64,000 nt of DNA from Paludisphaera soli (GTDB lineage: Bacteria > Planctomycetota > Planctomycetia > Isosphaerales > Isosphaeraceae): positions 558,001-622,000 of the forward strand of contig NZ_JAALJI010000001.1 in NCBI RefSeq assembly GCF_011064595.1, given 5' to 3'. The position numbers were made by a program, and so were the translations under genes. Positions 1 to 64,000 of this stretch are shown here, piece after piece. The notes below the pieces were generated by a model, which did not search any database, was not told the DNA's origin, and saw only the letters and a list, made by a program, of their open reading frames with translations. Numbering within the stretch: position 1 is the stretch's first letter; each line of letters opens with the position of its first letter.

Positions 1-2016
1 GAGCCCGGCCGGGCCCGAGGCGTCCTGCGGCAGCAGCTCGTCGACGGCGACGTCCCAGGTCATGTGGCCGATCGCGACGGTGGCGCTGCGCTTGCGCGCG
101 TCGATCTTGACGATCCGGCCCGGGCGGTCGTAGCCCATTCGGGGGACGACGACCTTGTCGCCGGGCTTCAGCCGGGCCCGGGCCTCGGCGAGGTCCTCCT
201 CGCGGCGGCCTTCGAGCTGGAGCGACTGGAGCCGCTCGGCCAGGGCGTCGCGCGTCCGCTCGGCCTCGGCCTGGGCGGCGATGGCGTCCTGCCGGGCCGC
301 CTCCGCTTCGCGCTTCATCCGGGCGATCAGGTCCCATTCCGGGACCGTCGAGCCCTGCGCCTGGTCCAGATAACGCTCGGCCCGGGCGACGAGGTGCTCC
401 GGCATGCTCAGCCGCCGCGCGATCTTCAGGGCGTTCGACTGCCCCACGTCGCCGATGTGGACGTGGTACCGGGGCCGGAGCGTCTCCACGTCGAACTCGA
501 CCGCCGCGTTCTCGGCGCGAGGGTTGGACAGCGCGTAGGTCTTCAGGTCGCCGATATGCGTCGTGACCATCGCCAGCCCGCCGATCGAGTCCAGCTCGTC
601 CAGTAGGGCCCTCCCGAGCGCCGCGCCCTCGGCCGGGTCGGTGCCCGCCCCCATCTCGTCCAGGAGCACCAGGGACCGCTCCGTGGCCTTGCCGAGGATC
701 TCGGAGATCCGCCGGACGTGCGAGGAGAACGTCGAGAGCGATTGCTCCAAACTCTGCTCGTCGCCGATGTCCGCGAGCACCTCGTCGAAGATCGGCAACT
801 GCGTCCCCTCGGCGACCGGGACGTGCAGTCCCATCTGGGCCATCACCGCCAGCAGTCCGACCGTCTTCAGGGCGACGGTCTTTCCCCCCGTGTTCGGGCC
901 CGTGATGACCAGGATCTGAAACCGCAGCCCGAGATGGACGTCGATCGGGACGACCTCGGTCTCGCGCGGGGTCTCGGGGAGGGGGGGCGGCGTCGGGGTT
1001 TCGGGGGTCCCCGCGTCGGGCTCTGGAGAGACCGGCGCGGGGGTAGGCTCGGCCAGCAGCAGGGCCGGGTCGCGACGCAGGATCGCTTCGAGCAGCGGGT
1101 GCCTCGCCCGCCTGAGGACGAGCCGGCGTTCCTCGTTCATCTCGGGAGCCCGCATCTGGTAGTCGATGCTGAGGCGGGCTTTCGCGTAGATGAGGTCCAG
1201 CTCCGCCATGACGGCCAGCGTGCGGAGCAAGGGGTCGGCGACGAGGCCGACCTGCGCGCTGAGCCATCTCAGGATGCGACGGATCTCCTTCGTCTCGCGG
1301 GCGCGGAGGTAGGAGAGCTGCGCGGACTTTTCGGCGATCGCGGTCGGCTCGATGTAGACCGTCTCGTTGCTGGCGCTGCTGCGCTGCACCGAGCCGGGGA
1401 TCTCCCCGCGATGCTCCTTGGCCACGGGGAGGACGTAGTGATGGCCGACCATCGTGAAATTCGAGTAGCGCAGGGCCCGCTTGATCTCGGGAGAGCGGAG
1501 CATCGAGCGGAGCTTCTCCTGGATCCGCTCCTCGACCTGTTGCATCTCCTGGCGGATCGCCGAGAGCCTTCGGCTCGCGGTGTCGAGCACCTTGGCGCGG
1601 TTGTCGAGGCAGCCCTCGATGGCGCTCGTCGCGGCCGAGAACTCGCCGACGTCGGCCCGCATGCCGCCGAGCCGGGGGAAGTTGTCCCCCATGCGTTCGA
1701 GCCAGGCGGCCAGCCCGACGATCGCGCGCAGCGTCTCCGCGACCTCGGCCAGTTCCTCGGCCTCGAGCATCGCGCCGACCTGGGCCCGGCGCACGAGCGG
1801 CCGGATGTCGTGGAGGCCGCCGAGCGGGGGGCGGAGGCCGGAGCGGATCGCCTCGACCATCTCGGTGGCGACGGCCTGGCGGGCGTGGATCTCGCGGACG
1901 TCGCCGGAGGGCTCCAGGCCCCTCGCCGCCTCCTTGCCGAGCGAGCAGGCCGCTCGCGCGGCGACCAGCGCGCGGATCTTGGAGACGCCTAGCAGCTCGA
2001 GCGTATGACTGTCCAT
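1..2016 (-). CDS. mutS2: Endonuclease MutS2, 3' end beyond the window
   Basis: MutS2 is a MutS-family ATPase that acts on recombination intermediates or collided ribosomes; it is not a mismatch-repair MutS. The frame starts at the ATG at 2016 (MDSHTLELLGVSKI, a typical MutS2 start) and stays open for 672 codons to base 1. The core and helical clamp occupy about residues 1-340. The ATPase follows, with Walker A GPNTGGKT at 373-380 and the Walker B acidic pair Asp453-Glu454 in LVLLDEMGAGTDP. A coiled coil and the start of the basic linker follow. The C-terminal Smr nuclease domain would lie off the left edge, so its presence cannot be judged. A low-complexity Pro/Glu/Thr insertion (about residues 325-355) precedes the ATPase. 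Confidence 0.95.
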   Translation of the reverse strand, partial: MDSHTLELLGVSKIRALVAARAACSLGKEAARGLEPSGDVREIHARQAVATEMVEAIRSGLRPPLGGLHDIRPLVRRAQVGAMLEAEELAEVAETLRAIVGLAAWLERMGDNFPRLGGMRADVGEFSAATSAIEGCLDNRAKVLDTASRRLSAIRQEMQQVEERIQEKLRSMLRSPEIKRALRYSNFTMVGHHYVLPVAKEHRGEIPGSVQRSSASNETVYIEPTAIAEKSAQLSYLRARETKEIRRILRWLSAQVGLVADPLLRTLAVMAELDLIYAKARLSIDYQMRAPEMNEERRLVLRRARHPLLEAILRRDPALLLAEPTPAPVSPEPDAGTPETPTPPPLPETPRETEVVPIDVHLGLRFQILVITGPNTGGKTVALKTVGLLAVMAQMGLHVPVAEGTQLPIFDEVLADIGDEQSLEQSLSTFSSHVRRISEILGKATERSLVLLDEMGAGTDPAEGAALGRALLDELDSIGGLAMVTTHIGDLKTYALSNPRAENAAVEFDVETLRPRYHVHIGDVGQSNALKIARRLSMPEHLVARAERYLDQAQGSTVPEWDLIARMKREAEAARQDAIAAQAEAERTRDALAERLQSLQLEGRREEDLAEARARLKPGDKVVVPRMGYDRPGRIVKIDARKRSATVAIGHMTWDVAVDELLPQDASGPAGL

Positions 2017-2205
2017 CTGGGCTCTCGAATGCCGACGCGTGGGGAGGGCCGCCGGTCGTCCTCGGACGAACCGGGACGGGGCGCCCCCTCTCGACCTCCA
2101 GGATCGAGCGAGGGTTCGCGTCGTGATTCGATTATGCCGGAACGTCCCGCCGCGAGGCCATCCCAGACGTCGATCGTCGAGGGCGACGGCCGCCGTCTCG
2201 GCAGA

Positions 2206-2964
2206 TCAGCGCGCGATCGCGGTCCTCGCCGCGGCGGATCCGGCGGCGGCCTCGTCGGCGGCGGCGGTCACCGACGCGGGGGGGACCAGGTCCGCAGGCA
2301 TGGCGGCGATCATCGGCTCCATCTCGCGACGCCAGGCGGCGACGTCCGTGCCGAGGTCCTTCGACGTGATCTTCCGGAGGGCGTTGAGCGACGCCAGGCG
2401 GATGGCCGGGTCGTCGTGCTCCATCGCGTCGAGCAGCACCTTGAAGATCCGAGGGTCGCGGGTCCCGAGGTCGGCCAGCGCCTCGATGGCGGCGATCCGC
2501 GCGTCCTCGAGGTTGTCGAGCGTCATCGTCTGGGCCAGCACCGTGGCGTCCTCCGGCAGCCCGACCTTGCCGAGCGCGCGACAGGCCTCGATCTTCACGA
2601 CCGGGTCCTGGTGGTGGACCGCCTTCAGCAGGACCTCGCGGGCGGCGGGGTCGCCCAGCTCGCCGAGGGTCCGGCAGATGATGGCGCGGATGGCGAGGGG
2701 CTCGTTCCCCTTCTCGTACTTCTCGACCAGGGTCGCGACCGCCTCGCGACGCTCGTCGTCGGTGTCGTAGGCGTCCTTCGAGGCCAGCTTGGTGTAGGCG
2801 ACGTAGCGGACGTTGGGGTCCGGGTTGTCGCGGACGTGGCCGAGGAAGCTCCGCGCGGTGGTGCCCACGTACGTGCTGCAGCCCGTCGCGCACGCGGCCA
2901 GGGCGAGGACCCATCGGGCCGCCGCGCGTCGCGTCGCGCCGTTCCAGAGTGCTCGATCGTCCAT
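2206..2964 (-). CDS. HEAT-repeat lipoprotein
   Basis: The 252-residue product has a basic N-terminus, a short hydrophobic stretch and Cys29 in an ACATGC context, which suggests a lipoprotein signal although the -3 residue is not the usual Leu. The remainder is a run of HEAT/PBS-lyase-type helical repeats (for example RAIICRTLGELGDPAAREV and ACRALGKVGLPEDATVLA), a scaffold that binds other proteins. The ATG at 2964 places the signal at the very start; the same frame is open further upstream but has no coding character there. A good promoter sits at 3053-3081. Its partner is unknown, and nothing ties it functionally to mutS2, which starts 190 bp downstream. Confidence 0.85.
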   Translation of the reverse strand: MDDRALWNGATRRAAARWVLALAACATGCSTYVGTTARSFLGHVRDNPDPNVRYVAYTKLASKDAYDTDDERREAVATLVEKYEKGNEPLAIRAIICRTLGELGDPAAREVLLKAVHHQDPVVKIEACRALGKVGLPEDATVLAQTMTLDNLEDARIAAIEALADLGTRDPRIFKVLLDAMEHDDPAIRLASLNALRKITSKDLGTDVAAWRREMEPMIAAMPADLVPPASVTAAADEAAAGSAAARTAIAR

Positions 2965-3052
2965 GGTCGAGGAACCATCCTTGGCCGAAGGTCGTGGGTC
3001 GGAGACGTGCCGGCCGGTACGCCGGGACCGCGCGGGGAGGCGAGTCGCGGGG
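2965..3052 (-). other. 5' leader of the HEAT lipoprotein
   Basis: About 80 bases lie between the predicted promoter and the ATG at 2964. A GAACC-rich stretch precedes the start and I see no strong Shine-Dalgarno sequence, so the gene may rely on a weak ribosome-binding site. Confidence 0.4.
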
Positions 3053-3081
3053 ATCATAGCGGGGATCGCGAGTCCCGCCAA
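3053..3081 (-). promoter_or_regulatory. Sigma70-like promoter for the HEAT lipoprotein
   Basis: Reading on the minus strand, TTGGCG (3081-3076), a 17-base spacer and TATGAT (3058-3053). It is correctly oriented about 90 bases upstream of the start codon at 2964. Confidence 0.65.
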
Positions 3082-3134
3082 GGTCGTCTTCGCCCCGGCC
3101 CCACCGCCTCCGGTGCGGTCGGGCTCGGCGCAGC

Positions 3135-3172
3135 AAAAAGGGCCGTAGCCCGTTCCGACGCGGACTCGGCCC
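3135..3172 (-). terminator. Intrinsic terminator after the histone-like gene
   Basis: On the minus strand GGGCCG (3172-3167) pairs with CGGCCC (3145-3140) and is followed at once by five T residues (3139-3135). A smaller GGGC-TACG-GCCC hairpin with a UNCG-type loop can form inside. It begins about 35 bases after the stop of the histone-like gene. Confidence 0.75.
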
Positions 3173-3206
3173 ATACTCTCCGCTGCGGTCCGAACTCGGC
3201 CTTCGT

Positions 3207-3620
3207 TCAGGCCGAGGCGCCCGAGGCGGACCCGCTGGACTGCGTGGAGAGGTGCTTCTCGCCGATCTTCGTCACGTGGTACTTGAAGAAGTCGCCTTCC
3301 TTCTTGCCCTTCTTGATGAGCTTCTTCGCCTGCAGCGAGTCGAGCTGCTTCTGGATCTTCTTGGTGGCGATGTGGCCGGTCTCGCCCGCCCCGCTGATCT
3401 CCTTGAGCAGGTTCGCCTGGGAGTCGGTCAGCTTGACGGCGGGGGCCTTCTTCGGGGCGGCCTTCTTGACCGCGGCGGCCTTGGGGGCGGCGGCCTTCTT
3501 CGGGGCGGCGGGGGCGGCGGCCTTGGGGGCCATGGCCTTCTCGGCCTTCTTGGGGGCGGCGGCCTTCTTCGGAGCGGCCTTGGGCGCGCTGCTCTTCGGT
3601 GTCGCTTTCTTCGTGGCCAT
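3207..3620 (-). CDS. Histone-H1-like lysine/alanine-rich DNA-binding protein
   Basis: The 137-residue product has an N-terminal tail of about 75 residues made of KKA/PKA/APK repeats, like eukaryotic H1 tails or bacterial AlgP/Hc1 proteins. A folded C-terminal part of about 60 residues follows (LTDSQANLLKEISGAGETGHIATKKI..LDSLQAKKLIKKGKKE..KYHVTKIGEKHL) and looks like a winged helix. It probably binds and compacts DNA. The ATG at 3620 gives MATKKATPKSS and has an AGGTG ribosome-binding site; a longer reading (to 3803) would only add non-coding-like sequence. A terminator follows at 3135-3172, and phased T/A tracts lie upstream at 3740-3765. Confidence 0.85.
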   Translation of the reverse strand: MATKKATPKSSAPKAAPKKAAAPKKAEKAMAPKAAAPAAPKKAAAPKAAAVKKAAPKKAPAVKLTDSQANLLKEISGAGETGHIATKKIQKQLDSLQAKKLIKKGKKEGDFFKYHVTKIGEKHLSTQSSGSASGASA

Positions 3621-4597
3621 CGGGGCACCTCGTCGTCGGACATGAACTCGTGACGGACCATCTCTCATTGAGCGGTCCCTGCGCCAATTCATACCAAATC
3701 TTTGAACTAGTGGAAGGGGAAGATCCTCCGAAATCGCCCTTTTTCGTGGAATTTTTCGGGTTTTTCCGCCTCTCGCACCTTTCGCATCATGGTTCGCTCG
3801 CACGTTCGGAAATCACCTTGTTAACAGGAGCTTGTACGTTGGAACGTCGATGGATCACGGTTTCGCCCGATGTTTTCCAGGGTCGACGCGTTCTCGCGCC
3901 CACGCAGCCGCGCGCCGCGACCGCCTGAGAGGCGCTGTTGGAGGGCCTCGAAATCGTCCGACGCGCGAAGAGGCGATCGAAGCCCCCTCGGAGGGCGAAT
4001 CATCGCGCGTGCGGAGGTCGAGAGGACTCGTATCGATGTTGGTCCGGCCCTGCCATGTGACGACGCGACGAGCGCGACGAGGCCCCGCGCGGGGGCGGCG
4101 CGCCCTCCGCTCCGTCCGTCGTTCGCCGGCCTTCGACGCGATGGTCGACCACTTGCTCCATGTCCCTCGTGGGGGCCGACCGAGGTCGCGCGACGGATGC
4201 GCGCCGCCTCGCCAGGGTCCGGCTCGCGGCGCTCGCGCGGCTCGTCGCCTCGCGCGCTGCGACACGCCCAGAGGCGGTGGTGATGGACGGCGATCACGAG
4301 CGTCGAGCCCGCGCGCATCCGACGATCGCCTTCGGAGCCGGTCCGCGCGCACCGAGGTCGGGCCCGGACGACGCGCGACTCCTGGCCGCGCCGTTCGGTG
4401 CGTCCGCCGGTCGTCTCGTCGAAGGCACCGAGGCTCGCGCCCGGGCGGAGGCCACGACGGGACCGAGGACCTCGCGTCCCTGGGGGACGTCCCCACCGGG
4501 TGGCCCTAGGCGTGAGGCGGAGGGCCTGGCATCGAGCCTCGCGGCGCCGGTCGGGACGAGTCTGACGGCGACCGATTCCAGGACTCGCGATATCCTC
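3621..4597. other. About 1 kb without a credible gene
   Basis: The first 200 bases are unusually AT-rich for this genome and probably hold the promoter of the histone-like gene (TATGAA-like -10, no clear -35). The rest (about 3880-4590) is very rich in CG dinucleotides. Every reading frame there gives arginine-rich translations with no hydrophobic core pattern, no recognised motif and frames open on both strands, which is what GC-rich non-coding DNA produces. I see no tRNA and no long repeat. Confidence 0.6.
3740..3765. promoter_or_regulatory. Three phased T5/A5 tracts upstream of the histone-like gene
   Basis: Runs of five T occur at 3740-3744, 3752-3756 and 3761-3765, that is, starts 12 and 9 bases apart, close to one helical turn. 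Such phasing bends DNA and can act as an UP element or a preferred site for architectural proteins. The tracts lie 120-145 bases upstream of the histone-like start codon. Confidence 0.4.
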
Positions 4598-4626
4598 TTG
4601 CCCGTCGGCCGGCGGCCGTCTACAAT
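4598..4626 (+). promoter_or_regulatory. Sigma70-like promoter for ruvAB
   Basis: TTGCCC (4598-4603), a 17-base spacer and TACAAT (4621-4626), 46 bases before the ruvA GTG start. An A-rich patch (AACAAAAACA) follows in the leader. I saw no SOS box around it. Confidence 0.75.
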
Positions 4627-4671
4627 TACTGAACAAAAACACACAGGCGTTCGAGGGAGCGAGGGGCTCTG

Positions 4672-5322
4672 GTGATCACTCAAATCCGAGGCGTTCTCCG
4701 CGCGGTGGCCGAAGAGAGCCTGACCCTGGCGGTCGACCCGTTCGAGCTGGAGGTCCTGATCCCGGAGCACACCCGGCGTCAGGTCCAGGGGAAGGTGGGC
4801 GAGACGGTCACCCTGCACACGACGTTCTTCATCGAGGGCCAGGCGATGGGCGGGCGGATGAACCCCCGGCTGATCGGCTTCCTGTCGACGGTCGACCGCG
4901 AGTTCTTCGACACCTTCTGCTCGGTCGACGGCGTGGGGGTGCGGAAGGCCTTGCGGGCGATGGTCCGGCCGGTCCGCGAGATCGCCCGGACGATCCAGGA
5001 CCAGGACGTGAAGATGCTGGCCACGTTCCCGGGGATCGGCGAGGCGATGGCCGAACGGATCGTCGCCAAGCTGCGGCGGAAGGTCGGCATCTTCGCCCTG
5101 ATCGTCAATCCCGACGGCACCGCGTCGGCACCCGCCCCGACCAACGGCAAGGCCGAGAACGCCGAGCCCGACGTGGTGAGCGACGTCTACGCCCTGCTGC
5201 TCTCGGTCGGCCACACGGAGATGCAGGCTCGCGCGGCCATCGACCGGGCTCTCGCGGGCAAGAAGAAGTTCAAGTCGGTGCCCGATATGATCGAAGCGAT
5301 CTACCAGCAGGACAAGAACTGA
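4672..5322 (+). CDS. ruvA: Holliday junction branch migration protein RuvA
   Basis: RuvA binds the four-way junction as a tetramer and loads the RuvB motor. The 216-residue product has the N-terminal OB fold (MITQIRGVL..), two helix-hairpin-helix motifs (around CSVDGVGVRKAL at 80-95 and TFPGIGEAMAERIVAKL at 118-135) and a C-terminal RuvB-contacting domain (VYALLLSVGHTEMQARAAIDRAL). It starts at GTG 4672, preceded by a GAGGGAGCGAGGGG purine stretch; no ATG fits as well. ruvB follows after 43 bases, so the two are an operon driven from 4598-4626. Confidence 0.95.
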   Translation: MITQIRGVLRAVAEESLTLAVDPFELEVLIPEHTRRQVQGKVGETVTLHTTFFIEGQAMGGRMNPRLIGFLSTVDREFFDTFCSVDGVGVRKALRAMVRPVREIARTIQDQDVKMLATFPGIGEAMAERIVAKLRRKVGIFALIVNPDGTASAPAPTNGKAENAEPDVVSDVYALLLSVGHTEMQARAAIDRALAGKKKFKSVPDMIEAIYQQDKN

Positions 5323-5365
5323 GCCGATCACCGGCCCCGCCCCGGGCGACACGAGGGACCACGCC

Positions 5366-6460
5366 ATGGCGAGAGAAGTGAAGATCAAGGGAAAGTCGGG
5401 CGACGACGGCGAGCCGAGGCCCGAGGCCGCACCCGCCGCGCCCCCGTCGCCGGCCGACGCCGTCGAGGAGAAGCTGCGACCGCAGCGGCTCTCCGAGATC
5501 ATCGGCCAGCGTGCCGTGGCCGAGCGGCTCTCGATCGCGCTGGCGGCCGCGAAGAAGCGTGGCGAGCCCCTGCCCCACATCCTGTTCGACGGCCCCCCCG
5601 GCCTGGGCAAGACGACCTTCGCGAGCGTGCTCCACAATGAGCTGGGCGTCGAGCTGAACCTCACCAGCGGCGCGTCGCTCGACAAGAAGATGGACGTCAT
5701 GCCCTACCTGACCAACGCGTCGGAAGGGTCCATCCTCTTCATCGACGAGATCCACCGGCTCCCGCGCGCGGTCGAGGAGTTCATCTACCCGGTCATGGAG
5801 GACTTCCGCGTCGACGTCGTCCTCGGCGAGGGGATGGCCGCCCGGACGATCAACCTGCCGCTCAAGCGGTTCACGATCATCGGCGCGACGACGCGCAGCG
5901 GCATGCTCTCGGCCCCGCTCCGCGAGCGGTTCCACATGCACGAGCACCTGGAATTCTACGACCCCGACGACCTGGCGAGGATCATCACGATCAACTCCGC
6001 CAAGATGCGCGCGACGATCAGCGACGACGCCGCATGGGAGCTGGCCGGCCGCAGCCGGGGCACGCCCCGGATCGCCAACGCCCGGCTCCGCTGGGTGCGC
6101 GACTACGCGCTCGCCCGCGCCGACGGCGCCATCGACCTGGGCGTGGCCCGCGACGCGCTCGACATGCAGGAGATCGACTCCGAGGGCATGGACAAGCAGG
6201 ACCGTCGCTACCTCGACACCCTGATCCGCGTCTTCAAGGGGGGGCCGACCGGCGCCGAGGCCCTGGCGGCCACGATGACGCTGGCCGTCGACACGATCCG
6301 CGACGAGGTCGAGCCGTACCTCCTCCGCCGCGAGTTCGTCGTCCGGACGCCCCGCGGGCGCGTGGCCACCTCGGCCGCCTACCGCCACCTCGGCCTCACC
6401 GAGCCGCAACGCGACGTGATGGACGACCTGCTCGAAGGTCAGCGCCGGCTCTTCCTCTGA
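5366..6460 (+). CDS. ruvB: Holliday junction DNA helicase RuvB
   Basis: AAA+ motor that drives branch migration with RuvA. The 364-residue product has Walker A GPPGLGKT at 76-83, Walker B LFIDEIH at 124-130, sensor 1 GATTRSG, and a C-terminal winged helix with the arginine-rich EFVVRTPRGRV motif. The first 35 residues are an extra charged Pro/Ala-rich extension compared with the roughly 335-residue E. coli protein. Its last 22 bases overlap the tail-to-tail gene tsaC. Confidence 0.96.
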   Translation: MAREVKIKGKSGDDGEPRPEAAPAAPPSPADAVEEKLRPQRLSEIIGQRAVAERLSIALAAAKKRGEPLPHILFDGPPGLGKTTFASVLHNELGVELNLTSGASLDKKMDVMPYLTNASEGSILFIDEIHRLPRAVEEFIYPVMEDFRVDVVLGEGMAARTINLPLKRFTIIGATTRSGMLSAPLRERFHMHEHLEFYDPDDLARIITINSAKMRATISDDAAWELAGRSRGTPRIANARLRWVRDYALARADGAIDLGVARDALDMQEIDSEGMDKQDRRYLDTLIRVFKGGPTGAEALAATMTLAVDTIRDEVEPYLLRREFVVRTPRGRVATSAAYRHLGLTEPQRDVMDDLLEGQRRLFL

Positions 6461-7467
6461 TACGGGACGGTCGCCCGCGAGAGCCTGTCGCGGACGGCCT
6501 CCCACTCGAAGCCCGGCGGCGGCTCGACGGCCACGATCAGGTCGAGCCGCCGGGCGTCGAGATCGTGAAGCGCCCGGTAGAACTCGCGCGAGGCGGAGTC
6601 CGCCCGGGGATGGATCGATCGGGCCACACCCGTCGGCGTCGCGTCGGTCGGGATCGACTCGAACGCCAGGAGCCCCGAGGCCGGCGGCCAGTCGATCTCG
6701 GCCAGGTCGGCAAGCGTCGCGACCCGGACGGCACGCGTCCGGGGGGCGTAGTGGACCGACAACTGGCCCGGGCTCGTCAGAAGATCGGCCTCGTCGGCCC
6801 GCGCGGCTCGGCCGCCCGCGACGACCGGCCCTTGCAGGGTGGCCGACAGCGAATCCCGGCCGATCGGGCCCGGCCTCAGGACGGCCGGTGGGTCGGTCGT
6901 CAGGTCGAGGACGGTGGACTCTAGCCCCACGGTGGTCGGCCCGCTGTCCAGGATCAGGTGGACGCGACCCTCCAGGTCGCCGAGGACGTGCTCGGCCGTC
7001 GTGGGCGAGATCCGGTTCGACCGATTGGCGCTCGGCGCGGCGAGGGGGAGGCCGACCCGCTCGATGAGTCGTCGCGCGACCGTCGGCGCGGGGACGCGCA
7101 GGCCCACTGTCTCGCCGCCGCCCGTGACGACGTCCGGGATCGCCGACGTGCGGCGGACGACGAGGGTGAGCGGGCCGGGCCAGTAGCGACCGGCCAGGGA
7201 TTCCGCCCGATCGCTCCACTCGGTCGTTAAGGATCGGGCCTGGGCGACGTCGGCCACGTGGACGATCAGCGGGTTGAAGGAGGGCCGCCCCTTCGCTTCG
7301 AAGATCCCGCGGACGGCGTCGGCGTCGGTCGCCACGGCTCCGAGCCCGTAGACGGTCTCGGTGGCGAACGCGACGAGGCCGCCGCCGAGCAGGACGGCGG
7401 CGGCCTCGATGAGGGCGTCGGGATCGGGCTCGTCGGGAGCCACGAGGAGGACCCGCGTCTTGATCAC
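6439..7467 (-). CDS. tsaC: L-threonylcarbamoyladenylate synthase (Sua5/TsaC type)
   Basis: Makes threonylcarbamoyl-AMP from threonine, bicarbonate and ATP for the t6A37 modification of tRNAs that read ANN codons. The YrdC domain (about 1-205) carries TETVYGLG at 36-43, KGRPSFNPL at 59-67 and the SANRSNRISPT loop near 148. The linker PGQLSVHYAP leads to a C-terminal Sua5 domain, so this is the two-domain form at 342 residues rather than the short E. coli TsaC. The 3' end overlaps that of ruvB by 22 bases in convergent orientation. Confidence 0.93.
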   Translation of the reverse strand: MIKTRVLLVAPDEPDPDALIEAAAVLLGGGLVAFATETVYGLGAVATDADAVRGIFEAKGRPSFNPLIVHVADVAQARSLTTEWSDRAESLAGRYWPGPLTLVVRRTSAIPDVVTGGGETVGLRVPAPTVARRLIERVGLPLAAPSANRSNRISPTTAEHVLGDLEGRVHLILDSGPTTVGLESTVLDLTTDPPAVLRPGPIGRDSLSATLQGPVVAGGRAARADEADLLTSPGQLSVHYAPRTRAVRVATLADLAEIDWPPASGLLAFESIPTDATPTGVARSIHPRADSASREFYRALHDLDARRLDLIVAVEPPPGFEWEAVRDRLSRATVPYQRKSRR

Positions 7468-7512
7468 GGCGGTGGGCCTGTGCGGGGTCGGGTGCCGGGG
7501 AAGGCGCGTCGA

Positions 7513-8058
7513 TCAGGGGAGGAGGACGGAGGCGGCGATCACGGTCGTCCAGAGGCCGTCCTTGTGGCCGACGGCGGTCTGGGTGACTTCCTTCGTCTTG
7601 TAGATGACGTCGGCGATCTTCCAGAGTTCGCGCTTCTCGTCCCACGAGCTGTTGGGGTTGAACTCCACCCCGAGGATCGTCGCGAGCATCTCGGCGGCGA
7701 GATCCTCGGCGTAGTCGGCGGCCGTCTTGGCGGTCTGGCCGTAGGCGTGGTGCTCGGACAGGTAGCCGAACTGGTCGCGGTCGCGGGGGATGGCCACCCC
7801 GACGCTCGCCGCGACCAACCGGTTGGGCTCGGCTGTGGCGCACTCGCTGATGACCACGTGGACGATCTGGCCGGGCTTCAGTTCCTTGAGCCCCTGCTCG
7901 ATCGTCACTTCCTTGCAGCGCGGCGGGAAGATGCTGGAGACCCGCACCAGGTTATAGCAGGCGATCTGGGCGTCCCGGAGCGCCAGCTCGAAGCTGGTCA
8001 ATTTTTCGCGGTGGGTACCGACTCCCTTGGTGAAGAACAGCTTCGCTGGTACGTACAT
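7513..8058 (-). CDS. Pyruvoyl-dependent arginine decarboxylase
   Basis: Decarboxylates arginine to agmatine, the first step of polyamine synthesis in organisms that use this route. The 181-residue proenzyme contains NLVRVSSIFPPRCK; family knowledge predicts self-cleavage between Ser41 and Ser42, with Ser42 becoming the pyruvoyl cofactor. VVISECATAEPNRLVAASVGVAIP is the conserved core and AEMLATILG..F the helical end. The ATG at 8058 (MYVPAKLFFTKGVG) matches the family start; an upstream extension to 8154 is open but has no family resemblance. A strong promoter lies at 8181-8209. It is 45 bases upstream of tsaC on the same strand, so the two may be cotranscribed. Confidence 0.93.
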   Translation of the reverse strand: MYVPAKLFFTKGVGTHREKLTSFELALRDAQIACYNLVRVSSIFPPRCKEVTIEQGLKELKPGQIVHVVISECATAEPNRLVAASVGVAIPRDRDQFGYLSEHHAYGQTAKTAADYAEDLAAEMLATILGVEFNPNSSWDEKRELWKIADVIYKTKEVTQTAVGHKDGLWTTVIAASVLLP

Positions 8059-8180
8059 CTCTGGCTTGAATCCTCCCGCGTCGGCCGGCCCCCTCTGTAG
8101 AGGAAGAGCCGCGACCGACCCAGTACTTGCGATGGGCCCGCGTCGTCTCCGCACGTCGCGCTCGTTCTGACGAAGTTTGA

Positions 8181-8209
8181 ATTATCGTCCGACGAACGCT
8201 CGGCATCAA
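8181..8209 (-). promoter_or_regulatory. Sigma70-like promoter for the arginine decarboxylase
   Basis: On the minus strand TTGATG (8209-8204), a 17-base spacer and GATAAT (8186-8181). The implied leader is about 115 bases. Confidence 0.7.
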
Positions 8210-8283
8210 GCCCACCCGAGGCATGCCGGCGCGGATCCTGTCGATCAATTCGCGAAGCGCAGGTCGCGCAAACCTGGAGCATA

Positions 8284-8339
8284 TTGGGCTCGCAGCCCAA
8301 ATAGGTGAAGGTGGAAAGCCCTCGATCGAGAGCTTCACC
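8284..8339. repeat. Two adjacent short hairpins between tRNA-Asp and the decarboxylase
   Basis: Stem one is TTGGGCT-CGC-AGCCCAA (8284-8300). Stem two pairs GGTGAAG (8304-8310) with CTTCACC (8333-8339) and encloses the palindrome CTCGATCGAG (8321-8330). They lie upstream of the decarboxylase promoter and past the tRNA terminator, so neither gene obviously explains them. Confidence 0.45.
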
Positions 8340-8369
8340 AAGCTTCAAGTGACTCTCTTCAGGATGGAA

Positions 8370-8396
8370 GAGAAAAGGACGGGCATCGAAAGCCCG
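8370..8396 (-). terminator. Terminator after tRNA-Asp
   Basis: On the minus strand CGGGC (8396-8392), a 7-base loop, GCCCG (8384-8380), then a T-rich tail (TCCTTTTCTCT). It lies 16 bases past the tRNA 3' end. Confidence 0.6.
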
Positions 8397-8411
8397 AAGG
8401 GAGGAAGGAAG

Positions 8412-8485
8412 CGAGGATGACGGGATTCGAACCCGCAACCTCCGGCGTGACAGGCCGGTGCTCTAACCAGTTGAGCTACATCCCC
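8412..8485 (-). tRNA. tRNA-Asp (anticodon GTC)
   Basis: 74-base cloverleaf read on the minus strand. The acceptor GGGGATG pairs with CATCCTC (one G-T pair) and the discriminator is G73, as expected for aspartate. The D arm contains AACTGGTTA, the anticodon stem CCGGC/GCCGG holds the loop CTGTCAC (anticodon GTC), and the T arm has GGTTCGAATCC. CCA is not encoded. It has its own promoter (8534-8562) and a terminator (8370-8396), so it is a single-gene unit. Confidence 0.97.
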
Positions 8486-8533
8486 AAGGACGGCGGGATA
8501 TCGTTCCCGAGCACGTCTCGTTGAGATAGTCAC

Positions 8534-8562
8534 AGGTTAGTGGCGCCGGGTTCGGAAGTCAA
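8534..8562 (-). promoter_or_regulatory. Sigma70-like promoter for tRNA-Asp
   Basis: On the minus strand TTGACT (8562-8557), a 17-base spacer and TAACCT (8539-8534), with the mature tRNA 5' end 49 bases further on. Confidence 0.65.
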
Positions 8563-8814
8563 GGGGCCAGCCCCCCGGGTTTTCGGACGGCCGAGAAGGA
8601 GGTCCGGTGAAGGGGGTGGAAGTGGTCGCGCAAGGGGCAACCGGCTTTCCCGGGCGTCCGCGCGACGATTAGACTGCAACCGTCGGGAGGGCTCGCGGTC
8701 GTCGGGCCGTTCGCGCCGTCGGGACCCCCTGCGACCGCACGCACCGTCGGTCCCAGGGCTGGCGGATTTTCATTACGATCCGGGCGGGTCTTCCGGCTCG
8801 ATAGGGGTAGGGAC
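8563..8814. other. Intergenic region upstream of the GalU-type gene
   Basis: Separates the tRNA-Asp promoter from the GTG at 8815. A weak plus-strand candidate is TTTCCC with an 18-base gap to TAGACT (8670-8675). No coding pattern or RNA gene is seen. Confidence 0.4.
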
Positions 8815-9768
8815 GTGTTCATCTCGAAGGCAGTCATCACCGCCGCGGGCCGGGGCGCCCGCCAGTATCCGGCGTCGGACACCGTCCAGAAGGCCATGCT
8901 GCCGATCGTCGACCGCGACGGCCTGACCAAGCCGGTCCTCCAGATCATCGCCGAGGAGGCGCTGGAGAGCGGCATCGAGGAGATCTGCGTCGTCAGCGCC
9001 CCGGGCGACGAAGCGGTCTATCGCGACCACTTCCGCAACTACGCGAGGAACCTCCGCACTTCCTTCCGGGACGTCGACTGGGCGGACGATCAGGCCCAGC
9101 GTCTGTTGCACCTGGAGGAGCGCCTGACCTTCGCCGTCCAGGACGAGCCCCGGGGCTACGGCCACGCCGTCTGGTGCGCCCGCGAGTTCGCCGGCGGCGA
9201 CCCGTTCCTGCTGCTGCTGGGGGACCACTTGTACCTCTCGTCCGACCCGCGACGATGCGCCCGCCAGCTCATCGAGCTGGCGACGGCCGAGTCGTGCGCC
9301 GTGTCGGCCGTGCAGGCGACCCAGGAGCATCTGATCCACCAGTACGGCACGCTCACGGGCCGCCGGCTGACCGACCGGCCCGACGTCTACGCCATCGACG
9401 AGATCATCGAGAAGCCGAATCCGACCCTCGCCGAGCTTCGGCTGCACGTCCCCGGCCTCCGCGCCGGGCATTACCTCTGCTTCTTCGGGATGCACGTCCT
9501 GACGCCCACGGTCTTCGAGCTGCTCGACGAGGCCGTCGGCGACCGTCGCGAGCACGGCGCGATCCAGCTGACCTCGGCGCTCAACCAGCTCGCGAGGCGT
9601 GAGAAGTACCTGGCCCTGGAGACGCGCGGTCAGCGGTTCAACCTCGGGGTCAAGTTTGGGACCATTGAGGCCCAGGTCGCGTTGGCGATGTCCGGCGTCG
9701 ACCGCGACCGGATCCTGGCCGTCTTGCTGGACGCCGCCGCCCGGATCGAGCAGGCCTCCCCACGCTGA
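8815..9768 (+). CDS. galU: GalU-type UTP--glucose-1-phosphate uridylyltransferase
   Basis: Predicted to make UDP-glucose (or a related NDP-sugar) for glycans. The 317-residue product begins ISKAVITAAGRGARQYPAS, the nucleotide-binding loop of GalU-like transferases, then KAMLPIVD with the substrate lysine, LLLGDHLY for metal binding, IIEKPNP and the GVKFGT C-terminal motif. The start is GTG 8815 after a GGGGTAGGGAC ribosome-binding region. The next gene begins 63 bases later and carries another nucleotidyltransferase, so both probably serve one nucleotide-sugar pathway. The exact sugar cannot be read from sequence alone. Confidence 0.82.
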   Translation: MFISKAVITAAGRGARQYPASDTVQKAMLPIVDRDGLTKPVLQIIAEEALESGIEEICVVSAPGDEAVYRDHFRNYARNLRTSFRDVDWADDQAQRLLHLEERLTFAVQDEPRGYGHAVWCAREFAGGDPFLLLLGDHLYLSSDPRRCARQLIELATAESCAVSAVQATQEHLIHQYGTLTGRRLTDRPDVYAIDEIIEKPNPTLAELRLHVPGLRAGHYLCFFGMHVLTPTVFELLDEAVGDRREHGAIQLTSALNQLARREKYLALETRGQRFNLGVKFGTIEAQVALAMSGVDRDRILAVLLDAAARIEQASPR

Positions 9769-9831
9769 GCCGCCCGACCGTTCGTCGACGTGCGACACCC
9801 CCGATTTCCCACCCGTCAACCGCGGACGATC

Positions 9832-12800
9832 ATGGCATCACTCGGCTCCACCCTCATCGAGACCATCACCGGCTCGGACCCCGCGATCCGCGACCGCTCG
9901 GCCCGCGCGCTCGTCGCCGGCGCGAGCCTCGCCGAGAAGCTCCAGGCCTGCGAGGAGCTGGAACGCTTCCGCCGACGCGCCGAGAACCTGTACGAACGCG
10001 TGAGGGCGTCCCTCTTCCTGCACGCAATCTACCGATACGACGTCCAGGAGGATCCGTCCATCCGCCGCAGCGGCCTGATCCCGTTCGACGGCTACATGGA
10101 CCTGATGGAGCGCCGCTACGAGCAGGCCGTGACCTCGTTCCGGGCGACGCTCCAGCGCGACCATCCCAACGGCGCCATCTGCAGCGCGCTGGCCCAGGCC
10201 TACGACCAGATCGCCTTCCAGACGCTGGCCGACCAGGTTCGTCGGTCGGTGAGGAGCTGCTCCGGCAACCGCTGGATGTTCCGCGTGGGGGGCGTCGACG
10301 AGCACCCGCTCAAGCTGGACGCGCGGCTGCTCGACCGCTCCTCGGCCGACGGCCTGCACCCGATCCTGCTGGAGCGGACCCCCGTCCGGCTGGACCTCTC
10401 GCACAGCGGCTGGTCGGACATCTTCTTCCTCGGGATGGACTTTCCCGAGGGGGCGCGGGTGATGAACATCTCGGTGGATTTGGGCGTCCACGGCCGCGAC
10501 GACGCCCCCACGCCGCCGATCGAGTGCCGCCTCCGCGTCATCGCCGAGCCGATCCTCCGACTGACCAGCATCGACCTAGACGCCACCAAGGACGTCGAGA
10601 CGCTGGAGGAGCTGTTCAACTTCGGCAACGACTATCTCGGGCTGGTGAAGGCCGGCGTGATCGCCTCGGGCCTGGTCCCCCCCTCGCTCGAAGGGACGTC
10701 GGCGTCGCTCGCCGAGTTGCTCGCTCGGGTCGTCCGTCCCGGCCACGGGCTGGAGATCGTCAGCAAGGTCAACGACATCCCCAAGGGCTCGCGCCTGGCC
10801 GTCTCCACCAACCTGCTCGCGTCGCTGATCGCCATGCTCATGCGCGCGACCGGCCAGACGACGAACCTGACCGGCGCGCTGGAGCTGGAGGAGTCTCGCG
10901 TCGTGGTCGCCCGCGCGATCCTGGGCGAGTGGCTCGGGGGCTCGGGGGGCGGCTGGCAGGATTCCGGCGGCGTCTTCCCCGGCGTGAAGCTCATCATGGG
11001 CGTCCCGGCCGGCGAAGCGGACCCCGAGTGGGGCGTGAGCCGGGGCCGCCTGCTCCCCGAACACCGCCTGGTCGACGTCCGGCCGAAGGCCGAGTCCGCC
11101 GACGATACGGCCGGCCCGCGCGGCTCGTTCGCCGAGGCGCTCGCCTCCAGCATGGTCCTGGTCCACGGCGGCATGGCCCAGAACGTCGGGCCGATCCTCA
11201 ACATGGTGACGGCCAAGTACCTCCTCCGCGATGAGGCCGAATGGAAGGCTCGGCGCGAGGCGCTGCGGATCTTCGAAGGGGTCGTGGAGTCCGTCGAGAA
11301 GGCGGATGTCCGGGCCCTCGGCGGCTGGACCACCGCCAACTGGGACGGCCCGCTCAAGGGGATCATCCCCTGGATCACCAGCGCCTTCACCGAGGGGATC
11401 ATCCGCGAGGCCCGCGAGGCCCTGGGCGCGGACTTCTGGGGCTTCCTGATGCTCGGCGGCATGTCCGGCGGCGGCATGGCGTTCATGGTCGACCCGTCCC
11501 GCCACGAGGAGTTCAAGGCCCGCATCGGCGAGATCATGCGGCGCGTCAAGCGGTCGCTCGACGACGCCCTGCCGTTCGCGATGGAGCCGGTCGTCTACGA
11601 CTTCCGGATCAATCCCCGGGGCACCTGGGCGACCCTGGAATCCGACGCATCCGCCCTGATGCCCGCGCGGTACTACACGCTCCAGATCCCCCGGATGATC
11701 GCCGAGGGGACGGCGGGGCTCGACAGGCTCCGCAAGGCCGACGTCGACGCCTTCGCCAACCGCAGCGACGAGACGCCCGAGCTGCTCCGCGTCTTCCGCA
11801 CCATGATCAACAAGCTGTTCCCCGTCACCCGGAGCGGCGTCGACGACACCTCGACCCGGTGGAACGAGGAGGCCGAGGCCATCCGCCGCGAGAACGGCTT
11901 CGACCCGGTCCAGCACGAGGCCCTCCGCGAGGACATGGCCCGGGGCCGCATCGGCCTGGCCCGCAACCGCCTGCCCGTGGACATGCAGATCCACGACGTC
12001 GACGACTCCGACCTGATCGACGCCCACGACGCTCCCTCGAAGACGGCCGTCGCCCTGGGAGAGCGGGTGATCCGCAACGGCGAGGTCGCGGTGGTCTCGC
12101 TGGCCGCGGGGGTCGGCAGCCGCTGGACCAGCGGCGCGGGGGTGGTCAAGGCGATCAATCCGTTCGCCCTGTTCGAGGGCCGTCATCGCTCCTTCCTGGA
12201 GGTCCACCTCGCCAAGACGAAGGCCGTCCAGGACGCCCTGGGGGCGACGATCCCTCACGTCGTCACGACGAGCTACCTGACCCACGGGGCCATCGCGAAG
12301 CGGCTGGCGACGACCGGAAACTACGGCCACGACGGCCCCGTCCACCTTTCGCGAGGCCAGTCGATCGGCCAGCGGCTCGTGCCGATGGCCCGCGACCTGA
12401 CGTTCCTCTGGGAGGAGTCGACCCACGAGACCCTCGACGAGAACAAGCAGAAGGTCCGCGAGGCCGGCCGTCGCGCGATCCTCGACTGGGCGAAGGCCCA
12501 GGGCGAGGGGGCGGACTACACCGACAACGTCCCGCTCCAGCGCTTCAACCCGCCCGGGCACTTCTACGAGGTCCCCAACCTCCTGCGCAACGGGCTGCTC
12601 GCGAAGCTCCTGGTCGCCCACCCGAACCTCAAGTGGCTGATGGTCCACAACATCGACACCCTGGGGGCGACCGTCGACCCCGGCATCCTGGGCCGGGTCG
12701 TCGAGGCCGGTTCGACCCTCGCGTTCGAGGTCATCCCGAGGCGGATCGACGACCGGGGCGGCGGCCTGGCGCGCGTCGGCGGCCGGCTCCGGCTGCTGGA

Positions 12801-13215
12801 AGGGCTGGCGCAGCCGCGCGAGGACTCGGAGTTCGCCCTGCGCTATTACAACTCGATGACGACCTGGGTCCGCATCGACGGCCTCCTGCAGGCCCTCCAC
12901 CTGTCGCGCGACGACCTGGGCCGCTCGCCCGAGAAGGTCGCCGCCGCCGTCCGCAACCTGGCCGCGCGGGTGCCGACCTACGTCACCATCAAGGACGTGA
13001 AGAGGCGCTGGGGCCACGGCCAGGAGGACGTCCTCCCCGTCGCCCAGTTCGAGAAGCTCTGGAGCGACCTGACCTCGCTGCCGGACCTCCCCTGCTCGTT
13101 CCTCTCCGTCGACCGCCGCCGCGGCCAGCAGCTCAAGGACGCGGCGCAGCTCGACGGCTGGGTCACCGACGGCGGCAGGGATTACGTCGCCTCGCTCTGC
13201 AAGTTCCCGGGGTGA
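9832..13215 (+). CDS. Fusion of a GHMP-kinase-like region and a UDPGP-type sugar nucleotidyltransferase
   Basis: A 1127-residue protein. Residues 1-280 match no family I recognise. From about 290 to 640 there are fucokinase/GHMP-kinase marks: PKGSRLAVST at 317-326 in the place of the PxGSGLGTSS ATP loop, GGWQDSGG at 373-380 followed by GVKLIMG, and the helical motif HGGMAQNVGPILNMVTAKYL. Residues about 745-1060 form a UDP-sugar pyrophosphorylase domain with VVSLAAGVGSRW at 754-765, HNIDTLGATVDPGILG and FEVIPRRIDDRGG. The likely job is phosphorylating a salvaged sugar and making its UDP derivative. The order is the reverse of Bacteroides FKP. The GLG glycines of the kinase loop are replaced (R321, A323), so kinase activity is uncertain. 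The ATG at 9832 is preferred over a GTG at 9790. Confidence 0.75.
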   Translation: MASLGSTLIETITGSDPAIRDRSARALVAGASLAEKLQACEELERFRRRAENLYERVRASLFLHAIYRYDVQEDPSIRRSGLIPFDGYMDLMERRYEQAVTSFRATLQRDHPNGAICSALAQAYDQIAFQTLADQVRRSVRSCSGNRWMFRVGGVDEHPLKLDARLLDRSSADGLHPILLERTPVRLDLSHSGWSDIFFLGMDFPEGARVMNISVDLGVHGRDDAPTPPIECRLRVIAEPILRLTSIDLDATKDVETLEELFNFGNDYLGLVKAGVIASGLVPPSLEGTSASLAELLARVVRPGHGLEIVSKVNDIPKGSRLAVSTNLLASLIAMLMRATGQTTNLTGALELEESRVVVARAILGEWLGGSGGGWQDSGGVFPGVKLIMGVPAGEADPEWGVSRGRLLPEHRLVDVRPKAESADDTAGPRGSFAEALASSMVLVHGGMAQNVGPILNMVTAKYLLRDEAEWKARREALRIFEGVVESVEKADVRALGGWTTANWDGPLKGIIPWITSAFTEGIIREAREALGADFWGFLMLGGMSGGGMAFMVDPSRHEEFKARIGEIMRRVKRSLDDALPFAMEPVVYDFRINPRGTWATLESDASALMPARYYTLQIPRMIAEGTAGLDRLRKADVDAFANRSDETPELLRVFRTMINKLFPVTRSGVDDTSTRWNEEAEAIRRENGFDPVQHEALREDMARGRIGLARNRLPVDMQIHDVDDSDLIDAHDAPSKTAVALGERVIRNGEVAVVSLAAGVGSRWTSGAGVVKAINPFALFEGRHRSFLEVHLAKTKAVQDALGATIPHVVTTSYLTHGAIAKRLATTGNYGHDGPVHLSRGQSIGQRLVPMARDLTFLWEESTHETLDENKQKVREAGRRAILDWAKAQGEGADYTDNVPLQRFNPPGHFYEVPNLLRNGLLAKLLVAHPNLKWLMVHNIDTLGATVDPGILGRVVEAGSTLAFEVIPRRIDDRGGGLARVGGRLRLLEGLAQPREDSEFALRYYNSMTTWVRIDGLLQALHLSRDDLGRSPEKVAAAVRNLAARVPTYVTIKDVKRRWGHGQEDVLPVAQFEKLWSDLTSLPDLPCSFLSVDRRRGQQLKDAAQLDGWVTDGGRDYVASLCKFPG

Positions 13216-13222
13216 TCGCGGC

Positions 13223-14329
13223 TCAGGCCGGGCAGAGGCCCGCCAGGTCGCGGATGGCGGCCTGGGCGATGGGCGAGGGGCAGGACCAGACGAGGAAGAA
13301 GAGGGCCTGACGCGCCCAACGCTGGGCGGGGTCGGTCCGGAGGAAGCCGCTGCCGCGCCGGGCCGTCAGATGGGCCTGGGTCGAGCGCAGGGCCAGGGCG
13401 TTCGCCTGGGCGCGCAGCGAGGCGGCGGTCGCGGCGTCTCCCTCGCCTCGGGCGCAGGTCATCAGGATCGCCCATGCCTGGGACCACTGCTCGCGGAGCA
13501 GGTCGACCGGGTCGACCAGGTCGATGCGGTCGGGGGTCAGCGCGGCCAGCCCGCCGATCGCCGCGGCGGCCTGGCCGAGGGCCAGGGCCGAGGTCTCCAG
13601 CCCGGCCGTGCCGACGGCCCCGGGCTGCGTGGAGATCTCCGTCGTCGGACCCATCAGCACGTCGTCGGCGTCGATCTCGACCCCCTGTACCGCGACCTCG
13701 GCCGTGCGCGAGGCCTGCAGCGCCGCCAGCTCGAACGCCGGCAGGACGGTCAAACCGGGGCGGTCGCCGGGGAGCGTGATCAGGAGCTGTCGGCCGTCTT
13801 CCAGGAGCGCGCCGGTGACGAAGACGTCGGCGCGCTCGGCACCGGTCACCCAGGGCATGGAGCCGTCGAGGCGGTAGCGGCCCTCGCCGATCTCGGTCGC
13901 GACGAGCGCCTTGGCGCCCAGCCGTCGCGAGGTGGTGAGCTGCGAGATGCCGACCGTCGCCATCGCTCGACCGGCGGCGATCCGCGCCAGCCATTCGGCG
14001 GCCTTCGGGCGGTCGGCGACCGTCGCCAGGCGACGGACGGCCGCGTCGTGCTGCGAGAGGATGAAGACGGCCGTCAGGCTCGCCTCGGCCAGCCTCGCGT
14101 AGCGCTGGACGGCGAGCGGGCGGGGGCAGGCGTCGCCCCCCTGCTCCGCCGGCACGGACCAGCGCAGGACGCCGTCCTCGACCAGGCGCGACCACATGGC
14201 CTCGGGCCAGACGCCGGCCAGGTCGGCCGGGCCGTCGGCCGCGCGGAGGGCGTCGGTCAGGGCGACGATCCGGGGCTCCTCGGGGTCGATCTCCGTCCAG
14301 AAGCCGCCGTGCATCGTTTCGTCGCCCAT
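13223..14329 (-). CDS. Acyl-CoA dehydrogenase family protein
   Basis: The 368-residue product has the all-alpha/beta-barrel/alpha layout of acyl-CoA dehydrogenase flavoproteins: an N-terminal helical part ending in VPAEQGGDA, FILSQHDAAVRRLA, a flavin-contact segment MATVGISQLTTSRR, YRLDGSMPWVTGAERADVFV (typical of the middle beta domain), and C-terminal helices. The substrate is unknown and I cannot place the catalytic glutamate with confidence, so it may be a divergent non-catalytic or non-beta-oxidation member. The ATG at 14329 follows GAGGGTAGC, a good ribosome-binding site. It is divergent from the Nudix gene, sharing a 67-base gap. Confidence 0.8.
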   Translation of the reverse strand: MGDETMHGGFWTEIDPEEPRIVALTDALRAADGPADLAGVWPEAMWSRLVEDGVLRWSVPAEQGGDACPRPLAVQRYARLAEASLTAVFILSQHDAAVRRLATVADRPKAAEWLARIAAGRAMATVGISQLTTSRRLGAKALVATEIGEGRYRLDGSMPWVTGAERADVFVTGALLEDGRQLLITLPGDRPGLTVLPAFELAALQASRTAEVAVQGVEIDADDVLMGPTTEISTQPGAVGTAGLETSALALGQAAAAIGGLAALTPDRIDLVDPVDLLREQWSQAWAILMTCARGEGDAATAASLRAQANALALRSTQAHLTARRGSGFLRTDPAQRWARQALFFLVWSCPSPIAQAAIRDLAGLCPA

Positions 14330-14396
14330 GCTACCCTCGACCGGGACCAACCGTCCGCGCCCCCAGAATCGTCATCGTCGCACAAGGCCGCGAATC

Positions 14397-14972
14397 ATGT
14401 CAGCCCCCTATTGCTACAAGCACCCGAGGCCGGCCGTCACGACGGACCTGGTGGTCTTCGCCTGGCGCGAACACGCGCTCCAGACCCTCCTGATCCGCCG
14501 CAAGCACGACCCGTACGCGGGGCGATGGGCGATCCCCGGCGGCTTCCTCGACATGGACGAGGACGCCGAGGTCGGCGCGCGCCGCGAGTTGGAGGAGGAG
14601 ACCGGCCTGGTCGTCCCCGGCGCGGTCGCCCCGCTCGGCTTCTTCGCCGCGCCCGGCCGCGATCCCCGGGGGAGGACGATCACCCTGGCCCACGTCGCGG
14701 TCCTGCCGGCCGGCGATTATCCGATCCAGGGGGGCGACGACGCGGACGAGGCCGCCTGGCGACCCGTCGCCGAGGCGAGGGACCTGGCCTTCGATCACGA
14801 CGACGTCCTGACAGCCGCCCATTCCTGGCTGCGCGATCGCGTGCTGGAGAAATCCCCCGAGGCGCGCGCGATGCTCCCGCTTCCCTTCGAAGTGGACGAC
14901 GTCCGCGCCCTGTTCCACGTCCTGGGACTTCCCCTCCGCCGGGCCGCCTCCTGGATGGGATCCAAGGGCTGA
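14397..14972 (+). CDS. Nudix hydrolase
   Basis: The 191-residue product carries a full Nudix box, GGFLDMDEDAEVGA followed by RRELEEETGL, which binds the metal and cleaves a nucleoside diphosphate linked to another group. The upstream TLLIRRKHDPYAGRWAIPGG and the downstream layout resemble the ADP-ribose/NADH pyrophosphatase-like group, but the substrate cannot be fixed. It is divergent from the acyl-CoA dehydrogenase. The ATG at 14397 (MSAPYCYKHPRPAVTTD) is the only start that begins in domain-like sequence; the open frame further upstream is antisense to the dehydrogenase gene. Confidence 0.9.
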   Translation: MSAPYCYKHPRPAVTTDLVVFAWREHALQTLLIRRKHDPYAGRWAIPGGFLDMDEDAEVGARRELEEETGLVVPGAVAPLGFFAAPGRDPRGRTITLAHVAVLPAGDYPIQGGDDADEAAWRPVAEARDLAFDHDDVLTAAHSWLRDRVLEKSPEARAMLPLPFEVDDVRALFHVLGLPLRRAASWMGSKG

Positions 14973-14990
14973 TGTCGGCGCCGGTTCACC

Positions 14991-15019
14991 TTGCCCGAAC
15001 GGGCCGGACGGGTTAGATT
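14991..15019 (+). promoter_or_regulatory. Sigma70-like promoter for the methyltransferase
   Basis: TTGCCC (14991-14996), a 17-base spacer and TAGATT (15014-15019), 79 bases before the ATG at 15098. Confidence 0.75.
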
Positions 15020-15097
15020 CCGCCCGCGATTCGACCGCCCGGGCACCTGGACGCCCGTCGGGCCCGCCGTGCGCCGGACCGGAGAAGGAACGACCGA

Positions 15098-15952
15098 ATG
15101 ACCGCTCTCGGATCGAAGGGGACCCATCGCCGGGCGGCACGCGGGACTTCGCCGAACCCCGCCGACCACCGCGCCGAGGCCGACCTGATCCGGGCTCTCT
15201 GGGCCGAGCAGAAGGCCCATGTCGCCGCGAACGGGCTCGATACCGAGGAGCAGGCGTACCTCGACGCCCACTTCTCCATGCCGTTGACGCTTCGCCGACG
15301 GCTCGCGGTGATCGACTGGCTGGCGAAGGGCATTCGGCCGGGCGACCGCGTCCTGGAATGGGGATGCCGCCACGCCGTCGATTCCTGCATCTACCGCCGC
15401 CGGTTCGGAGCCTCGCTCGACCTCCACGGCTGCGACTACGTGGAAGCGGACTTCTACCGGCCGTTCCACGACTACAGCGGCCTGAAATATGCCAGGATCC
15501 GGCACCCCTACCGGCTGGATCAGCCCGACGGCGGCTTCGACGTCGTGACCAGCAACGGCGTCTGGGAGCACGTCGAGGACGAGGCGAACTCGCTGCGCGA
15601 GGTATTCCGGGTCCTCCGGCCCGGGGGATCGTTCCTGGTCGCCTGCCTCCCGAATCGCTACAGCTACACCGAGGCCTTGCAGCGCCGGTTGGGCCACACC
15701 GCCCACGACCGGCTGTACACGATCGCCTCGGCCTCCGGCCTGCTGCGGGCCGCCGGCTTCGAGGTCCTGGCCTGGGATCGCCGACTGGTCGTGCCGACCA
15801 TGCTCAATGGCTTCCCGCGTCTCGCGAAGGACGCTTACGGCCGGCTCCACGGGCTGGTCTGGGCGTGCAACGCTATACTGGAGCGGACCTGGCCGATCAA
15901 CCGGGCGGCGAGCAACCTGATGTTCGTGGCCCGGCGACCGTCCGCGTCCTGA
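15098..15952 (+). CDS. Class I SAM-dependent methyltransferase
   Basis: A 284-residue Rossmann methyltransferase. Motif I is RVLEWGCRHAVDS (about 84-96; WGC replaces the common DxGxG), followed by the acidic position in CDYVEAD, the motif GGFDVVTSNGVWEHVEDE and FRVLRPGGSFLVACLPN, which is typical of Methyltransf_11 family enzymes. A C-terminal extension (FPRLAKDAYGRLHGLVWACN) may hold substrate. The acceptor is unknown; glycan or lipid methylation is possible given the neighbouring nucleotide-sugar genes, but that is conjecture. The gene has its own promoter at 14991-15019. Confidence 0.85.
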   Translation: MTALGSKGTHRRAARGTSPNPADHRAEADLIRALWAEQKAHVAANGLDTEEQAYLDAHFSMPLTLRRRLAVIDWLAKGIRPGDRVLEWGCRHAVDSCIYRRRFGASLDLHGCDYVEADFYRPFHDYSGLKYARIRHPYRLDQPDGGFDVVTSNGVWEHVEDEANSLREVFRVLRPGGSFLVACLPNRYSYTEALQRRLGHTAHDRLYTIASASGLLRAAGFEVLAWDRRLVVPTMLNGFPRLAKDAYGRLHGLVWACNAILERTWPINRAASNLMFVARRPSAS

Positions 15953-15997
15953 CCGTCGACGTGGCCGGAAACCGGCCACCTGTCCGCGATCGCCGGG

Positions 15998-16489
15998 TCA
16001 GTTCGAGAGGTCGGCCTCGCAGAGGATCTCGAAGCCCATCTCGTGCAACGAACGGCTGGCCTGCTCGTTGTTGTCGATGTGCATGGCGACCGCCGGCCGG
16101 CCGTGGGGCTGGTGGATCAGCGGATACGCGTAGTGGATGTTGATCTCGGCCCGCAGGAGCGCCAGACACATGTCGGCGAGAGACGCCGACGACGAGGGCA
16201 GCTCGGCGGCCACCAGTTCGTTCTCGGCGAACGGGTGCTTGTTCAGCGAGAGGATCTCGCGGCCCTGCTCCGGGTGGCTGAGGATCAGCCGCAGGATCGA
16301 GCAGTCGGCGGAGTCGGAGATCGTCAGGCCGACGATCTTGACCTTGCTGCCGTGGAAGGAGCGGACCACCTCCAGCACCTGGCCGACGCGATTCTCCAGG
16401 AACACCGAGAACTGGGTCACGCTCGGCCAGTTGCGGCCGTGGATCGTCTCGACGTCGATCTCGCTCTCGCCGCCTTCTCCTAAGCTCAT
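15998..16489 (-). CDS. ACT-domain protein
   Basis: The 163-residue protein carries two ACT-like ligand-binding units (FSVFLENRVGQVLEVVRSF.. and DMCLALLRAEINIHYAYPLI..). Such proteins sense amino acids or act as regulatory subunits, as in acetolactate synthase small subunits. No catalytic domain is fused, so it probably acts as a separate regulator; its partner enzyme is not in the window. The start is at 16489 with an AGGGA site. A good promoter lies at 16542-16570. Confidence 0.8.
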   Translation of the reverse strand: MSLGEGGESEIDVETIHGRNWPSVTQFSVFLENRVGQVLEVVRSFHGSKVKIVGLTISDSADCSILRLILSHPEQGREILSLNKHPFAENELVAAELPSSSASLADMCLALLRAEINIHYAYPLIHQPHGRPAVAMHIDNNEQASRSLHEMGFEILCEADLSN

Positions 16490-16541
16490 AAAGTCCCTCG
16501 CGTACTTGCCAGGACCGTCGAAGCCGAACCGCGGCCTTCAA

Positions 16542-16570
16542 AATTAATGGGGTTCATCCACCCACGTCAA
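16542..16570 (-). promoter_or_regulatory. Sigma70-like promoter for the ACT-domain gene
   Basis: On the minus strand TTGACG (16570-16565), a 17-base spacer and TTAATT (16547-16542), about 53 bases before the start codon. Confidence 0.65.
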
Positions 16571-16606
16571 TGCGAACTGGCGGTTCGCCCCGGAAGGAAG
16601 TCCGAG

Positions 16607-17485
16607 ATGAAGATAATCGCCGCGCCGAAGCCGACCCTCCTGTTCGTCGCGCTCTGGATCGGGGCGGTCGCCGCGTCCGCCCCGAGTCCGGCCGAGCAGC
16701 CGGCCGCCCCGGACCTGCGCCAGACCCTGCTGGACGCCCACAACCAGGAGCGGGCCGCGGAGAAGCTCCCGCCGCTCACCCTCGACGATCAGCTCGACGA
16801 GGCCGCCCGGCTCCACGCCCAGGACATGGTCGATCACGACAAGATGACCCACGAGGGGGCCGACGGCTCGACCCCTTCCGAGCGGGTGAGGCGCGTCGGC
16901 TACCACTATCTCAAGACCGGCGAGAACGTGGCGATGTGGCAGCGCGACGTCCCCGCCGTGATGGAAGCCTGGATGGAGAGCCCCGGCCACAAGAAAAACA
17001 TCCTGGGCGAATTCACCCAGATGGGCGCGGCGAAGGTCGACGACGACGAGGGCCGCCCCTATTGGTGCGTCGTTTTCGGGACGCCGATCCCCAGGCTCGA
17101 CCCCGTCGAGGCCGCCCGCGACGCCCTGACCAAAATCAACGAGGCCCGCGAGAAGGGCGGCAAGGAGCCGCTCAAGGCCGACGGCAAGCTCGACGAAGTC
17201 GCCCGGAAGCTCGCGATCGGGCTGGCTGCGTCGTCGAGGAAGCCGGCCGAGGAACGGGAGGTCCCGGACCTCGCCGCTCTCATGAAGGACGCGGGCGTCT
17301 CCTTCAAGAACCTGATGCAGGTCGTCTCGGCCGGCGAGCCGACGGCCGATTCGTTCGTCGCGGCGATGACCGGGGACGAGGGCCGGAACGAGGCCCTGAT
17401 GGGCGAGTTCGAAGCCGTCGGGATCGGTTATGCCAGGGACGCCGAGGATGCGCCCTTCTGGTGCCTCCTGCTGGTGGAGGAATGA
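16607..17485 (+). CDS. Secreted CAP-domain (SCP/PR-1) protein
   Basis: The 292-residue product has a signal peptide (MKIIAAPKPTLLFVALWIGA..ASA). The CAP domain contains AHNQERAAEKLPPL, the metal/active-site residues in KMTHEG and TGENVA, and MESPGHKKNILGEFTQMG. A second, weaker copy follows (KINEAREKGGKEPLKADGKLDEVA.. ending VGIGYARD), lacking the histidines, so the protein looks like a CAP domain with a degenerate duplicate. The start at 16607 follows GGAAGGAAG; an upstream in-frame ATG at 16547 would put about 20 residues before the signal. The function in bacteria is unclear. Confidence 0.85.
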   Translation: MKIIAAPKPTLLFVALWIGAVAASAPSPAEQPAAPDLRQTLLDAHNQERAAEKLPPLTLDDQLDEAARLHAQDMVDHDKMTHEGADGSTPSERVRRVGYHYLKTGENVAMWQRDVPAVMEAWMESPGHKKNILGEFTQMGAAKVDDDEGRPYWCVVFGTPIPRLDPVEAARDALTKINEAREKGGKEPLKADGKLDEVARKLAIGLAASSRKPAEEREVPDLAALMKDAGVSFKNLMQVVSAGEPTADSFVAAMTGDEGRNEALMGEFEAVGIGYARDAEDAPFWCLLLVEE

Positions 17486-17730
17486 CGCTGGGGCGGTCGA
17501 AAGTCTCCGCCGACTCCATTTCGTCCCAAGCCCGGCGTCGCTCGTGCCGAAGAATCTGAGGTGACGAGTTCGAATAACCGCGCGCCGGGGGGCGTCTCTG
17601 CCAGAGGCGGCCATGACGGCCCGGACGCGCGGAACTCGGTCGACGGATTCCGGTCAAACGATGACGCAAGCAGGGCCGGGAGCGGGGACGCCCCCCATCG
17701 TCCGCGGCCTCGTCCAGAAAGGGATACCCC

Positions 17731-19083
17731 ATGCCGTGGCGACGCCTTCACCTGGTCCGGGCCCTCGCGGCCGCGGGACTGGCCAGCAGCTTGATGTTCG
17801 TGGCAAGTCCGGTCTCGGCCGCGCGGCCGACCGACGAGGCGGAGCCCAGCACGGCCCCGTCCGAGGCCTCGGCGACCGAGACGGTCGACCTCCTCAAGGC
17901 GGCCAAGGCCGGCGAGCTTGACGTGACCGCGCGGGGCCAGGGGCAGGACAAGGTCCACCTGAGCATCCGCAACGCGTCGAGCAAGCGGCTGAACGTGATC
18001 GTCCCGCCGGGCCTGGTCGCCTCCAGCAACCTCGGCCAGGGCGGCCGCGGGTTCCAGAGCATGGGCCTGGGCATGATCACCAACCGCCCGGGCAGCTTCG
18101 GCCGATTCCAGGGCTCCGGCGCCCCCGGCTTCCGCTCGATGCCCGTCGACGGCTCCGACCGCCCGTCGGTCGCGGTCCCCGTCGGCGAGACGCTGGACGT
18201 CACCGTGCCGGCCGTCTGCCTCAACTACGGCGTCGACGCCCCGACCCCGCGCGACCAGTTCACCCTCATGGACGTGGACGACTACACGGAGGACGTCCGC
18301 ATCCGCAAGGGCCTCCGCAGCCTGGCGCTGCTGGGGACCAGTCAGGGTGTCGCCCAGGCCTCCATGTGGAACCTCTGCGACGACGTGCCGTTCGAGACCA
18401 TGGCGTCGCGCGACGCCAAGTTCCTCAACGACTACGAGCTGGCCCTGGCCTCGCGGTTCGTCGAGGCCGTCGACTCGGCCGGCGGCGACGAGCTGGTGAA
18501 CCCCGCCCTCCTCACCGAAGGCCGCGTCTTCCTGAGCGTCCAGGCCGAGGGTGCCGCCGTCCAGGGCGAGGCCCGCCGCCTGGGCGAGAAGCTCGAAGGG
18601 CTCCGGCTGTTCAACCTGCCGATCCAGGTCGTCGACGCCGACGCGTCGCCGGCCGCGAAGGCCCCGGCGGTCTTCATCAAGGTCGTCCTCAGCGAGTCGC
18701 AGGCCGGCGAGACCCTCGGCCGCCTGCAGGTTGGGTACACCCTCCAGGACGACCAGTGGCGTCCGCTGGGCAAGGCGGCCATCAAGGACGCCTCGTCGAT
18801 GGCCGTGCTGGACTCGCAGACGCTCGTCCGGCTGGTCGAGCAGGAGCTGGTCGCCCGCTTCGTGACCGTCAAGCCGGCCAAGCGGACCGCGGCCAGCACC
18901 ACGCTGCGGGTCGACAACCGCCTGCCGTTCACCGTCGCGGGCCTCAGCGTCCGCGCCGGGACCTCGGCCGGCTCGCCGATCGTCCCGTTCGAGGCCGTCG
19001 GCATCGGCCCCGCGCGTTCCGCCGTCCTCTCGATCCAGGCCGGCCAGGCCCAGATCGCCGGCGTCGACCTCAACGGCCTCTGA
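17731..19083 (+). CDS. Secreted protein of unknown function
   Basis: The 450-residue product has a clear signal peptide (RALAAAGLASSLMFVASPVSA, cleavage near residue 30). After a Ser/Thr/Glu-rich linker come a glycine-rich region (NLGQGGRGFQSMGLGM) and beta-rich segments, including KVHLSIRNASSKRLNVIVPPGL and TTLRVDNRLPFTVAGLSVRAG, that resemble immunoglobulin-like or carrier folds. I do not recognise the family. It is probably periplasmic or cell-surface. The ATG at 17731 is preceded by AAAGGGAT. A hairpin at 19113-19148 probably ends transcription. Confidence 0.75.
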   Translation: MPWRRLHLVRALAAAGLASSLMFVASPVSAARPTDEAEPSTAPSEASATETVDLLKAAKAGELDVTARGQGQDKVHLSIRNASSKRLNVIVPPGLVASSNLGQGGRGFQSMGLGMITNRPGSFGRFQGSGAPGFRSMPVDGSDRPSVAVPVGETLDVTVPAVCLNYGVDAPTPRDQFTLMDVDDYTEDVRIRKGLRSLALLGTSQGVAQASMWNLCDDVPFETMASRDAKFLNDYELALASRFVEAVDSAGGDELVNPALLTEGRVFLSVQAEGAAVQGEARRLGEKLEGLRLFNLPIQVVDADASPAAKAPAVFIKVVLSESQAGETLGRLQVGYTLQDDQWRPLGKAAIKDASSMAVLDSQTLVRLVEQELVARFVTVKPAKRTAASTTLRVDNRLPFTVAGLSVRAGTSAGSPIVPFEAVGIGPARSAVLSIQAGQAQIAGVDLNGL

Positions 19084-19112
19084 GCCGTTTCGGTCCACCC
19101 GAGACTGAATCC

Positions 19113-19148
19113 GGGGCGGCGGCGGGCATCTGGCCTCGTCGCCGCCCC
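19113..19148 (+). terminator. Hairpin after the secreted protein gene
   Basis: GGGGCGGCG (19113-19121) pairs perfectly with CGCCGCCCC (19140-19148) around an 18-base loop, 30 bases past the stop. The tail TTCTCGTT is only moderately T-rich. Confidence 0.5.
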
Positions 19149-19275
19149 TTCTCGTTCCGGAAACGCGAGTCCGCCCCGAACCTTCGCGCGTCGACCGTCG
19201 TAGCATCCGGGGCGTCTCGCCGGGGTTCACGCTCCGATTGCGGCCGACCACGTCCCGGAGGAGGGCTTCGGCCCC

Positions 19276-19305
19276 TTGCCCGGGCCCCGTCGAAACCGCT
19301 AAGAT
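19276..19305 (+). promoter_or_regulatory. Sigma70-like promoter for acylphosphatase
   Basis: TTGCCC (19276-19281), an 18-base spacer and TAAGAT (19300-19305), 86 bases before the ATG at 19391. The ABC-2 permease gene downstream may share it. Confidence 0.65.
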
Positions 19306-19390
19306 GTCGTGACGGGGGCGTTTGCGTCCCCTCGCACGACCGGGCCCGGATTCCGGCCGGCGACGTCCCCGACCGAGTCGCGACCTCGAC

Positions 19391-19669
19391 ATGGCTCTTG
19401 AACGCAGGCGCATCCTATTCTCGGGACGAGTCCAGGGCGTCGGCTTCCGAGCGACGACGAGCTGGCTGGCCCGAGGCTTCGAGGTCGCGGGTTACGTCCG
19501 CAACCTGCCCGACGGCCAGGTCGAGGTGGTCGCCGAGGGGGACGGGCCCATGATCGACGGCTTCGTCGAGGCGATCCGGTCCGACCTGGGGGGCTTCATC
19601 CGCGACGTCGACTCGTCGCCGCTCCCCGTCGGCGAACCGCCGCTGGAAGAATTCGGCGTCCGCTACTGA
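19391..19669 (+). CDS. acyP: Acylphosphatase
   Basis: A 92-residue enzyme that hydrolyses acyl phosphates. The P-loop FSGRVQGVGFR includes the phosphate-binding Arg20, and YVRNLPDGQVEVVAEG includes the catalytic Asn38. The length is the family norm. The ATG at 19391 is used; the longer open frame upstream adds only arginine/proline-rich sequence. The ABC-2 permease begins 78 bases later. Confidence 0.94.
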   Translation: MALERRRILFSGRVQGVGFRATTSWLARGFEVAGYVRNLPDGQVEVVAEGDGPMIDGFVEAIRSDLGGFIRDVDSSPLPVGEPPLEEFGVRY

Positions 19670-19747
19670 TCCCGAGACCGCTCCGCCCTCATCCGTCCCG
19701 CGTCCCTGATCTCGGCCCCTCGATCCTTTCTCCCGACCAGAGCACTC

Positions 19748-20560
19748 ATGAAATCCATCACCATCGCCCTCGCGACGGCCAAGGAAACGATCCGCCAGCC
19801 GGCCTTCTTCGTCATCGCCTTCTTCGCCGCCGCGCTGCTGGTCGGCACGATCTTCGTGCCGTACTTCACGTTCGGCGAAGACATCAAGATGTACAAGGAC
19901 ACCGGACTGACCACGATCTCGTTCTTCTGCATGCTGCTGGCGCTCTTGACGTCCAGCTCGACGGTGGCCGAGGAGATCGAGGGCAAGACCGCCATCACGC
20001 TGCTCTCCAAGCCGATCAACCGCCGCCAGTTCATCGTCGGCAAGCTCCTGGGCATCCTGATGGGGGTGCTGGTGCTCTACGTGATCCTGGGCGGGCTGTT
20101 CGCCGGCGGGGTCTGGTACAAGATCCCCTATGACCTCCGCGAGTCGGCCGGGACGTTGGAGAGCGGAATGCGGCTGGGCCAGGTGCTCCAGGTCCTGCCG
20201 GGCCTCGTGTTGGGCTTCTTCGAGGTCACCATCCTGACGTCGATCAGCGTGGCGCTCTCGACCCGGCTGCCGATGCTCGTCAACCTGATCATCTGCATCA
20301 TGGTCTTCTTCCTGGGCCACCTCAGCCCGGTGCTGGTGACGGCGACCCAGAACGGCCAGCAGCTCATCCACTTCATGGCCCAGCTCTTCGCCTGGGTTCT
20401 GCCTCCGCTTGAGCTGTTCAACGCCGGCCCTTCGATCGCCACCGGGGCCGTGATCCCCTGGGTCGGCTACGTTCTCCCGGCGCTCGGCTGCTGCGTGTTG
20501 TACAGTGGAGCGGCGCTCTTCTTCGCGTTCCTCCTCTTCGAGGATCGCGATTTGGCCTGA
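19748..20560 (+). CDS. ABC-2 type transporter permease
   Basis: A 270-residue integral membrane protein with about six hydrophobic helices (FFVIAFFAAALLVGTIF, ISFFCMLLALLTSS, GILMGVLVLYVILGGLF, GLVLGFFEVTILTSI, LIICIMVFFLGHL, LPALGCCVLYSGAALFFAFLLF). The cytoplasmic EEIEGKTAITLLSKPINRRQFIVGK is the hallmark of ABC-2 permeases of the copper/nitrous-oxide or gliding type. No normal ABC ATPase gene lies beside it. The next gene, 149 bases on, is a half-transporter whose ATPase motifs are eroded. Confidence 0.88.
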   Translation: MKSITIALATAKETIRQPAFFVIAFFAAALLVGTIFVPYFTFGEDIKMYKDTGLTTISFFCMLLALLTSSSTVAEEIEGKTAITLLSKPINRRQFIVGKLLGILMGVLVLYVILGGLFAGGVWYKIPYDLRESAGTLESGMRLGQVLQVLPGLVLGFFEVTILTSISVALSTRLPMLVNLIICIMVFFLGHLSPVLVTATQNGQQLIHFMAQLFAWVLPPLELFNAGPSIATGAVIPWVGYVLPALGCCVLYSGAALFFAFLLFEDRDLA

Positions 20561-20709
20561 GACCGAACCGGACGGCGCGGCGGGCCCTTCGCCTTCCCGG
20601 CGTCGGCCCGCCGGCCTCCGCGACCCCTCCGGGGGGCGGGATGGTCCGCGGCGAGACGGAGCGCAGACCCGATTTCCGGCCCTGGACCCCTTGGGGGGGA
20701 GCCTCCCGC

Positions 20710-22683
20710 ATGCAAGCCGAAGCCTATTTGCGCGCCAAGAAGATCCTGAGCGCAAGCCGCTCCCCCCTGTTCGCCAGGCTGCTCGGCGCCGGCGAAGCGC
20801 TCCTGGTCCTTCTGCTGCTGATCACGGCGGCCCTCTTCGTCTCTCTCCTGTCCTCCCGGGGGGAGGTCCTGATCGCCCGCTCGGCGGCCGATCGGCTGCC
20901 GTCGTGGACGCTGAGCCGCCAGGTCGGCGAATCGGACCAGACCTATGAATACGCCGACTCCGGCGTCTTCCCGCTCATCGCCGCGAACCTGGACAGCCCG
21001 AATCCCGTGCACCGGATCGGGGCCCGCCTGCTCGCCGGCCTCACCCGCGTGTTGCCGCCCCTGAGGAACAACCTCGGCGCGCTGGCGACCCTGCTGGCCT
21101 CGGGCCTGGCGCTCATCCTCCTGCTGGCGATGACGGCGCAGGTCCGCCGGTCGCTGGTCGCCTCGGCCGTGGCCGACCTCGCCACCAACCTTCGACACCA
21201 GATCCACCGCCAGATGTACCGGCTGGGCCAGTCGTCGCTCCCCACCGAGGGCGTGGGCCCGGTGGTCAACATCTGGACCCGCGAGGTCAACGACATCCGC
21301 GACGCCCTGACGGCCGACTTCCGCGTCCGTCCCGGCATGATCGTCCTGGGGGCCGGCCTGGCCGCCATCGCGCTGTCCACCTCGCCCGTGCTCACCCTGT
21401 TCCTGGCCTCGCTCGGCTTGCTGGTCTACCTCATCGCCCGGATCCTGAACCGGGACGCCCGCTCCGCATACGACGTCGCCCTGCGCGACGCCTCGATCCA
21501 GCTCTGCCTGCTCCACGAGGATCTCGGACTGCTGCGGACGGTGCGGATCTACGGCGTCGAGGACTACGACCGGGGCCGGTTCGACGACCACCTGGAGAGC
21601 TACCGCGCGGCCGACGTCCGCCGGATGCTGACCCACGGCCGGCTCTCGACGACCTCCGCCCTGCTCTACGGCGCCGCGCTGGCCACGGCCTTCGGCCTGC
21701 TCGGCTACAACGTGCTGGTGAGGGGGCAGATCTCGCTCGCCACGATGCTGATCCTCCTGACCTCGCTCGCCGGCCTGGCCCTCCCGATCCTGGAATGGGA
21801 CCGGATGCGCAAGGCGATCCGCCACGCCGACCGCTCGGCGGCCGAGATCTTCGAGTTCCTGGCCCGGTCGCCCGAGCTGCACCAGAACGTCGGTGCCGAG
21901 TTCCTGCCGCCGCTCCGCCAGGCGATCGTCTTCGAGGACGTCACGCTCGAAAGTCGATCCGGCCGGATGCTCCTGGATCGGCTCTCGGCCGAGATCCCCG
22001 CCGGCGGCCGCACCGTCGTCGTGGGACTCGACGAGGACTCGAAGCTCGCCCTCGCCTGCCTCATCCCCCGCCTGATCGACCCCCAGGCCGGCCGCGTGCT
22101 GATCGACGGCCGCGACCTCCGCGAGATGACCCTGGAATCGGTCCGCGCCCAGGCCGCGATGGTCCTCCAGGCCGACCTCGTCTTCACCGACTCCATCCTG
22201 GTGAACATCGGCCTGGGCGATCCGCGCAACACCCTCCAGCGCGTGATCGAGGCCGCCAAACTGGCCCACGCCCACTACTTCATCCAGGACCTCCCCCACG
22301 GCTACGACACGGTCGTCGGCCCCCTGGGGCATTATCTCAAGCCCGACGAGCAGCTCCGCCTCGCGCTGGCTCGCGCGTACCTCCACGATCCGTCGATCCT
22401 GATCGTCGAGGAGTTGGCCACCCCCGTCGACGACGAGGTCAAGCTCCTGCTGGACGACACTCTCGCCCGACTCGCCGCCAATCGCACGGTGATCGTGATC
22501 GCCCACCGGCTGTCGACGATCCGATCGGCCGACAACGTCATCCTGCTGCACAACGGCCGGGTGGAGGCGATGGCCACGCCCTCGAAGCTCCAGGCCGAGA
22601 GCAAGCTCTACCGCCACATCCTGTACACCGAGTTCAACGAGTACGCCACCGGCGAGATCGAGGCGGGCCAGGTCGCCGGCTGA
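20710..22683 (+). CDS. ABC half-transporter with a degenerate ATPase domain
   Basis: A 657-residue protein with six predicted membrane helices (about 25-370) in the exporter-type arrangement, then an ABC nucleotide-binding domain (about 400-640). Domain landmarks are in order, but the Walker A position reads GLDEDSKLA (439-447) instead of GxxGxGK[ST], and the signature LSGGQ is replaced by LKPDEQ (543-548). The Walker B region ILIVEE (563-568) has Glu for Asp. The H-loop His599 in IAHRLSTIRSADNV is kept. This suggests a protein that binds ATP poorly or works as a regulatory half. The start MQAEAYLRAKK at 20710 is preferred to one 69 bases upstream. Confidence 0.85.
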   Translation: MQAEAYLRAKKILSASRSPLFARLLGAGEALLVLLLLITAALFVSLLSSRGEVLIARSAADRLPSWTLSRQVGESDQTYEYADSGVFPLIAANLDSPNPVHRIGARLLAGLTRVLPPLRNNLGALATLLASGLALILLLAMTAQVRRSLVASAVADLATNLRHQIHRQMYRLGQSSLPTEGVGPVVNIWTREVNDIRDALTADFRVRPGMIVLGAGLAAIALSTSPVLTLFLASLGLLVYLIARILNRDARSAYDVALRDASIQLCLLHEDLGLLRTVRIYGVEDYDRGRFDDHLESYRAADVRRMLTHGRLSTTSALLYGAALATAFGLLGYNVLVRGQISLATMLILLTSLAGLALPILEWDRMRKAIRHADRSAAEIFEFLARSPELHQNVGAEFLPPLRQAIVFEDVTLESRSGRMLLDRLSAEIPAGGRTVVVGLDEDSKLALACLIPRLIDPQAGRVLIDGRDLREMTLESVRAQAAMVLQADLVFTDSILVNIGLGDPRNTLQRVIEAAKLAHAHYFIQDLPHGYDTVVGPLGHYLKPDEQLRLALARAYLHDPSILIVEELATPVDDEVKLLLDDTLARLAANRTVIVIAHRLSTIRSADNVILLHNGRVEAMATPSKLQAESKLYRHILYTEFNEYATGEIEAGQVAG

Positions 22684-22707
22684 TCCCGATCCATCTCGGC
22701 GAGGATC

Positions 22708-22732
22708 CCCGGCGACCGCGAGGGTCGCCGGG
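22708..22732. terminator. Hairpin between convergent ABC and SDR genes
   Basis: CCCGGCGACC (22708-22717) pairs with GGTCGCCGGG (22723-22732) around a 5-base loop, midway between the two stop codons (22683 and 22754). It probably serves both directions; there is no long T tail. Confidence 0.55.
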
Positions 22733-22753
22733 CCTCCTTCGGGCTGGCCCCCG

Positions 22754-23488
22754 TCAGCAGAAGTCGTCGACCGTCGGCGTGAGGACTAGTTCGGGCACTC
22801 GGGCGCGGGGGTTCAGCTCCACCAGGAACTTGACCGCCGCCGCCACGTCCTCGGGCTGGAGGATCGCCGCCTTCCGCGCATCGGGGACTTTCACGGGGCG
22901 GGCGTCGAGTATCGGCGTGTTGACCTCGCCGGGATAGATCACCGTCGAGCGGATGCCTTCCTCGCGGGCCTCGCGGCCCAGGCAGAGCCCCAGCGCGGCC
23001 TGGCCGAACTTCGAGGCCGAGTACCCCGCCCCGCCCAGCGTGCTCGCCCGCAGGCCGGACAGCGAGCAGATCTGGATCACCAGCCCGTCCTTCCGCTCGC
23101 GCATCCCCGGCAGGATCGCGCGGAGCACGTTGAAGGGGCCGGTCAGGTTGGTCGCCAGCATGGCGTCCCAATCCTCGGGCGTGAGCACGTCGAGTCCGCG
23201 GTTGCGCACGTTCGTCCCGGCGTTGCAGACCAGGACGTCGATCCGGCCGAAGGCCTTCTCGATCTCCGCCGCGGCCTTCGCCACCGCCTCGCGATCGGTA
23301 ACGTCGCAGGGGACGACCAGCGCGCGGTCGTCGGCGACGTTCAACAGCCCCTTCGTGGCCTCCAGCTTGGATCGATCGCGGCCCACCAGCGCGACCTTCA
23401 GCCCGAGCGCCGCCAGGGCTTCGGCCACGCCCCTCCCGATCCCGCTCCCCGCGCCCGTGACGACCGCGGTCTCCGGCTTCCGACTCAT
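22754..23488 (-). CDS. Short-chain dehydrogenase/reductase
   Basis: A 244-residue classical SDR: the NAD(P) loop TGAGSGIG at 11-18, CDVTD, CNAG at 88-91, the catalytic Ser142/144 region ICSLSG, and Tyr156-x3-Lys160 in GYSASKFG. PGEVNTPILDARP is the usual C-terminal active-site loop. The substrate is unknown. The ATG at 23488 gives MSRKPETAVVTG; upstream frame continuation is unlikely. The leader contains a strong hairpin and T-run (23504-23543) below a candidate promoter at 23558-23587. Confidence 0.92.
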   Translation of the reverse strand: MSRKPETAVVTGAGSGIGRGVAEALAALGLKVALVGRDRSKLEATKGLLNVADDRALVVPCDVTDREAVAKAAAEIEKAFGRIDVLVCNAGTNVRNRGLDVLTPEDWDAMLATNLTGPFNVLRAILPGMRERKDGLVIQICSLSGLRASTLGGAGYSASKFGQAALGLCLGREAREEGIRSTVIYPGEVNTPILDARPVKVPDARKAAILQPEDVAAAVKFLVELNPRARVPELVLTPTVDDFC

Positions 23489-23503
23489 GGTGCATCCTTC
23501 CTC

Positions 23504-23543
23504 AAAAGACGAAGGCCCCGCGCTCGAAGACCGGCGCGGGGCC
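23504..23543 (-). terminator. Strong intrinsic terminator (subtilase gene) inside the SDR leader
   Basis: On the minus strand GGCCCCGCGC (23543-23534), a 10-base loop, GCGCGGGGCC (23523-23514), then TTCGTCTTTT. It lies 74 bases past the stop of the subtilase gene and 26 bases upstream of the SDR start codon. Confidence 0.75.
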
Positions 23544-23557
23544 TGAGATCGTCCCGG

Positions 23558-23587
23558 ATTGTATCGCGGAAGGCCGGCCCGTGCGAA
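23558..23587 (-). promoter_or_regulatory. Candidate SDR promoter upstream of the hairpin
   Basis: On the minus strand TTCGCA (23587-23582), an 18-base spacer and TACAAT (23563-23558). The -10 is good and the -35 moderate. Transcripts starting here would carry the 23514-23543 hairpin in their leader. Confidence 0.5.
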
Positions 23588-23616
23588 CGACGGGCCGCCT
23601 CCGCTCGCATCGCGGC

Positions 23617-25344
23617 TCACTTAGCCGAGGAGACGCTCCAGGCCCTGACGGACCGGAAGCCGCCGGACGAGCCGGCCCACTTGCTCATCGCGAGCAGCAG
23701 CTGACCGACGTCGGCCTTCGCGAGCCTGGTCGACGAGGCGGCCTCGTCGACGGTGCTCGCCGTCAGCTCCTCCACGGGCTTGCCGTTCAGGTAGACCGGC
23801 AGCTCGAGGAACGTCGGCGTCTCCTCGGCCCCGCCGTTTCCCACCGGCCCCGGGAGGGTCGGCTCGGGGGTCGGCGTGGTCGGGGTCGGGGTCGGGGTCG
23901 GGGTGGGAGTCGGCGTCGGCGTCGGCGTCGGCTTGGGGGCGGTCGGGGTCACCGGCGTGTAATCGACCGGCGTCGTCGGCGGGATGAGAACCTGCTCGGC
24001 CGGCGGGATCACGACGACGGGCGGGGTCGGCGCCGGCGTGGGGGTCGGCGTCGGCGCCGGCTTGGGAGTGGACCCGCCCGGCACGAGCGAGGCCGACTTG
24101 AGGACGTCGAGCCGGCCGAGTTCGATGCCGGTCACGTCGTCGCGGATCGTCTTCGCCCCCTGTTCCAGCCACCCCTCGAGCTGGTCGACCGTCGGGAGCG
24201 AGCCGAACCGTGATTTGTAGATCGACTGCAGGAGGACGATCGAGCCCGAGACGAGCGGGGCGGCGAAGCTGGTCCCCTCGACGTTCGAGTAGCTCGAACC
24301 GTCGATCAGGGCGGCGAGCCCCGCGCCGGGGGCGGCGAGGTCGGTGGCCGTCGAGCCGCCGTACTCCACGCCGAGCCGCTGGGCGTTGGCGAGGAGCCTG
24401 TCGGACGAGTCGCTGGCGGTGACGCTGATCACGCCGTCGAGGACCGCGGTGAAGCCCTCGCCCTGCTGCCCGGTGAAGCTGTTGCCCGTGGCCGCGACGA
24501 CCGCGATCTTCAGGTCCTTCAGCTGCTGGACGAGCTGGGTCATCCGCTGGCCCACGCCGTTGTCCTGGGCGAACCAGTTGCGGGCGTAGTTCTTGCCGTT
24601 GGACAGCGAGACGTTGACCACGCTGATGTTGTACTCGGCGTGGTGGTCGACCACCCACTGCAGCGCGTCGGCGATATCGTTGGTGTCGGCCGTGTTGTTC
24701 GGGCCGGTGACCTTCAGGGCCACGATGTCGACGCCCGGCGCGACGCCCAGGTGGTTCGCGTCGGCCCCGGCGATCAGGCCGGCGACGGCCGTCCCGTGCT
24801 GCGAGGACGAGGCGATCGGGTCCGCGTCCTTGTCGCCAAAGTCGTAGCCGGCGATCACCCGAGCGTTGGGGCCGTAGCCGCCGCCGAGGCTCGCGCTGTT
24901 GTAGTTGACCCCGGTGTCGATCACCGCCACCGTCAGGCCGGAGCCGTCGACGTTGTAGGTGTTACGGACCTGGGCCGAGCCGATGATCGGGTCGAAGGCC
25001 GTGGCCGGGCCTGTGGCGAGGGTCCCGGCGGGGGCCGAGGTCGCCTCGGCCGTCTCGGCCGCCCTGCGGAGGGCGGGCCGCTGAGGAGGCGCGACCGCGC
25101 CGCCTCGGACGATCCTCAGGTCCTGGACGCCCCCGTCCATCCCCCCCCGCGGCCGGGCCTGGGCCTGCTGCGCCGCGCCGGGCCGGACCCGTTGCGCGGC
25201 GTCGGCGTGCCGGACGGCGGCGTGCTTGGGGAGGGCCCCCGCGAGCCCCGTCGAGAGCAGGCGGCGGGCGTCGAGCTGCTCGATCGCCGGCCGCTGCCTG
25301 CGTCGAGAATCCCGGCTGTCGTGGCCAGTCAGGGTCCATGCCAT
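23617..25344 (-). CDS. Secreted subtilisin-like (S8) serine protease
   Basis: A 575-residue protein. The N-terminus has an Arg-rich patch then IEQLDARRLLS (21-31), the planctomycete LExLExRxLL-type export motif. A propeptide-like region follows, then an S8 catalytic domain with Asp143 (VAVIDTGVN), His183 (SSQHGTAVAG), oxyanion Asn288 (AATGNSF) and Ser359 (EGTSFAAPLVSG). All four key residues are present, so it should be active. After the domain (about residue 420) come two Pro-Thr repeat linkers and a C-terminal segment of about 70 residues that may anchor it. The ATG at 25344 (MAWTLTGHDS) has GGGGAG upstream. It is probably exported and attached to the surface. Confidence 0.92.
   Translation of the reverse strand: MAWTLTGHDSRDSRRRQRPAIEQLDARRLLSTGLAGALPKHAAVRHADAAQRVRPGAAQQAQARPRGGMDGGVQDLRIVRGGAVAPPQRPALRRAAETAEATSAPAGTLATGPATAFDPIIGSAQVRNTYNVDGSGLTVAVIDTGVNYNSASLGGGYGPNARVIAGYDFGDKDADPIASSSQHGTAVAGLIAGADANHLGVAPGVDIVALKVTGPNNTADTNDIADALQWVVDHHAEYNISVVNVSLSNGKNYARNWFAQDNGVGQRMTQLVQQLKDLKIAVVAATGNSFTGQQGEGFTAVLDGVISVTASDSSDRLLANAQRLGVEYGGSTATDLAAPGAGLAALIDGSSYSNVEGTSFAAPLVSGSIVLLQSIYKSRFGSLPTVDQLEGWLEQGAKTIRDDVTGIELGRLDVLKSASLVPGGSTPKPAPTPTPTPAPTPPVVVIPPAEQVLIPPTTPVDYTPVTPTAPKPTPTPTPTPTPTPTPTPTTPTPEPTLPGPVGNGGAEETPTFLELPVYLNGKPVEELTASTVDEAASSTRLAKADVGQLLLAMSKWAGSSGGFRSVRAWSVSSAK
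23870..23934 (-). repeat. Pro-Thr coding hexanucleotide repeat in the protease linker
   Basis: The plus strand shows tandem GTCGGG/GTCGGC units encoding (Pro-Thr)n on the minus strand, about ten repeats, with a shorter related tract near 24030-24062. Such tracts vary in length by slippage and encode stiff extracellular linkers. Confidence 0.8.
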
Positions 25345-25892
25345 GAGACCAATCTCCCCAGACGGCCGCCATGCCATTGGCTGGCCGCCCCGCGATTCGG
25401 AGTGTGAACGCCCCCCTTCCATGGCGGGCCGCGATCGCGACGCCGGACGCATCCGGCGGCGCTTTCGGGCCCGGGGGGCCCCGGCCGGGAGGGTTCCCGG
25501 ACGCGGCCCCGCAGAGCGCGTGACAAGTTGTTCGGCCCGAGTGACGACGCGGGGGCGACGGAGCCTCGCCGTCGCGCTCGGCCCGTGGGCGTCGCGCGGC
25601 GGCCTTCTCCCTCGCCCCGGAGCCGTCGGCCCGGGCGCGGTGAATCGACGACGGTCCGGGCTCCGGTCCGGGGGTCTGGGGACACCCTCGGCCTCGGCGC
25701 GGGGCCATCGATTCGGCTTCGTCCTCCTGAGCGGCGGCCGGGCGCGTCCAGTACGCCCGACCATTCCGGGCCGGCCCATCCGGGCCGCCCCGCCGACGCA
25801 CGTCCTTGACGCGCCGGCTCGGCTTCCGCGCCCGATCGGCCTCAGCGCCGACCGCGACCTTCCGCCACCTCCCGCGCCGGCCCCGATCCGTC
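25345..25892. other. Intergenic region upstream of the protease gene and kdsB
   Basis: About 550 bases between divergent genes. Frames are open on both strands but the translations are Arg/Pro/Gly-rich with no domain pattern. No clear protease promoter is recognised. The kdsB promoter sits at its right end. Confidence 0.5.
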
Positions 25893-25921
25893 TTGCGTCC
25901 CCTCTTGGGACGCACTAGATT
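25893..25921 (+). promoter_or_regulatory. kdsB promoter with an embedded palindrome
   Basis: TTGCGT (25893-25898), a 17-base spacer and TAGATT (25916-25921). The inverted repeat TGCGTCCC-CTCTT-GGGACGCA (25894-25914) starts within the -35 and fills the spacer, exactly where a repressor would block polymerase. Confidence 0.65.
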
Positions 25922-26012
25922 GAGGTCGCCTCGGTCAGGTCCCGGTTGAGAATCGGTTCTCTCCCGGTGAGCCTTGTATCGGAATCGGGGCGAGCCGGGG
26001 ACCGCAGGAAAA

Positions 26013-26771
26013 ATGGAAAATGCAGCCGTGATCCCGGCGCGGTTCGCTTCGACCCGACTGCCCGGCAAACCCCTTCTATCCGACACCGGGAAGCCGCTCA
26101 TCCAGCACGTCGTCGAGGCCGCGCGACGCGCGAAATCCCTGCGACGCGTCATCGTCGCCACCGACGACGACCGCATCGCCGACGCCGTGCGGGCCTTCGG
26201 CGGCGAGGTCGCCATGACCCGCGCCGACCACCCGACGGGCACCGACCGCGTGGCCGAGGTGGCCGCGACGATCTCCAACGCCGCGATCATCGTCAACGTC
26301 CAGGGGGACGAGCCCGAGATCGAAGGATCGTCAATCGATCGCTTGATCACGCTCTTGCAAGAGGATCCGGATGCGCCGATGGCGACCCTCGCCACCCCGA
26401 TCCGCGACGAGGCCGTCTACCGCGACCCCTCCTGCGTCAAGGTCGTCGCCTCGACCCGCGGCCGCGCGCTCTACTTCTCGCGCAGCCCGATCCCCTTCCA
26501 CCGCGACGCCGCCCCCGACTTCGCCGACCCGGCCGCCCCCGCGGCGCTCCTCCACCTGGGGATCTACGCCTACCGCCGCGACTTCCTGCTGCGGATCGGC
26601 GAACTCCCGCGGTCGCCGCTGGAGGCCGCCGAGAAGCTCGAACAGCTCCGCGTCCTGGAAGCCGGCCTCCCCATCGCCCTCGGGATCGTCGACGAGCCCA
26701 GCATCGGCATCGACACCCCAGAGGACTACCGCCGCTTCGTCGAACGCCACCGCCGCCGCCACGGGGCCTGA
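26013..26771 (+). CDS. kdsB: 3-deoxy-manno-octulosonate cytidylyltransferase
   Basis: Activates KDO as CMP-KDO for the lipopolysaccharide inner core. The 252-residue product has IPARFASTRLPGKPL (CTP loop), VIVATDDDRIADAV, TGTDRVAEV, IIVNVQGDEPEI (metal-binding Asp), CVKVV, ALYFSRSPIPF and LGIYAYRRDFL..PLEAAEKLEQLRVLE, all family signatures. The ATG at 26013 follows AGGA. It indicates that this organism makes KDO-containing LPS, in line with the GT9 gene at 35.3 kb and the LptD-like gene at 51.1 kb. Confidence 0.96.
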   Translation: MENAAVIPARFASTRLPGKPLLSDTGKPLIQHVVEAARRAKSLRRVIVATDDDRIADAVRAFGGEVAMTRADHPTGTDRVAEVAATISNAAIIVNVQGDEPEIEGSSIDRLITLLQEDPDAPMATLATPIRDEAVYRDPSCVKVVASTRGRALYFSRSPIPFHRDAAPDFADPAAPAALLHLGIYAYRRDFLLRIGELPRSPLEAAEKLEQLRVLEAGLPIALGIVDEPSIGIDTPEDYRRFVERHRRRHGA

Positions 26772-26780
26772 GCGGTCGGG

Positions 26781-27509
26781 TCAGCGATTCTGCGCGGTCT
26801 CGCGCCCGGGGACGGCCCGCAGGATCAGATCGGCCAATGCCTTCATCCCCCGATCGCCGGGATGGCCGCCGACCCCGGCGTGCTTGTAAGGCCGCTCCGA
26901 TCGCGCCGCGTTGGCTTCGTCGCGGCCCAGCGGCCAGGCGTTCACGAAGATCGCGCCGGCCTCGTCGCTCGCCTCGCGGAGCCGGCGGTCCTTCGCCTCG
27001 TCCGCCCAGAAGCAACTCCGCACGAGGATGATGGGTCGCTTCGGGGATCGCGCGCCCGCGAGGATCCTCGCCACGCCCGACTTGAATCGCTCCCCGGCCG
27101 CCTCGGAATCGATCCCCGGGACGTTCTCGCCGATGGCCAGGACCACCATGTCGGCGTCGAAGGCGAAGAGGTCCTTCAGTTCGTGCTCGACGTCCCAAGT
27201 CGCATAATGGCGTTCGAACTCGGCGAGGTTGCGGACCCGGATCTCCGGCGCTCGGCCGGTCCGTTCCGCCATCCCCGCGGCGACGAGATGGACGTAATCC
27301 TTCTCCGGCGCGGTCGCGGCCATGCCCCAGTCGCCGTGCCAGTCGATGTCGGCCTTCGGGCCGTGGTGGGTGAGGCTGTTGCCCAGGAAGAGGATCCTGC
27401 GGACGTCCTCCGCACGCACGCCCGGCCGCTCGTCGGCACCGGCCGGGGCCGCCCACGCGAACGTCGCCAGGAACAGGAGCCCGATGCTCGACCAGTTGTG
27501 ATGGCTCAA
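26781..27509 (-). CDS. Secreted SGNH/GDSL-type hydrolase
   Basis: The 242-residue product has a signal peptide (SSIGLLFLATFAWAAPAGA). Block I is ILFLGNSLTHHGP with Ser45, block III is VVLAIGENVPG with the Asn, and the block V histidine lies in GGHPGDRGM (His216). It is likely an esterase on glycans or lipids. No ATG is available close to the signal; TTG 27509 with a GAGG site fits, and a promoter at 27550-27577 gives a leader of about 34 bases, which supports this start. It converges on kdsB with 9 bases between the stops. Confidence 0.8.
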   Translation of the reverse strand: MSHHNWSSIGLLFLATFAWAAPAGADERPGVRAEDVRRILFLGNSLTHHGPKADIDWHGDWGMAATAPEKDYVHLVAAGMAERTGRAPEIRVRNLAEFERHYATWDVEHELKDLFAFDADMVVLAIGENVPGIDSEAAGERFKSGVARILAGARSPKRPIILVRSCFWADEAKDRRLREASDEAGAIFVNAWPLGRDEANAARSERPYKHAGVGGHPGDRGMKALADLILRAVPGRETAQNR

Positions 27510-27549
27510 GACGGCCTCGAAGTAGGATAGTAGCGGCGATCCCCGCCCG

Positions 27550-27577
27550 ATTATCCCACCTCCGGCCGCCCTGTCAC
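27550..27577 (-). promoter_or_regulatory. Promoter for the SGNH hydrolase
   Basis: On the minus strand GTGACA (27577-27572), a 16-base spacer and GATAAT (27555-27550), about 40 bases before the proposed TTG start. Confidence 0.6.
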
Positions 27578-27866
27578 CCGCCCTCCGGCCGCTTCTCAAA
27601 GGCCACGACTCCGCTCGCCATTCGATCGATCCGGGCCATTGTCCCCATAACGGCCCCTTGCGCGCCGCAGAGGTGCAAGCGCCGGAACGTCCCGCCGCCG
27701 CTCGACCGGGCAGGGACGATGACGGGGACTCACGAAACGCGCCGAACGAAGCCAATCACCGACGAGACGCAAGTTGCACGTTATTCTAAACTTATGTCGA
27801 GGTTTCGGCGTTTCGGCGCGCGCGAACGAACCCGATTTCGAAGCCAATCCGTCGGCGCTTCGGAGG
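27578..27866. other. Intergenic region between prs and the SGNH gene
   Basis: Both flanking genes are on the minus strand. The sequence contains a short AT-rich patch (about 27775-27800) past the prs stop but no hairpin with a T tail that I can support, and no coding pattern. Confidence 0.45.
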
Positions 27867-28847
27867 TCAGTAGTTGAACAGCCGGCTGACGCTCTCGCGG
27901 CGGTGGATGGACATGATGGCGTCGGCGAAGAGGCCGGCGACGCTCACGACCTTGACGCACGGGGCCAGAGGCTCGAAGCGGTAGCCGATCGTGTCGGTCA
28001 TCACCAGCTCCTTGATCGGCGAGCGGGCGAGCTTCTCGGCGGACCCCTTGGAGAAGACCCCGTGCGAGACGCAGGCGTAGACGTCCTTGGCCCCGCGCTC
28101 CTTGCAGGCGACGGCCATCTCGATGAGGGTCCCGCCCGTGATGGTGAAGTCGTCGACGATGAGGACGTTCCGGTCCTTCACCTCGCCGACGATGTCGAGC
28201 ATCTCGGCCTTTTCGTCGTGCCCCCGACGCACCTTGTTGCCGAAGATGACGGGCGCGTGCATCATCTCGGCGAACTTGTAGGCCTGCTTGCCGAAGCCCA
28301 CGTCGGGCGCGGCCACCACGAGATCCGGGATCTCCTTGCGCCGGAAGTAGTCCGCGAGGACCGGCATGGCGTAGAGGTGGTCGACCGGGATGCGGAAGAA
28401 GCCCTGGATCTGCGGGCTGTGCAGGTCCATCGTCAGGACGCGGTCGGCCCCGGCGGCCTCGATGCAGTCGGCGCAGACGCGGGCGCGGATGGAGACGCGG
28501 GGCTCGTCCTTCTTGTCCCCCTTCGCGTAGGAGAAGAAGGGGATGACGGCCGTCACCTGGGTGGCGCTCGCCCGCTTGAAGGCGTCGATCCAGAAGAGCA
28601 GCTCCATGAAGTTGTCGTTGACCGGGTATTCGGACCCCTGGATGATGTAGACGTCCCGCCCGCGGACGTTCTCCAGGACCCGGACGAAGACGCAGCCCTC
28701 GCTGAACGTCTTGGTCTCCGCCTTCGCCATGCCGGCTCCCAGGTGCTCGGCGATGGCCTCGGCGAACGACCCGCTCGCGCTGCCGGCGAACACCTTCAGC
28801 TCGCCGTAAGGGTCGACTCGCTCGGCCGACGAGCAGATCAGCGACAT
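27867..28847 (-). CDS. prs: Ribose-phosphate pyrophosphokinase
   Basis: Makes PRPP from ribose-5-phosphate and ATP for purine, pyrimidine, NAD, His and Trp synthesis. The 326-residue product has IIQGSEYPVNDNFMELL, FFSYAKGDKKDEPRVSI (the catalytic/ATP flexible loop, normally YARQDRKxxPR), TMDLHSPQIQGFF, a PRPP loop VLIVDDFTITGGTL (usually VDDxIDTGGT) and DTI near the C-terminus. These changes from the class I consensus are modest, so function is likely kept. The ATG at 28847 is taken; a GTG 12 bases upstream is possible. Confidence 0.93.
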   Translation of the reverse strand: MSLICSSAERVDPYGELKVFAGSASGSFAEAIAEHLGAGMAKAETKTFSEGCVFVRVLENVRGRDVYIIQGSEYPVNDNFMELLFWIDAFKRASATQVTAVIPFFSYAKGDKKDEPRVSIRARVCADCIEAAGADRVLTMDLHSPQIQGFFRIPVDHLYAMPVLADYFRRKEIPDLVVAAPDVGFGKQAYKFAEMMHAPVIFGNKVRRGHDEKAEMLDIVGEVKDRNVLIVDDFTITGGTLIEMAVACKERGAKDVYACVSHGVFSKGSAEKLARSPIKELVMTDTIGYRFEPLAPCVKVVSVAGLFADAIMSIHRRESVSRLFNY

Positions 28848-29152
28848 GTCCTTGCTCACGATGTCCGCCCCGGTTTCGGGAGGAGGAATGGTGGGGGCCG
28901 CCGCGATCGCCGCCGCGATCGCGTCCGACGACCCCGCCTCCCGATCCGGGCCGTCGACACTCGATCTTAACACCCCTCAACCCTCGGGGCCACCCGGACG
29001 ACCCCCAGACGCATCGACGAATGTCGCTGCGACGAACGCCCCGGCGGCCCGGGGTTCTTCCGCCCGCCTCGGATCGTTTACAATCCCCCGAGCGGGCCCC
29101 CGTCCCGCATCGTTCGACACGCCTTGAGTTTTCGCCAACAGGAGGATGGACC
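28848..29152. other. Divergent promoter region of prs and the thioredoxin/NHL gene
   Basis: A TACAAT -10 (29079-29084) with only a weak -35 lies 69 bases before the thioredoxin/NHL start. A TAAGAT on the minus strand near 28970 could serve prs but lacks a -35. No gene is seen. Confidence 0.4.
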
Positions 29153-30847
29153 ATGCAGCGTCGGCGATCGGAGCGGAACGCGTCCCTCGGCTGGGTCGCC
29201 CTGGCGGCGGGCGCGCTCGCGCTCTCCGCGTGGTATTCGAGCAACGACCGGCCGTCGCGGCCGGACGTCGCCCATCCGACGATCCGGACGGTCTCGCTCG
29301 CGCAGGCTCCAGCCCCCAGCTTCGACGGCGCCGTCGGCTGGATCAACTCGGGCCCGATCGACCTGGCGTCGCTCAAGGGGAAGGTCGTCCTGCTCGACTT
29401 CTGGACCTACTGCTGCATCAACTGCCACCACATCCTCCCCGACCTGGAGAAGCTCGAGCAGAAGTACAAGAACGAACTGGTGGTGATCGGGATCCACTCC
29501 GGCAAGTTCGACGCCGAGCGGAACACCGAGAACATCCGCCGCAAGGTGGCCGAGTACCGGATCAAGCACCCCGTCGCCAACGACGCCGACATGGTGATCT
29601 GGGAACGCTTCGGCGTGAACAGCTGGCCCACTCGGGTCCTGATCGACCCCGACGGCAAGGTCGTCGCCTTCGGCCGGGACGAAGACGGCAACCTGATCAC
29701 CGCCATCGGCGGCGAAGGCCGCTACGAGCTGTTCGACTTCGCCATCGGCAAGATCGCCGACACCTTCCGCAAGGCCGGCAAGCTGAACGAGAAGCCGATG
29801 GCCTTCCCGACCGAGGAGAGCCAGTACGCCGACAAGCCCCTGCTCTTCCCGGGCAAGATCGTGGCCGACGCCAAATCGAACCGACTGTTCATCTCCGACA
29901 CCGGGCACAATCGGATCGTCCAGACCGACCTCGACGGCAAGAACCCCGTCCTGATCGGCGACGGCGGCGCGGGTCTCGTCGACGGCGACTTCGCCACGGC
30001 CCGGTTTAACCGCCAGCAGGGGATGTGCCTGGAGGGCGACGTGCTCTACGTCGCCGACACCGAGAACCACGCCATTCGCGCCGTGGATCTGAAGGCCAGG
30101 ACCGTGACGACCGTCGTCGGCGACGGCAAGCAGTCCGACCGCGACCCCCGCGAGCCCTTCGTGGGGCCCGGCAAGACCTCGTCGATCTCCAGCCCGTGGG
30201 ACGTGATCCAGGTCCCCGGCGCGCGGACGATCTACATCGCGATGGCCGGCACCCACCAGATCTACGCCTTCGAACCCGAGTCGGGCGACGTCCGCTGGTT
30301 CGCCGGCTCGGGCTTCGAGAACATCCAGGACGGCACCCTCGCCGACTCCCGGTTCGCCCAGCCCAGCGGCCTCGCGACCGACGGTCGGAATCTCTTCATC
30401 GCGGACTCCGAGGTCTCCGGCGTGCGCGTGATCTCCGGCCTCCGGACGGAGAAGCCCCGGGTCGGCCGCGTGGTCGGCAAGGGCCTCTTCGACTTCGGCG
30501 ACCGCGACGGCGCGGGCGCGGACGTCGTCCGGCTCCAGCACTGCCTCGGGCTCGCCTTCGCCGACGGCAAGCTCTACATCGCCGACACCTACAACAGCAA
30601 GATCAAGGCCTGCGACCCCAAGACCGCCGAAGTCCGGACGTTCCTCGGCGGCGAGGACGCCGAGGGCGCGGCCAAGCTCTTCGAGCCGGGCGGCCTGAGC
30701 GCCTCGGGCGGCAAGCTCTATATCGCCGACACGAACCACCACCAAGTCAAGGTCGTCGACCTCGCCACGAAGGCCGTCCGAGTCCTGGAGATCCCCGATC
30801 TCAAGCCCCCCGCCGCCCCCGAGCCTGCCCCTGCCCCCGCCCCCTGA
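29153..30847 (+). CDS. NHLRC2-like thioredoxin-fold and NHL-repeat protein
   Basis: The 564-residue product has an N-terminal hydrophobic anchor (LGWVALAAGALALSAWY), so it is membrane-tethered or secreted. The thioredoxin-like domain (about 45-190) carries VVLLDFWTYCCINCHHILPDL with the redox pair C-I-N-C, GVNSWPTRVLIDPDGKVV and so on. NHL beta-propeller repeats follow (LFISDTGHNRIVQTDLDG, LYVADTENHAIRAVDL, LYIADTYNSKIKACDP, LYIADTNHHQVKVVDL), ending in a Pro/Ala tail. The order and the FWTYCCINC motif match animal NHLRC2. It starts at ATG 29153 with a textbook AGGAGG seven bases upstream. A redox-sensing or folding role outside the cytoplasm is inferred. Confidence 0.9.
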   Translation: MQRRRSERNASLGWVALAAGALALSAWYSSNDRPSRPDVAHPTIRTVSLAQAPAPSFDGAVGWINSGPIDLASLKGKVVLLDFWTYCCINCHHILPDLEKLEQKYKNELVVIGIHSGKFDAERNTENIRRKVAEYRIKHPVANDADMVIWERFGVNSWPTRVLIDPDGKVVAFGRDEDGNLITAIGGEGRYELFDFAIGKIADTFRKAGKLNEKPMAFPTEESQYADKPLLFPGKIVADAKSNRLFISDTGHNRIVQTDLDGKNPVLIGDGGAGLVDGDFATARFNRQQGMCLEGDVLYVADTENHAIRAVDLKARTVTTVVGDGKQSDRDPREPFVGPGKTSSISSPWDVIQVPGARTIYIAMAGTHQIYAFEPESGDVRWFAGSGFENIQDGTLADSRFAQPSGLATDGRNLFIADSEVSGVRVISGLRTEKPRVGRVVGKGLFDFGDRDGAGADVVRLQHCLGLAFADGKLYIADTYNSKIKACDPKTAEVRTFLGGEDAEGAAKLFEPGGLSASGGKLYIADTNHHQVKVVDLATKAVRVLEIPDLKPPAAPEPAPAPAP

Positions 30848-30868
30848 AATCGCGGCGGCCGGCCGGGA

Positions 30869-30907
30869 GCGGATTGAAGATCCGCCGTGTTTAGACGAAT
30901 CTCTAAA
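30869..30907. repeat. Two small inverted repeats upstream of the DUF3887 hydrolase
   Basis: GCGGAT-TGAAG-ATCCGC (30869-30885) is followed by the AT-rich palindrome TTTAGA-CGAATC-TCTAAA (30890-30907). The first could end the thioredoxin/NHL transcript weakly; the second resembles an operator 55 bases before the next start codon. Confidence 0.4.
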
Positions 30908-30961
30908 TACAACGCCGGCCCGGCCGGCGATCCGCCGCGAAACCTGGGGAGGATGGGTCCG

Positions 30962-32293
30962 ATGCCGCGCCTGCTGCCGATGCTGCTGCTGACCACGTGC
31001 GCCTGGGCCGGCGACGTGAAGGACGACGCCCGCAAGTTCCTGGAGCTTTGCCAGGCTTCGAAGTTCGAGGACGCCCACGCGAACTTCAGCCCGAAGATGG
31101 CCACAGCCCTGCCGAAGGAGAAGCTCGCCCAGGTCTGGGCGGGCCTGGAGAAGCAGCTCGGTCCGATCCAGTCGATGGGCGAGCCGAGGGAGGACCGCGT
31201 CGGAGCCTCGCGGCGGGCGAAGATCCGCTGCCAGTTCCGGGCGACCGCGCTCGACGCCCTGGTGAGCTTCGACGCCGAGGGCAAGGTGGAGGGCTTCTTC
31301 CTCGTCCCCGCCGAGAAGGCGAAGGGCGAGGCGGTCGCGAAGCCCGAACCCCCGTACGCCGACCCCTCGAAATACGACGAGGAGGAGGTGACGGTGGGTG
31401 CCGAGGGCTGGCCGCTGTCGGGGACCCTGACCCGTCCGAAGGGTGTCGAGAAGGCCCCGCTGGCGATCCTGCTCCAGGGTTCGGGTCCCCACGATCGCGA
31501 CGAGACGATCGGCCCCAACGCCCCGTTCCGCGACCTGGCCCATGGCCTGGCGAGCCGGGGCGTGGCCGTCCTCCGCTACGAGAAGCGGACTCACGCCCAC
31601 AAACTCCGCTACGCCGACCCCAAGGTCCGAGACGCCGTGGCTGTCCAGGACGAGGTGATCGACGACGCGCTGGCGGCCGTCGCCAAGGCGCGGGGCTGGA
31701 AGCGGATCGACCCCGACCGGATCGTCGTTTTGGGCCACAGCCTGGGGGGGACGGCGGCGCCGACCGTCGCGAAGCAGGACGGCCGGCTCGCAGGCGTTGT
31801 CCTGCTGGCCGCCTCGGCACGCCCCGCCGCCGAGATGGTCCGCGAGCAGGTCGATCACATCAAGAAGGTCGACCCCGAACGCGCCAAGGGCCTCGCCGAG
31901 GTCGACGCCAAGCTCGATGACGTGATCTCCCGGATGAAGGCCGGGACGGCGAAGGACGACGAGACCCTGCTGGGCGTCCCCCTACGCTACTGGAAGACAA
32001 TGGACGCCCTCCACCCGGACAGGCTCCTGGCCGAGTCGCCGGACCTTCCCGTCCTGGTCCTCCAGGGAGGCCGAGACTATCAGGTGACCGAGGCCGACTT
32101 CGACCTCTTCCGCCGCGCCCTCGACGGCCGCCCCAACGCCACGCTCAAGCTCTACCCCGACCTCAACCACGGCTTCCAGACCGGCGAGGGGAAGGCGGTC
32201 CCCGCCGAGTATGAGAAGCCGGGTTTCGTCGACCTCCGAGTCATCGAGGACGTGGCGGGCTGGATCCTGGGCCTCTCCGGGCGCCGGGAATGA
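30962..32293 (+). CDS. Secreted alpha/beta hydrolase with an N-terminal DUF3887-like domain
   Basis: The 443-residue product has a short signal peptide (MPRLLPMLLLTTCAWAGD). A DUF3887-type domain of about 110 residues (DDARKFLELCQASKFEDAHANFSPKM..) precedes an alpha/beta hydrolase with the oxyanion region LLQGSGPHDRDE, nucleophile VLGHSLGG, acid GGRDYQV and histidine DLNHGF. A complete catalytic triad suggests an active esterase or peptidase. The ATG at 30962, nine bases after GGGGAGG, is chosen over 30953, which would overlap the ribosome-binding site. It abuts the convergent Hsp70 gene, whose stop is 2 bases away. Confidence 0.87.
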   Translation: MPRLLPMLLLTTCAWAGDVKDDARKFLELCQASKFEDAHANFSPKMATALPKEKLAQVWAGLEKQLGPIQSMGEPREDRVGASRRAKIRCQFRATALDALVSFDAEGKVEGFFLVPAEKAKGEAVAKPEPPYADPSKYDEEEVTVGAEGWPLSGTLTRPKGVEKAPLAILLQGSGPHDRDETIGPNAPFRDLAHGLASRGVAVLRYEKRTHAHKLRYADPKVRDAVAVQDEVIDDALAAVAKARGWKRIDPDRIVVLGHSLGGTAAPTVAKQDGRLAGVVLLAASARPAAEMVREQVDHIKKVDPERAKGLAEVDAKLDDVISRMKAGTAKDDETLLGVPLRYWKTMDALHPDRLLAESPDLPVLVLQGGRDYQVTEADFDLFRRALDGRPNATLKLYPDLNHGFQTGEGKAVPAEYEKPGFVDLRVIEDVAGWILGLSGRRE

Positions 32294-32294
32294 G

Positions 32295-35171
32295 TCAGGC
32301 CTCGGGCTCCGCCGAACTCCGCAGGCGGAGGCCGATGGGGAGCGAGTCGCCGAGGGCCTGGCCTTCCTGGGCGGCTTCCAGCTCGTGGTACTCGCGGACG
32401 GGGAGCAGGGCGGCCTCGTCGGCGCCGAGGCGCATCAGGGCTTCAAGGGCCTTGTCGCGGACCGGGTCGGCGAGGTCGCGGACGCGGTCGCCGGAGTAGC
32501 GTGCGATCTGGCCGAGGGCGAACGCCGCATCGGCCGACTCGCGCCCCGGGGCGTATTCGCGGCCGGCGAGCGCCTCGACCCAGCGCTCGGCGGCCTCGCG
32601 GCGGACCACGGTGTTCGCCGGCCCGTACAGGGGGACCCGGGCGCCGAGGCGGCCCAGGCACCAGAGGGCGTGGCCCGGGATGGAAGACGAAGGCCGGGCC
32701 AGGTCCTTGGCGAGGACGCCGCCGAGCGTCTCCTTGACCTCGGCCGGGACCCGTTCCAGGCTCGCTGCGCATCGCCACATCTCGGCCAGCTCGTGGGCCT
32801 CGGGCTTGGGCCGGCCGGCCTTCTTCGACGGCGTCGAGCCCTTGGGCGGGTTCAGGAACGGGGCGAGCCGCCGCAGGATCTCGTCGTGGTGGGCCCGGGT
32901 CAGGCCGGCGGCCACGCGTCGCCAGAGGATCCACCATTCGGCCCAGCACTGGACGTCCCTGGCGTGCTTCACCCCCAGGTGAAAGGCCGGCCAGAGGGCC
33001 TTGATGCGCAGCTCGTCGAGCGGGAAGCCGCGGCCGGGACGGAGGGCGTAACCCGCCAGGTTGAACCAGCGCGACTCGTGGCGCGGGCTCTTAAGGCGGT
33101 GGTCGGCCAGGTCGCGGAGGGGCTCCCAGAAGGCCCGGAGGGCGGAGGGGGGCCAACCGTCTCGGCCGACGTCCAGGATCTCCTCCAGCTTCTTGACCAG
33201 ACGCGCCGGGCCGTCGTCGGCGTTCGCGGCCGAGGCCGGGGCCTCGAAGGCCGACCGGATCGCCGCCACGGCCGCATCCAGCTCCCCCTGCTCCACCACG
33301 ATCCGGTCGGTCTCGGCGTCGGCCACCGTGCCGCGCGAGGTTGCGGCGTCGGCGGCCCCCCGGAGCTGGATCTGGAGCCGCCAGCGTCGGTCGTCGGACC
33401 TGGCCTGGCACCACAGCTCGATGGTGCCCACCTCGGTCACCCGCGCCGCCAGATTGACGGCCGCGCGTTCGGACTTCGCCTTCCGGCCGACCCGCATCAG
33501 GCTCTGGAGCGGCGGCAGCTCCAGGATCGAGTCGGGGTCGGCGGGGGCGAGGTCGCCCGGCTTGTCGTCGGGGCGGACCGAGCTGCTCGCCAGCGGGAAG
33601 ACGACCGGCTGGCCCATCAAAAGGTCGAAGTCGCGGCCCTCGATCTTGATCTCGTCCCCTTCTTCGGCGTCGCGGGGGACGACGCAGAGCCAGGGGCGGT
33701 CGGGCCGGTCCCCCTCGAAGCCGACGTAGAACGACCGGGCGGTGCCGCCGCCGATCCGGATGCCGCCGCCGCGCCGGACCACGCCGTAGTACGCCGCGCC
33801 GTGGGCCACGGCCAGGTCGAGGGAGGCGTTCGCCAGCACGCGGGGGGCGTAGGGCGGGCCCGGATCGTCGGCGAACCACGAAGCGACGACCTGCACCAGC
33901 CGGTCGCGGATCGTGTCGGGCGTGAGGGTGCCGCCGTTGAACAGGATGGCGTCCGGCCGCGCGGGGCGATCCGCCGAGGCGTCCTCCCCCTGCCCGACCG
34001 CGTGGGTCTGGTGCCGCCGCAGGAACGCGGACAGGTGCTTCGGCACGGCCGGGTCGGCGACGAACGGCAGGCCGAATTCCTGGAGCCCGCTCCGCGCGCC
34101 GCGCTCCGGCTCCTCGTCGCGGCCGACCTGGGGGAAGAAGCCGTCGAGGGCGATCCGACGCACCTCGTCGCGGGTCAGCTCGGACTGGATGCTGCCGCCG
34201 ATGATCCGCGAGCCTCGGCCGGCGATCGTCACCGGCCAGCGTTCCAGGAGGGGGGACTGCTGGATCAGCAGCTTCTCCTTGGCCGTTCGGCAGGCGAACC
34301 GCAGGGCGCTCCACTGCTCGCCGTCCAGCCGCAGGCCGCCGAGCTTCTTCTCGACGTGGTGGGCCAGCGCGAGGTCGATGTTGTCGCCGCCGAGCATCAG
34401 GTGGTCGCCCACCGCGACCCGCCGGAAGCCCGGGCCGGTGGGGGTCTCGGCCACGGTGATGAGGCTGAAGTCGGTCGTGCCCCCGCCGATGTCGCAAACC
34501 AGGATCAGCTCGCCGGCGCGGACCTCGCGCTGCCAGCGGTCCTGATGGGTGACGATCCAGCAGTAGAAGGCCGCCTGCGGCTCCTCCAGGAGCGTGATCG
34601 ACTCCAGGCCGGCGCGTTTGGCGGCCTCGACGGTCAGCTCGCGGGCCGCCTCGTCGAAGGAGGCGGGGACCGTCAGGACGATCTCCTGCTTCTCCAGCCG
34701 ATGAGCCGGGTCGTCGCCGGCTATGGCGTGGTTCCAGGCGTCCCGGATATGGATCAGGAAGTCGGCCGAGGCCTCGACGGGCGAGACTTTCCTGACCTCG
34801 GGCGGGCCGCCCCACGGCAGGATCGCGGCTTCGCGATCGACGCCCGGGTGGCAGAGCCAGCTCTTGGCGCTGGAGACCAGGCGGCTGGGGACCTTCGCCC
34901 CCTGGAGCCGCGCGAATTCGCCGACGATCCGATCGGAGCCTTCCTTCCACGGCAGATGCGAGGCCCCAGGCGGCAGCTCCGGCCCGCCCGCGAGGTAGAC
35001 GAATGACGGCAGCATGGGCCGGGGCGCGGTCTCGCCGGGCGCCACGAGTTGCGGGACCTCGAACGCCCGAATGTCGGCCGCCGGGCGCTCCCTCCCCTTG
35101 GTGTCGACGTACGACACGGCGCTGTTGGTGGTCCCCAGGTCGATCCCGACGATGTACCGTGAACGCGTCAT
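32295..35171 (-). CDS. Long Hsp70-family protein (DUF3731-like C-terminus)
   Basis: A 958-residue protein. The Hsp70 ATPase fold occupies about 1-520: phosphate-1 GIDLGTTN (9-16), LEEPQAAFYCW, phosphate-2 DIGGGTTDFSLI, LGGDNIDLALA, and FNGGTLTPDTIRDRL. Instead of a DnaK substrate domain it has a long helical C-terminus (FNLAGYALRPGRGFPLDELR.., LTRAHHDEILRRLAPFLNPP..) typical of the DUF3731-containing Hsp70s that normally sit in an operon with a second Hsp70 and DUF2760. Those two partners lie at 57.1-59.4 kb in this window, not next door. The client is unknown. The ATG at 35171 gives MTRSRYIVGIDLGTT. Confidence 0.92.
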   Translation of the reverse strand: MTRSRYIVGIDLGTTNSAVSYVDTKGRERPAADIRAFEVPQLVAPGETAPRPMLPSFVYLAGGPELPPGASHLPWKEGSDRIVGEFARLQGAKVPSRLVSSAKSWLCHPGVDREAAILPWGGPPEVRKVSPVEASADFLIHIRDAWNHAIAGDDPAHRLEKQEIVLTVPASFDEAARELTVEAAKRAGLESITLLEEPQAAFYCWIVTHQDRWQREVRAGELILVCDIGGGTTDFSLITVAETPTGPGFRRVAVGDHLMLGGDNIDLALAHHVEKKLGGLRLDGEQWSALRFACRTAKEKLLIQQSPLLERWPVTIAGRGSRIIGGSIQSELTRDEVRRIALDGFFPQVGRDEEPERGARSGLQEFGLPFVADPAVPKHLSAFLRRHQTHAVGQGEDASADRPARPDAILFNGGTLTPDTIRDRLVQVVASWFADDPGPPYAPRVLANASLDLAVAHGAAYYGVVRRGGGIRIGGGTARSFYVGFEGDRPDRPWLCVVPRDAEEGDEIKIEGRDFDLLMGQPVVFPLASSSVRPDDKPGDLAPADPDSILELPPLQSLMRVGRKAKSERAAVNLAARVTEVGTIELWCQARSDDRRWRLQIQLRGAADAATSRGTVADAETDRIVVEQGELDAAVAAIRSAFEAPASAANADDGPARLVKKLEEILDVGRDGWPPSALRAFWEPLRDLADHRLKSPRHESRWFNLAGYALRPGRGFPLDELRIKALWPAFHLGVKHARDVQCWAEWWILWRRVAAGLTRAHHDEILRRLAPFLNPPKGSTPSKKAGRPKPEAHELAEMWRCAASLERVPAEVKETLGGVLAKDLARPSSSIPGHALWCLGRLGARVPLYGPANTVVRREAAERWVEALAGREYAPGRESADAAFALGQIARYSGDRVRDLADPVRDKALEALMRLGADEAALLPVREYHELEAAQEGQALGDSLPIGLRLRSSAEPEA

Positions 35172-35292
35172 CCGATGCCCTTGCCGCCCGTCGCCCCGAC
35201 ACACTTCGACCGCCCGCCGCTCCATCATAAGTGCGGACGACGGCGCGGTCCAACGTCGCAGACGATGGGACGCCCCGGGCCCCGCCGCTCGC

Positions 35293-36360
35293 TCAGGCCG
35301 CCGAGCCGACGGCGCGGATCAGCCTCGGACGGACAACCGCCCAGACGCGGTCGGGGCTGACCTCGTCGTGGCATTCCAGCCGGTCGCAGTTCTTGAGGAA
35401 GCTGGGGGCGCACCAGACGCAGCTCCTCACGACGGCCGCGCGAGGGCCGTACGGCCCGGTGAGCTTCGGGTCGGTGCAGGTGTAGACGCCGACGACATGG
35501 GCCCCGACCGCCGCCGCCAGGTGGATCGGCCCGGTGTCGTTGGACAGGTAGAGGTCCGTCCGACGGGCCAGGGCCGCGAGCTGGAGCAGCGAGGTCGCCC
35601 CGCAGAGGTCCAGGACAGGCGTCCGGCCAAGGCTCGCGCGGAGCCCGTCGACCAGCTCGCGGTCCTCGGGGGCCCCGACGGCCACGACCCCCGCTCCGAA
35701 CTCGGCGACGGCCCGCCGCGCGACCTCGGCGAAGTGCCGGACCGGCCAGCGCTTGGTCAGCCAACGCGAGCCGACGTTCAACACCAGCGTCGGCCGCGCG
35801 ACGCCGGCCAGCGTTCGCACGGCCCAGGCCTCGTCCTCCTCGCGGATCGGCAGCGAGAACTCGGGCTCCGATCGCCGCCCCCCGAGGGCCTCGGCCGCCA
35901 CCATGACCCGATCGACCGCGTGGACGCTGGCCCTCGGGGCCTCGATCGTGTGGGTGTAGAAACGGCCCGCCCCCTCGCGAGCGTCCGCCATCCCCACGCG
36001 GATCGGGGCCCGGGTCGCGGCCGTCATCAGGCCCGAGCGGAGTAGCCCCTGGAGGTCGATCGTCAGGTCGAACCGCTCCCGCGCCAGGGTCGAGGCCAGC
36101 CGGGCCAGGCCCTTGAGCCCCCGCCACGAGACGCCCGACGGCCCTTTGTCGTAGGGGATCACCCGGTCCAGGTCCTCCCGGCCTTCCAGGAGGCTCCGGA
36201 ACGACCCGCTCACCACCCAGCTGAGATGGGCCTGCGGCCAGAGCCGGCGAAGCTCGGGGAGGATGGGGAGCGAGTGGACCACGTCCCCCAGCGAGCTGGG
36301 CTTGATGATGCAGATCCGTCCCGGCGGACGGCGGCCGACGATTTCCGACAACGATCCCAT
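35293..36360 (-). CDS. Glycosyltransferase family 9 (heptosyltransferase-like)
   Basis: The 355-residue GT-B enzyme has ICIIKPSSLGDVVHSLPILPELRRLWP, the N-terminal signature of LPS heptosyltransferases, TIDLQGLLRSGL, and LYLSNDTGPIHLAAAVGAHVVGVYTCTDPKLTGPYGP for nucleotide-sugar binding. The cysteine-rich end (SCVWCAPSFLKNCDRLECHDEV) is typical of GT9 enzymes related to WaaC/WaaF. It probably adds a sugar to the LPS core, in line with kdsB. The start is ATG 36360 with GGGAG upstream. Confidence 0.9.
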   Translation of the reverse strand: MGSLSEIVGRRPPGRICIIKPSSLGDVVHSLPILPELRRLWPQAHLSWVVSGSFRSLLEGREDLDRVIPYDKGPSGVSWRGLKGLARLASTLARERFDLTIDLQGLLRSGLMTAATRAPIRVGMADAREGAGRFYTHTIEAPRASVHAVDRVMVAAEALGGRRSEPEFSLPIREEDEAWAVRTLAGVARPTLVLNVGSRWLTKRWPVRHFAEVARRAVAEFGAGVVAVGAPEDRELVDGLRASLGRTPVLDLCGATSLLQLAALARRTDLYLSNDTGPIHLAAAVGAHVVGVYTCTDPKLTGPYGPRAAVVRSCVWCAPSFLKNCDRLECHDEVSPDRVWAVVRPRLIRAVGSAA

Positions 36361-36457
36361 AGCCGGGGAACTCCCTTTCCCGTAACTTCCAGAGGGGGCC
36401 GTAGATTAGCCCGGCCCCCCTTTTCCGACAACCCGGCTTTGCACGGAGCACCCGCCG

Positions 36458-37453
36458 ATGTTCGTCGCTTCGTTGGTCTTAGGGACGATCCTCGGACTGG
36501 GCGCCCCCGAGCGCGGCGAGGTCGCCTTCCGCCCCGATGCGCGGGAGGCCTCGGTCCCGGAACCGTTCCGGCTGGCCCCGGCCACCTTCGCCTACGAGCG
36601 GACCCCGGTCTACCAGGCCGGCCGTTACACGGTGTCCAAGGTGACGTTCCCCTCGCCGATCGAGACCCCCGACGAGGCCAACAACACGGTCCACGCCGAG
36701 TACTTCGACCCGGTCGGCTTCCCGGGGAAGCGGCCGGCGGTGGTGGTGCTGCACATCCTGGGATCGGACTTCCCCCTCTCCCGCTACCTGGCCGCCCGCC
36801 TGGCCGATCGGGGGATCGCGGCCCTGTTCGTGAAGCTCCCCTACTACGGCGAGCGTCGGCCCGAGGGGGGCCCCGGGCCCGTCCCCCGCAAGTTCCTGTC
36901 GGACGACATCGAGCGGACGATGACATCGATGCGCCAGGGCGTCTGCGACGTCCGTCGGGCCTCGCGGTGGCTGGCCTCGCGGCCGAACGTCGACCCCGAG
37001 CGACTGGGGGTGACCGGGATCAGCCTGGGGGGGATCGTCTCGTCATTGGTCGTTTCGGTCGACCCCGACATCCGGACCGCGGCGCTGTTGCTGGCCGGCG
37101 GCGACCTGGCGAATGTCCTGTGGGAAATGCCCGAGACGGCCCCGTTTCGCGAGGCCTGGTCGGCCGCCGGCAAGACCGTCGCCGACCTGAAGACGCTGAC
37201 CGACCCCTACGACCCGCTGACCTACGCCGCCGGGATGGCCGGCAAGCGGGTCCTGATGATCGCCGGGAACGTCGACGAGGTGATCCCGCCGGCCTCGGCC
37301 CGGGCGCTCTGGGAGGCGGGGGACCGGCCGCCGATCGTCTGGTACGACTGCGGCCACTACTCGGCCGCCGGCTACCTGCTGCCGGCCATGCGCCGGACCG
37401 TCGCGTTTCTGGGGGGCGAGGCCCCTCCGGGCGAGGAGGCGGCCGCACCCTGA
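36458..37453 (+). CDS. Alpha/beta hydrolase, possibly secreted
   Basis: A 331-residue protein with an N-terminal hydrophobic stretch (MFVASLVLGTILGLG) that may be a signal. The hydrolase core has VVVLHILGSDFPLSRYLAARLADRG, FVKLPYYGER, nucleophile GISLGGIVSS, acid GNVDEVIPP and histidine DCGHYSA. It resembles dienelactone-hydrolase-like or acetyl-xylan-esterase-like enzymes; the substrate is unknown. It is divergent from the GT9 gene with a 97-base gap. Confidence 0.85.
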   Translation: MFVASLVLGTILGLGAPERGEVAFRPDAREASVPEPFRLAPATFAYERTPVYQAGRYTVSKVTFPSPIETPDEANNTVHAEYFDPVGFPGKRPAVVVLHILGSDFPLSRYLAARLADRGIAALFVKLPYYGERRPEGGPGPVPRKFLSDDIERTMTSMRQGVCDVRRASRWLASRPNVDPERLGVTGISLGGIVSSLVVSVDPDIRTAALLLAGGDLANVLWEMPETAPFREAWSAAGKTVADLKTLTDPYDPLTYAAGMAGKRVLMIAGNVDEVIPPASARALWEAGDRPPIVWYDCGHYSAAGYLLPAMRRTVAFLGGEAPPGEEAAAP

Positions 37454-37553
37454 GCCGCCGGGGTCGCGATTGTCAGATCGGGGGCTTGGGGGTATCCTGC
37501 CGCGAAATCGGGACCGAGCCCGAGCCATCGTCTCATGCGGAAAGGGTCATGCC

Positions 37554-37967
37554 ATGACGGCCTCCGTGACGAGCGTCTTCCTCTACGTGAAGGACGTTCG
37601 ACGTTCGCTGGAGTTCTACAACGAGGTCGTCGGCGCGGAGATCCTCCAGGTCCACGCCGAGCAGGAGAACGGCCCCTACAGCCTGGCCATCCTGCGGATC
37701 GACGCCTTCACGATCATGCTCCACGCCCAGGAGGCCCACTCCGAGGAGTTCGCCGACGCCCGGCTCGGCGTGGGCATCCACCTGCAACTCCAGGTCGAGG
37801 ACGTCGACGCCTTCTTCCAGAAATGCATGGACGAAGGGGCCATGCTCAGCGTCTCCGGCGAGCCGACCGACCAGGAGTGGGGCTGGCGCGAGTTCGCCCT
37901 CCGCGACCCGGACGGCTTCGTCTGGTCGGTCTATCAGGACAACTCGGGCGGTCAGTGGACCGGCTGA
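37554..37967 (+). CDS. VOC-family (glyoxalase-like) protein
   Basis: The 137-residue product has paired beta-alpha-beta-beta-beta modules: SVFLYVKDVRRSLEFYNEVVGAEIL, then LGVGIHLQLQVEDVDAFFQKCMDEGA and WREFALRDPDGFVWSVYQ. Metal-binding positions cannot be assigned with certainty, so activity (lyase, dioxygenase or drug binding) is open. The ATG at 37554 follows AAAGGG; an overlapping ATG at 37549 runs straight into a stop. Its 3' end overlaps rsmE by 16 bases, tail to tail. Confidence 0.87.
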   Translation: MTASVTSVFLYVKDVRRSLEFYNEVVGAEILQVHAEQENGPYSLAILRIDAFTIMLHAQEAHSEEFADARLGVGIHLQLQVEDVDAFFQKCMDEGAMLSVSGEPTDQEWGWREFALRDPDGFVWSVYQDNSGGQWTG

Positions 37968-38665
37968 GCCCGGGCGAGGATCGCGGCGGCCCCGGCCAGT
38001 GCGGCGGTCTCGACCCGAAGGATCGGCGCGGCCAGCCGCACCGGCGACCAGCCCCGCTCGCGGGCGAGCGCGACCTCCTCGTCCGTCAGGCCCCCTTCCG
38101 GCCCCACGACCAGTCGCACCGTCGAGCCCGCCGCGATCGCGGGCCAGGCTTCGAACGGTACGCCCGACGGGTCGGCAACCAGCCGCAGCCCCTCGGCGCG
38201 GGCGAGGTACGTCGCCAGGTCTTCGGGGGCCGCGAGGTCCATGAGCCGACTCCGCCCGGACTGCTTCGACGCCTCCACGATCGTCCGCCGCAGGCGATCC
38301 AGCTTCGAACCGCGCGGGTCGACCACGGAACGCTCCGTGACCAGCGGGACGACCCGGTCGACGCCCAGCTCCACGGCCTTCTCCACGAGCCAGTCGAACC
38401 GGTCGCCCTTGGGCACGGCCGAGCCGATCTCGATCGAGCAAGGGGACGCCGGCCGGACGATCGGATCGCCCTCCGCTTCCAGCAGGGCCGCATCCTTGCT
38501 GGCGGCGACCACGCGGGCGGCGGTGGCGAACCCCCGGCCGTCGAAGAGTTCGACGAGGTCCCCCACCCCGTGCCGGCACACCCGGGTCAGGTGTCGGGAC
38601 TCGTCGGGATCGAGGCGGAACCGGCCGTCGATGGGCGGCTGCGGGCAGTAGAAACGCTGCGACAC
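37952..38665 (-). CDS. rsmE: 16S rRNA (uracil(1498)-N3)-methyltransferase
   Basis: SPOUT methyltransferase that modifies U1498 of 16S rRNA. The 237-residue product opens with a PUA-like domain (QRFYCPQP.. DESRHLTRVCRHGVGDLVELFDG), followed by KGDRFDWLVEKAVELGVDRVVPLVTERS, and ends with the trefoil-knot SAM site LVVGPEGGLTDEEV and LRVETAALAGAAAIL. It starts at GTG 38665 after GGAG; no ATG lies in a suitable place, and the upstream frame is not family-like. Confidence 0.94.
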   Translation of the reverse strand: MSQRFYCPQPPIDGRFRLDPDESRHLTRVCRHGVGDLVELFDGRGFATAARVVAASKDAALLEAEGDPIVRPASPCSIEIGSAVPKGDRFDWLVEKAVELGVDRVVPLVTERSVVDPRGSKLDRLRRTIVEASKQSGRSRLMDLAAPEDLATYLARAEGLRLVADPSGVPFEAWPAIAAGSTVRLVVGPEGGLTDEEVALARERGWSPVRLAAPILRVETAALAGAAAILARAQPVH

Positions 38666-38774
38666 GGGGAGACTCCTGGCCGTCCCGCCCGACGATCGGG
38701 CCGGGCGCGAACCCCAGGATAAGATTCGGCGACGCGGGCCGTAAAGAACCACCGCCGGCGAGGGACGCAAGACC

Positions 38775-39557
38775 ATGTGGACGCGACATTGGGGCCTGAG
38801 CCGCGACCCGTTCCTCGATGAGCCGTCGTCGTTCGTCCCCCTGGCCGGTCATCGCGAGGCCGTCGACCGCCTGCTCTACACGATCGAGGCCGGCCAGCCG
38901 CTGGCCGTGCTTGCGGCGGGCGAGGGTCTGGGAAAATCCGCCGTGCTGGCGCAGACGCTCGCCGAGGCCAGCCGGGCCGACCGCCGGATCGCGCGGGCCG
39001 AGGCCGCGATCGACGCCTCTTCGCTCTGGCGCGACCTGGCCGACCGGATCGACGGCCGGCCCCCCGGGCCCGCCGGCGACGATCGCGCGTCGAGCTGGCG
39101 GCGGCTCGAACGCGCGGCCCGGGTCTGCACGCTCCAGGGACGTCGGGTCGTCCTGGCCGTCGACGGCTGCGAGGCGCTCGACCCCGCGTCCCGCCGCGAC
39201 CTCGAACGCCTCGCCCGGATCGCCGGGGCGACCGCGATCCTGGTTCGGCGCGACGACCCTGACGACGAGGACCCGGACTCCCCCGGCCCCTGGACGCTGG
39301 CGATCCGGCTGGCGCCCCTGACCTTCTCGGAGGCCCAATCCTACCTGACGGGGAAGCTCGCGGCGGCGGGCTGCGCCGACGCCCTGTTCACCCGTCGCGC
39401 CGCCGTGCGGCTGCACGCGGCGTCACGAGGCGTGCCGAGGGGGCTCGACCGCCTGGCCTCGCTGGCGCTGGCGGCGGCGGCGTCACGCGGCCTGGAAGCC
39501 GTCTCGTCCGAGGTCGTCGAGGGCGTCGCGGGCGAGTGCCGGGTCCCGACGGAGTGA
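38775..39557 (+). CDS. ExeA-like AAA ATPase
   Basis: The 260-residue product starts MWTRHWGLSRDPFLDEP, the characteristic opening of ExeA/GspA-type ATPases, followed by AGHREAVDRLLYTIEAGQPLAVL. Walker A is GEGLGKS (49-55) and Walker B VVLAVDGCEAL. LTFSEAQSYLTGKLAAAG and SRGVPRGLDRLASLAL are the usual helical end. In type II secretion, ExeA helps insert the secretin through peptidoglycan; here no secretin gene is adjacent and the C-terminal peptidoglycan-binding domain is absent, so a general AAA role is equally possible. Confidence 0.85.
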   Translation: MWTRHWGLSRDPFLDEPSSFVPLAGHREAVDRLLYTIEAGQPLAVLAAGEGLGKSAVLAQTLAEASRADRRIARAEAAIDASSLWRDLADRIDGRPPGPAGDDRASSWRRLERAARVCTLQGRRVVLAVDGCEALDPASRRDLERLARIAGATAILVRRDDPDDEDPDSPGPWTLAIRLAPLTFSEAQSYLTGKLAAAGCADALFTRRAAVRLHAASRGVPRGLDRLASLALAAAASRGLEAVSSEVVEGVAGECRVPTE

Positions 39558-39664
39558 AGTGCGGACGGGGCCGGTCGGGCTGGATCAAGCCCCCTCCGGG
39601 ATGCTAGACTTGACGCAAGTCCAGGGATCCCAACACGCCGAAGCCCAGGTCAGGTTCGCCCGAC

Positions 39665-40204
39665 ATGAGTGAAAACCCCGTCCCCCTCCGCGACCCGGCC
39701 CGAGCCGCCTTCCTCGCCTGGCTCGTCCCCGGCCTGGGACATTTCTACCAGGGCCGGACCGGAAAGGGCTGGCTGTACGGGACCTGCATCCTCGGGCTCT
39801 ACGTCGCCGGGTTCATCCTCGGCGAGGGCAAGGACGTCTACTGGCGCTGGGTAAGCCCGCTCAACACCGAACGGTTCATGCTCCATTACGTCGGCCAGTT
39901 CTTCGTCGGCCTCGCCGCGCTCCCCGCCCTGATCCAGGCGACCATCGAACACTTCCGCCCCGGCACGAACTTCCTGTGGGGCTTCATGGCGGAGCCGTCG
40001 CAGAACGTCATCAACGGCCTGCACCTGCGGCTGGGCAAGCTCTACGAGATCGGCACCATCTACACGACGGTCGCCGGCCTGCTGAACGTCCTGGCGATCT
40101 ACGACGCCTATGAAGGCCCCGCCTACGGCCGGGGGGACGAGCCCGAGACGGTCGCGATCCCGGCCGACGCCCCCACCAACGCCCACGCGGGAGGCGCAGC
40201 CTGA
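39665..40204 (+). CDS. DUF6677-like membrane protein
   Basis: The 179-residue protein starts with AAFLAWLVPGLGHFYQGRTGKGWLYG, a TM2-like motif, then hydrophobic segments (LYGTCILGLYVAGFIL, YVGQFFVGLAALPALIQ, GTIYTTVAGLLNVLAIYDAY) and an Ala/Pro tail. This organisation is common in planctomycetes and I assign it to the DUF6677-type family from memory. Its stop overlaps the next start (TGATGA at 40202-40207), so the two are translationally coupled. Confidence 0.85.
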   Translation: MSENPVPLRDPARAAFLAWLVPGLGHFYQGRTGKGWLYGTCILGLYVAGFILGEGKDVYWRWVSPLNTERFMLHYVGQFFVGLAALPALIQATIEHFRPGTNFLWGFMAEPSQNVINGLHLRLGKLYEIGTIYTTVAGLLNVLAIYDAYEGPAYGRGDEPETVAIPADAPTNAHAGGAA

Positions 40205-40392
40205 TGAACGCCCCGTCGAACATCTACTGGCTGATCCTGCCCCTGGTCGTCGCCATCAGCCTGGTCTACACGGCCTCGCGGTACGAGTCGTGGCCGGTGA
40301 TCTGGATGCGGTCGCTGCGGCTCTGCCTCTGGATCCTCGCCGCCCTGGTCGGCACGACCGCCGTCCTCCTGCTGGTCAACACCCAGAGCTGA
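40204..40392 (+). CDS. Small membrane protein
   Basis: A 62-residue protein that is almost entirely two hydrophobic helices (NIYWLILPLVVAISLVYTAS and LCLWILAALVGTTAVLLLV) joined by a basic loop (RYESWPVIWMRSLR). Coupling to the upstream membrane gene by a stop-start overlap suggests they form a complex. No known function. Confidence 0.8.
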   Translation: MNAPSNIYWLILPLVVAISLVYTASRYESWPVIWMRSLRLCLWILAALVGTTAVLLLVNTQS

Positions 40393-40399
40393 CGCTGCA

Positions 40400-41416
40400 T
40401 CAGCCCATCGACGCCCAGAGCGAGTCGAGATAGCCCTGCGTCTTCGCCGTGGCCTCGGCGTGCGCGGCCCGCTCGCGGGCGTCGCCGGAAGCGACCAGCG
40501 TCGCGAAGTCCTCGATCATCGCCGCCTCCTGGGCGATCCTCGGCGGGGTTGGGACGAACGACAGGTCCTTCCGCGTCGCCATGCCGGTGCGGTGGACGTA
40601 CCCGACCTTGTCGCCCGATGCCTTGAAGACCGAGCTGCTCTCCCAATCGAGGACGAAGTCGTCCATCTGCAGGACGCCCGTAGTCCCCAGGAGCTGCAGG
40701 TCCATGACGATCGTCCCGGCCGTATAACCGACGTCGAACGTCGAGACCCGGCCGTCCTCGAAGGCGATCAAGCCCGAGGCCCGGACGATGGCGTTCGTCT
40801 CGGCGTCATGTTCGGGGACCACGACGGCCTTCGTGACCGCACCCTCGGGGCGGAGATACTCCACCACGGCCCGCATCGAGTACCAGGCCATGTCCCCCAG
40901 CGCGGTCATCGGCTCCTGCTTGGGGTCGAACCGGATGTTCGCGCGGTCGCTGAACGGGAAGTAGAAGGCCGTGTGCAGCGATCGGGGCGAGCCGATCTTT
41001 CCCGGGATCGCCGCCTGGAAAGCCGCCGTCCGCGGATGGTGGACGAAGTGGGTCGCGTCCATGAACACCAGCCCGGCCGTGGCGGCGGCCTCGGTCATCC
41101 GCAGCACCGAGGCCCGGTCGCGGAACGGCTTGTCGACCAGGACGTGCTTACCCGCCGCGATCGCCGCCAGGGCGATCTCTTCCTTGGCGGCCGTGGGGGT
41201 GGCGACGTACACCGCGTCCACGTCGGGGCGCGCCAGCAGGTTCTCGAAGCCCTCGATCGCCGCGACGCCCGGCCGCCCCTCGGTGAACTTCCTGGCGTTC
41301 TCGATCCGACGGCTGGAGACCGCGGACAATCGGGCGTTCGAGGCCTCGTCGAGGGCCTCCGCGATCACGCCCGCGATGTAGCCCGGCCCGACGATCCCAA
41401 AGCCGATCTGCGTCAT
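40400..41416 (-). CDS. Gfo/Idh/MocA-family oxidoreductase
   Basis: The 338-residue product has an N-terminal Rossmann domain (FGIVGPGYIAGVIAEAL), AVYVATPTAAKEEIALAAIAAGKHVLVDKPF (the conserved EKP-like motif, here DKP), and VFMDATHFVHHPRTAAFQ, followed by the C-terminal beta-sheet dimer domain. It is a predicted NAD(P)-dependent sugar or inositol dehydrogenase. The usual catalytic lysine of the EKP motif is present (VDKPF). Planctomycetes carry many paralogues, so the substrate cannot be stated. It converges on the small membrane gene. Confidence 0.9.
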   Translation of the reverse strand: MTQIGFGIVGPGYIAGVIAEALDEASNARLSAVSSRRIENARKFTEGRPGVAAIEGFENLLARPDVDAVYVATPTAAKEEIALAAIAAGKHVLVDKPFRDRASVLRMTEAAATAGLVFMDATHFVHHPRTAAFQAAIPGKIGSPRSLHTAFYFPFSDRANIRFDPKQEPMTALGDMAWYSMRAVVEYLRPEGAVTKAVVVPEHDAETNAIVRASGLIAFEDGRVSTFDVGYTAGTIVMDLQLLGTTGVLQMDDFVLDWESSSVFKASGDKVGYVHRTGMATRKDLSFVPTPPRIAQEAAMIEDFATLVASGDARERAAHAEATAKTQGYLDSLWASMG

Positions 41417-41467
41417 CTTGCTGGACCTTTCCCAAAGACGGGGGGCGACCTCATCGAGCCCCGGATT

Positions 41468-42973
41468 CTACAGGACCGGCTCGCCGGAGTCTCCCGGCTG
41501 GACCTCGCGCTCGTCCCCAGGCTCCTCGCCCGCCCGCAGCAGCCACGCCGCGCCGGCCGCCTGGAAGACGACCAGGGGGAGGAACTGGACCCATTGCCAC
41601 GTCGCGGGAAGTTCGGTCAGCCTGGGACCCGCCAGCAAGCCCGTGAGGGTCCGCGTGAATCGCTCGCCGGTCCACCAGCGCGGCGGCGCGCCGAGACCCG
41701 TCCACAGGGGCCAGACCACCTCGATCAGCGGATCCAGCACGTCCTGCGGCAGCCGCGCCCCGACCCCCTGGAACAGCAGCATCAGCGCCGCGCCGGCCAG
41801 GCCAAGGCTGGCCGCCGCGACGATCGCGACGCGTCCCCGGGCGCCCGGGGCGGCGAGCAACGCCGCGACCGGGAGCATCGCGAATGGCAGGAGCGGCACG
41901 AGCAGGCGCGGGCCCGTCGACCAACCGCCGGTCCACTCCGGGTAGCTCAGGTTCACCCCGAAGACCGCCGCCGTCGCCGCCAGAGAGACGATCGCGACTC
42001 CCCACCGCCTCCTCGCGAACAGTAACGCCCATCCGAAGGGTGCCAGCGTCAGGATTGGGGCGTAGAAAAGGAGCCCGCGGTGCCGTCCCCAGAGGAGAGG
42101 AACGACGCGGCTCCAGTCGGGACCTTGAAGGCCCAGCGGATTCTCCCGGCTGTGGACGCGCGCGAATTGGGCCGTGGCATGGTGGAAATACCCCATGTCG
42201 AAGGGGTTCCCGAACGCCAGCATGTTGTAGAGCAAGAGCAGCAGCGCCGGGATCAGCGCGCCGACCCCGAAGGCCGCCGTCGCGTCCCAGCGGCGGGCCC
42301 CCGAGACGCACTGGGCGATCAAGAAGAACCCCAGCACCGCGGAAACCGGCCCGACCTGCAGCTCGATCGCGGCCGCGTACGACGCCAGCAGCCCGGCCGC
42401 GAACGCCCTCGGCCCGTCGCGCGAGGTCCCCGTCCGGGACAGCAGCGCGAACGAGGCCAGCAGGGCGAAGGCCGACGCCTGATGCCCGTAGGCGAGCGTC
42501 GCGTAGACGTAGGCCGGCGTTGCCAGACCATAGGTCAGCGCCACGAGGACGGCCGCGCGTCGGGAGGCTCCCAGGTCGAGGGCCAGGCCCATGAGGACGA
42601 CCGCCGTCGCGGCGGTGAGCAGGCCCGAGGTCGCCAGCGTCACCCCGTAGTCCGAGGGCCAGAAGGCCAGTGCGGGGCCCCCCAGGGGGTGCGGCTTCGC
42701 CCCAAACGCGTATCGCATCAGGCCGTAAGGGACGCTCGCCAGCAGCGGGTAACCCGGAAGCTTGTCGCTGAAGTAACGGCCCTCATGGAAGGCGCGATCG
42801 CCGGTCTGGTCCTCCAGGCCGTCGATCGCCAGGCTCCCCCGATCGACCAGGGCGTAGGTCAGCATCAGCCGGCTGGCCGTGTTCCAGTCCCGCGAGTGCC
42901 AGAAGAAGGCGTAGCTCCCCATCAGCACAAGGAAGACGCCGAGTCCCGTCCGCAGCCAGGCGCGATCCCTCAC
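41468..42973 (-). CDS. Multi-pass membrane protein, GT-C-like
   Basis: A 501-residue protein with about ten hydrophobic segments (for example TGLGVFLVLMGSYAFFW, LLTAATAVVLMGLALDLG, ALIPALLLLLYNMLAFGNPFDMGY, LPFAMLPVAALLAAPGA). It has a large extracytoplasmic loop near the front (DRGSLAIDGLEDQTGDRAFHEGRYFSDKLPG), as in polyprenol-dependent glycosyltransferases. Its GTG start (42973) overlaps the stop of the upstream membrane gene as GTGA, so it is translated in step with it. It probably adds sugars from a lipid carrier on the periplasmic face; this is inferred. Confidence 0.83.
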   Translation of the reverse strand: MRDRAWLRTGLGVFLVLMGSYAFFWHSRDWNTASRLMLTYALVDRGSLAIDGLEDQTGDRAFHEGRYFSDKLPGYPLLASVPYGLMRYAFGAKPHPLGGPALAFWPSDYGVTLATSGLLTAATAVVLMGLALDLGASRRAAVLVALTYGLATPAYVYATLAYGHQASAFALLASFALLSRTGTSRDGPRAFAAGLLASYAAAIELQVGPVSAVLGFFLIAQCVSGARRWDATAAFGVGALIPALLLLLYNMLAFGNPFDMGYFHHATAQFARVHSRENPLGLQGPDWSRVVPLLWGRHRGLLFYAPILTLAPFGWALLFARRRWGVAIVSLAATAAVFGVNLSYPEWTGGWSTGPRLLVPLLPFAMLPVAALLAAPGARGRVAIVAAASLGLAGAALMLLFQGVGARLPQDVLDPLIEVVWPLWTGLGAPPRWWTGERFTRTLTGLLAGPRLTELPATWQWVQFLPLVVFQAAGAAWLLRAGEEPGDEREVQPGDSGEPVL

Positions 42974-44328
42974 CACGCCCCCAACTCCTTCCGGGAACCA
43001 ACGAGCAGCCGGAGCCCGTCCCAAACGCCGAAGACCGCCGAGGCCGCCAGAAGGGCGAACGGCGCCTGGATCGGCAGTTGGTAGCGATCCCAGGCCATCG
43101 GCAGGTAGAGCGTCACCACCGCCAGGGCGATCACGGCCCACGCGGCGATCGCCCAGGACGTCGGCGGCGAGCCGTCCTGCAACTGCTTCCGGCCGAAGAA
43201 CAGGGCGTAGCCCAGCCCGGCCAGGCCGAGCGGCAGCCAGACGAAGGCGCCCCAATCCTGCGCCAGGTCGTAGCGTCGGGTCGAATCCGACTTCCGAGGC
43301 CCGAACGGCCCGAAGCGCCCGAAGCCCTGCGCGGCGACCACCCGCGCGCGGTCGCCCAGGCGCGTCAGGGCGTTATGCGGGAACGCGACCTGCTGGCTGG
43401 CCGACATCGTCCGGCGGTGGTCGATCAGGAAGCGGAATCGCTCCCAGGCGCCCTGGTCGGCGATCCGCCGCGCGTCCTCATTCAGGGGGGACGTCGGCCG
43501 GGCTGTCATGTACGGGTTGAGCATCAGGAAGACCGCGACCGCGACCGCCGCCGCGAGCGAGGAGCCGAGCGCGTACCAGAGCCAGGCGGTGCGTCGGATC
43601 GCGGCGATACCCCATGCGATCAGAACCCAGGAGGCCAAAGTCATGAGGGCGAGCAATCCGTTGAACTTGGCCAGCACCGAGAGCCCGATCGCCACGCCCG
43701 ACCCCGCGAGCAAGGCGAACATCGCCCACCCCGCCTTCCCCGCGACCGCGCGGCGCCAGGCCCCCAGCGCCAACGCCAGGGCGATCAAAAGGAAGGCCTC
43801 GCAAGGGGCCTCGGACATCGCCCGGTGCGCATGCAGCGCGTAGAGCGGATTGAGCGCGAGCAGCAGCCCGGCCGCCACGCCGACGCGGAGGTCGAACGCC
43901 GCCGCCCCGAGGGCGGCGAGCGCGAGGCACCCCGCCGCCCCGAGGAGGATCGAAGGGATGCGCGCGACCGTCAGCATTCGGGGGGGGCCGAACCGGCTCG
44001 ACGTGTCGCGGTACCAGGATCGGGCGGCCTCGGGGCCCGGCCTCGGCTCGCCCGCGACCAGGAGGGCCAGGCCGATGGCGTACTTCGGGAGCGGGACGAG
44101 GTCGTAAGCCGGGAAGTCCAGCCAGACGCGATCGTCCCGGTCTCCCGACAGCAGCACGTCCGTGTAGTAAGCCTGCGAGATGTAGGCGTACTCGTCCACG
44201 AAGGGCGCGTCGAACGACCCGGCGCCGAAGATCCCCAGGGCGAGAACCCCGACGGCCGCGTACGCCCCGAGGCGAAGCTTTGACGAAGGCGGAGACTCTG
44301 TCGGTCGCACAGGTCGCGAAGGGGTCAT
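42970..44328 (-). CDS. Phospholipid carrier-dependent glycosyltransferase, PMT/ArnT-like
   Basis: The 452-residue multi-pass protein starts with a basic tail, one helix and then FDAPFVDEYAYISQAYY, the first-loop acidic motif (usually DE) that marks GT39/GT83 GT-C enzymes. Further helices follow (IPSILLGAAGCLALAALG, LLLALNPLYALHAHRAMSE, FLMLNPYMTARP). It probably moves a sugar from undecaprenyl phosphate to a lipid or protein. A promoter lies at 44393-44422. The second membrane gene is coupled by GTGA. Confidence 0.87.
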   Translation of the reverse strand: MTPSRPVRPTESPPSSKLRLGAYAAVGVLALGIFGAGSFDAPFVDEYAYISQAYYTDVLLSGDRDDRVWLDFPAYDLVPLPKYAIGLALLVAGEPRPGPEAARSWYRDTSSRFGPPRMLTVARIPSILLGAAGCLALAALGAAAFDLRVGVAAGLLLALNPLYALHAHRAMSEAPCEAFLLIALALALGAWRRAVAGKAGWAMFALLAGSGVAIGLSVLAKFNGLLALMTLASWVLIAWGIAAIRRTAWLWYALGSSLAAAVAVAVFLMLNPYMTARPTSPLNEDARRIADQGAWERFRFLIDHRRTMSASQQVAFPHNALTRLGDRARVVAAQGFGRFGPFGPRKSDSTRRYDLAQDWGAFVWLPLGLAGLGYALFFGRKQLQDGSPPTSWAIAAWAVIALAVVTLYLPMAWDRYQLPIQAPFALLAASAVFGVWDGLRLLVGSRKELGAW

Positions 44329-44392
44329 CAGGCTGGTTTTCGCGTGAAGCCTGGGAAACTTTACCGACTTAACGAACTGGACTTACGCGCCC

Positions 44393-44422
44393 ATTGTAGA
44401 ACCCCTCCGGATTCTTTGGCAA
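44393..44422 (-). promoter_or_regulatory. Sigma70-like promoter for the GT-C gene pair
   Basis: On the minus strand TTGCCA (44422-44417), an 18-base spacer and TACAAT (44398-44393), 65 bases before the start at 44328. Confidence 0.7.
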
Positions 44423-44873
44423 CGCCTGGATCATCGGCTAAGGTTCCGTGACGGCCCGAATCCGAAGGGTCGTCGCGACGATCGCGGCCCCGGGCAGCCG
44501 GGGCGTCTCGCCGCGTCGGGAAGCCGCCGGACGGGCCAGATCCTCGGAGATCGGGCCCCTCGCGTCGGCCTCGCTCGCGGCTTGTGTTGCGATCGTCGGC
44601 AGCGTGGGGAAACTTCGACCACTTGATCCGGCACCCCGAGAACTCCCGATGCGCGCTCCATTCTGCATGCCGCGGGCGGGCTCCGTCACGTCCCCAGGCG
44701 AGGGTCCGTCGCGTCGCGAGACGTCGGCGTCCCCCCTCGCCGACCCCGGGACAGTGAGAGGGGCGCGCGCCGAGGACGTCGGGCCGGCCCCCCCGGCCGC
44801 GCTTCGACGAGCGGAGGGCGGCCCGCGAGGGGCGTTCGTGCATCGGTCCCATTTCACACGGGAGATTCATGCG
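44423..44873. other. Intergenic region upstream of the lipoprotein gene
   Basis: The frame of the lipoprotein stays open through most of this stretch but its translation is Arg/Ser/Gly-rich without a pattern, so I treat it as non-coding. No clear plus-strand promoter or RNA gene is seen. Confidence 0.5.
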
Positions 44874-46469
44874 ATGTTCAGCTTGAGCTGGTTGCGGGAG
44901 CGTGGGCTCACCCGCGCCCGGCCGTCGGGCCGTCGGCGAGCGGCGAAGGCCGTCGCGCTGGGCGCCCTGATCGCCGCCACGATGCTCCAGACCGGCTGCC
45001 GCTCCGGCGGCTTCGGTTCGGGATGCGGCCTCTTCAGCCCCTGCGGCTTCCCCGCCCGGGCGACGAGCCGGATCATGCAGCCCTTCCAACGGCTCCGGGG
45101 CGGTTCGGGCCTCTGCGGCGACGGCTGCGGCACGGCGGGCTGCGACGCCCCGATGGATTACGCCGCGCCGGTCGGCGTGATCGCCCCCGCCGTCCCCCTG
45201 GGCGCCCCCGCCACGATCGTCGCCCCGGGAGGCTCCATCCCGTCCACGGTCGCGCCTTCGACCGACCTCCCCTCGGACCTGGAGCCCTTGCCGTCGGCCC
45301 AGCCCGGATCGGCCCCCTCGCGATCCGGGGCCACCAACAGCGGCGTCCGCCGGCCCTCCGGCTATCGCCCGGTGCAGAACCCGGGCGTGGACCTGACGCA
45401 CTCGCTCGTCTCGACCCCGGCCGCCTCGCGGACGACCCCGACCGCGGCCAAGGCCCGCGACGAGGCCGGCAGCGTCTTCGACAACCTGCCGGCCCTCGAC
45501 GTCCCCCCCGCCGAGAATCCCGGCCGCGGCGACAGCCCCCCCGTCGCCCCGGCCGCCGCGAAAACCAACGACCCCGCCCCGACGCCGACGCCCACCGCGG
45601 CGTCGGCCTCCCCGCACGACCAGGCTCCTGGTCGTGCGGAGGGCGGGACCGGCCCCGAGGCGCCTCCCGCCTCGGCGCTCGCCTCCGCGGCCGCCGCTCC
45701 GGCCCCCGACGCCGCCGAGGCGTCCCAGGGGGCCCTCGGCGTCGCGCGGTTCGCCGCCGTCGACCTCAAGTTGGCCGGCGGCAGCGTCCCCTCGACGGTC
45801 GGCCTCGGCTGGCTGGCCGAGAAGGGCTACCGTACCCTGCTCGACCTCCGCGACTCCGCGAAGATCGACCCGAAATTCATCGGCGAGGCCTCCAAGCGGG
45901 GGCTCCGCTACGTTTCGTTCCCGATCGACCTCGCGACTCTCGACCGCGAACGCCTCGACCGTTTCGCCGACGAGCTGGCCCTCGACTCCGCCCGCCCGCT
46001 CTACTTCTTCGACGAAGACGGTCGGGTGGCCGGGGCCCTCTGGTACATCCGCCGCGTCCTCAACGACAAGGCCGCCTGGGACGTCGCCCGTCGCGAGGCC
46101 GAGAGCATCGGCCTGGTCGACGCCGACTCGTGGAAGGCGACCCGCGAATACGTCGATTCCCGCCTCGGGCCCACCCCGGCCGCCCCCGCCTCCCCGACCG
46201 ACGACGTGAAGACGGCCCCGGCGCCCAGGCATCCGGCTCAGGCCGCGGTCGGCGAGCGCGTCATCGCCGCCGCCCCCGCGACGGCGCCTCCCGTCTTGTC
46301 CGACCGCGTCCGCCTCGCTTCCACCTCGGCAGCCGAGATCTGGCAGCCGTTCGCCGCCATGCTCGTGACCGGCCTCGGCTTCCGCCTGGCGTTCATCGGC
46401 CGCTCGTCGATCCCCACCATCCGGGCGAAGACTCGGGCCAGTCTGCCTGGACCGGCGCCTCGATCCTGA
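44874..46469 (+). CDS. Lipoprotein-like protein with a pseudo-phosphatase domain
   Basis: The 531-residue product has a basic N-terminus and MLQTGC (Cys42), an approximate lipobox. A Cys/Gly-rich segment and a long Pro/Ala/Ser linker (about 80-280) follow. Residues about 290-400 (VPSTVGLGWLAEKGYRTLLDLR..RYVSFPIDL..) resemble the DUF442/dual-specificity-phosphatase fold, but the catalytic loop reads FFDEDGRVAGALW instead of HCxxGxRAGALW. Cys is Asp380, Arg is Val385 and His is Phe379, so it should be inactive and may bind ligands. The C-terminal 77 coding bases overlap those of rluA on the other strand. GGGAG precedes the ATG. Confidence 0.8.
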   Translation: MFSLSWLRERGLTRARPSGRRRAAKAVALGALIAATMLQTGCRSGGFGSGCGLFSPCGFPARATSRIMQPFQRLRGGSGLCGDGCGTAGCDAPMDYAAPVGVIAPAVPLGAPATIVAPGGSIPSTVAPSTDLPSDLEPLPSAQPGSAPSRSGATNSGVRRPSGYRPVQNPGVDLTHSLVSTPAASRTTPTAAKARDEAGSVFDNLPALDVPPAENPGRGDSPPVAPAAAKTNDPAPTPTPTAASASPHDQAPGRAEGGTGPEAPPASALASAAAAPAPDAAEASQGALGVARFAAVDLKLAGGSVPSTVGLGWLAEKGYRTLLDLRDSAKIDPKFIGEASKRGLRYVSFPIDLATLDRERLDRFADELALDSARPLYFFDEDGRVAGALWYIRRVLNDKAAWDVARREAESIGLVDADSWKATREYVDSRLGPTPAAPASPTDDVKTAPAPRHPAQAAVGERVIAAAPATAPPVLSDRVRLASTSAAEIWQPFAAMLVTGLGFRLAFIGRSSIPTIRAKTRASLPGPAPRS

Positions 46470-47094
46470 CCGAGTCGCCCAGGGTCGGATGCCGGAAGGT
46501 CAATTCCCGCGCGTGCAGCGCGATCCGCGTCTCGCCGTCGAGCGCCCGCACCAGCCGCGTCGAGCCGTACTTCCGATCGCCGACGATCGGCAACCCCCGC
46601 TCCGCCAGCTGGACCCGCAACTGATGGCTCCGCCCGGTCGACGGCCGGAGGGCCAGCTTGCTCATCCCCGCCCCCTCGGCCAGCACCTCATAGGCCACCC
46701 GCGCGAACTTCCCCACGCCCGCCTCGGTCACCCGGACGCGATTCGTCGCGTGGTCCTTCTCCAGGTGGTCGACCCACTCCCCTTCGGCCTCGCCGGGACG
46801 CCCCTCGACGATCGCCCAGTAGAGCTTGGACACGTCTCCCGTCCGGAACTGGTCGGAGAGCCTCCCCGCGGCCTTGCTCGTCCTCGCCAGCAGCACGACG
46901 CCCGAGGTCGGTCGGTCCAGGCGGTGCACCAGGCCGACGAAGACGTTCCCCGGCTTGCGGTACTTCACCTTCCAGTAGTCCGTCGTCCAGGAGACGAGGC
47001 TGGGCTCCCCCGTCTCATCCCCCTGCGAGAGCATCCCCGCCGGCTTGTTCAGGACGAGGCAGTGGTTGTCCTCGAACAGGATCTCGGGCGTCAT
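46393..47094 (-). CDS. RluA-family pseudouridine synthase
   Basis: The 233-residue single-domain enzyme has the catalytic motif HRLDRPTSG with Asp60, ARTSKAAGRLSDQFR, and the substrate loop LRPSTGRSHQLRVQLAERGLPIVGD. There is no S4 domain, as in RluA/TruC-type enzymes; whether it acts on rRNA or tRNA is unclear. It shares ATGA overlaps with truD (47091-47094) and forms the end of the cinA-truD-rluA operon. Its 3' end overlaps the convergent lipoprotein gene by 77 bases. Confidence 0.92.
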   Translation of the reverse strand: MTPEILFEDNHCLVLNKPAGMLSQGDETGEPSLVSWTTDYWKVKYRKPGNVFVGLVHRLDRPTSGVVLLARTSKAAGRLSDQFRTGDVSKLYWAIVEGRPGEAEGEWVDHLEKDHATNRVRVTEAGVGKFARVAYEVLAEGAGMSKLALRPSTGRSHQLRVQLAERGLPIVGDRKYGSTRLVRALDGETRIALHARELTFRHPTLGDSVRIEAPVQADWPESSPGWWGSTSGR

Positions 47095-48269
47095 GCGTCG
47101 GTCCCGGAGGCCTCGGTGAGCCGCTTGACCAGCATGGTCGCGTAGGCCCCCTTCGGCAGCGCGAACTCCAGGCGAACGGCCTGCTTGCCCTTGTGGAGCG
47201 GATCGTCGAACGTCTCGGAGCGGACTTCGTCGACGGCCAGGATCGCCCGTCGCGTCCCCTTGGAGAAGAAGACGTCCTTGAGCTTCTTGACCCGCACGTC
47301 GGCCCAGGCGAGGTCGAAGCCGCCCAGCGCCTCGGCGGCGATCTCGCCGAGAGGGCCCTCGGGCGGCGGCGTCCGCGAGGAAGGCAGCGGCAAGGGCTCG
47401 GCGTCGATCGCCTTCCGTTGATCGGGGTCGAGCCCGACCGGGAACGGCAGTGCCCCGACCTTCAAATCCACGAGCACGCGCTGCTCGGGCCGCGTGTTCC
47501 GAGAGATCCAGCCGGCGAGCATCAGGTTCCAGAGCCAGCTCTGAAAGGCCGAGAAATAGAGCCCGCGCAGGTCGCGCTTGACCCTGGCGAACGCCCCGGA
47601 GAAATCGGTCGGGTGGTCGACGAGGTAGGTGACGATGCTCCGCTCGGACGAGCGGTCGAGCGCGGCCTTGGCCTCGGGCCAGTTCCCCCAGTGCTCTTGA
47701 AGGGCGGCCTTGCGGACCTTGGTGTCGGCCCGGTCGAAGGGGTTGGGCTCGGCGAGGGCGAGCTTCAGGGCCTTCTCGTAGTCCCCCTTGAGCCAGGCGT
47801 GGCCGATGAACTCGCCCGAGTAGCCGACCGAGCCGAAGCGCTGGTCGTCGAAGTAGTTCGGCACCCCGTCGTTCGCGACCGCCGCGAGCTGCCGGCCGGC
47901 CTCGGCCGCGGCGGCCTCGGTCATGTCGCGGAGCACCAGGATGAAGCGGTTGCCGGTGAAGTCCTGGGGGCCGTACGCGCGTTCGAGGCGGCCGAGCGGC
48001 TCCAGGTTCAGGTTCGGCTGATGGATCGCGTGGTCGGGCCCCTCGAAGATCGTCAGGTACTGGACGGTCGCCGCGTGTCGGTCCTTGAGCCCACCGTAGC
48101 CGACCCGGCCGCTGGGGATGTTCCAGCGCCGGCAGATGGACTCGACGGCCTCGATGGTCCCGACCCCGACCTTGGAGAGGCGGTAGAACGTGTATCTCCC
48201 CTTCGGCCCGGGCGTGACGCTCGGCATCTCTTCGACCTGGAAGTCCTCGGGCTGGCGCTTGAGCTTCAT
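47091..48269 (-). CDS. truD: tRNA pseudouridine(13) synthase TruD
   Basis: The 392-residue product has EDFQVEEMP at the start, RVGYGGLKDRHA with catalytic Asp63, LGRLERAYGPQDFTGNRFILVLR, and PNYFDDQRFGSVG, all family signatures. It has the middle TRUD domain (YFSAFQSWLWNLMLAGWI) and is slightly longer than E. coli TruD. The start at 48269 and stop at 47091 both overlap neighbours by 4 bases (ATGA), so cinA, truD and rluA are translationally coupled. Confidence 0.95.
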   Translation of the reverse strand: MKLKRQPEDFQVEEMPSVTPGPKGRYTFYRLSKVGVGTIEAVESICRRWNIPSGRVGYGGLKDRHAATVQYLTIFEGPDHAIHQPNLNLEPLGRLERAYGPQDFTGNRFILVLRDMTEAAAAEAGRQLAAVANDGVPNYFDDQRFGSVGYSGEFIGHAWLKGDYEKALKLALAEPNPFDRADTKVRKAALQEHWGNWPEAKAALDRSSERSIVTYLVDHPTDFSGAFARVKRDLRGLYFSAFQSWLWNLMLAGWISRNTRPEQRVLVDLKVGALPFPVGLDPDQRKAIDAEPLPLPSSRTPPPEGPLGEIAAEALGGFDLAWADVRVKKLKDVFFSKGTRRAILAVDEVRSETFDDPLHKGKQAVRLEFALPKGAYATMLVKRLTEASGTDA

Positions 48270-49540
48270 CGCGAAACGATCCGATCGGGCTGGGAGAGGA
48301 GGACGAGCCGGGCCCAGTTGAGGGCCTGCTTCGAGGAACGGCGCTGGATGACGTCGCGAGGCTGCTCGGGGCCGACGTCGATCCGCCGGGTCATCACCTT
48401 GTCGCGGCTCGCCAGGCCGAGGTAGACGAGGCCGACGGGCTTCTCGGCCGTCCCGCCGTCAGGCCCGGCGACGCCCGTGGTGCTGATGGCGAGGTCCGAG
48501 TCGAACCGCTCGCGGGCCCCCTGGGCCATGGCCGCGGCGACCTCGGCGCCGACCGCGCCGTGCTCGCGGATCAGCTCGGGGGGGACGCCCAGCATGGCCG
48601 TCTTGGCCTCGTTGGCGTAGCTGACGACGCCGCCGAGGTAATGGGCGCTGACGCCGGGGATGGCCGTGATCAGGTGGGCGACGAGTCCGCCGGTGCAGGA
48701 CTCGGCCGTCGCCAGGGTCGCGCCGGTGCGCTTCAGCTGGTCCACGAGCGCGTCGGCGACGTCGGCCGAGTCCTCGCCGACGATCAGCGAGCCGAACCGG
48801 GCGCGGATGAGGGCGGCGGTCTCTTCGGTCTGGGCCCAGGCGGCCTCGGGGGTGAGGCCCTCGCCGCGGATCCGGAAGCGGATGGTGGCGTCGCTGGCGG
48901 TGATGCCGACCTCGGGCGTATGGCCGCGCGCGGTCAGGTCGAGGGCCTCGGCCTCGATCTCGGACTCCCCCTTGCCGAAGAGCGCGATCTTGCGATAGAC
49001 GATGGCTTTCTCGACCCAGTGCCGCTGGCGGAGCCGGGGGACGACCTGGTCGTGGAACATCCGGCGCATCTCGGAGGGGACGCCGGGCATCGCGGCGAAG
49101 GCGGCGCGGCCGATGGTCATCCAGATCCCCGGCGCGGTCCCGACGGGGTTCGGCAGCGCCTCGGCCCCTTCGGGGATCCGGGCCTGGACGCGGTTGCGCT
49201 CGGCCATCGGCCGGTTGCGGCGGGCGAACAACGCGGCGATGGCCGCGAGCGAATCGGGGTCTTCGCGCAGGCCCACGCCGGCGGCGAGCGCCAGGGCGTC
49301 GCGGGTTAGGTCGTCCTGGGTCGGACCGAGGCCGCCGGTGGTCAGGACGAGGTCGGCCCGTTCGGCGGCGATCCGGAACGCGGCGACGTTGTCGTCCATG
49401 TCGTCGCCAATGGTGGTGTGGAACCCCGTGGCGATCCCCAGCGAGCCCAGCTCGCCGCTCAGCCACCGGCTGTTCGTGTCCAGGTTCTGCCCGCTGACCA
49501 GCTCGCTGCCGATCGAGATGATCTCCGCCTTCAACGCCAT
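48266..49540 (-). CDS. cinA: CinA-family protein with C-terminal nicotinamide-nucleotide amidase domain
   Basis: The 424-residue product has an N-terminal COG1058 domain (EIISIGSELVSGQNLDTNSRWLSGELGSLG, TTGGLGPTQDDLTRDALA), which hydrolyses ADP-ribose-like nucleotides in characterised members. The C-terminal PncC-type domain (TLATAESCTGGLVAHLITAIPGVSAHYLGGVVSYANEAK.., STTGVAGPDGGTAEKPVGLVYLG) deamidates NMN. It is the full two-domain form. It is the first gene of the operon with truD and rluA, a mix of NAD recycling and tRNA modification. Confidence 0.95.
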   Translation of the reverse strand: MALKAEIISIGSELVSGQNLDTNSRWLSGELGSLGIATGFHTTIGDDMDDNVAAFRIAAERADLVLTTGGLGPTQDDLTRDALALAAGVGLREDPDSLAAIAALFARRNRPMAERNRVQARIPEGAEALPNPVGTAPGIWMTIGRAAFAAMPGVPSEMRRMFHDQVVPRLRQRHWVEKAIVYRKIALFGKGESEIEAEALDLTARGHTPEVGITASDATIRFRIRGEGLTPEAAWAQTEETAALIRARFGSLIVGEDSADVADALVDQLKRTGATLATAESCTGGLVAHLITAIPGVSAHYLGGVVSYANEAKTAMLGVPPELIREHGAVGAEVAAAMAQGARERFDSDLAISTTGVAGPDGGTAEKPVGLVYLGLASRDKVMTRRIDVGPEQPRDVIQRRSSKQALNWARLVLLSQPDRIVSR

Positions 49541-49791
49541 CGAGGGACTCCCGGACGATGCGGCCCGCGGCGTCGGAGACGACCGGCGCGACGGCCGAAC
49601 GATTCAATCTATAGTCCGACTCGAACTTGCGATAGCCCGGCCGCGTCTGGAGGGAGCCGCGACGCGGGGCGGGGTGGTTGCGGAAGCCCCCGGGCGATCG
49701 GTTATCATGGGATGCGGCCAGAGCTTCCCGAATCCGAACGACGCGGCATCCGTCCTCCTCGCAACCTCGGCGTGAGTGGAGAGCCTCGATC

Positions 49792-50394
49792 ATGGGGGTG
49801 AGCGTACTGCAACGGCCCACACTCGTTCTCAATCGCCACTGGCAGCCGGTCCACGTCGCCCCGGTGGCGCGGGCGCTGGTGCTGCTGTGGAACGAGGCGG
49901 CGCACGTCGTCGACCCCGACGACTTCCAGCTGTATTCCTGGACGGACTGGGCCAAGATGGCCCCTCGCGACGGCGAGCCGTTCATCCGGACCGTCCGGTT
50001 CCGCCTCCGCGTCCCCGAGGTTCTCACCCTCACGCGACACGATCGGCCCCGGTTCAACACGGTCACCTTCAGCCGCCGCAACCTGTTCAAGCGCGACCAC
50101 GTCACCTGCCAGTACTGCGGCGGGCGGCCGGGGACCGAGGAGCTGACGATCGACCACGTCCTCCCCCGGGCCCAGGGAGGCCAGACGACCTGGGAGAACT
50201 GCGTCCTCGCCTGCGTCGCCTGCAATTCGCGCAAGGCCAATCGCACGCCCGAGCAGGCGGCGATGAAGCTCCGGCGGCCCCCCTTCCGGCCGGCCTGGAA
50301 GCCGCTGTACGACGCCTCGACCGTCCGGATCGCGAGCTGGTCCCGGTTCCTGTCCGACGCCTACTGGAACGTCCCCCTGCTCGACTCCGACTGA
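49792..50394 (+). CDS. HNH endonuclease family protein
   Basis: The 200-residue product starts VSVLQRPTLVLNRHWQPVHV, as in the planctomycete/cyanobacterial HNH proteins of unknown role. The HNH core is CQYCG (Cys106, Cys109), the Asp121-His122 pair in TIDHVLPRAQGG, and NCVLACVACNSRKANRTPEQAAM with Cys141/Cys144. All metal- and DNA-binding positions are present. No restriction or phage genes are nearby. It starts at ATG 49792. A 12-bp stem hairpin follows. Confidence 0.88.
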   Translation: MGVSVLQRPTLVLNRHWQPVHVAPVARALVLLWNEAAHVVDPDDFQLYSWTDWAKMAPRDGEPFIRTVRFRLRVPEVLTLTRHDRPRFNTVTFSRRNLFKRDHVTCQYCGGRPGTEELTIDHVLPRAQGGQTTWENCVLACVACNSRKANRTPEQAAMKLRRPPFRPAWKPLYDASTVRIASWSRFLSDAYWNVPLLDSD

Positions 50395-50404
50395 CAGCCC
50401 CCGC

Positions 50405-50432
50405 CCGCGACCCCGGCCCGCCGGGGTCGCGG
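50405..50432 (+). terminator. Perfect 12-bp hairpin after the HNH gene
   Basis: CCGCGACCCCGG (50405-50416) and CCGGGGTCGCGG (50421-50432) flank a CCCG loop, 11 bases past the stop. No T-run follows, so it is either a Rho-independent-like stop of the GC-rich type or an mRNA-stabilising hairpin. Confidence 0.5.
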
Positions 50433-50472
50433 AGGGAGTCGGGGGCGGCCCTCGGCGAATAGGGAGCAGGCT

Positions 50473-50853
50473 ATGGGATTCGGCCCGACGAAGAAGGCGT
50501 GTTTCTGGTTTTTGACAGGGGCGCTTCCGCTCCTGTCGGCTCTCGCGGTCATCTATCCCTGCCAGCCGGGAATCGCGACCTATGACGGCGTGGGACCGGC
50601 GCGAGGCCGAAAGATCACGGCCCCCGCGGGCTCGGGGCGTCTCCTGACCGTCGGAGGCATGACCTACATGCTACGCTGCGAGACCTCGCACGCCCTGGTC
50701 CTGACGACATTCGTCCACAACGAGATGTGGACGGACGCCGAGCTGGATTCGATCGAGCGGATGTTTCCCGGGTATGCGGACCCGCTGCCTACCTGGTACG
50801 CCCGCCACCGAGATCAAGACCCGACGGACAGCCCCCGCGCCATCTCGCCTTGA
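50473..50853 (+). CDS. Small protein of unknown function, possibly secreted
   Basis: The 126-residue product has an N-terminal hydrophobic segment (FWFLTGALPLLSALAVIYPC) that may be a signal or anchor, then a soluble part with four cysteines overall (C10, C30 and C68 among them) and an end rich in Trp/Asp/Glu (MWTDAELDSIERMFPGYADP). GC bias at third positions and a GGGAGCAGG ribosome-binding site support translation. I do not recognise it. Confidence 0.6.
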   Translation: MGFGPTKKACFWFLTGALPLLSALAVIYPCQPGIATYDGVGPARGRKITAPAGSGRLLTVGGMTYMLRCETSHALVLTTFVHNEMWTDAELDSIERMFPGYADPLPTWYARHRDQDPTDSPRAISP

Positions 50854-51111
50854 CCGGAATCGGGACGCGGGATACTTTCCCCCGCGAACGTCCTTTCGCG
50901 TCCCCGTCCCGATCCGAACCCCGCTCCCATCTGCCGCCCGTCTCGGGCGCGACCGCGGGGGAAAGCCACGTCCGAGCGACCGCGAGCCGCCGATCGGCGT
51001 CCGCGAATCCCGGCCGGGCCCTTTGATCGAGGCGAGGGCGACGGTTGCCCGCGGATCCGGCCAGGGACGGCCGCCCGCTTCGTCACGTCGGTGGAATCCC
51101 CGGGAGGCACC

Positions 51112-54100
51112 GTGCGCGAGCACGACCAACCCAGACGTCGCACGCGTCTCCGCGTGTGGTTCGGGTTCATCCTTGCGGCCTCGCTCCGCGGCCTCGCCGC
51201 CGCGGCCGACGACCCGCGCCAGGCCCAACCGGGCCAGGCCGAGCCGATCGACCTGGCGGCGACCACCGCGATCGTCTGGGACGCGCCCGACGGGCGCTGG
51301 GTCGTCCTGTCGGGGGCCGCGTCGGCGGTCCAGGCCGGCCGCGGCGTGACCGCGGCCGGCCTGGTCGTCCGCATCACCCAGCAGGCGCTCGACGACGCCA
51401 CGGTCTATCAGGCCGAGCTGTACGCCGAGGGGGAGGTGCGCGCGCCGACGGCCGACGCCCCCCCCCGCAAGCTCGGCCGCGCCGTCCTCCAGACCGTCCG
51501 CGACGTGCGCATCCTGTCCAAGGTCCACCAACTGGACGCCCCGCCGAAGGGGATGGACCTGGTCGCCCGCGCCGACTTCCCGGCCCAGGCCCCGGCCGTC
51601 GCGCCGCCCCCGGGGCCCCTGCCCCGCGAGGTCGTCGACCAGGCCGGCGTGCCGACCGGAGCCCCGGCGGCCGCGGCCCCGAGGCCGGCCGACCCGCTGA
51701 TCGTCGAGGCCCAGGCACTCGTCCCGGCCGACGAAGATGACGAGGACGAAGCGACGACGCCCGCTCCGGGCCGCGATCCCGAGGTCCGCCCCGCTCAGGA
51801 CGGCGGCCGGCCCGCCCCGCGCATCGAGGCCGAGGACCCTCCGATCATCGACCTGCCCCCGATCGAGGGCGAGATCGAGCCCGAGGTCCAGGTGCCCGAC
51901 CTGCGCGACGACGCCCCCGGGCTCCGCGACGACTTCGACCCCTCCCCCGCGCCGGCCCTGGAGCCGCTCCCGGGGGACATGGAGGACGAGCCCGCGCCCC
52001 CCCTGCGCGCCGACGAGCCCCACGCCCCGGCCCCCGAGCCCAACCCGCTGGCGCCGCCGCCGATGTTCAAGCCCCCGGTGAATCCGGGCAGCCAGCGCGT
52101 CACCTGGATCTTCCCGCGCAGCGGGCGGCCGCTGGACGTGAAGGAGTTCCGCTCCGAAGGGTCCCATACCATCATCATCCGCGGCGGCGTGAACGTCGTC
52201 GCGACCACGCCGCAGCTCGGCACCGTCGACATCGAGGCCGAGAGCGCCGTCATCTGGCGCCACCCGGATCCGAAGGGCGAGGGCATGATCGGCCCTCAAG
52301 GCGAACGCATCGAGAACCCCACCCAGCCGATGGAGATCTACCTGGAGGGGAACGTCATCCTCCGCCAGGACGAGAACAAGTTCGCCGGCAAGGCCGACCA
52401 GCGCACCTTCCGCGCCGACAAGATCTACTACGACTTCGTCACCGACAAGCTCATGGCCGTGCAGGCCCAGGCCGACATCTTCGCCCCCAACCTCATCAGC
52501 CCGATGAAGATGAAGGCCCCGCGGATCGAGCAGTTCCGCGCCGTGGTCCGCCAGGAGGACGGCTCGCTCGTCCTCAGCCCCGACCCCGAGATCCGCGCCG
52601 ACCGCGCCGTCTCGACCGGCAGCCGCTTCCCCGACCCCGCCTACAAGATCTACAACCGCTCGATCACCCTCAGCCGGTCCTCCACCGAGGCCACCGACCC
52701 GGTCAACGGCAAGCCCCTGACCGGCCCCGGGGGGGCGACCGTCCGCGACCAGGTCTGGCGCTACGACGCCCGGACGAACCTGTTCTACATGGGCCCCGTG
52801 CCGATCTTCTACTGGCCCCGGTTCACCGGCGAGGCCGACGAACTCGACCCGCCCCTGCGGATGATCGGCTTCCGGACCAACAACTACTTCGGCCAGCAGC
52901 TCCTCACCGACTGGAACGGGTTCAAGCTGTTCGGCCTCCGCCGGCCCAACCAGATCGACAACTGGAACATCGACATCGACTACCTGAGCGCGCGGACCAA
53001 GACCTTCCCCGCGCTCGGCAGCGAGCTGGGCTGGTTCGGCTCCGACCTGATCAACGACGTGCTCGACCCGTACCACCGCAACCGGAACGTCGAGCCCAGC
53101 TTCGCCCGCGACTACTTCGGCTACTTCGACATCTGGGGGCTCCAGGACAAGGGGATCGACATCCTGGGCTCCGGCCCGGCGATCGTCACCAACGGCCCCG
53201 CCGGCGCGGGGAGCAAGGGTTATCAGCGCTCCGGGGTGCCGGCCTTCCAGGACATCCGCGGCCGGTTCAACATCCGCCACATGCAGCGGCTGCTCCCCGA
53301 CGACGAGGCGCATCGCTTCGAGGACTTCCGGATCCAGGCCGAGATGGCCTACAGCTCCGACCGCTACTTCCTGGAAGAGTACTACAAGCGGCTCTACGAC
53401 ATCGGCATGGACCAGGAGACGCTGCTCTACGGCCAGTATCAGAAGAACAACTGGTCGGCCAGCCTCTGGGCCGAGGCCAACCTGATGGACTTCCAGACCG
53501 AGTCCCAGTGGCTCCCCCGGTTCGACTACTACCGGCTGGGCGACACACTCTTCGGCAACCGCCTGGTCCACTACCAGCACTCGGGCGTGAACTACGCGAA
53601 CACGCACACCGACATCATGGTGAACAACCCGAACCTGTTCGCGTTCATCCCGACCGACCCGATCTCGAACACCAGCGGCGTCTTCGAGGCCGGCCGGGCC
53701 TTCACCAACCACGAGCTGAGCCTGCCGCTCAACCTGGGCGACGTGGTGCGGATCAACCCTTACGTCCAGGGGCAGGCGATCGGCTGGACCGACCAGATCG
53801 GCGGCGGGCCCAACCGCCAGCAGAGCGTCGGGTCGCTGGGCCGCATCTGGGGCGCCGCCGGCGTCCGCGCCGAGACCACCATGTGGAAGGTCTATCCCGG
53901 CGTCGACAACGAACTGCTCAACATCCACGGCCTGAACAACAAGGTCAGCTTCTTCGGCGACTACCGGACCTCGTACTCGAACGTCCGGCTCCAGAACATC
54001 GCCGTGCAGGACGACCTCGACGACAATTCGTACGAGGAGGTCCGCCGCTACTTCGCGATCACGAGCTGGCAGAACGGCGTCCTGCCGCAGCCCTACGACC

Positions 54101-54825
54101 CCCGGCACCTGATCCTCCGCCGCGCGTTCTCGCCGATCACCGGGTCGACCGACGTCCTGGCGTCGATGGACACGTTCAACTTCGGCGTCCACCAGCGGCT
54201 GCAGACCAAGCGCGGGCCCGAGGGGAAGCGTCGGATCGTGGACTGGATGACCCTGGACGCCTCGACCACCCTCTTCCCCTACGCCGAGCGCGACAACTTC
54301 GGCAAGCCGTTCGGCCAGACGATGTACAACTACCAGTGGTTCCTGGGCGACCGCACGAGCATCATCTCGACGGGCACGTTCGACTACTGGAACCTCGTGG
54401 GGAGCGAGCCGCTCGACAACTACAACGTTCCGGGCTTCAACCCCAAGGGGCTGAACATCATCACCACCGGCGTCTCGCTGTCGAGGCCCCCCCGGGGTAG
54501 CGTGTTCATCGGCTACAGCGTCATCAACACCGGGCCGATCCAGACCTCCGCCCTCAACACGGCGATCAACTACTGGATGAGCCCGAAGTGGTACGGCACC
54601 TACTCGACCTCGTACGACTTCGGCAACGAGATCTCGCTCGGCTCGATGTTCTCGTTCACCCGGATCGGGGCGGACTACCTGTTCTCGCTCGGGCTCTCGG
54701 TCGACCCCCAGCGCCAGAGCTACATGTTCGCCTTCCAGATCACGCCGAGGCTCGCGCCGATGCTCCGGCTCGGCTCGGGCGTGGGGCTCAACCAGTTCGA
54801 CTCGCGCCTGGCCCCGGTGCAATAA
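51112..54825 (+). CDS. LptD-like outer-membrane LPS assembly protein
   Basis: A 1237-residue protein. A signal-like segment (RVWFGFILAASLRGLAAAADD) leads into an N-terminal region, then an unusual Pro/Asp/Glu-rich stretch (about 160-320). An OstA/LptA-like beta-taco follows (about 330-480; LGTVDIEAESAVIWRHPD.., MEIYLEGNVILRQDENKFAGKADQ..FRADKIYYDF), then a beta-barrel rich in alternating aromatics to the end. Order and length fit LptD, which inserts LPS in the outer leaflet. The acidic insertion is not seen in typical proteobacterial LptD. GTG 51112 with GGGAGG is the proposed start. dgkA-like follows after 61 bases. Confidence 0.85.
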   Translation: MREHDQPRRRTRLRVWFGFILAASLRGLAAAADDPRQAQPGQAEPIDLAATTAIVWDAPDGRWVVLSGAASAVQAGRGVTAAGLVVRITQQALDDATVYQAELYAEGEVRAPTADAPPRKLGRAVLQTVRDVRILSKVHQLDAPPKGMDLVARADFPAQAPAVAPPPGPLPREVVDQAGVPTGAPAAAAPRPADPLIVEAQALVPADEDDEDEATTPAPGRDPEVRPAQDGGRPAPRIEAEDPPIIDLPPIEGEIEPEVQVPDLRDDAPGLRDDFDPSPAPALEPLPGDMEDEPAPPLRADEPHAPAPEPNPLAPPPMFKPPVNPGSQRVTWIFPRSGRPLDVKEFRSEGSHTIIIRGGVNVVATTPQLGTVDIEAESAVIWRHPDPKGEGMIGPQGERIENPTQPMEIYLEGNVILRQDENKFAGKADQRTFRADKIYYDFVTDKLMAVQAQADIFAPNLISPMKMKAPRIEQFRAVVRQEDGSLVLSPDPEIRADRAVSTGSRFPDPAYKIYNRSITLSRSSTEATDPVNGKPLTGPGGATVRDQVWRYDARTNLFYMGPVPIFYWPRFTGEADELDPPLRMIGFRTNNYFGQQLLTDWNGFKLFGLRRPNQIDNWNIDIDYLSARTKTFPALGSELGWFGSDLINDVLDPYHRNRNVEPSFARDYFGYFDIWGLQDKGIDILGSGPAIVTNGPAGAGSKGYQRSGVPAFQDIRGRFNIRHMQRLLPDDEAHRFEDFRIQAEMAYSSDRYFLEEYYKRLYDIGMDQETLLYGQYQKNNWSASLWAEANLMDFQTESQWLPRFDYYRLGDTLFGNRLVHYQHSGVNYANTHTDIMVNNPNLFAFIPTDPISNTSGVFEAGRAFTNHELSLPLNLGDVVRINPYVQGQAIGWTDQIGGGPNRQQSVGSLGRIWGAAGVRAETTMWKVYPGVDNELLNIHGLNNKVSFFGDYRTSYSNVRLQNIAVQDDLDDNSYEEVRRYFAITSWQNGVLPQPYDPRHLILRRAFSPITGSTDVLASMDTFNFGVHQRLQTKRGPEGKRRIVDWMTLDASTTLFPYAERDNFGKPFGQTMYNYQWFLGDRTSIISTGTFDYWNLVGSEPLDNYNVPGFNPKGLNIITTGVSLSRPPRGSVFIGYSVINTGPIQTSALNTAINYWMSPKWYGTYSTSYDFGNEISLGSMFSFTRIGADYLFSLGLSVDPQRQSYMFAFQITPRLAPMLRLGSGVGLNQFDSRLAPVQ

Positions 54826-54886
54826 TCCCGAGGGACGCGCGGCGAACGAACCGTACCGCGGACGCGAGGACAGAGGCGACGTAACC

Positions 54887-55417
54887 ATGCCCGACTCGAA
54901 CGCTCGGCCGAACCCGAAGACTCCCCAGGCGACGCTCGCCATGATCGAGGAGCCGACGCCCCGGGGGCTCCTGCCCGTCCCCGAGTTCGACGAGCGGAGG
55001 CTCCGGCTCCAGCTCGAAGACGTTCCCGGGATCTCCTCGCAGGCCGACCGGCGAGGGACGAAGGGGAAGCTGTACGCCGGCCTCCGGGGCCTGAAGCAGG
55101 CCATCCGGGGGGACTCGAGCTTCTACGCCCACCTCTATCGCGGCGTGCTCATCGTCATCATCGCCGCCGTCCTCCAGGTCAACCTGTGGGGGTGGTGCCT
55201 GCTGGTCCTGGGGGGGAGCCTGGTGCTCCTCGCCGAGCTCTGCCACAGCGCCGTGGACACTCTGGCCCGGGCCATCGGCGACCCCGACGAGCCCCGGCTG
55301 ACGATCGCCCGAGAGATCGCCGCGGCCGGCGTCCTGGTCGTCGCCTTCACCTCGGGGGCGATCACCGCCGTGGTGCTGACGACGAAGCTCGCCGAGCTGT
55401 TCGGCTGGTGGGGTTGA
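54887..55417 (+). CDS. DgkA-family diacylglycerol/undecaprenol kinase-like protein
   Basis: The 176-residue product has a charged N-terminal tail of about 60 residues absent from E. coli DgkA. Then GLRGLKQAIRGDSSFYAHLYRGVLIVIIAAVLQV, and the active-site helix LLAELCHSAVDTLARAIGD corresponds to the ELLNTAIExVVDR motif. Asn is His and the second Glu is Asp, so catalysis is plausible but not certain. Three hydrophobic segments are visible. It sits 61 bases after lptD, suggesting a lipid-recycling role in envelope building. Confidence 0.8.
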   Translation: MPDSNARPNPKTPQATLAMIEEPTPRGLLPVPEFDERRLRLQLEDVPGISSQADRRGTKGKLYAGLRGLKQAIRGDSSFYAHLYRGVLIVIIAAVLQVNLWGWCLLVLGGSLVLLAELCHSAVDTLARAIGDPDEPRLTIAREIAAAGVLVVAFTSGAITAVVLTTKLAELFGWWG

Positions 55418-55444
55418 TCCCACGCCACACGCCCGCCTGCACCC

Positions 55445-55473
55445 TTGAAATCCGCCGGTGCGATTTGCATATT
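55445..55473 (+). promoter_or_regulatory. Sigma70-like promoter for the WGR-like membrane protein
   Basis: TTGAAA (55445-55450), a 17-base spacer and CATATT (55468-55473), 109 bases before the ATG at 55582. Confidence 0.6.
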
Positions 55474-55581
55474 GTCACGCACGCGGACGATGGATGAGAT
55501 GCGAGGCGTCTGGGAGGCCTCTCGGCCCCCGCCCCGGTCCCCCTCGTTCGGTGTCTCCCCCGCCAGGGAAGGGGCCCCGCG

Positions 55582-57066
55582 ATGACGCGCAGGTTCAGCC
55601 TCGGGACCGCGGCCGACCGGAAAGTGGTGGTTCTGGAGTTGCAGGGCTCGAAGCTCGCCGTCGTGCGGATGAAGCCCGACGGCTCGACCACGCGCCAGGA
55701 GCAGGCGCTTCCTAGCGAGACCGCCGCGCACGCCGCCGCCGACAAGATCGCCCGGGAACTCGTGGGACGCGGCTACGTGGAGCACGGCCAGGCCAAGCCG
55801 GCGCGATCCCAGGATAAGGTTCAGGCCCGATCGCAGGCCGCATCGGCCTCGAAAGCGAAGGCCGCCGGCGCCCCCCGCGCCGCCTCCGCCCCGGCGGACG
55901 GCCCCGGCCCGGGGCTGTTCGACGACCTCGAACTCGTCGAGGCTTCGTCCCCGCCGCTCGCCCGCCTGGCACCCCTTCCGGTCGCGTCCGCCGATTCCGG
56001 CAATGGCGCCCCGAAGCCGAAGAAGAAGGCCGGCAAGAAGAAAAAAAAGGGGGCGAAGGACCCCGACGCGCTCGATCGCCGGGTGATCGCGGTGGTCGCG
56101 GCGGTGGGCATCGGGCTCCTGGGCGGGGTCGGCTACATGATGTACGACCTCTTCTTGAAGCCGGCCTCGATCGTCGGCGTCTGGAAGGGCTCGATGGTCG
56201 AGCACGAGATCGGCCAATCGCTCACGTATACGGCCTATTCGCTGACGCTCGACGCCGCCAAACGCGCGACGATGGCGATCGACGACTCCAAGCCGATGTC
56301 CGGGACCTACAGCGTGAAGGGCAACAAGCTGCTCTTCAAGTTCAAGGACGAGGAGGGCGACGAGGTGGACCGCGAGTACCGGTTCAGGCTCGATCGCGCC
56401 ACCCTGGCCCTGATCGACGCCGATTCCGGGAAGCTCCTGGTGGACCTCGTGCGCCAGTTCCGCCAGCCCGACGCCGTCGGCGAGACCAAGGCGAAGGCCG
56501 CCGCCGCGAAGGACCTCGTCGACGTGGGCGAGCGTCAGGCCGACCCCGAAGCCGACAAGGCGCTGGCCTCGGTCGAGTTCGGGGCCAAGGACGGCGCGTT
56601 CAAGCTTCGCCATCCCCCCGGCTGGACCGCCCAGACCGGCGGCCGGCCCGACAACACCTACTCCTATATCAACCTGGAGAAGGACCCGTTCAAGATCGTG
56701 GTCTACGCCGACGTGACCGGCTCGCTGATCTCGGGCTCCGACTCGTCCAACCCCTCCGACTTCGAAGAAGGGAGCGAGTTCGCGCCGGTGCAGAAGGCCC
56801 ACGAGCACTTCGCCAAGACCGGCACCGAGGACTTGGGCGATTACCAGGAGGGGAAGGCCGAGGTCTTCAAGGACTCGGGACTCGGCGAGGGGCGGATCTC
56901 AGTCTTCACCGCGTCGGCCGGCCTCTTCGGCGGCAAGCTCAAGGGCTACCACGTCACGACCTTGACCCGCAACCGCCGCGTCTCGGTCCTGGCCTACGGG
57001 CCCGAAGAAGACTTCAAGAAGATGCGCCCGACTTACCTGGCGGTCAGCCGCAGCCTGGCCCAGTGA
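55582..57066 (+). CDS. Membrane-anchored protein with a WGR-like N-terminus
   Basis: A 494-residue protein. Residues 1-65 (VVVLELQGSKLAVVRMKPDGSTTRQEQ..AAADKIARELVGRGYVE) have the length and final RGYVE of WGR domains but lack the WGR tripeptide. A Lys/Ala/Pro-rich linker with KPKKKAGKKKKKG precedes one membrane helix (VIAVVAAVGIGLLGGVGYMMY, about 175-195). A lipocalin-like beta domain follows (IVGVWKGSMVEHEIGQ.., GTYSVKGNKLLFKFKDEEGD) and a C-terminal domain of about 140 residues. The layout suggests a cytoplasmic sensor and an extracytoplasmic binding part; the role is unknown. Confidence 0.75.
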   Translation: MTRRFSLGTAADRKVVVLELQGSKLAVVRMKPDGSTTRQEQALPSETAAHAAADKIARELVGRGYVEHGQAKPARSQDKVQARSQAASASKAKAAGAPRAASAPADGPGPGLFDDLELVEASSPPLARLAPLPVASADSGNGAPKPKKKAGKKKKKGAKDPDALDRRVIAVVAAVGIGLLGGVGYMMYDLFLKPASIVGVWKGSMVEHEIGQSLTYTAYSLTLDAAKRATMAIDDSKPMSGTYSVKGNKLLFKFKDEEGDEVDREYRFRLDRATLALIDADSGKLLVDLVRQFRQPDAVGETKAKAAAAKDLVDVGERQADPEADKALASVEFGAKDGAFKLRHPPGWTAQTGGRPDNTYSYINLEKDPFKIVVYADVTGSLISGSDSSNPSDFEEGSEFAPVQKAHEHFAKTGTEDLGDYQEGKAEVFKDSGLGEGRISVFTASAGLFGGKLKGYHVTTLTRNRRVSVLAYGPEEDFKKMRPTYLAVSRSLAQ

Positions 57067-57088
57067 CCGGGTGCCGGGATGCGGCCGC

Positions 57089-58906
57089 TCAGTCGGCCCC
57101 CGGCTCGCGGACGTTGAACTCCAGCTTCCAGCGGCGGTCGTCGCGGGTGCTCAGGCAGGAAAGCTCCAGCGTGCCGACCTCGTTGACGTGCGAATGGAGA
57201 CGCACCGGGACCGTGGCCCCTTCGAGATCGCCCTCGACCGGCAGGGCGGTCTCCATCGGGGCCAGCTCCTGGATCTCCTCCGGGTTCCAGCGCTCGACCA
57301 TCGCGCCGACGGCGTCGTCCCGACGGGTGGTCGAGCTGAGGAAGCGGAAGACGGCCGACTCGCCAACGACCAGGCCCAGCTCGGGACCGGGCACGTCGGC
57401 CTGGGTCCCCTCCTCCATCCCCATCGGCACCACGCACAGGGCCTTCAACTCGGGCGCCACGCCCGGCACGGCCGGCGCAGAGGTCTCCAGGCCGACGTAG
57501 TACGACCGCGCCACGCCCCCCCGGATGCGGACCCCCTTGCCGCGCCGGACCTGGCCGTAATAGGCGGCGCCGCGAGCCACGGCCAGGTCCAGGTCGTCCG
57601 ACTTCAGCTCGGGAACCGCCTGACCGGCCCACTTCGAGAGGACTTCCAGGACCCGCTCGCGGAGCACGTCGGCCTTGAAAACGCCGCCGTTGAAGAGGAC
57701 GGCGGAGGGCAGGATCATCGACCCCGAGGCGTGCAGCGAGCCCGCCTGTCGGCCGAGAAAACGGGCCAGGTGCCGGGTGATCGCGGGATCGGCCGCATAA
57801 GGCAGGCCGATCTCGGTCAGGCCGACGCGACGCCCTCGCGCGGGCTGGTCGGTCGGCTCGCAGAACGGCAGGAAGCCGTCCACCAGGACCTGGTTCAGCA
57901 TCTCGCGCTCCAACTCAGCCTTGATCGAGCCGCCGATGACCTTGGAGCCTCGGCCCAGGATCGTGACCGGGGCCGACTTCTTCTTCGGCTCGGCGAACAG
58001 CGTCTCCTTGGCGGCGCGGCAGGCGTGGCCGAGTGCCACCCGCTGAACGGCGTCGAGCCCTTCCATACCCTTGGGCAGCGTCGCGGCGACGGCGTAGGCC
58101 AGGGCGAGGTCCATATTGTCGCCGCCGAGCAGGATGTGCTCGCCGACGGCCAGGCGGGCGAGGGACAGGTCGCCGTCCTCCTCGGTCACGGCGATCAGGG
58201 TGAAGTCGGTGGTGCCGCCGCCGACGTCGCAGACGAGGACCACGTCGCCGACCTTGACCTGCTTCCGCCAGCGCTCGCCGGCCATCGCCAGCCACGCGTA
58301 GAAGGCGGCCTGAGGCTCCTCGATGAGCGTGACGTTCGCCAGCCCGGCGCGGGTCGCGGCCTCGACGGTCAGCTCGCGGGCGACCGCGTCGAACGAGGCC
58401 GGCACGGTCAGCAAGACCTCCTGTTCCTCCAGGCGGTCCCCGGCCCCCTTCCCCGCCGGGCTCGCGTTCCAGGCTTCTCGCAGGTGCTCCAGGTAGGCCG
58501 CCGACGCCTCGACCGGCGAGATCCGTTCCACCTCGGGCGGGGCCGACCATGGGAGGATGGCCGAGCGTCGGTCCACCCCGGCGTGCGAGAGCCAGCTCTT
58601 GGCGGAGCTGATCAGGCGGCCTGGCGATTTCGCCCCGTGCTCGCGCGCGAAGACGCCCGCCGCGCGGTCGGCCGAGGCCTTCCAGGGGAGGTCGAGCGCC
58701 CCAGCCGGGAACTCCTTGGGCGCCGCGAGGTAGAGGAAAGACGGCAGCAGCGGCCGGGCGGCGACGTCGTTGAGCCCGACGACCTGCGGGATCGGCAGCT
58801 GCTCGATCGGCGACGTATCCGCCGGATCGCCCCCGGCGGCCGTCTCGGCGAAGGCCAGGGAGGTGTTGGTGGTCCCCAGGTCGACGCCCACGACGTATCG
58901 CGACAT
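57089..58906 (-). CDS. Short Hsp70-family protein
   Basis: The 605-residue product has GVDLGTTNTSLAFAE at the N-terminus, LIEEPQAAFYAWLA, DVGGGTTDFTLIAV, LGGDNMDLALAYAVA and FNGGVFKADVLRERVLEVL. It closely parallels the first 550 residues of the long Hsp70 at 32.3 kb (for example SPVEASA, LGRGSKVIGGSIKAELE) but ends about 90 residues after the ATPase fold, with no DnaK-like lid. DUF2760 lies 44 bases upstream on the same strand. The two Hsp70s and DUF2760 form one operon in many bacteria (established knowledge); here they are split. Confidence 0.93.
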   Translation of the reverse strand: MSRYVVGVDLGTTNTSLAFAETAAGGDPADTSPIEQLPIPQVVGLNDVAARPLLPSFLYLAAPKEFPAGALDLPWKASADRAAGVFAREHGAKSPGRLISSAKSWLSHAGVDRRSAILPWSAPPEVERISPVEASAAYLEHLREAWNASPAGKGAGDRLEEQEVLLTVPASFDAVARELTVEAATRAGLANVTLIEEPQAAFYAWLAMAGERWRKQVKVGDVVLVCDVGGGTTDFTLIAVTEEDGDLSLARLAVGEHILLGGDNMDLALAYAVAATLPKGMEGLDAVQRVALGHACRAAKETLFAEPKKKSAPVTILGRGSKVIGGSIKAELEREMLNQVLVDGFLPFCEPTDQPARGRRVGLTEIGLPYAADPAITRHLARFLGRQAGSLHASGSMILPSAVLFNGGVFKADVLRERVLEVLSKWAGQAVPELKSDDLDLAVARGAAYYGQVRRGKGVRIRGGVARSYYVGLETSAPAVPGVAPELKALCVVPMGMEEGTQADVPGPELGLVVGESAVFRFLSSTTRRDDAVGAMVERWNPEEIQELAPMETALPVEGDLEGATVPVRLHSHVNEVGTLELSCLSTRDDRRWKLEFNVREPGAD

Positions 58907-58950
58907 GCCTTAGCTACCCTCTCTAGGGACGTGATGGTCGCTCGGCCGAT

Positions 58951-59427
58951 TCAGGGGATCTCGACCTCGGCCGGCGAGAGGACCGAGGAATCGTCGCGGG
59001 CGACGGGGAGGACCGGCAGGTGGACCGAGCGGACCCGCCAGCCGTGGTGCTTCAACACGCCCTGGAACGGCGGCGAGCCGTCGACGTTGCCGATCAGGCG
59101 GACGGCCGCGGGATCGAAGTCCGCCGGCACCCGCACCGGCGACTCTTCTTCGCCCGGCAGGATCGGCTCGATGGTGAGGTACTCGTGCAGCGTCTTGCGA
59201 CAGCCGCGATGGATGTCCCGCACCGCGGCGCCGATCTGGGCGTCGGCGTAGGCGTCGATGTCCTCCTCCAGGAAGTCGACGAGGCGGCCGTCCCGCTGGA
59301 GGACCGCGAGGATCCGGAGGTCCGGGCCGGAGGGCCGGTCCGAGAAGAGGGGCTCCACCCTGGCCGCGAAGTCGGCCTCCGTCAGGGTGCGCCAGAAGGT
59401 CCGTAGCGCCAGCCAGAAGCGGTTCAA
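58951..59427 (-). CDS. DUF2760 protein
   Basis: The 158-residue soluble protein (MNRFWLALRTFWRTLTEADF.., AVLQRDGRLVDFLEEDIDAYADAQIGAAVRDIHRGCRKTL, HHGWRVRSVHLPVLP) matches the DUF2760 family, whose members nearly always precede Hsp70 genes. DFLEEDIDAYADAQIGAAVR is the most conserved block. Its role is unknown, but constant linkage suggests a cochaperone or adaptor. It is the first gene of a two-gene operon with the short Hsp70. Confidence 0.9.
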   Translation of the reverse strand: MNRFWLALRTFWRTLTEADFAARVEPLFSDRPSGPDLRILAVLQRDGRLVDFLEEDIDAYADAQIGAAVRDIHRGCRKTLHEYLTIEPILPGEEESPVRVPADFDPAAVRLIGNVDGSPPFQGVLKHHGWRVRSVHLPVLPVARDDSSVLSPAEVEIP

Positions 59428-59780
59428 GCGTGATCCCTCGCAGGGTCAGGGTCGTCGCAGGCCCGGTATGCCGGGCCGGGGCGGTTCGCGATCGAAGGGG
59501 TCCCCTCGACCGTGCGGACCACCGATCTTAACATCCCCCCGCCGTGGAGAAAACGCGCAGGCCGGGTCCGCCTCGAATATGCTAGAGTCCACAAATTGCG
59601 GCGAGGGGAAAACGCGCGGTAAGATGGAAACGGATCCCCGAATGTGCCCGAGCCCTGCCAGGCCCTCGCGTGAGGCCGCGGATTCGGGCCGACGGGCCGT
59701 CCCGGCCGACCCTCGCGCCGGGGAGGGATCGGATCCGGGATCGATGACCGAGTTGCGCCGCCGGAGGAAGAGTCGTCGTC
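59428..59780. other. Divergent regulatory region of DUF2760 and the STAS gene
   Basis: Contains a 10-base direct repeat GAAAACGCGC at 59549-59558 and 59608-59617, a plus-strand TTGCGG (59596-59601) with an 18-base gap to TAAGAT (59620-59625), and a minus-strand TAAGAT (about 59530). No gene or RNA is seen. Confidence 0.45.
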
Positions 59781-60143
59781 ATGAGCACTTTCAACACGCG
59801 TGATGAATCCGGCGTCCTGATCGTCGCGTTCACCGATCCATCGGGACTCAACGACTTCCGGAACACCCCGCTTCGCGACGCCCTCTTCGAAATCGTCCAG
59901 GAACGGACCGAGCCGCGCGTGGCCCTCGATATGAGCCGAGTCGATTATCTCTCGAGTTCCGGCGTGGCGATCCTCGTCGGCCTGAAGCGTCGGGTCGAGA
60001 CCCGCGAGGGGAAGATCGCGCTCTTCGGGCTGCAGTCCGCCGTCCAGGGATTGCTCCATATCATGAAGCTGGATCGCTACTTCCTCATCATCGAGGACGA
60101 GCCGGCGGCCGTTGAACAGCTCCGTCCCGCCCCTTCGGTCTAA
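59781..60143 (+). CDS. STAS-domain anti-sigma factor antagonist
   Basis: The 120-residue single STAS domain (GVLIVAFTDPSGLNDF.., RVALDMSRVDYLSSSGVAILVGLKRRVE..GKIALFGLQSAVQGLLHIMKLDRYFLI). The phosphorylatable serine is within SSSG (Ser59/Ser60), so it probably switches between bound and free anti-sigma partners by phosphorylation. No RsbW-like kinase or sigma gene is adjacent. GGAGGAAGAG lies about 12 bases upstream of the start. Confidence 0.92.
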   Translation: MSTFNTRDESGVLIVAFTDPSGLNDFRNTPLRDALFEIVQERTEPRVALDMSRVDYLSSSGVAILVGLKRRVETREGKIALFGLQSAVQGLLHIMKLDRYFLIIEDEPAAVEQLRPAPSV

Positions 60144-60439
60144 CCCGCCCTTCCGTTCCCCTCGATTCTCTCGGCCCCCCGGACGCCCCATCTTCCCGGG
60201 ACCTATGAAGTCGGCCTTCCACGGCCGCCGAACAAGAGAGACGTAAGCGAATCGTACCCGAGCGACGCGTCCGGCCCCCCGTCCTGAGCGGGGGGCGGTG
60301 CTCGCCCGATCGAGACGCGCGTCTGTCCGTCAGGCCGGATGACCAACCGAATCACGGAGGGTGGCCCGCCGCGTCGCTCCTCGGTCGTGCGACCGAAGGC
60401 CGACCCGGGGGATCGGGCCGCTGGGGAAGGGAGTCTTCC

Positions 60440-62248
60440 ATGGGTAGCATGCGGAGAGGGTCCAGCCGGTCCACCTCGGCCCGGCGCGGCCGGATTTCGG
60501 GGCTCGAGGTCCTGGAGAGCCGGCAGTTGATGACTGCCAACATCGGGGCGTATCCGTCGCTGTACGTCCCCACGGACCTCTACGTCCGCAACCCCGTGAC
60601 CAACGTGCGGGAGGGGTCGGTCTCCGCCTACTCCCTGTATCGCCAGCACGACGTGACCAACGCCCTGGTGAGCAACGAGGGCAAGATCGTCACCGGCAAG
60701 GACCGCTCGGGCAACGAATGGACGATCACCGTCCACGGCCCGGGCAAGGTCATCGTCACGGATACGACGCCCAACGACGGCGCGCTCGACGACGACATCG
60801 CGACGATCCAGATCGTCGGATCGAGCCTCAACTCCACCTACGTCACCGGCTCGACCGTCGCCTCCACCCGGACGACGACGAGCGGCACCGTGCGGTTCAA
60901 CCGCCTGATCGCCGCCGAGGGCGTGCGGTCGATCCAGCTCAACGGGTTCGACCTGACGAGCATGGTCACCCCGGCCGTCGTCGAGCAGACCGGCGTCTTC
61001 CTCTACGGCGGCGTCCAGGTCCTGGAGTTCCACGACGTCATCGGCCTGTTCGACACCGCCGGCAACCCCTCGCCCTACCAGATCCAGATCGGCCAGGCGA
61101 ATTCGCCGCTCAGGGTCAAGCCGTCGATCTACCTCGACTCGATCTACAACTCGGTCTACAACAGCGAGGACGGGACCATCCCGACCGCGCCGGTCACGAC
61201 GCCCTGGATCCAGTTCTCGGTCAACGGCGTGGTGCAGGAGTTCAGCATCGTCTCGGCCACGCAGTCGGCCCTGCCGCCGAATTACGTCACCGGCACCCAG
61301 CAGGGGACGATCGAGGTCTGGAGCGGAGTGCCGACCTCGGGCCCGCCGCCGGCCGCCTACCAGTTCCTGTACAACATCGTCGGCACCACCGGCCGGACCT
61401 CGCTCCAGGCCGTCGGGGTGAACAACCTGAAGGTCCGCGGCTCGGCCCGGAACTTCACCGCCCAGCGCGACACGACGCCGTTCACGTCGTCGACCAGCGG
61501 CCTGTCCCACCTCCGCCGGGCCGAATTCGGCGGCGTGGCCGACGGCCTCGCCCTCGACGTCAACGGGCCGATCGGCAAGCTGCGGTTCAACCGCGGCCTG
61601 GGCGACCCGACGGCCGTCTACACGGCCTCGACCCAGACCCCGGCGACCGAGGAAAACCCCGACACCCAGACGATCCTCCTCCCCGCCACCTACTATGGCA
61701 CCCCGGCCGGCTCCACGGGCTATCCCGCCGCCGGCCTCCTCGGCGGGGCGATCCGCGGTCGCACCCTGGGATCGATGGTGGCCAAGAGCAACGGGGTCTC
61801 CACGATCGCGGCCCAGAATCCCGACTACGTCTTCCTGCGGCGGATCGGCTACCCGACCTACACGCAGGCCCCCGGCATGGCCGTGACCAATTCCTCGGTC
61901 ACCACCACCGGCTCCATCGACCACGTCAACATCGACGGCAATCAGCTCAACAGCGCGATCGCCAGCGGGTTCGACTACCAGGCCTATCGCCAGGGGCTCC
62001 AGGCCTCCCGCAGCCCCAGCCGGATCGGCTCGTACCGGCAGCAAGGCGACCTGATCAATAGCGTCGTCACGGCCTCGGCCCAGCCGGTGAACAACGACTA
62101 CCGCCAGGGCGCCGTCTTCGGCGACGGGTCGATCACCGGCCACGTCACCGGCAAGGCTTACGACACCGACGGCCGCAACGCCCTCAGCCAGTTCGGCGCC
62201 GGCGTCTTCGCCCGCCGCAAGGTCGGCCGCCTGCCCATCGCCCCCTGA
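60440..62248 (+). CDS. Exported surface protein with an N-terminal LExLExRxL motif
   Basis: A 602-residue protein. The start MGSMRRGSSRSTSARRGRISGLEVLESRQLMTA has the same Arg-rich plus LExLExRxL layout as the subtilase at 23.6 kb. The body is rich in Thr, Ser, Gly, Asn and beta-prone segments (TGSTVASTRTTTSGTVRF, SSVTTTGSIDHVNIDGNQL), without cysteine, as in surface or matrix proteins of planctomycetes. No catalytic motif is seen. GGGAG is 9-10 bases before the ATG. A strong hairpin (62280-62319) follows. Confidence 0.82.
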   Translation: MGSMRRGSSRSTSARRGRISGLEVLESRQLMTANIGAYPSLYVPTDLYVRNPVTNVREGSVSAYSLYRQHDVTNALVSNEGKIVTGKDRSGNEWTITVHGPGKVIVTDTTPNDGALDDDIATIQIVGSSLNSTYVTGSTVASTRTTTSGTVRFNRLIAAEGVRSIQLNGFDLTSMVTPAVVEQTGVFLYGGVQVLEFHDVIGLFDTAGNPSPYQIQIGQANSPLRVKPSIYLDSIYNSVYNSEDGTIPTAPVTTPWIQFSVNGVVQEFSIVSATQSALPPNYVTGTQQGTIEVWSGVPTSGPPPAAYQFLYNIVGTTGRTSLQAVGVNNLKVRGSARNFTAQRDTTPFTSSTSGLSHLRRAEFGGVADGLALDVNGPIGKLRFNRGLGDPTAVYTASTQTPATEENPDTQTILLPATYYGTPAGSTGYPAAGLLGGAIRGRTLGSMVAKSNGVSTIAAQNPDYVFLRRIGYPTYTQAPGMAVTNSSVTTTGSIDHVNIDGNQLNSAIASGFDYQAYRQGLQASRSPSRIGSYRQQGDLINSVVTASAQPVNNDYRQGAVFGDGSITGHVTGKAYDTDGRNALSQFGAGVFARRKVGRLPIAP

Positions 62249-62279
62249 TCGACCGGTCGAGCGAAAGCCCGAAACGCCC

Positions 62280-62319
62280 GCGAGGCGTCCCCGCCGAACC
62301 CTCGGCCGGGACGCCTCGC
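62280..62319. terminator. Bidirectional terminator between convergent genes
   Basis: GCGAGGCGTCCC (62280-62291) pairs perfectly with GGGACGCCTCGC (62308-62319), with an inner GCCG/CGGC stem. The tail TCGTTTGG follows on the plus strand. It sits between the stops at 62248 and 62361. Confidence 0.7.
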
Positions 62320-62360
62320 TCGTTTGGCCGCCTCGCGACAACGTGATCCCTATCGGGTCG

Positions 62361-62918
62361 TCATCGCGACGGATGGAAATTGTCCCAAATACGGCCGAGC
62401 CCGGCCGTGCGGTACGCCTCTCGGCGTCGATCGTCTCGAGCCTGATAGACTTCCACGGATGGCTTCCCGTCCAGTCCCTCGCGAACGCGATCCAGCAGGC
62501 CGGGCTTGCGGGAGTAGATCTCCCAGCAGGACGAGTCGGTGTAGATCAGCCAGACCCGGGCATGTTCTCGGATGACATCGTCGCAGGTCTTCCACGAGGC
62601 CTTATGGTAGAGCGAGGCGACTCGCAGGGGATCCTCCCGGGTCGGTTCGATGGCCCAGAGGCAGATGTCCTGCTCTACGAAACGGTCCGCGTAGCGAAAC
62701 AGGCTGCCCGGTCGCCAAAGATAGGCGTTGTCGTCGCCGTCTTCGGGCCTCAGGAAGACGGAATAGTCGAATCCCGAGAGGGCCCCCATCCAGGGCGGCC
62801 CCTCGAAGCACCACGCCAGCCGGTCGAGGTCCTGGCGGATCGGCCGGAACAGCTTCACGAACCAGAAGCCGGCGCGACCGGTGTGATCTTCGAGGAGCTT
62901 GAGCAGGAGGCCGTCCAT
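62361..62918 (-). CDS. Protein of unknown function
   Basis: The 185-residue soluble protein has no signal or membrane segment and is rich in aromatic and charged residues (GFWFVKLFRPIRQDLDRLAWCFEGPPWMGALSGFDYSVFL, AYLWRPGSLFRYADRF, VWLIYTDSSCWEIYSRKPG). The composition looks like a genuine folded protein. I do not recognise the family. It starts 35 bases after fabH on the same strand and may be cotranscribed with it. Confidence 0.72.
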   Translation of the reverse strand: MDGLLLKLLEDHTGRAGFWFVKLFRPIRQDLDRLAWCFEGPPWMGALSGFDYSVFLRPEDGDDNAYLWRPGSLFRYADRFVEQDICLWAIEPTREDPLRVASLYHKASWKTCDDVIREHARVWLIYTDSSCWEIYSRKPGLLDRVREGLDGKPSVEVYQARDDRRREAYRTAGLGRIWDNFHPSR

Positions 62919-62952
62919 CGGATCGCCCTCGCTTCCTCGATGGTCGAGCGAC

Positions 62953-63972
62953 TCACCAGCGGAAGAGCACGGTGCCCCAGTTCAGGCCCGAGCCGAATCC
63001 CGAGGTCAGCATCAGGTCGCCGCTCTGCAGGTTCCCGGCCCGGTTGATCTCGTCGAGGGCGATCGGGACGGAGCCGGCGGAGGTGTTTCCGTAGCGCTCC
63101 AGGTTCTTGAACACCGCATCGCGGTGGAAGCCCAGGACGTCGCTGGCGGAGTGGATGATCCGGACGTTGGCCTGGTGCGGGACGAACCAGCGGACGTCGC
63201 CCACGGTCTGGCCGGCGTGGCCCAGGACCGAGAGGGTGGAGTCCGCCAGGATGCGGACGGCCCACTTGAAGATCGCCCGGCCGTCCATCGTCAGGTAGTG
63301 CAGACCCTGCTCCACCGTCTCGGCGGTGGGGGGCATCCGGCTGCCGCCGGCGGGGCGGGTCAGCAGGTCCGAGCCCGAGCCGTCCGAGCCGATCTGGTAG
63401 GCGAGGAGCCCCTGCTCCTTCGTCCCGGGCCCGAGCAGCACCGCGCCGGCGCCGTCGCCGAACAGCGGGTAGCTCTTCTGGTCGCCGGGGTTGATGACCC
63501 GGCTGTTGCAGTCGCCGCCGACCACCAGGACGCGCTTGCCGGTCCCGGCGGCGACGAACTGCGAGCCGATCACCAGCGCGAAGACGAACCCGGCGCAGGC
63601 CGCCTGGATGTCGAACCCCGCGCAGTTGAGCTTGAGCCGGTCCTGGACGAGATTGGCCGTCGACGGAAACGCCATGTCGGGCGTGAAGGTGGCGAGCACC
63701 AAAAGGTCGACGTCGGCGGGGTCGCAGTCGGCGTTGCGGAGGCAGCGGGCGGCGGCCTCGGCGCAGAGGTCGCTGGTGGCCTGGTGGGGGAGGGCGAAGC
63801 GGCGCTCGTGGATGCCCGTCCGGTTGACGATCCACTCGGGATCGAAGCCCAGCGAATCCCGGAGGTCCAGGTTCGTGACCACGTTGTCCGGGACGTAGCT
63901 GCCGGTCCCCAGGATCTGCACGCCGGTCAGGGAGCGGGTCCGAGGCTGGATATGCGCCTGTCCGTTGCTCAT
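62953..63972 (-). CDS. fabH: Beta-ketoacyl-ACP synthase III
   Basis: Starts fatty-acid synthesis by condensing an acyl-CoA with malonyl-ACP. The 339-residue product has Cys126 in IQAACAGFVFAL, FGDGAGAVLL, His266 in WFVPHQANVRII and Asn296 in YGNTSAGSVPIAL, the complete FabH triad. The N-terminal extension of about 15 residues (GQAHIQPRTRSLTG) is unusual but short. The start ATG is at 63972, 28 bases before the window edge, so the promoter is not visible. Confidence 0.95.
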   Translation of the reverse strand: MSNGQAHIQPRTRSLTGVQILGTGSYVPDNVVTNLDLRDSLGFDPEWIVNRTGIHERRFALPHQATSDLCAEAAARCLRNADCDPADVDLLVLATFTPDMAFPSTANLVQDRLKLNCAGFDIQAACAGFVFALVIGSQFVAAGTGKRVLVVGGDCNSRVINPGDQKSYPLFGDGAGAVLLGPGTKEQGLLAYQIGSDGSGSDLLTRPAGGSRMPPTAETVEQGLHYLTMDGRAIFKWAVRILADSTLSVLGHAGQTVGDVRWFVPHQANVRIIHSASDVLGFHRDAVFKNLERYGNTSAGSVPIALDEINRAGNLQSGDLMLTSGFGSGLNWGTVLFRW

Positions 63973-64000
63973 GGTCGAGGGACGGGGCTCGGACGCCGCG

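Follow-up and report, generated by a model that had tools for sequence, protein, structure and literature searches.

The window analysed here, a stretch of 64,000 nucleotides of the Paludisphaera soli genome (contig NZ_JAALJI010000001.1, positions 558,001 to 622,000), contains a gene whose product has the architecture of an ABC exporter and altered ATPase motifs. This raises the question of what such a protein does, and whether its role is connected with that of the ABC-2 permease encoded just upstream. The features discussed below are collected in Table 1.

The ORF was read from the ATG at 20710, which gives a product of 657 aa (an alternative ATG at 20641 would extend it to 680 aa). Each homologue row was given the start nearest to M1 of the window protein, and the invariance of M1 is thus partly a matter of construction. 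Pfam analysis identified an ABC_membrane domain (residues 133–355, 50.9 bits) followed by a weak ABC_tran match (residues 422–568, 33.3 bits, with a cut-off of 25). The top NCBIfam scores were those of HepA/MsbA-type exporters, the best 25 of 112 families all lying under their curated cut-offs. The source genome (approximately 8 Mb in 197 contigs) yielded 69 PF00005 matches, and that of the window protein (37.1 bits) was among the weakest above the cut-off. An exporter-type membrane domain and then an NBD fold in one chain constitute the architecture of a type IV ABC exporter; this domain order, proposed in the initial annotation, was borne out by Pfam and by the predicted model. The motif readings made there also proved correct for the window protein: GLDEDSKLA occupies the place of Walker A and LKPDEQ that of the signature, Walker B ends in Glu-Glu (E567–E568), and His599 is present. 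The product was thereby confirmed as a half-exporter of the MsbA/P-glycoprotein type with a non-canonical P-loop, signature and Walker B Asp position (hereafter the pseudo-exporter).

Table 1. Features of the pseudo-exporter locus (positions within the window)
Feature	Position	Strand	Basis
Acylphosphatase gene, often present upstream of the ABC-2 permease gene	19391..19669	+	Neighbour family assignment
Orphan NosY-like ABC-2 permease, 270 aa, conserved upstream neighbour	19748..20560	+	Pfam, structure model, relatives' loci
ABC half-exporter with putative loss of ATPase activity (pseudotransporter); 657 aa, membrane domain at the N-terminus, NBD fold at the C-terminus	20710..22683	+	ORF, Pfam, predicted model
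Former Walker A / P-loop, residues 439–447 GLDEDSKLA	22024..22050	+	Alignment
Former signature motif, residues 543–548 LKPDEQ	22336..22353	+	Alignment
Walker B end, residues 563–568 ILIVEE; Asp to Glu, catalytic Glu568	22396..22413	+	Alignment
H-loop His599 codon	22504..22506	+	Alignment
KdsB (CMP-Kdo synthetase) gene, frequent nearby in the window's family	25974..26771	+	Neighbour family assignment

Alignment of Planctomycetota homologues revealed that the ATPase motifs are eroded throughout and that the substitutions are fixed. The pooled alignment comprised 95 distinct members of the degenerate family, i.e. 103 sequences from relatives' genomes and from a named locus collection minus the identical ones; one canonical sequence (L049), a fragment without the motifs (L050) and four very eroded ORFs (L173, L174, L184, L192) were kept outside it. 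Walker A (GxxGxGK[ST]) was intact in 0/95 and the signature (LSGGQ) likewise in 0/95 of these homologues. The fourth and sixth positions of the P-loop had retained their glycines in none and one of the 95, respectively, and its Lys position (Lys445) was Lys in 43. Among 49 family rows, the former P-loop most often carried Asp441 (44/49), Pro442 (26/49) and Glu444 (29/49). Walker B did not conform to hhhhDE, the Asp being found in 1/95, and the catalytic Glu (E568) was present in every homologue (95/95). The D-loop Asp was kept in 83/95. The H-loop His is intact in the window protein but is not a feature of the family, since only 41/95 homologues have it. Arg600 is a further conserved residue of the NBD.

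The 59 genomes examined (the window's own and those of relatives) contained a long homologue in 30 of the 37 members of the window's family (L003–L032, with 46.7–86.8% identity in the best segment, the window itself excepted). Two further genomes of this family carry fragments (G033, in two pieces, and G012), and G024 has a diverged copy of 38% identity; homologues in other families of the class display approximately 31–39% identity. Of the 50 rows in the relatives' alignment, 49 cover the NBD motifs, 48 being degenerate (the P-loop, signature and Walker B are so in all of L003–L048) and one canonical. The latter, L049, reads GGSGCGKST / LSGGQ / LDE and is an ordinary exporter from genome G045 of family f7, which has no match to the family profile at the strict cut described below. 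The best 80 loci of an independent collection comprised 55 degenerate loci and 25 canonical exporters from many phyla, the degenerate share being biased upward, as one of the two search patterns includes the degenerate EEP. Planctomycetota taxa are named in the record titles of 54 of these 55 degenerate loci, and the remaining one (L114) is titled simply 'Bacterium'; L107, one of the 54, is titled Candidatus Kuenenia, which, should this title be correct, would place it outside the class.

Close relatives with normal motifs, which would have indicated recent decay, were looked for and not found among these homologues. The motif losses cannot be attributed to recent decay, because none of the 95 distinct homologues has an intact Walker A or LSGGQ. 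Recent decay, sequencing error and chance were all ruled out, as the losses recur in many assemblies and in several families.

Profile A2, built from 20 degenerate members and applied with a cut of E≤1e-145 and three candidates scored per genome, matched 231 of 397 genomes of the class, with one match each. Among 294 genomes sampled from the phylum, the best match outside the class reached 460.3 bits (3.6e-138), and the 12 matches fetched from other classes had canonical motifs. Because the strict cut (1e-145) lies near this best canonical match (3.6e-138), motifs were read for the 30 weakest of the 231: none (0/30) had an intact Walker A or signature, and a renewed search with 40 candidates scored per genome again gave one match each at E≤1e-140. 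The figure of 231 is therefore a count by profile score, with motifs read for a part of the matches, the 30 weakest included. Four genomes (G010, G027, G460, G355) gave no match at the strict cut, yet in each of them the ABC-2 gene is immediately followed by a long ABC-like ORF that is even more degenerate. Very eroded but long exporter-like ORFs (603–646 aa) follow the ABC-2 gene at L173 (6897–8825), L174, L184 and L192, the first two belonging to genus g6 of the window's family. Since the strict cut misses strongly eroded copies, the degenerate family probably extends beyond 231 genomes.

In an unrooted tree computed without the motif columns and without L192, a very long row, a single branch (SH-aLRT 100) separated the 38 degenerate rows from the 29 canonical ones. 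An earlier tree agreed except for two control rows that had been misread; each of the two trees came from a quick search with no bootstrap. A single loss of the motifs is the simplest reading of this unrooted topology.

The degenerate NBD is under purifying selection. Five same-genus pairs gave dN/dS values of 0.14–0.24 for the NBD, 0.19–0.38 for the membrane domain and 0.05–0.17 for the ABC-2 permease. Compared with the window protein, 48 rows showed a median identity of 45.7% in the NBD and 24.2% in the membrane domain, and the median pairwise identities (membrane domain/NBD) within the degenerate set were 23.2/44.1%, as compared with 40.4/54.3, 62.3/60.2, 34.2/50.4 and 27.0/53.5% in four canonical sets. 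The degenerate NBD thus remains under much of the constraint that acts on a live NBD, with conservation somewhat below that of canonical NBDs. As the NBD is also the more conserved domain in three of the four canonical sets, this pattern reflects ordinary constraint and gives no sign of a special new role.

The AlphaFold2 model of the pseudo-exporter, made with 49 family sequences (mean pLDDT 85.0, pTM 0.75), resembles CmABCB1, TmrA, P-glycoprotein and MsbA, the best VIA hit having Z 31.7 and an rmsd of 8.2 over 519 residues. The NBD of the model superimposes on 2ghi_A at 2.0 Å over 247 residues, and the NBD fold is thus predicted to be retained. The likeness to MsbA, P-glycoprotein and TmrA lies in the domain order and the predicted fold (VIA Z 29–32 and 20–26% identity for full-length hits, among the matches listed), and a profile match to MsbA chains covers residues 119–642. 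In contrast to MsbA-type exporters, the pseudo-exporter lacks Walker A, the signature and the Walker B Asp, and its gene is paired with that of an ABC-2 permease. The model also has a long stretch between its first two membrane helices (18–49 and 121–172), which we take to be longer than that of MsbA.

For the ABC-2 permease, the predicted model (pLDDT 84.2, pTM 0.82) gave NosY as the best Foldseek rows (E 4.1e-5, TM-score 0.64) and has the NosY fold; NosY was also the sole match in a PDB sequence search at E≤1. The conserved C-terminus of the permease is close to FEDRDLA. At L186, L187, L188 and L190 its ORF has an N-terminal extension of approximately 220–310 residues.

The two genes form a conserved pair. 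Among the matches listed, 109 genomes with both genes were compared, and in 105 of them the ABC-2 gene lies directly upstream of the pseudo-exporter gene on the same strand; in the other four the genes are on different contigs. Genome G330, a single contig that is not part of this count, has them far apart. Of the degenerate loci in the named collection (from the best 80 loci), 47 extend more than 1.6 kb upstream of the pseudo-exporter gene; the ABC-2 gene was detected there in 41 of them and went undetected in six, the gaps ranging from −4 to 695 bases; at L131 the genes overlap by 4 bases. None of the 25 canonical exporter loci among the best 80 has an ABC-2 gene upstream, two of these 25 having less than 0.9 kb of upstream sequence. 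A search between the two genes detected nothing resembling a promoter; the single terminator-like site lies within the ABC-2 frame, and this yield does not exceed that of shuffled sequences and is uninformative either way.

The ABC-2 permease occurs in 381 of the 397 class genomes, i.e. in 227 of the 231 with a pseudo-exporter vs 154 of the 166 without one. Given its near-universal presence in the class, co-presence is only weakly informative and the argument for pairing is carried by adjacency. As the permease is found in many genomes with no detected pseudo-exporter, it can work without it.

The initial annotation had described the permease as an orphan with no ATPase gene nearby. Our data agree with this: the permease is real, and two pattern scans of relatives' loci detected no canonical ABC ATPase ORF beside it. 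Each scan of 78 loci yielded one ATPase-like ORF, a different one each time (at L178, on the opposite strand approximately 1.9 kb past the ABC-2 gene, and at L086, more than 5 kb past it), and some of these loci extend over only about 5–7 kb, so that nearby ATPases are perhaps undercounted. The second pattern matched 28/28 canonical controls but missed the L178 ORF. Unlike NosDFY, whose NosY the permease resembles in fold, nearly all of the 78 loci have no NosF-type ATPase gene adjacent to the ABC-2 gene, and the permease ends in the C-terminus close to FEDRDLA. No ATPase was seen beside the ABC-2 permease in 20 loci from outside the class. An ATPase for the permease could be encoded elsewhere in the genome, given its 69 PF00005 matches.

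The wider neighbourhood was compared by raw counts in related and hence non-independent lineages. Upstream, an acylphosphatase gene occurs in 29 of the 38 loci with a pseudo-exporter and in 13 of 20 additional loci of the class. Of the 38, 20 have KdsB nearby, and 19 of those belong to the window's family. LpxC and OmpH are near in 7 of the 20 further class loci, with LpxA in three of the seven, and LpxC is near in one of the 38. At L179, L181, L183, L184, L185, L188 and L191, the ABC-2 gene lies close to LpxC, OmpH and sometimes LpxA, i.e. in a lipid A gene cluster, and a gene for a GFO/IDH oxidoreductase resembling UDP-GlcNAc 3-dehydrogenase is also nearby. Of the 20 loci from outside the class, 14 have a YfcE-like metallophosphoesterase gene after the ABC-2 gene, and two have KdsB nearby. 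This metallophosphoesterase occupies the place that the pseudo-exporter has in Planctomycetia at L223 (2320–3876), L224, L226, L231 and L238, and L223 and L224 carry the acylphosphatase upstream as well. Five loci of family f3 (L075, L076, L077, L078, L081) have a CysQ/inositol-phosphatase-like ORF directly after the pseudo-exporter gene or slightly overlapping it. In the window, a conserved protein of 450 aa with no Pfam match is encoded upstream of the acylphosphatase (17731–19083). Among 26 loci of the window's family, 21 have it at the same position.

The explanation that we propose, with moderate confidence, is an ABC pseudotransporter that hydrolyses no ATP and serves the orphan NosY-like permease as an accessory or scaffold, perhaps in the assembly of outer-membrane lipids. 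A lineage of type IV (MsbA/P-glycoprotein-like) half-exporters would have lost the P-loop, the signature and the Walker B Asp, the fold being kept under selection. Its product is most likely a homodimer of the inner membrane that works with the NosY-like permease encoded just upstream, presumably in a physical complex. The NBD-fold domain would then be a protein-protein scaffold or a regulator and not a motor; judging from the motifs, ATP hydrolysis is expected to be absent, and the protein would make no use of ATP in vivo. A scaffold or regulatory role with the permease is favoured because the fold is retained, the NBD is constrained and the genes are paired. The pair may act in cell-envelope assembly, possibly of lipid A or Kdo lipid: the KdsB, LpxC, LpxA and OmpH neighbours suggest, circumstantially, outer-membrane lipid assembly, and the link to lipid A is weakened by the phylogenetic clustering of these neighbours. 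A more far-reaching version, which we regard as tentative, would assume a class-wide machine of two components, an exporter-fold homodimer and a NosY-fold permease, all of whose parts derive from ABC transporters. It would need no ABC ATPase, and the dead NBDs of the homodimer would serve the biogenesis of outer-membrane lipids as a platform for signalling or assembly.

Several other explanations have to be weighed. SUR and the degenerate site of CFTR provide analogues for a nucleotide-switched regulator, in which the altered loop would bind a nucleotide or other ligand without hydrolysis and gate the ABC-2 permease. The invariant Glu568, the Lys445 of 43/95 homologues and the D-loop Asp (83/95) may leave room for such binding, and the conservation of the NBD, together with its predicted fold, is consistent with it. 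Against this stand the loss of P-loop glycines 4 and 6 and the usually acidic loop (Asp441), which disfavours phosphate binding, and we regard this possibility as unlikely. Equally improbable, in our opinion, is a passive, gradient-driven homodimeric channel, flippase or scramblase for which the ABC-2 permease is a mere genomic neighbour. The exporter-type membrane domain is indeed retained, and the separation of the genes in G330 would fit such independence; however, their adjacency in nearly all of the genomes among the matches listed and the overlap at L131 suggest coupling, and the NBD is still under constraint.

Two readings had been offered by the initial annotation. One, a non-transport membrane sensor, may apply. 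According to the other, the protein is the degenerate partner in a heterodimeric exporter and the active half comes from a gene elsewhere; this is difficult to reconcile with our results. As described in PMC7756269, an ABC composite site combines Walker A and B and the A-, Q- and H-loops of one NBD with the signature contributed by its partner, and one site is degenerate in many ABC exporters. The source genome holds many canonical ABC proteins, and a partner half-transporter may be encoded at a distance, as canonical paralogues are present there. However, Walker A and the signature are both gone from one and the same chain in 95/95 homologues, and for this reason no complete site would remain either in a homodimer or with an intact partner; in Pdr5, by contrast, each of the two NBDs carries part of the changes in the degenerate site (PMC7756269). 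Moreover, the two pattern scans of 78 loci revealed no canonical half-transporter ORF directly adjacent. The source genome's nearest canonical paralogue in the tree (L243) is not specific to pseudo-exporter genomes, as it groups with L049 of G045 and with two Pirellulales-titled records. The heterodimer is accordingly slightly more doubtful than the nucleotide-switched regulator and the passive channel. Finally, a decaying gene hitch-hiking in a useful operon, of which the very eroded copies (L173 and L174 of genus g6, L184, L192) might be reminiscent, is very improbable in view of dN/dS values well below 1, lowest in the NBD, and of long open frames maintained across the class, even in those copies.

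The proposed pseudotransporter can be compared with known systems in which ABC proteins depart from the canonical scheme. SUR1 and CFTR have been turned into a regulator and a channel, respectively; they bind ATP and keep a hydrolysis-competent site. The pseudo-exporter family resembles them as an exporter-fold ABC protein with a role presumably other than ATP-driven pumping, and differs in that, as far as the motifs indicate, it keeps no hydrolysis-competent site. TM287/288 and TAP have one degenerate and one canonical composite site. With these two, and with Pdr5 and ABCG5/G8, the family shares non-consensus ATP-site motifs fixed by evolution. In degenerate-site exporters as portrayed in PMC7756269, one composite site is hit and the other is canonical, whereas the pseudo-exporter chain has lost the motifs of both. 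Our literature search, confined to the available portions of openly licensed papers, retrieved no description of such a degenerate exporter family.

ABC transporters are defined by their ATPase, and the family described here would, if the proposed explanation is true, clearly exemplify an ABC pseudoenzyme in bacteria. It would thereby offer a natural test of the roles that NBDs have besides hydrolysis. The envelope biology of Planctomycetia is unusual, and the nearly universal orphan NosY-like permease of this class is a target for genetics.
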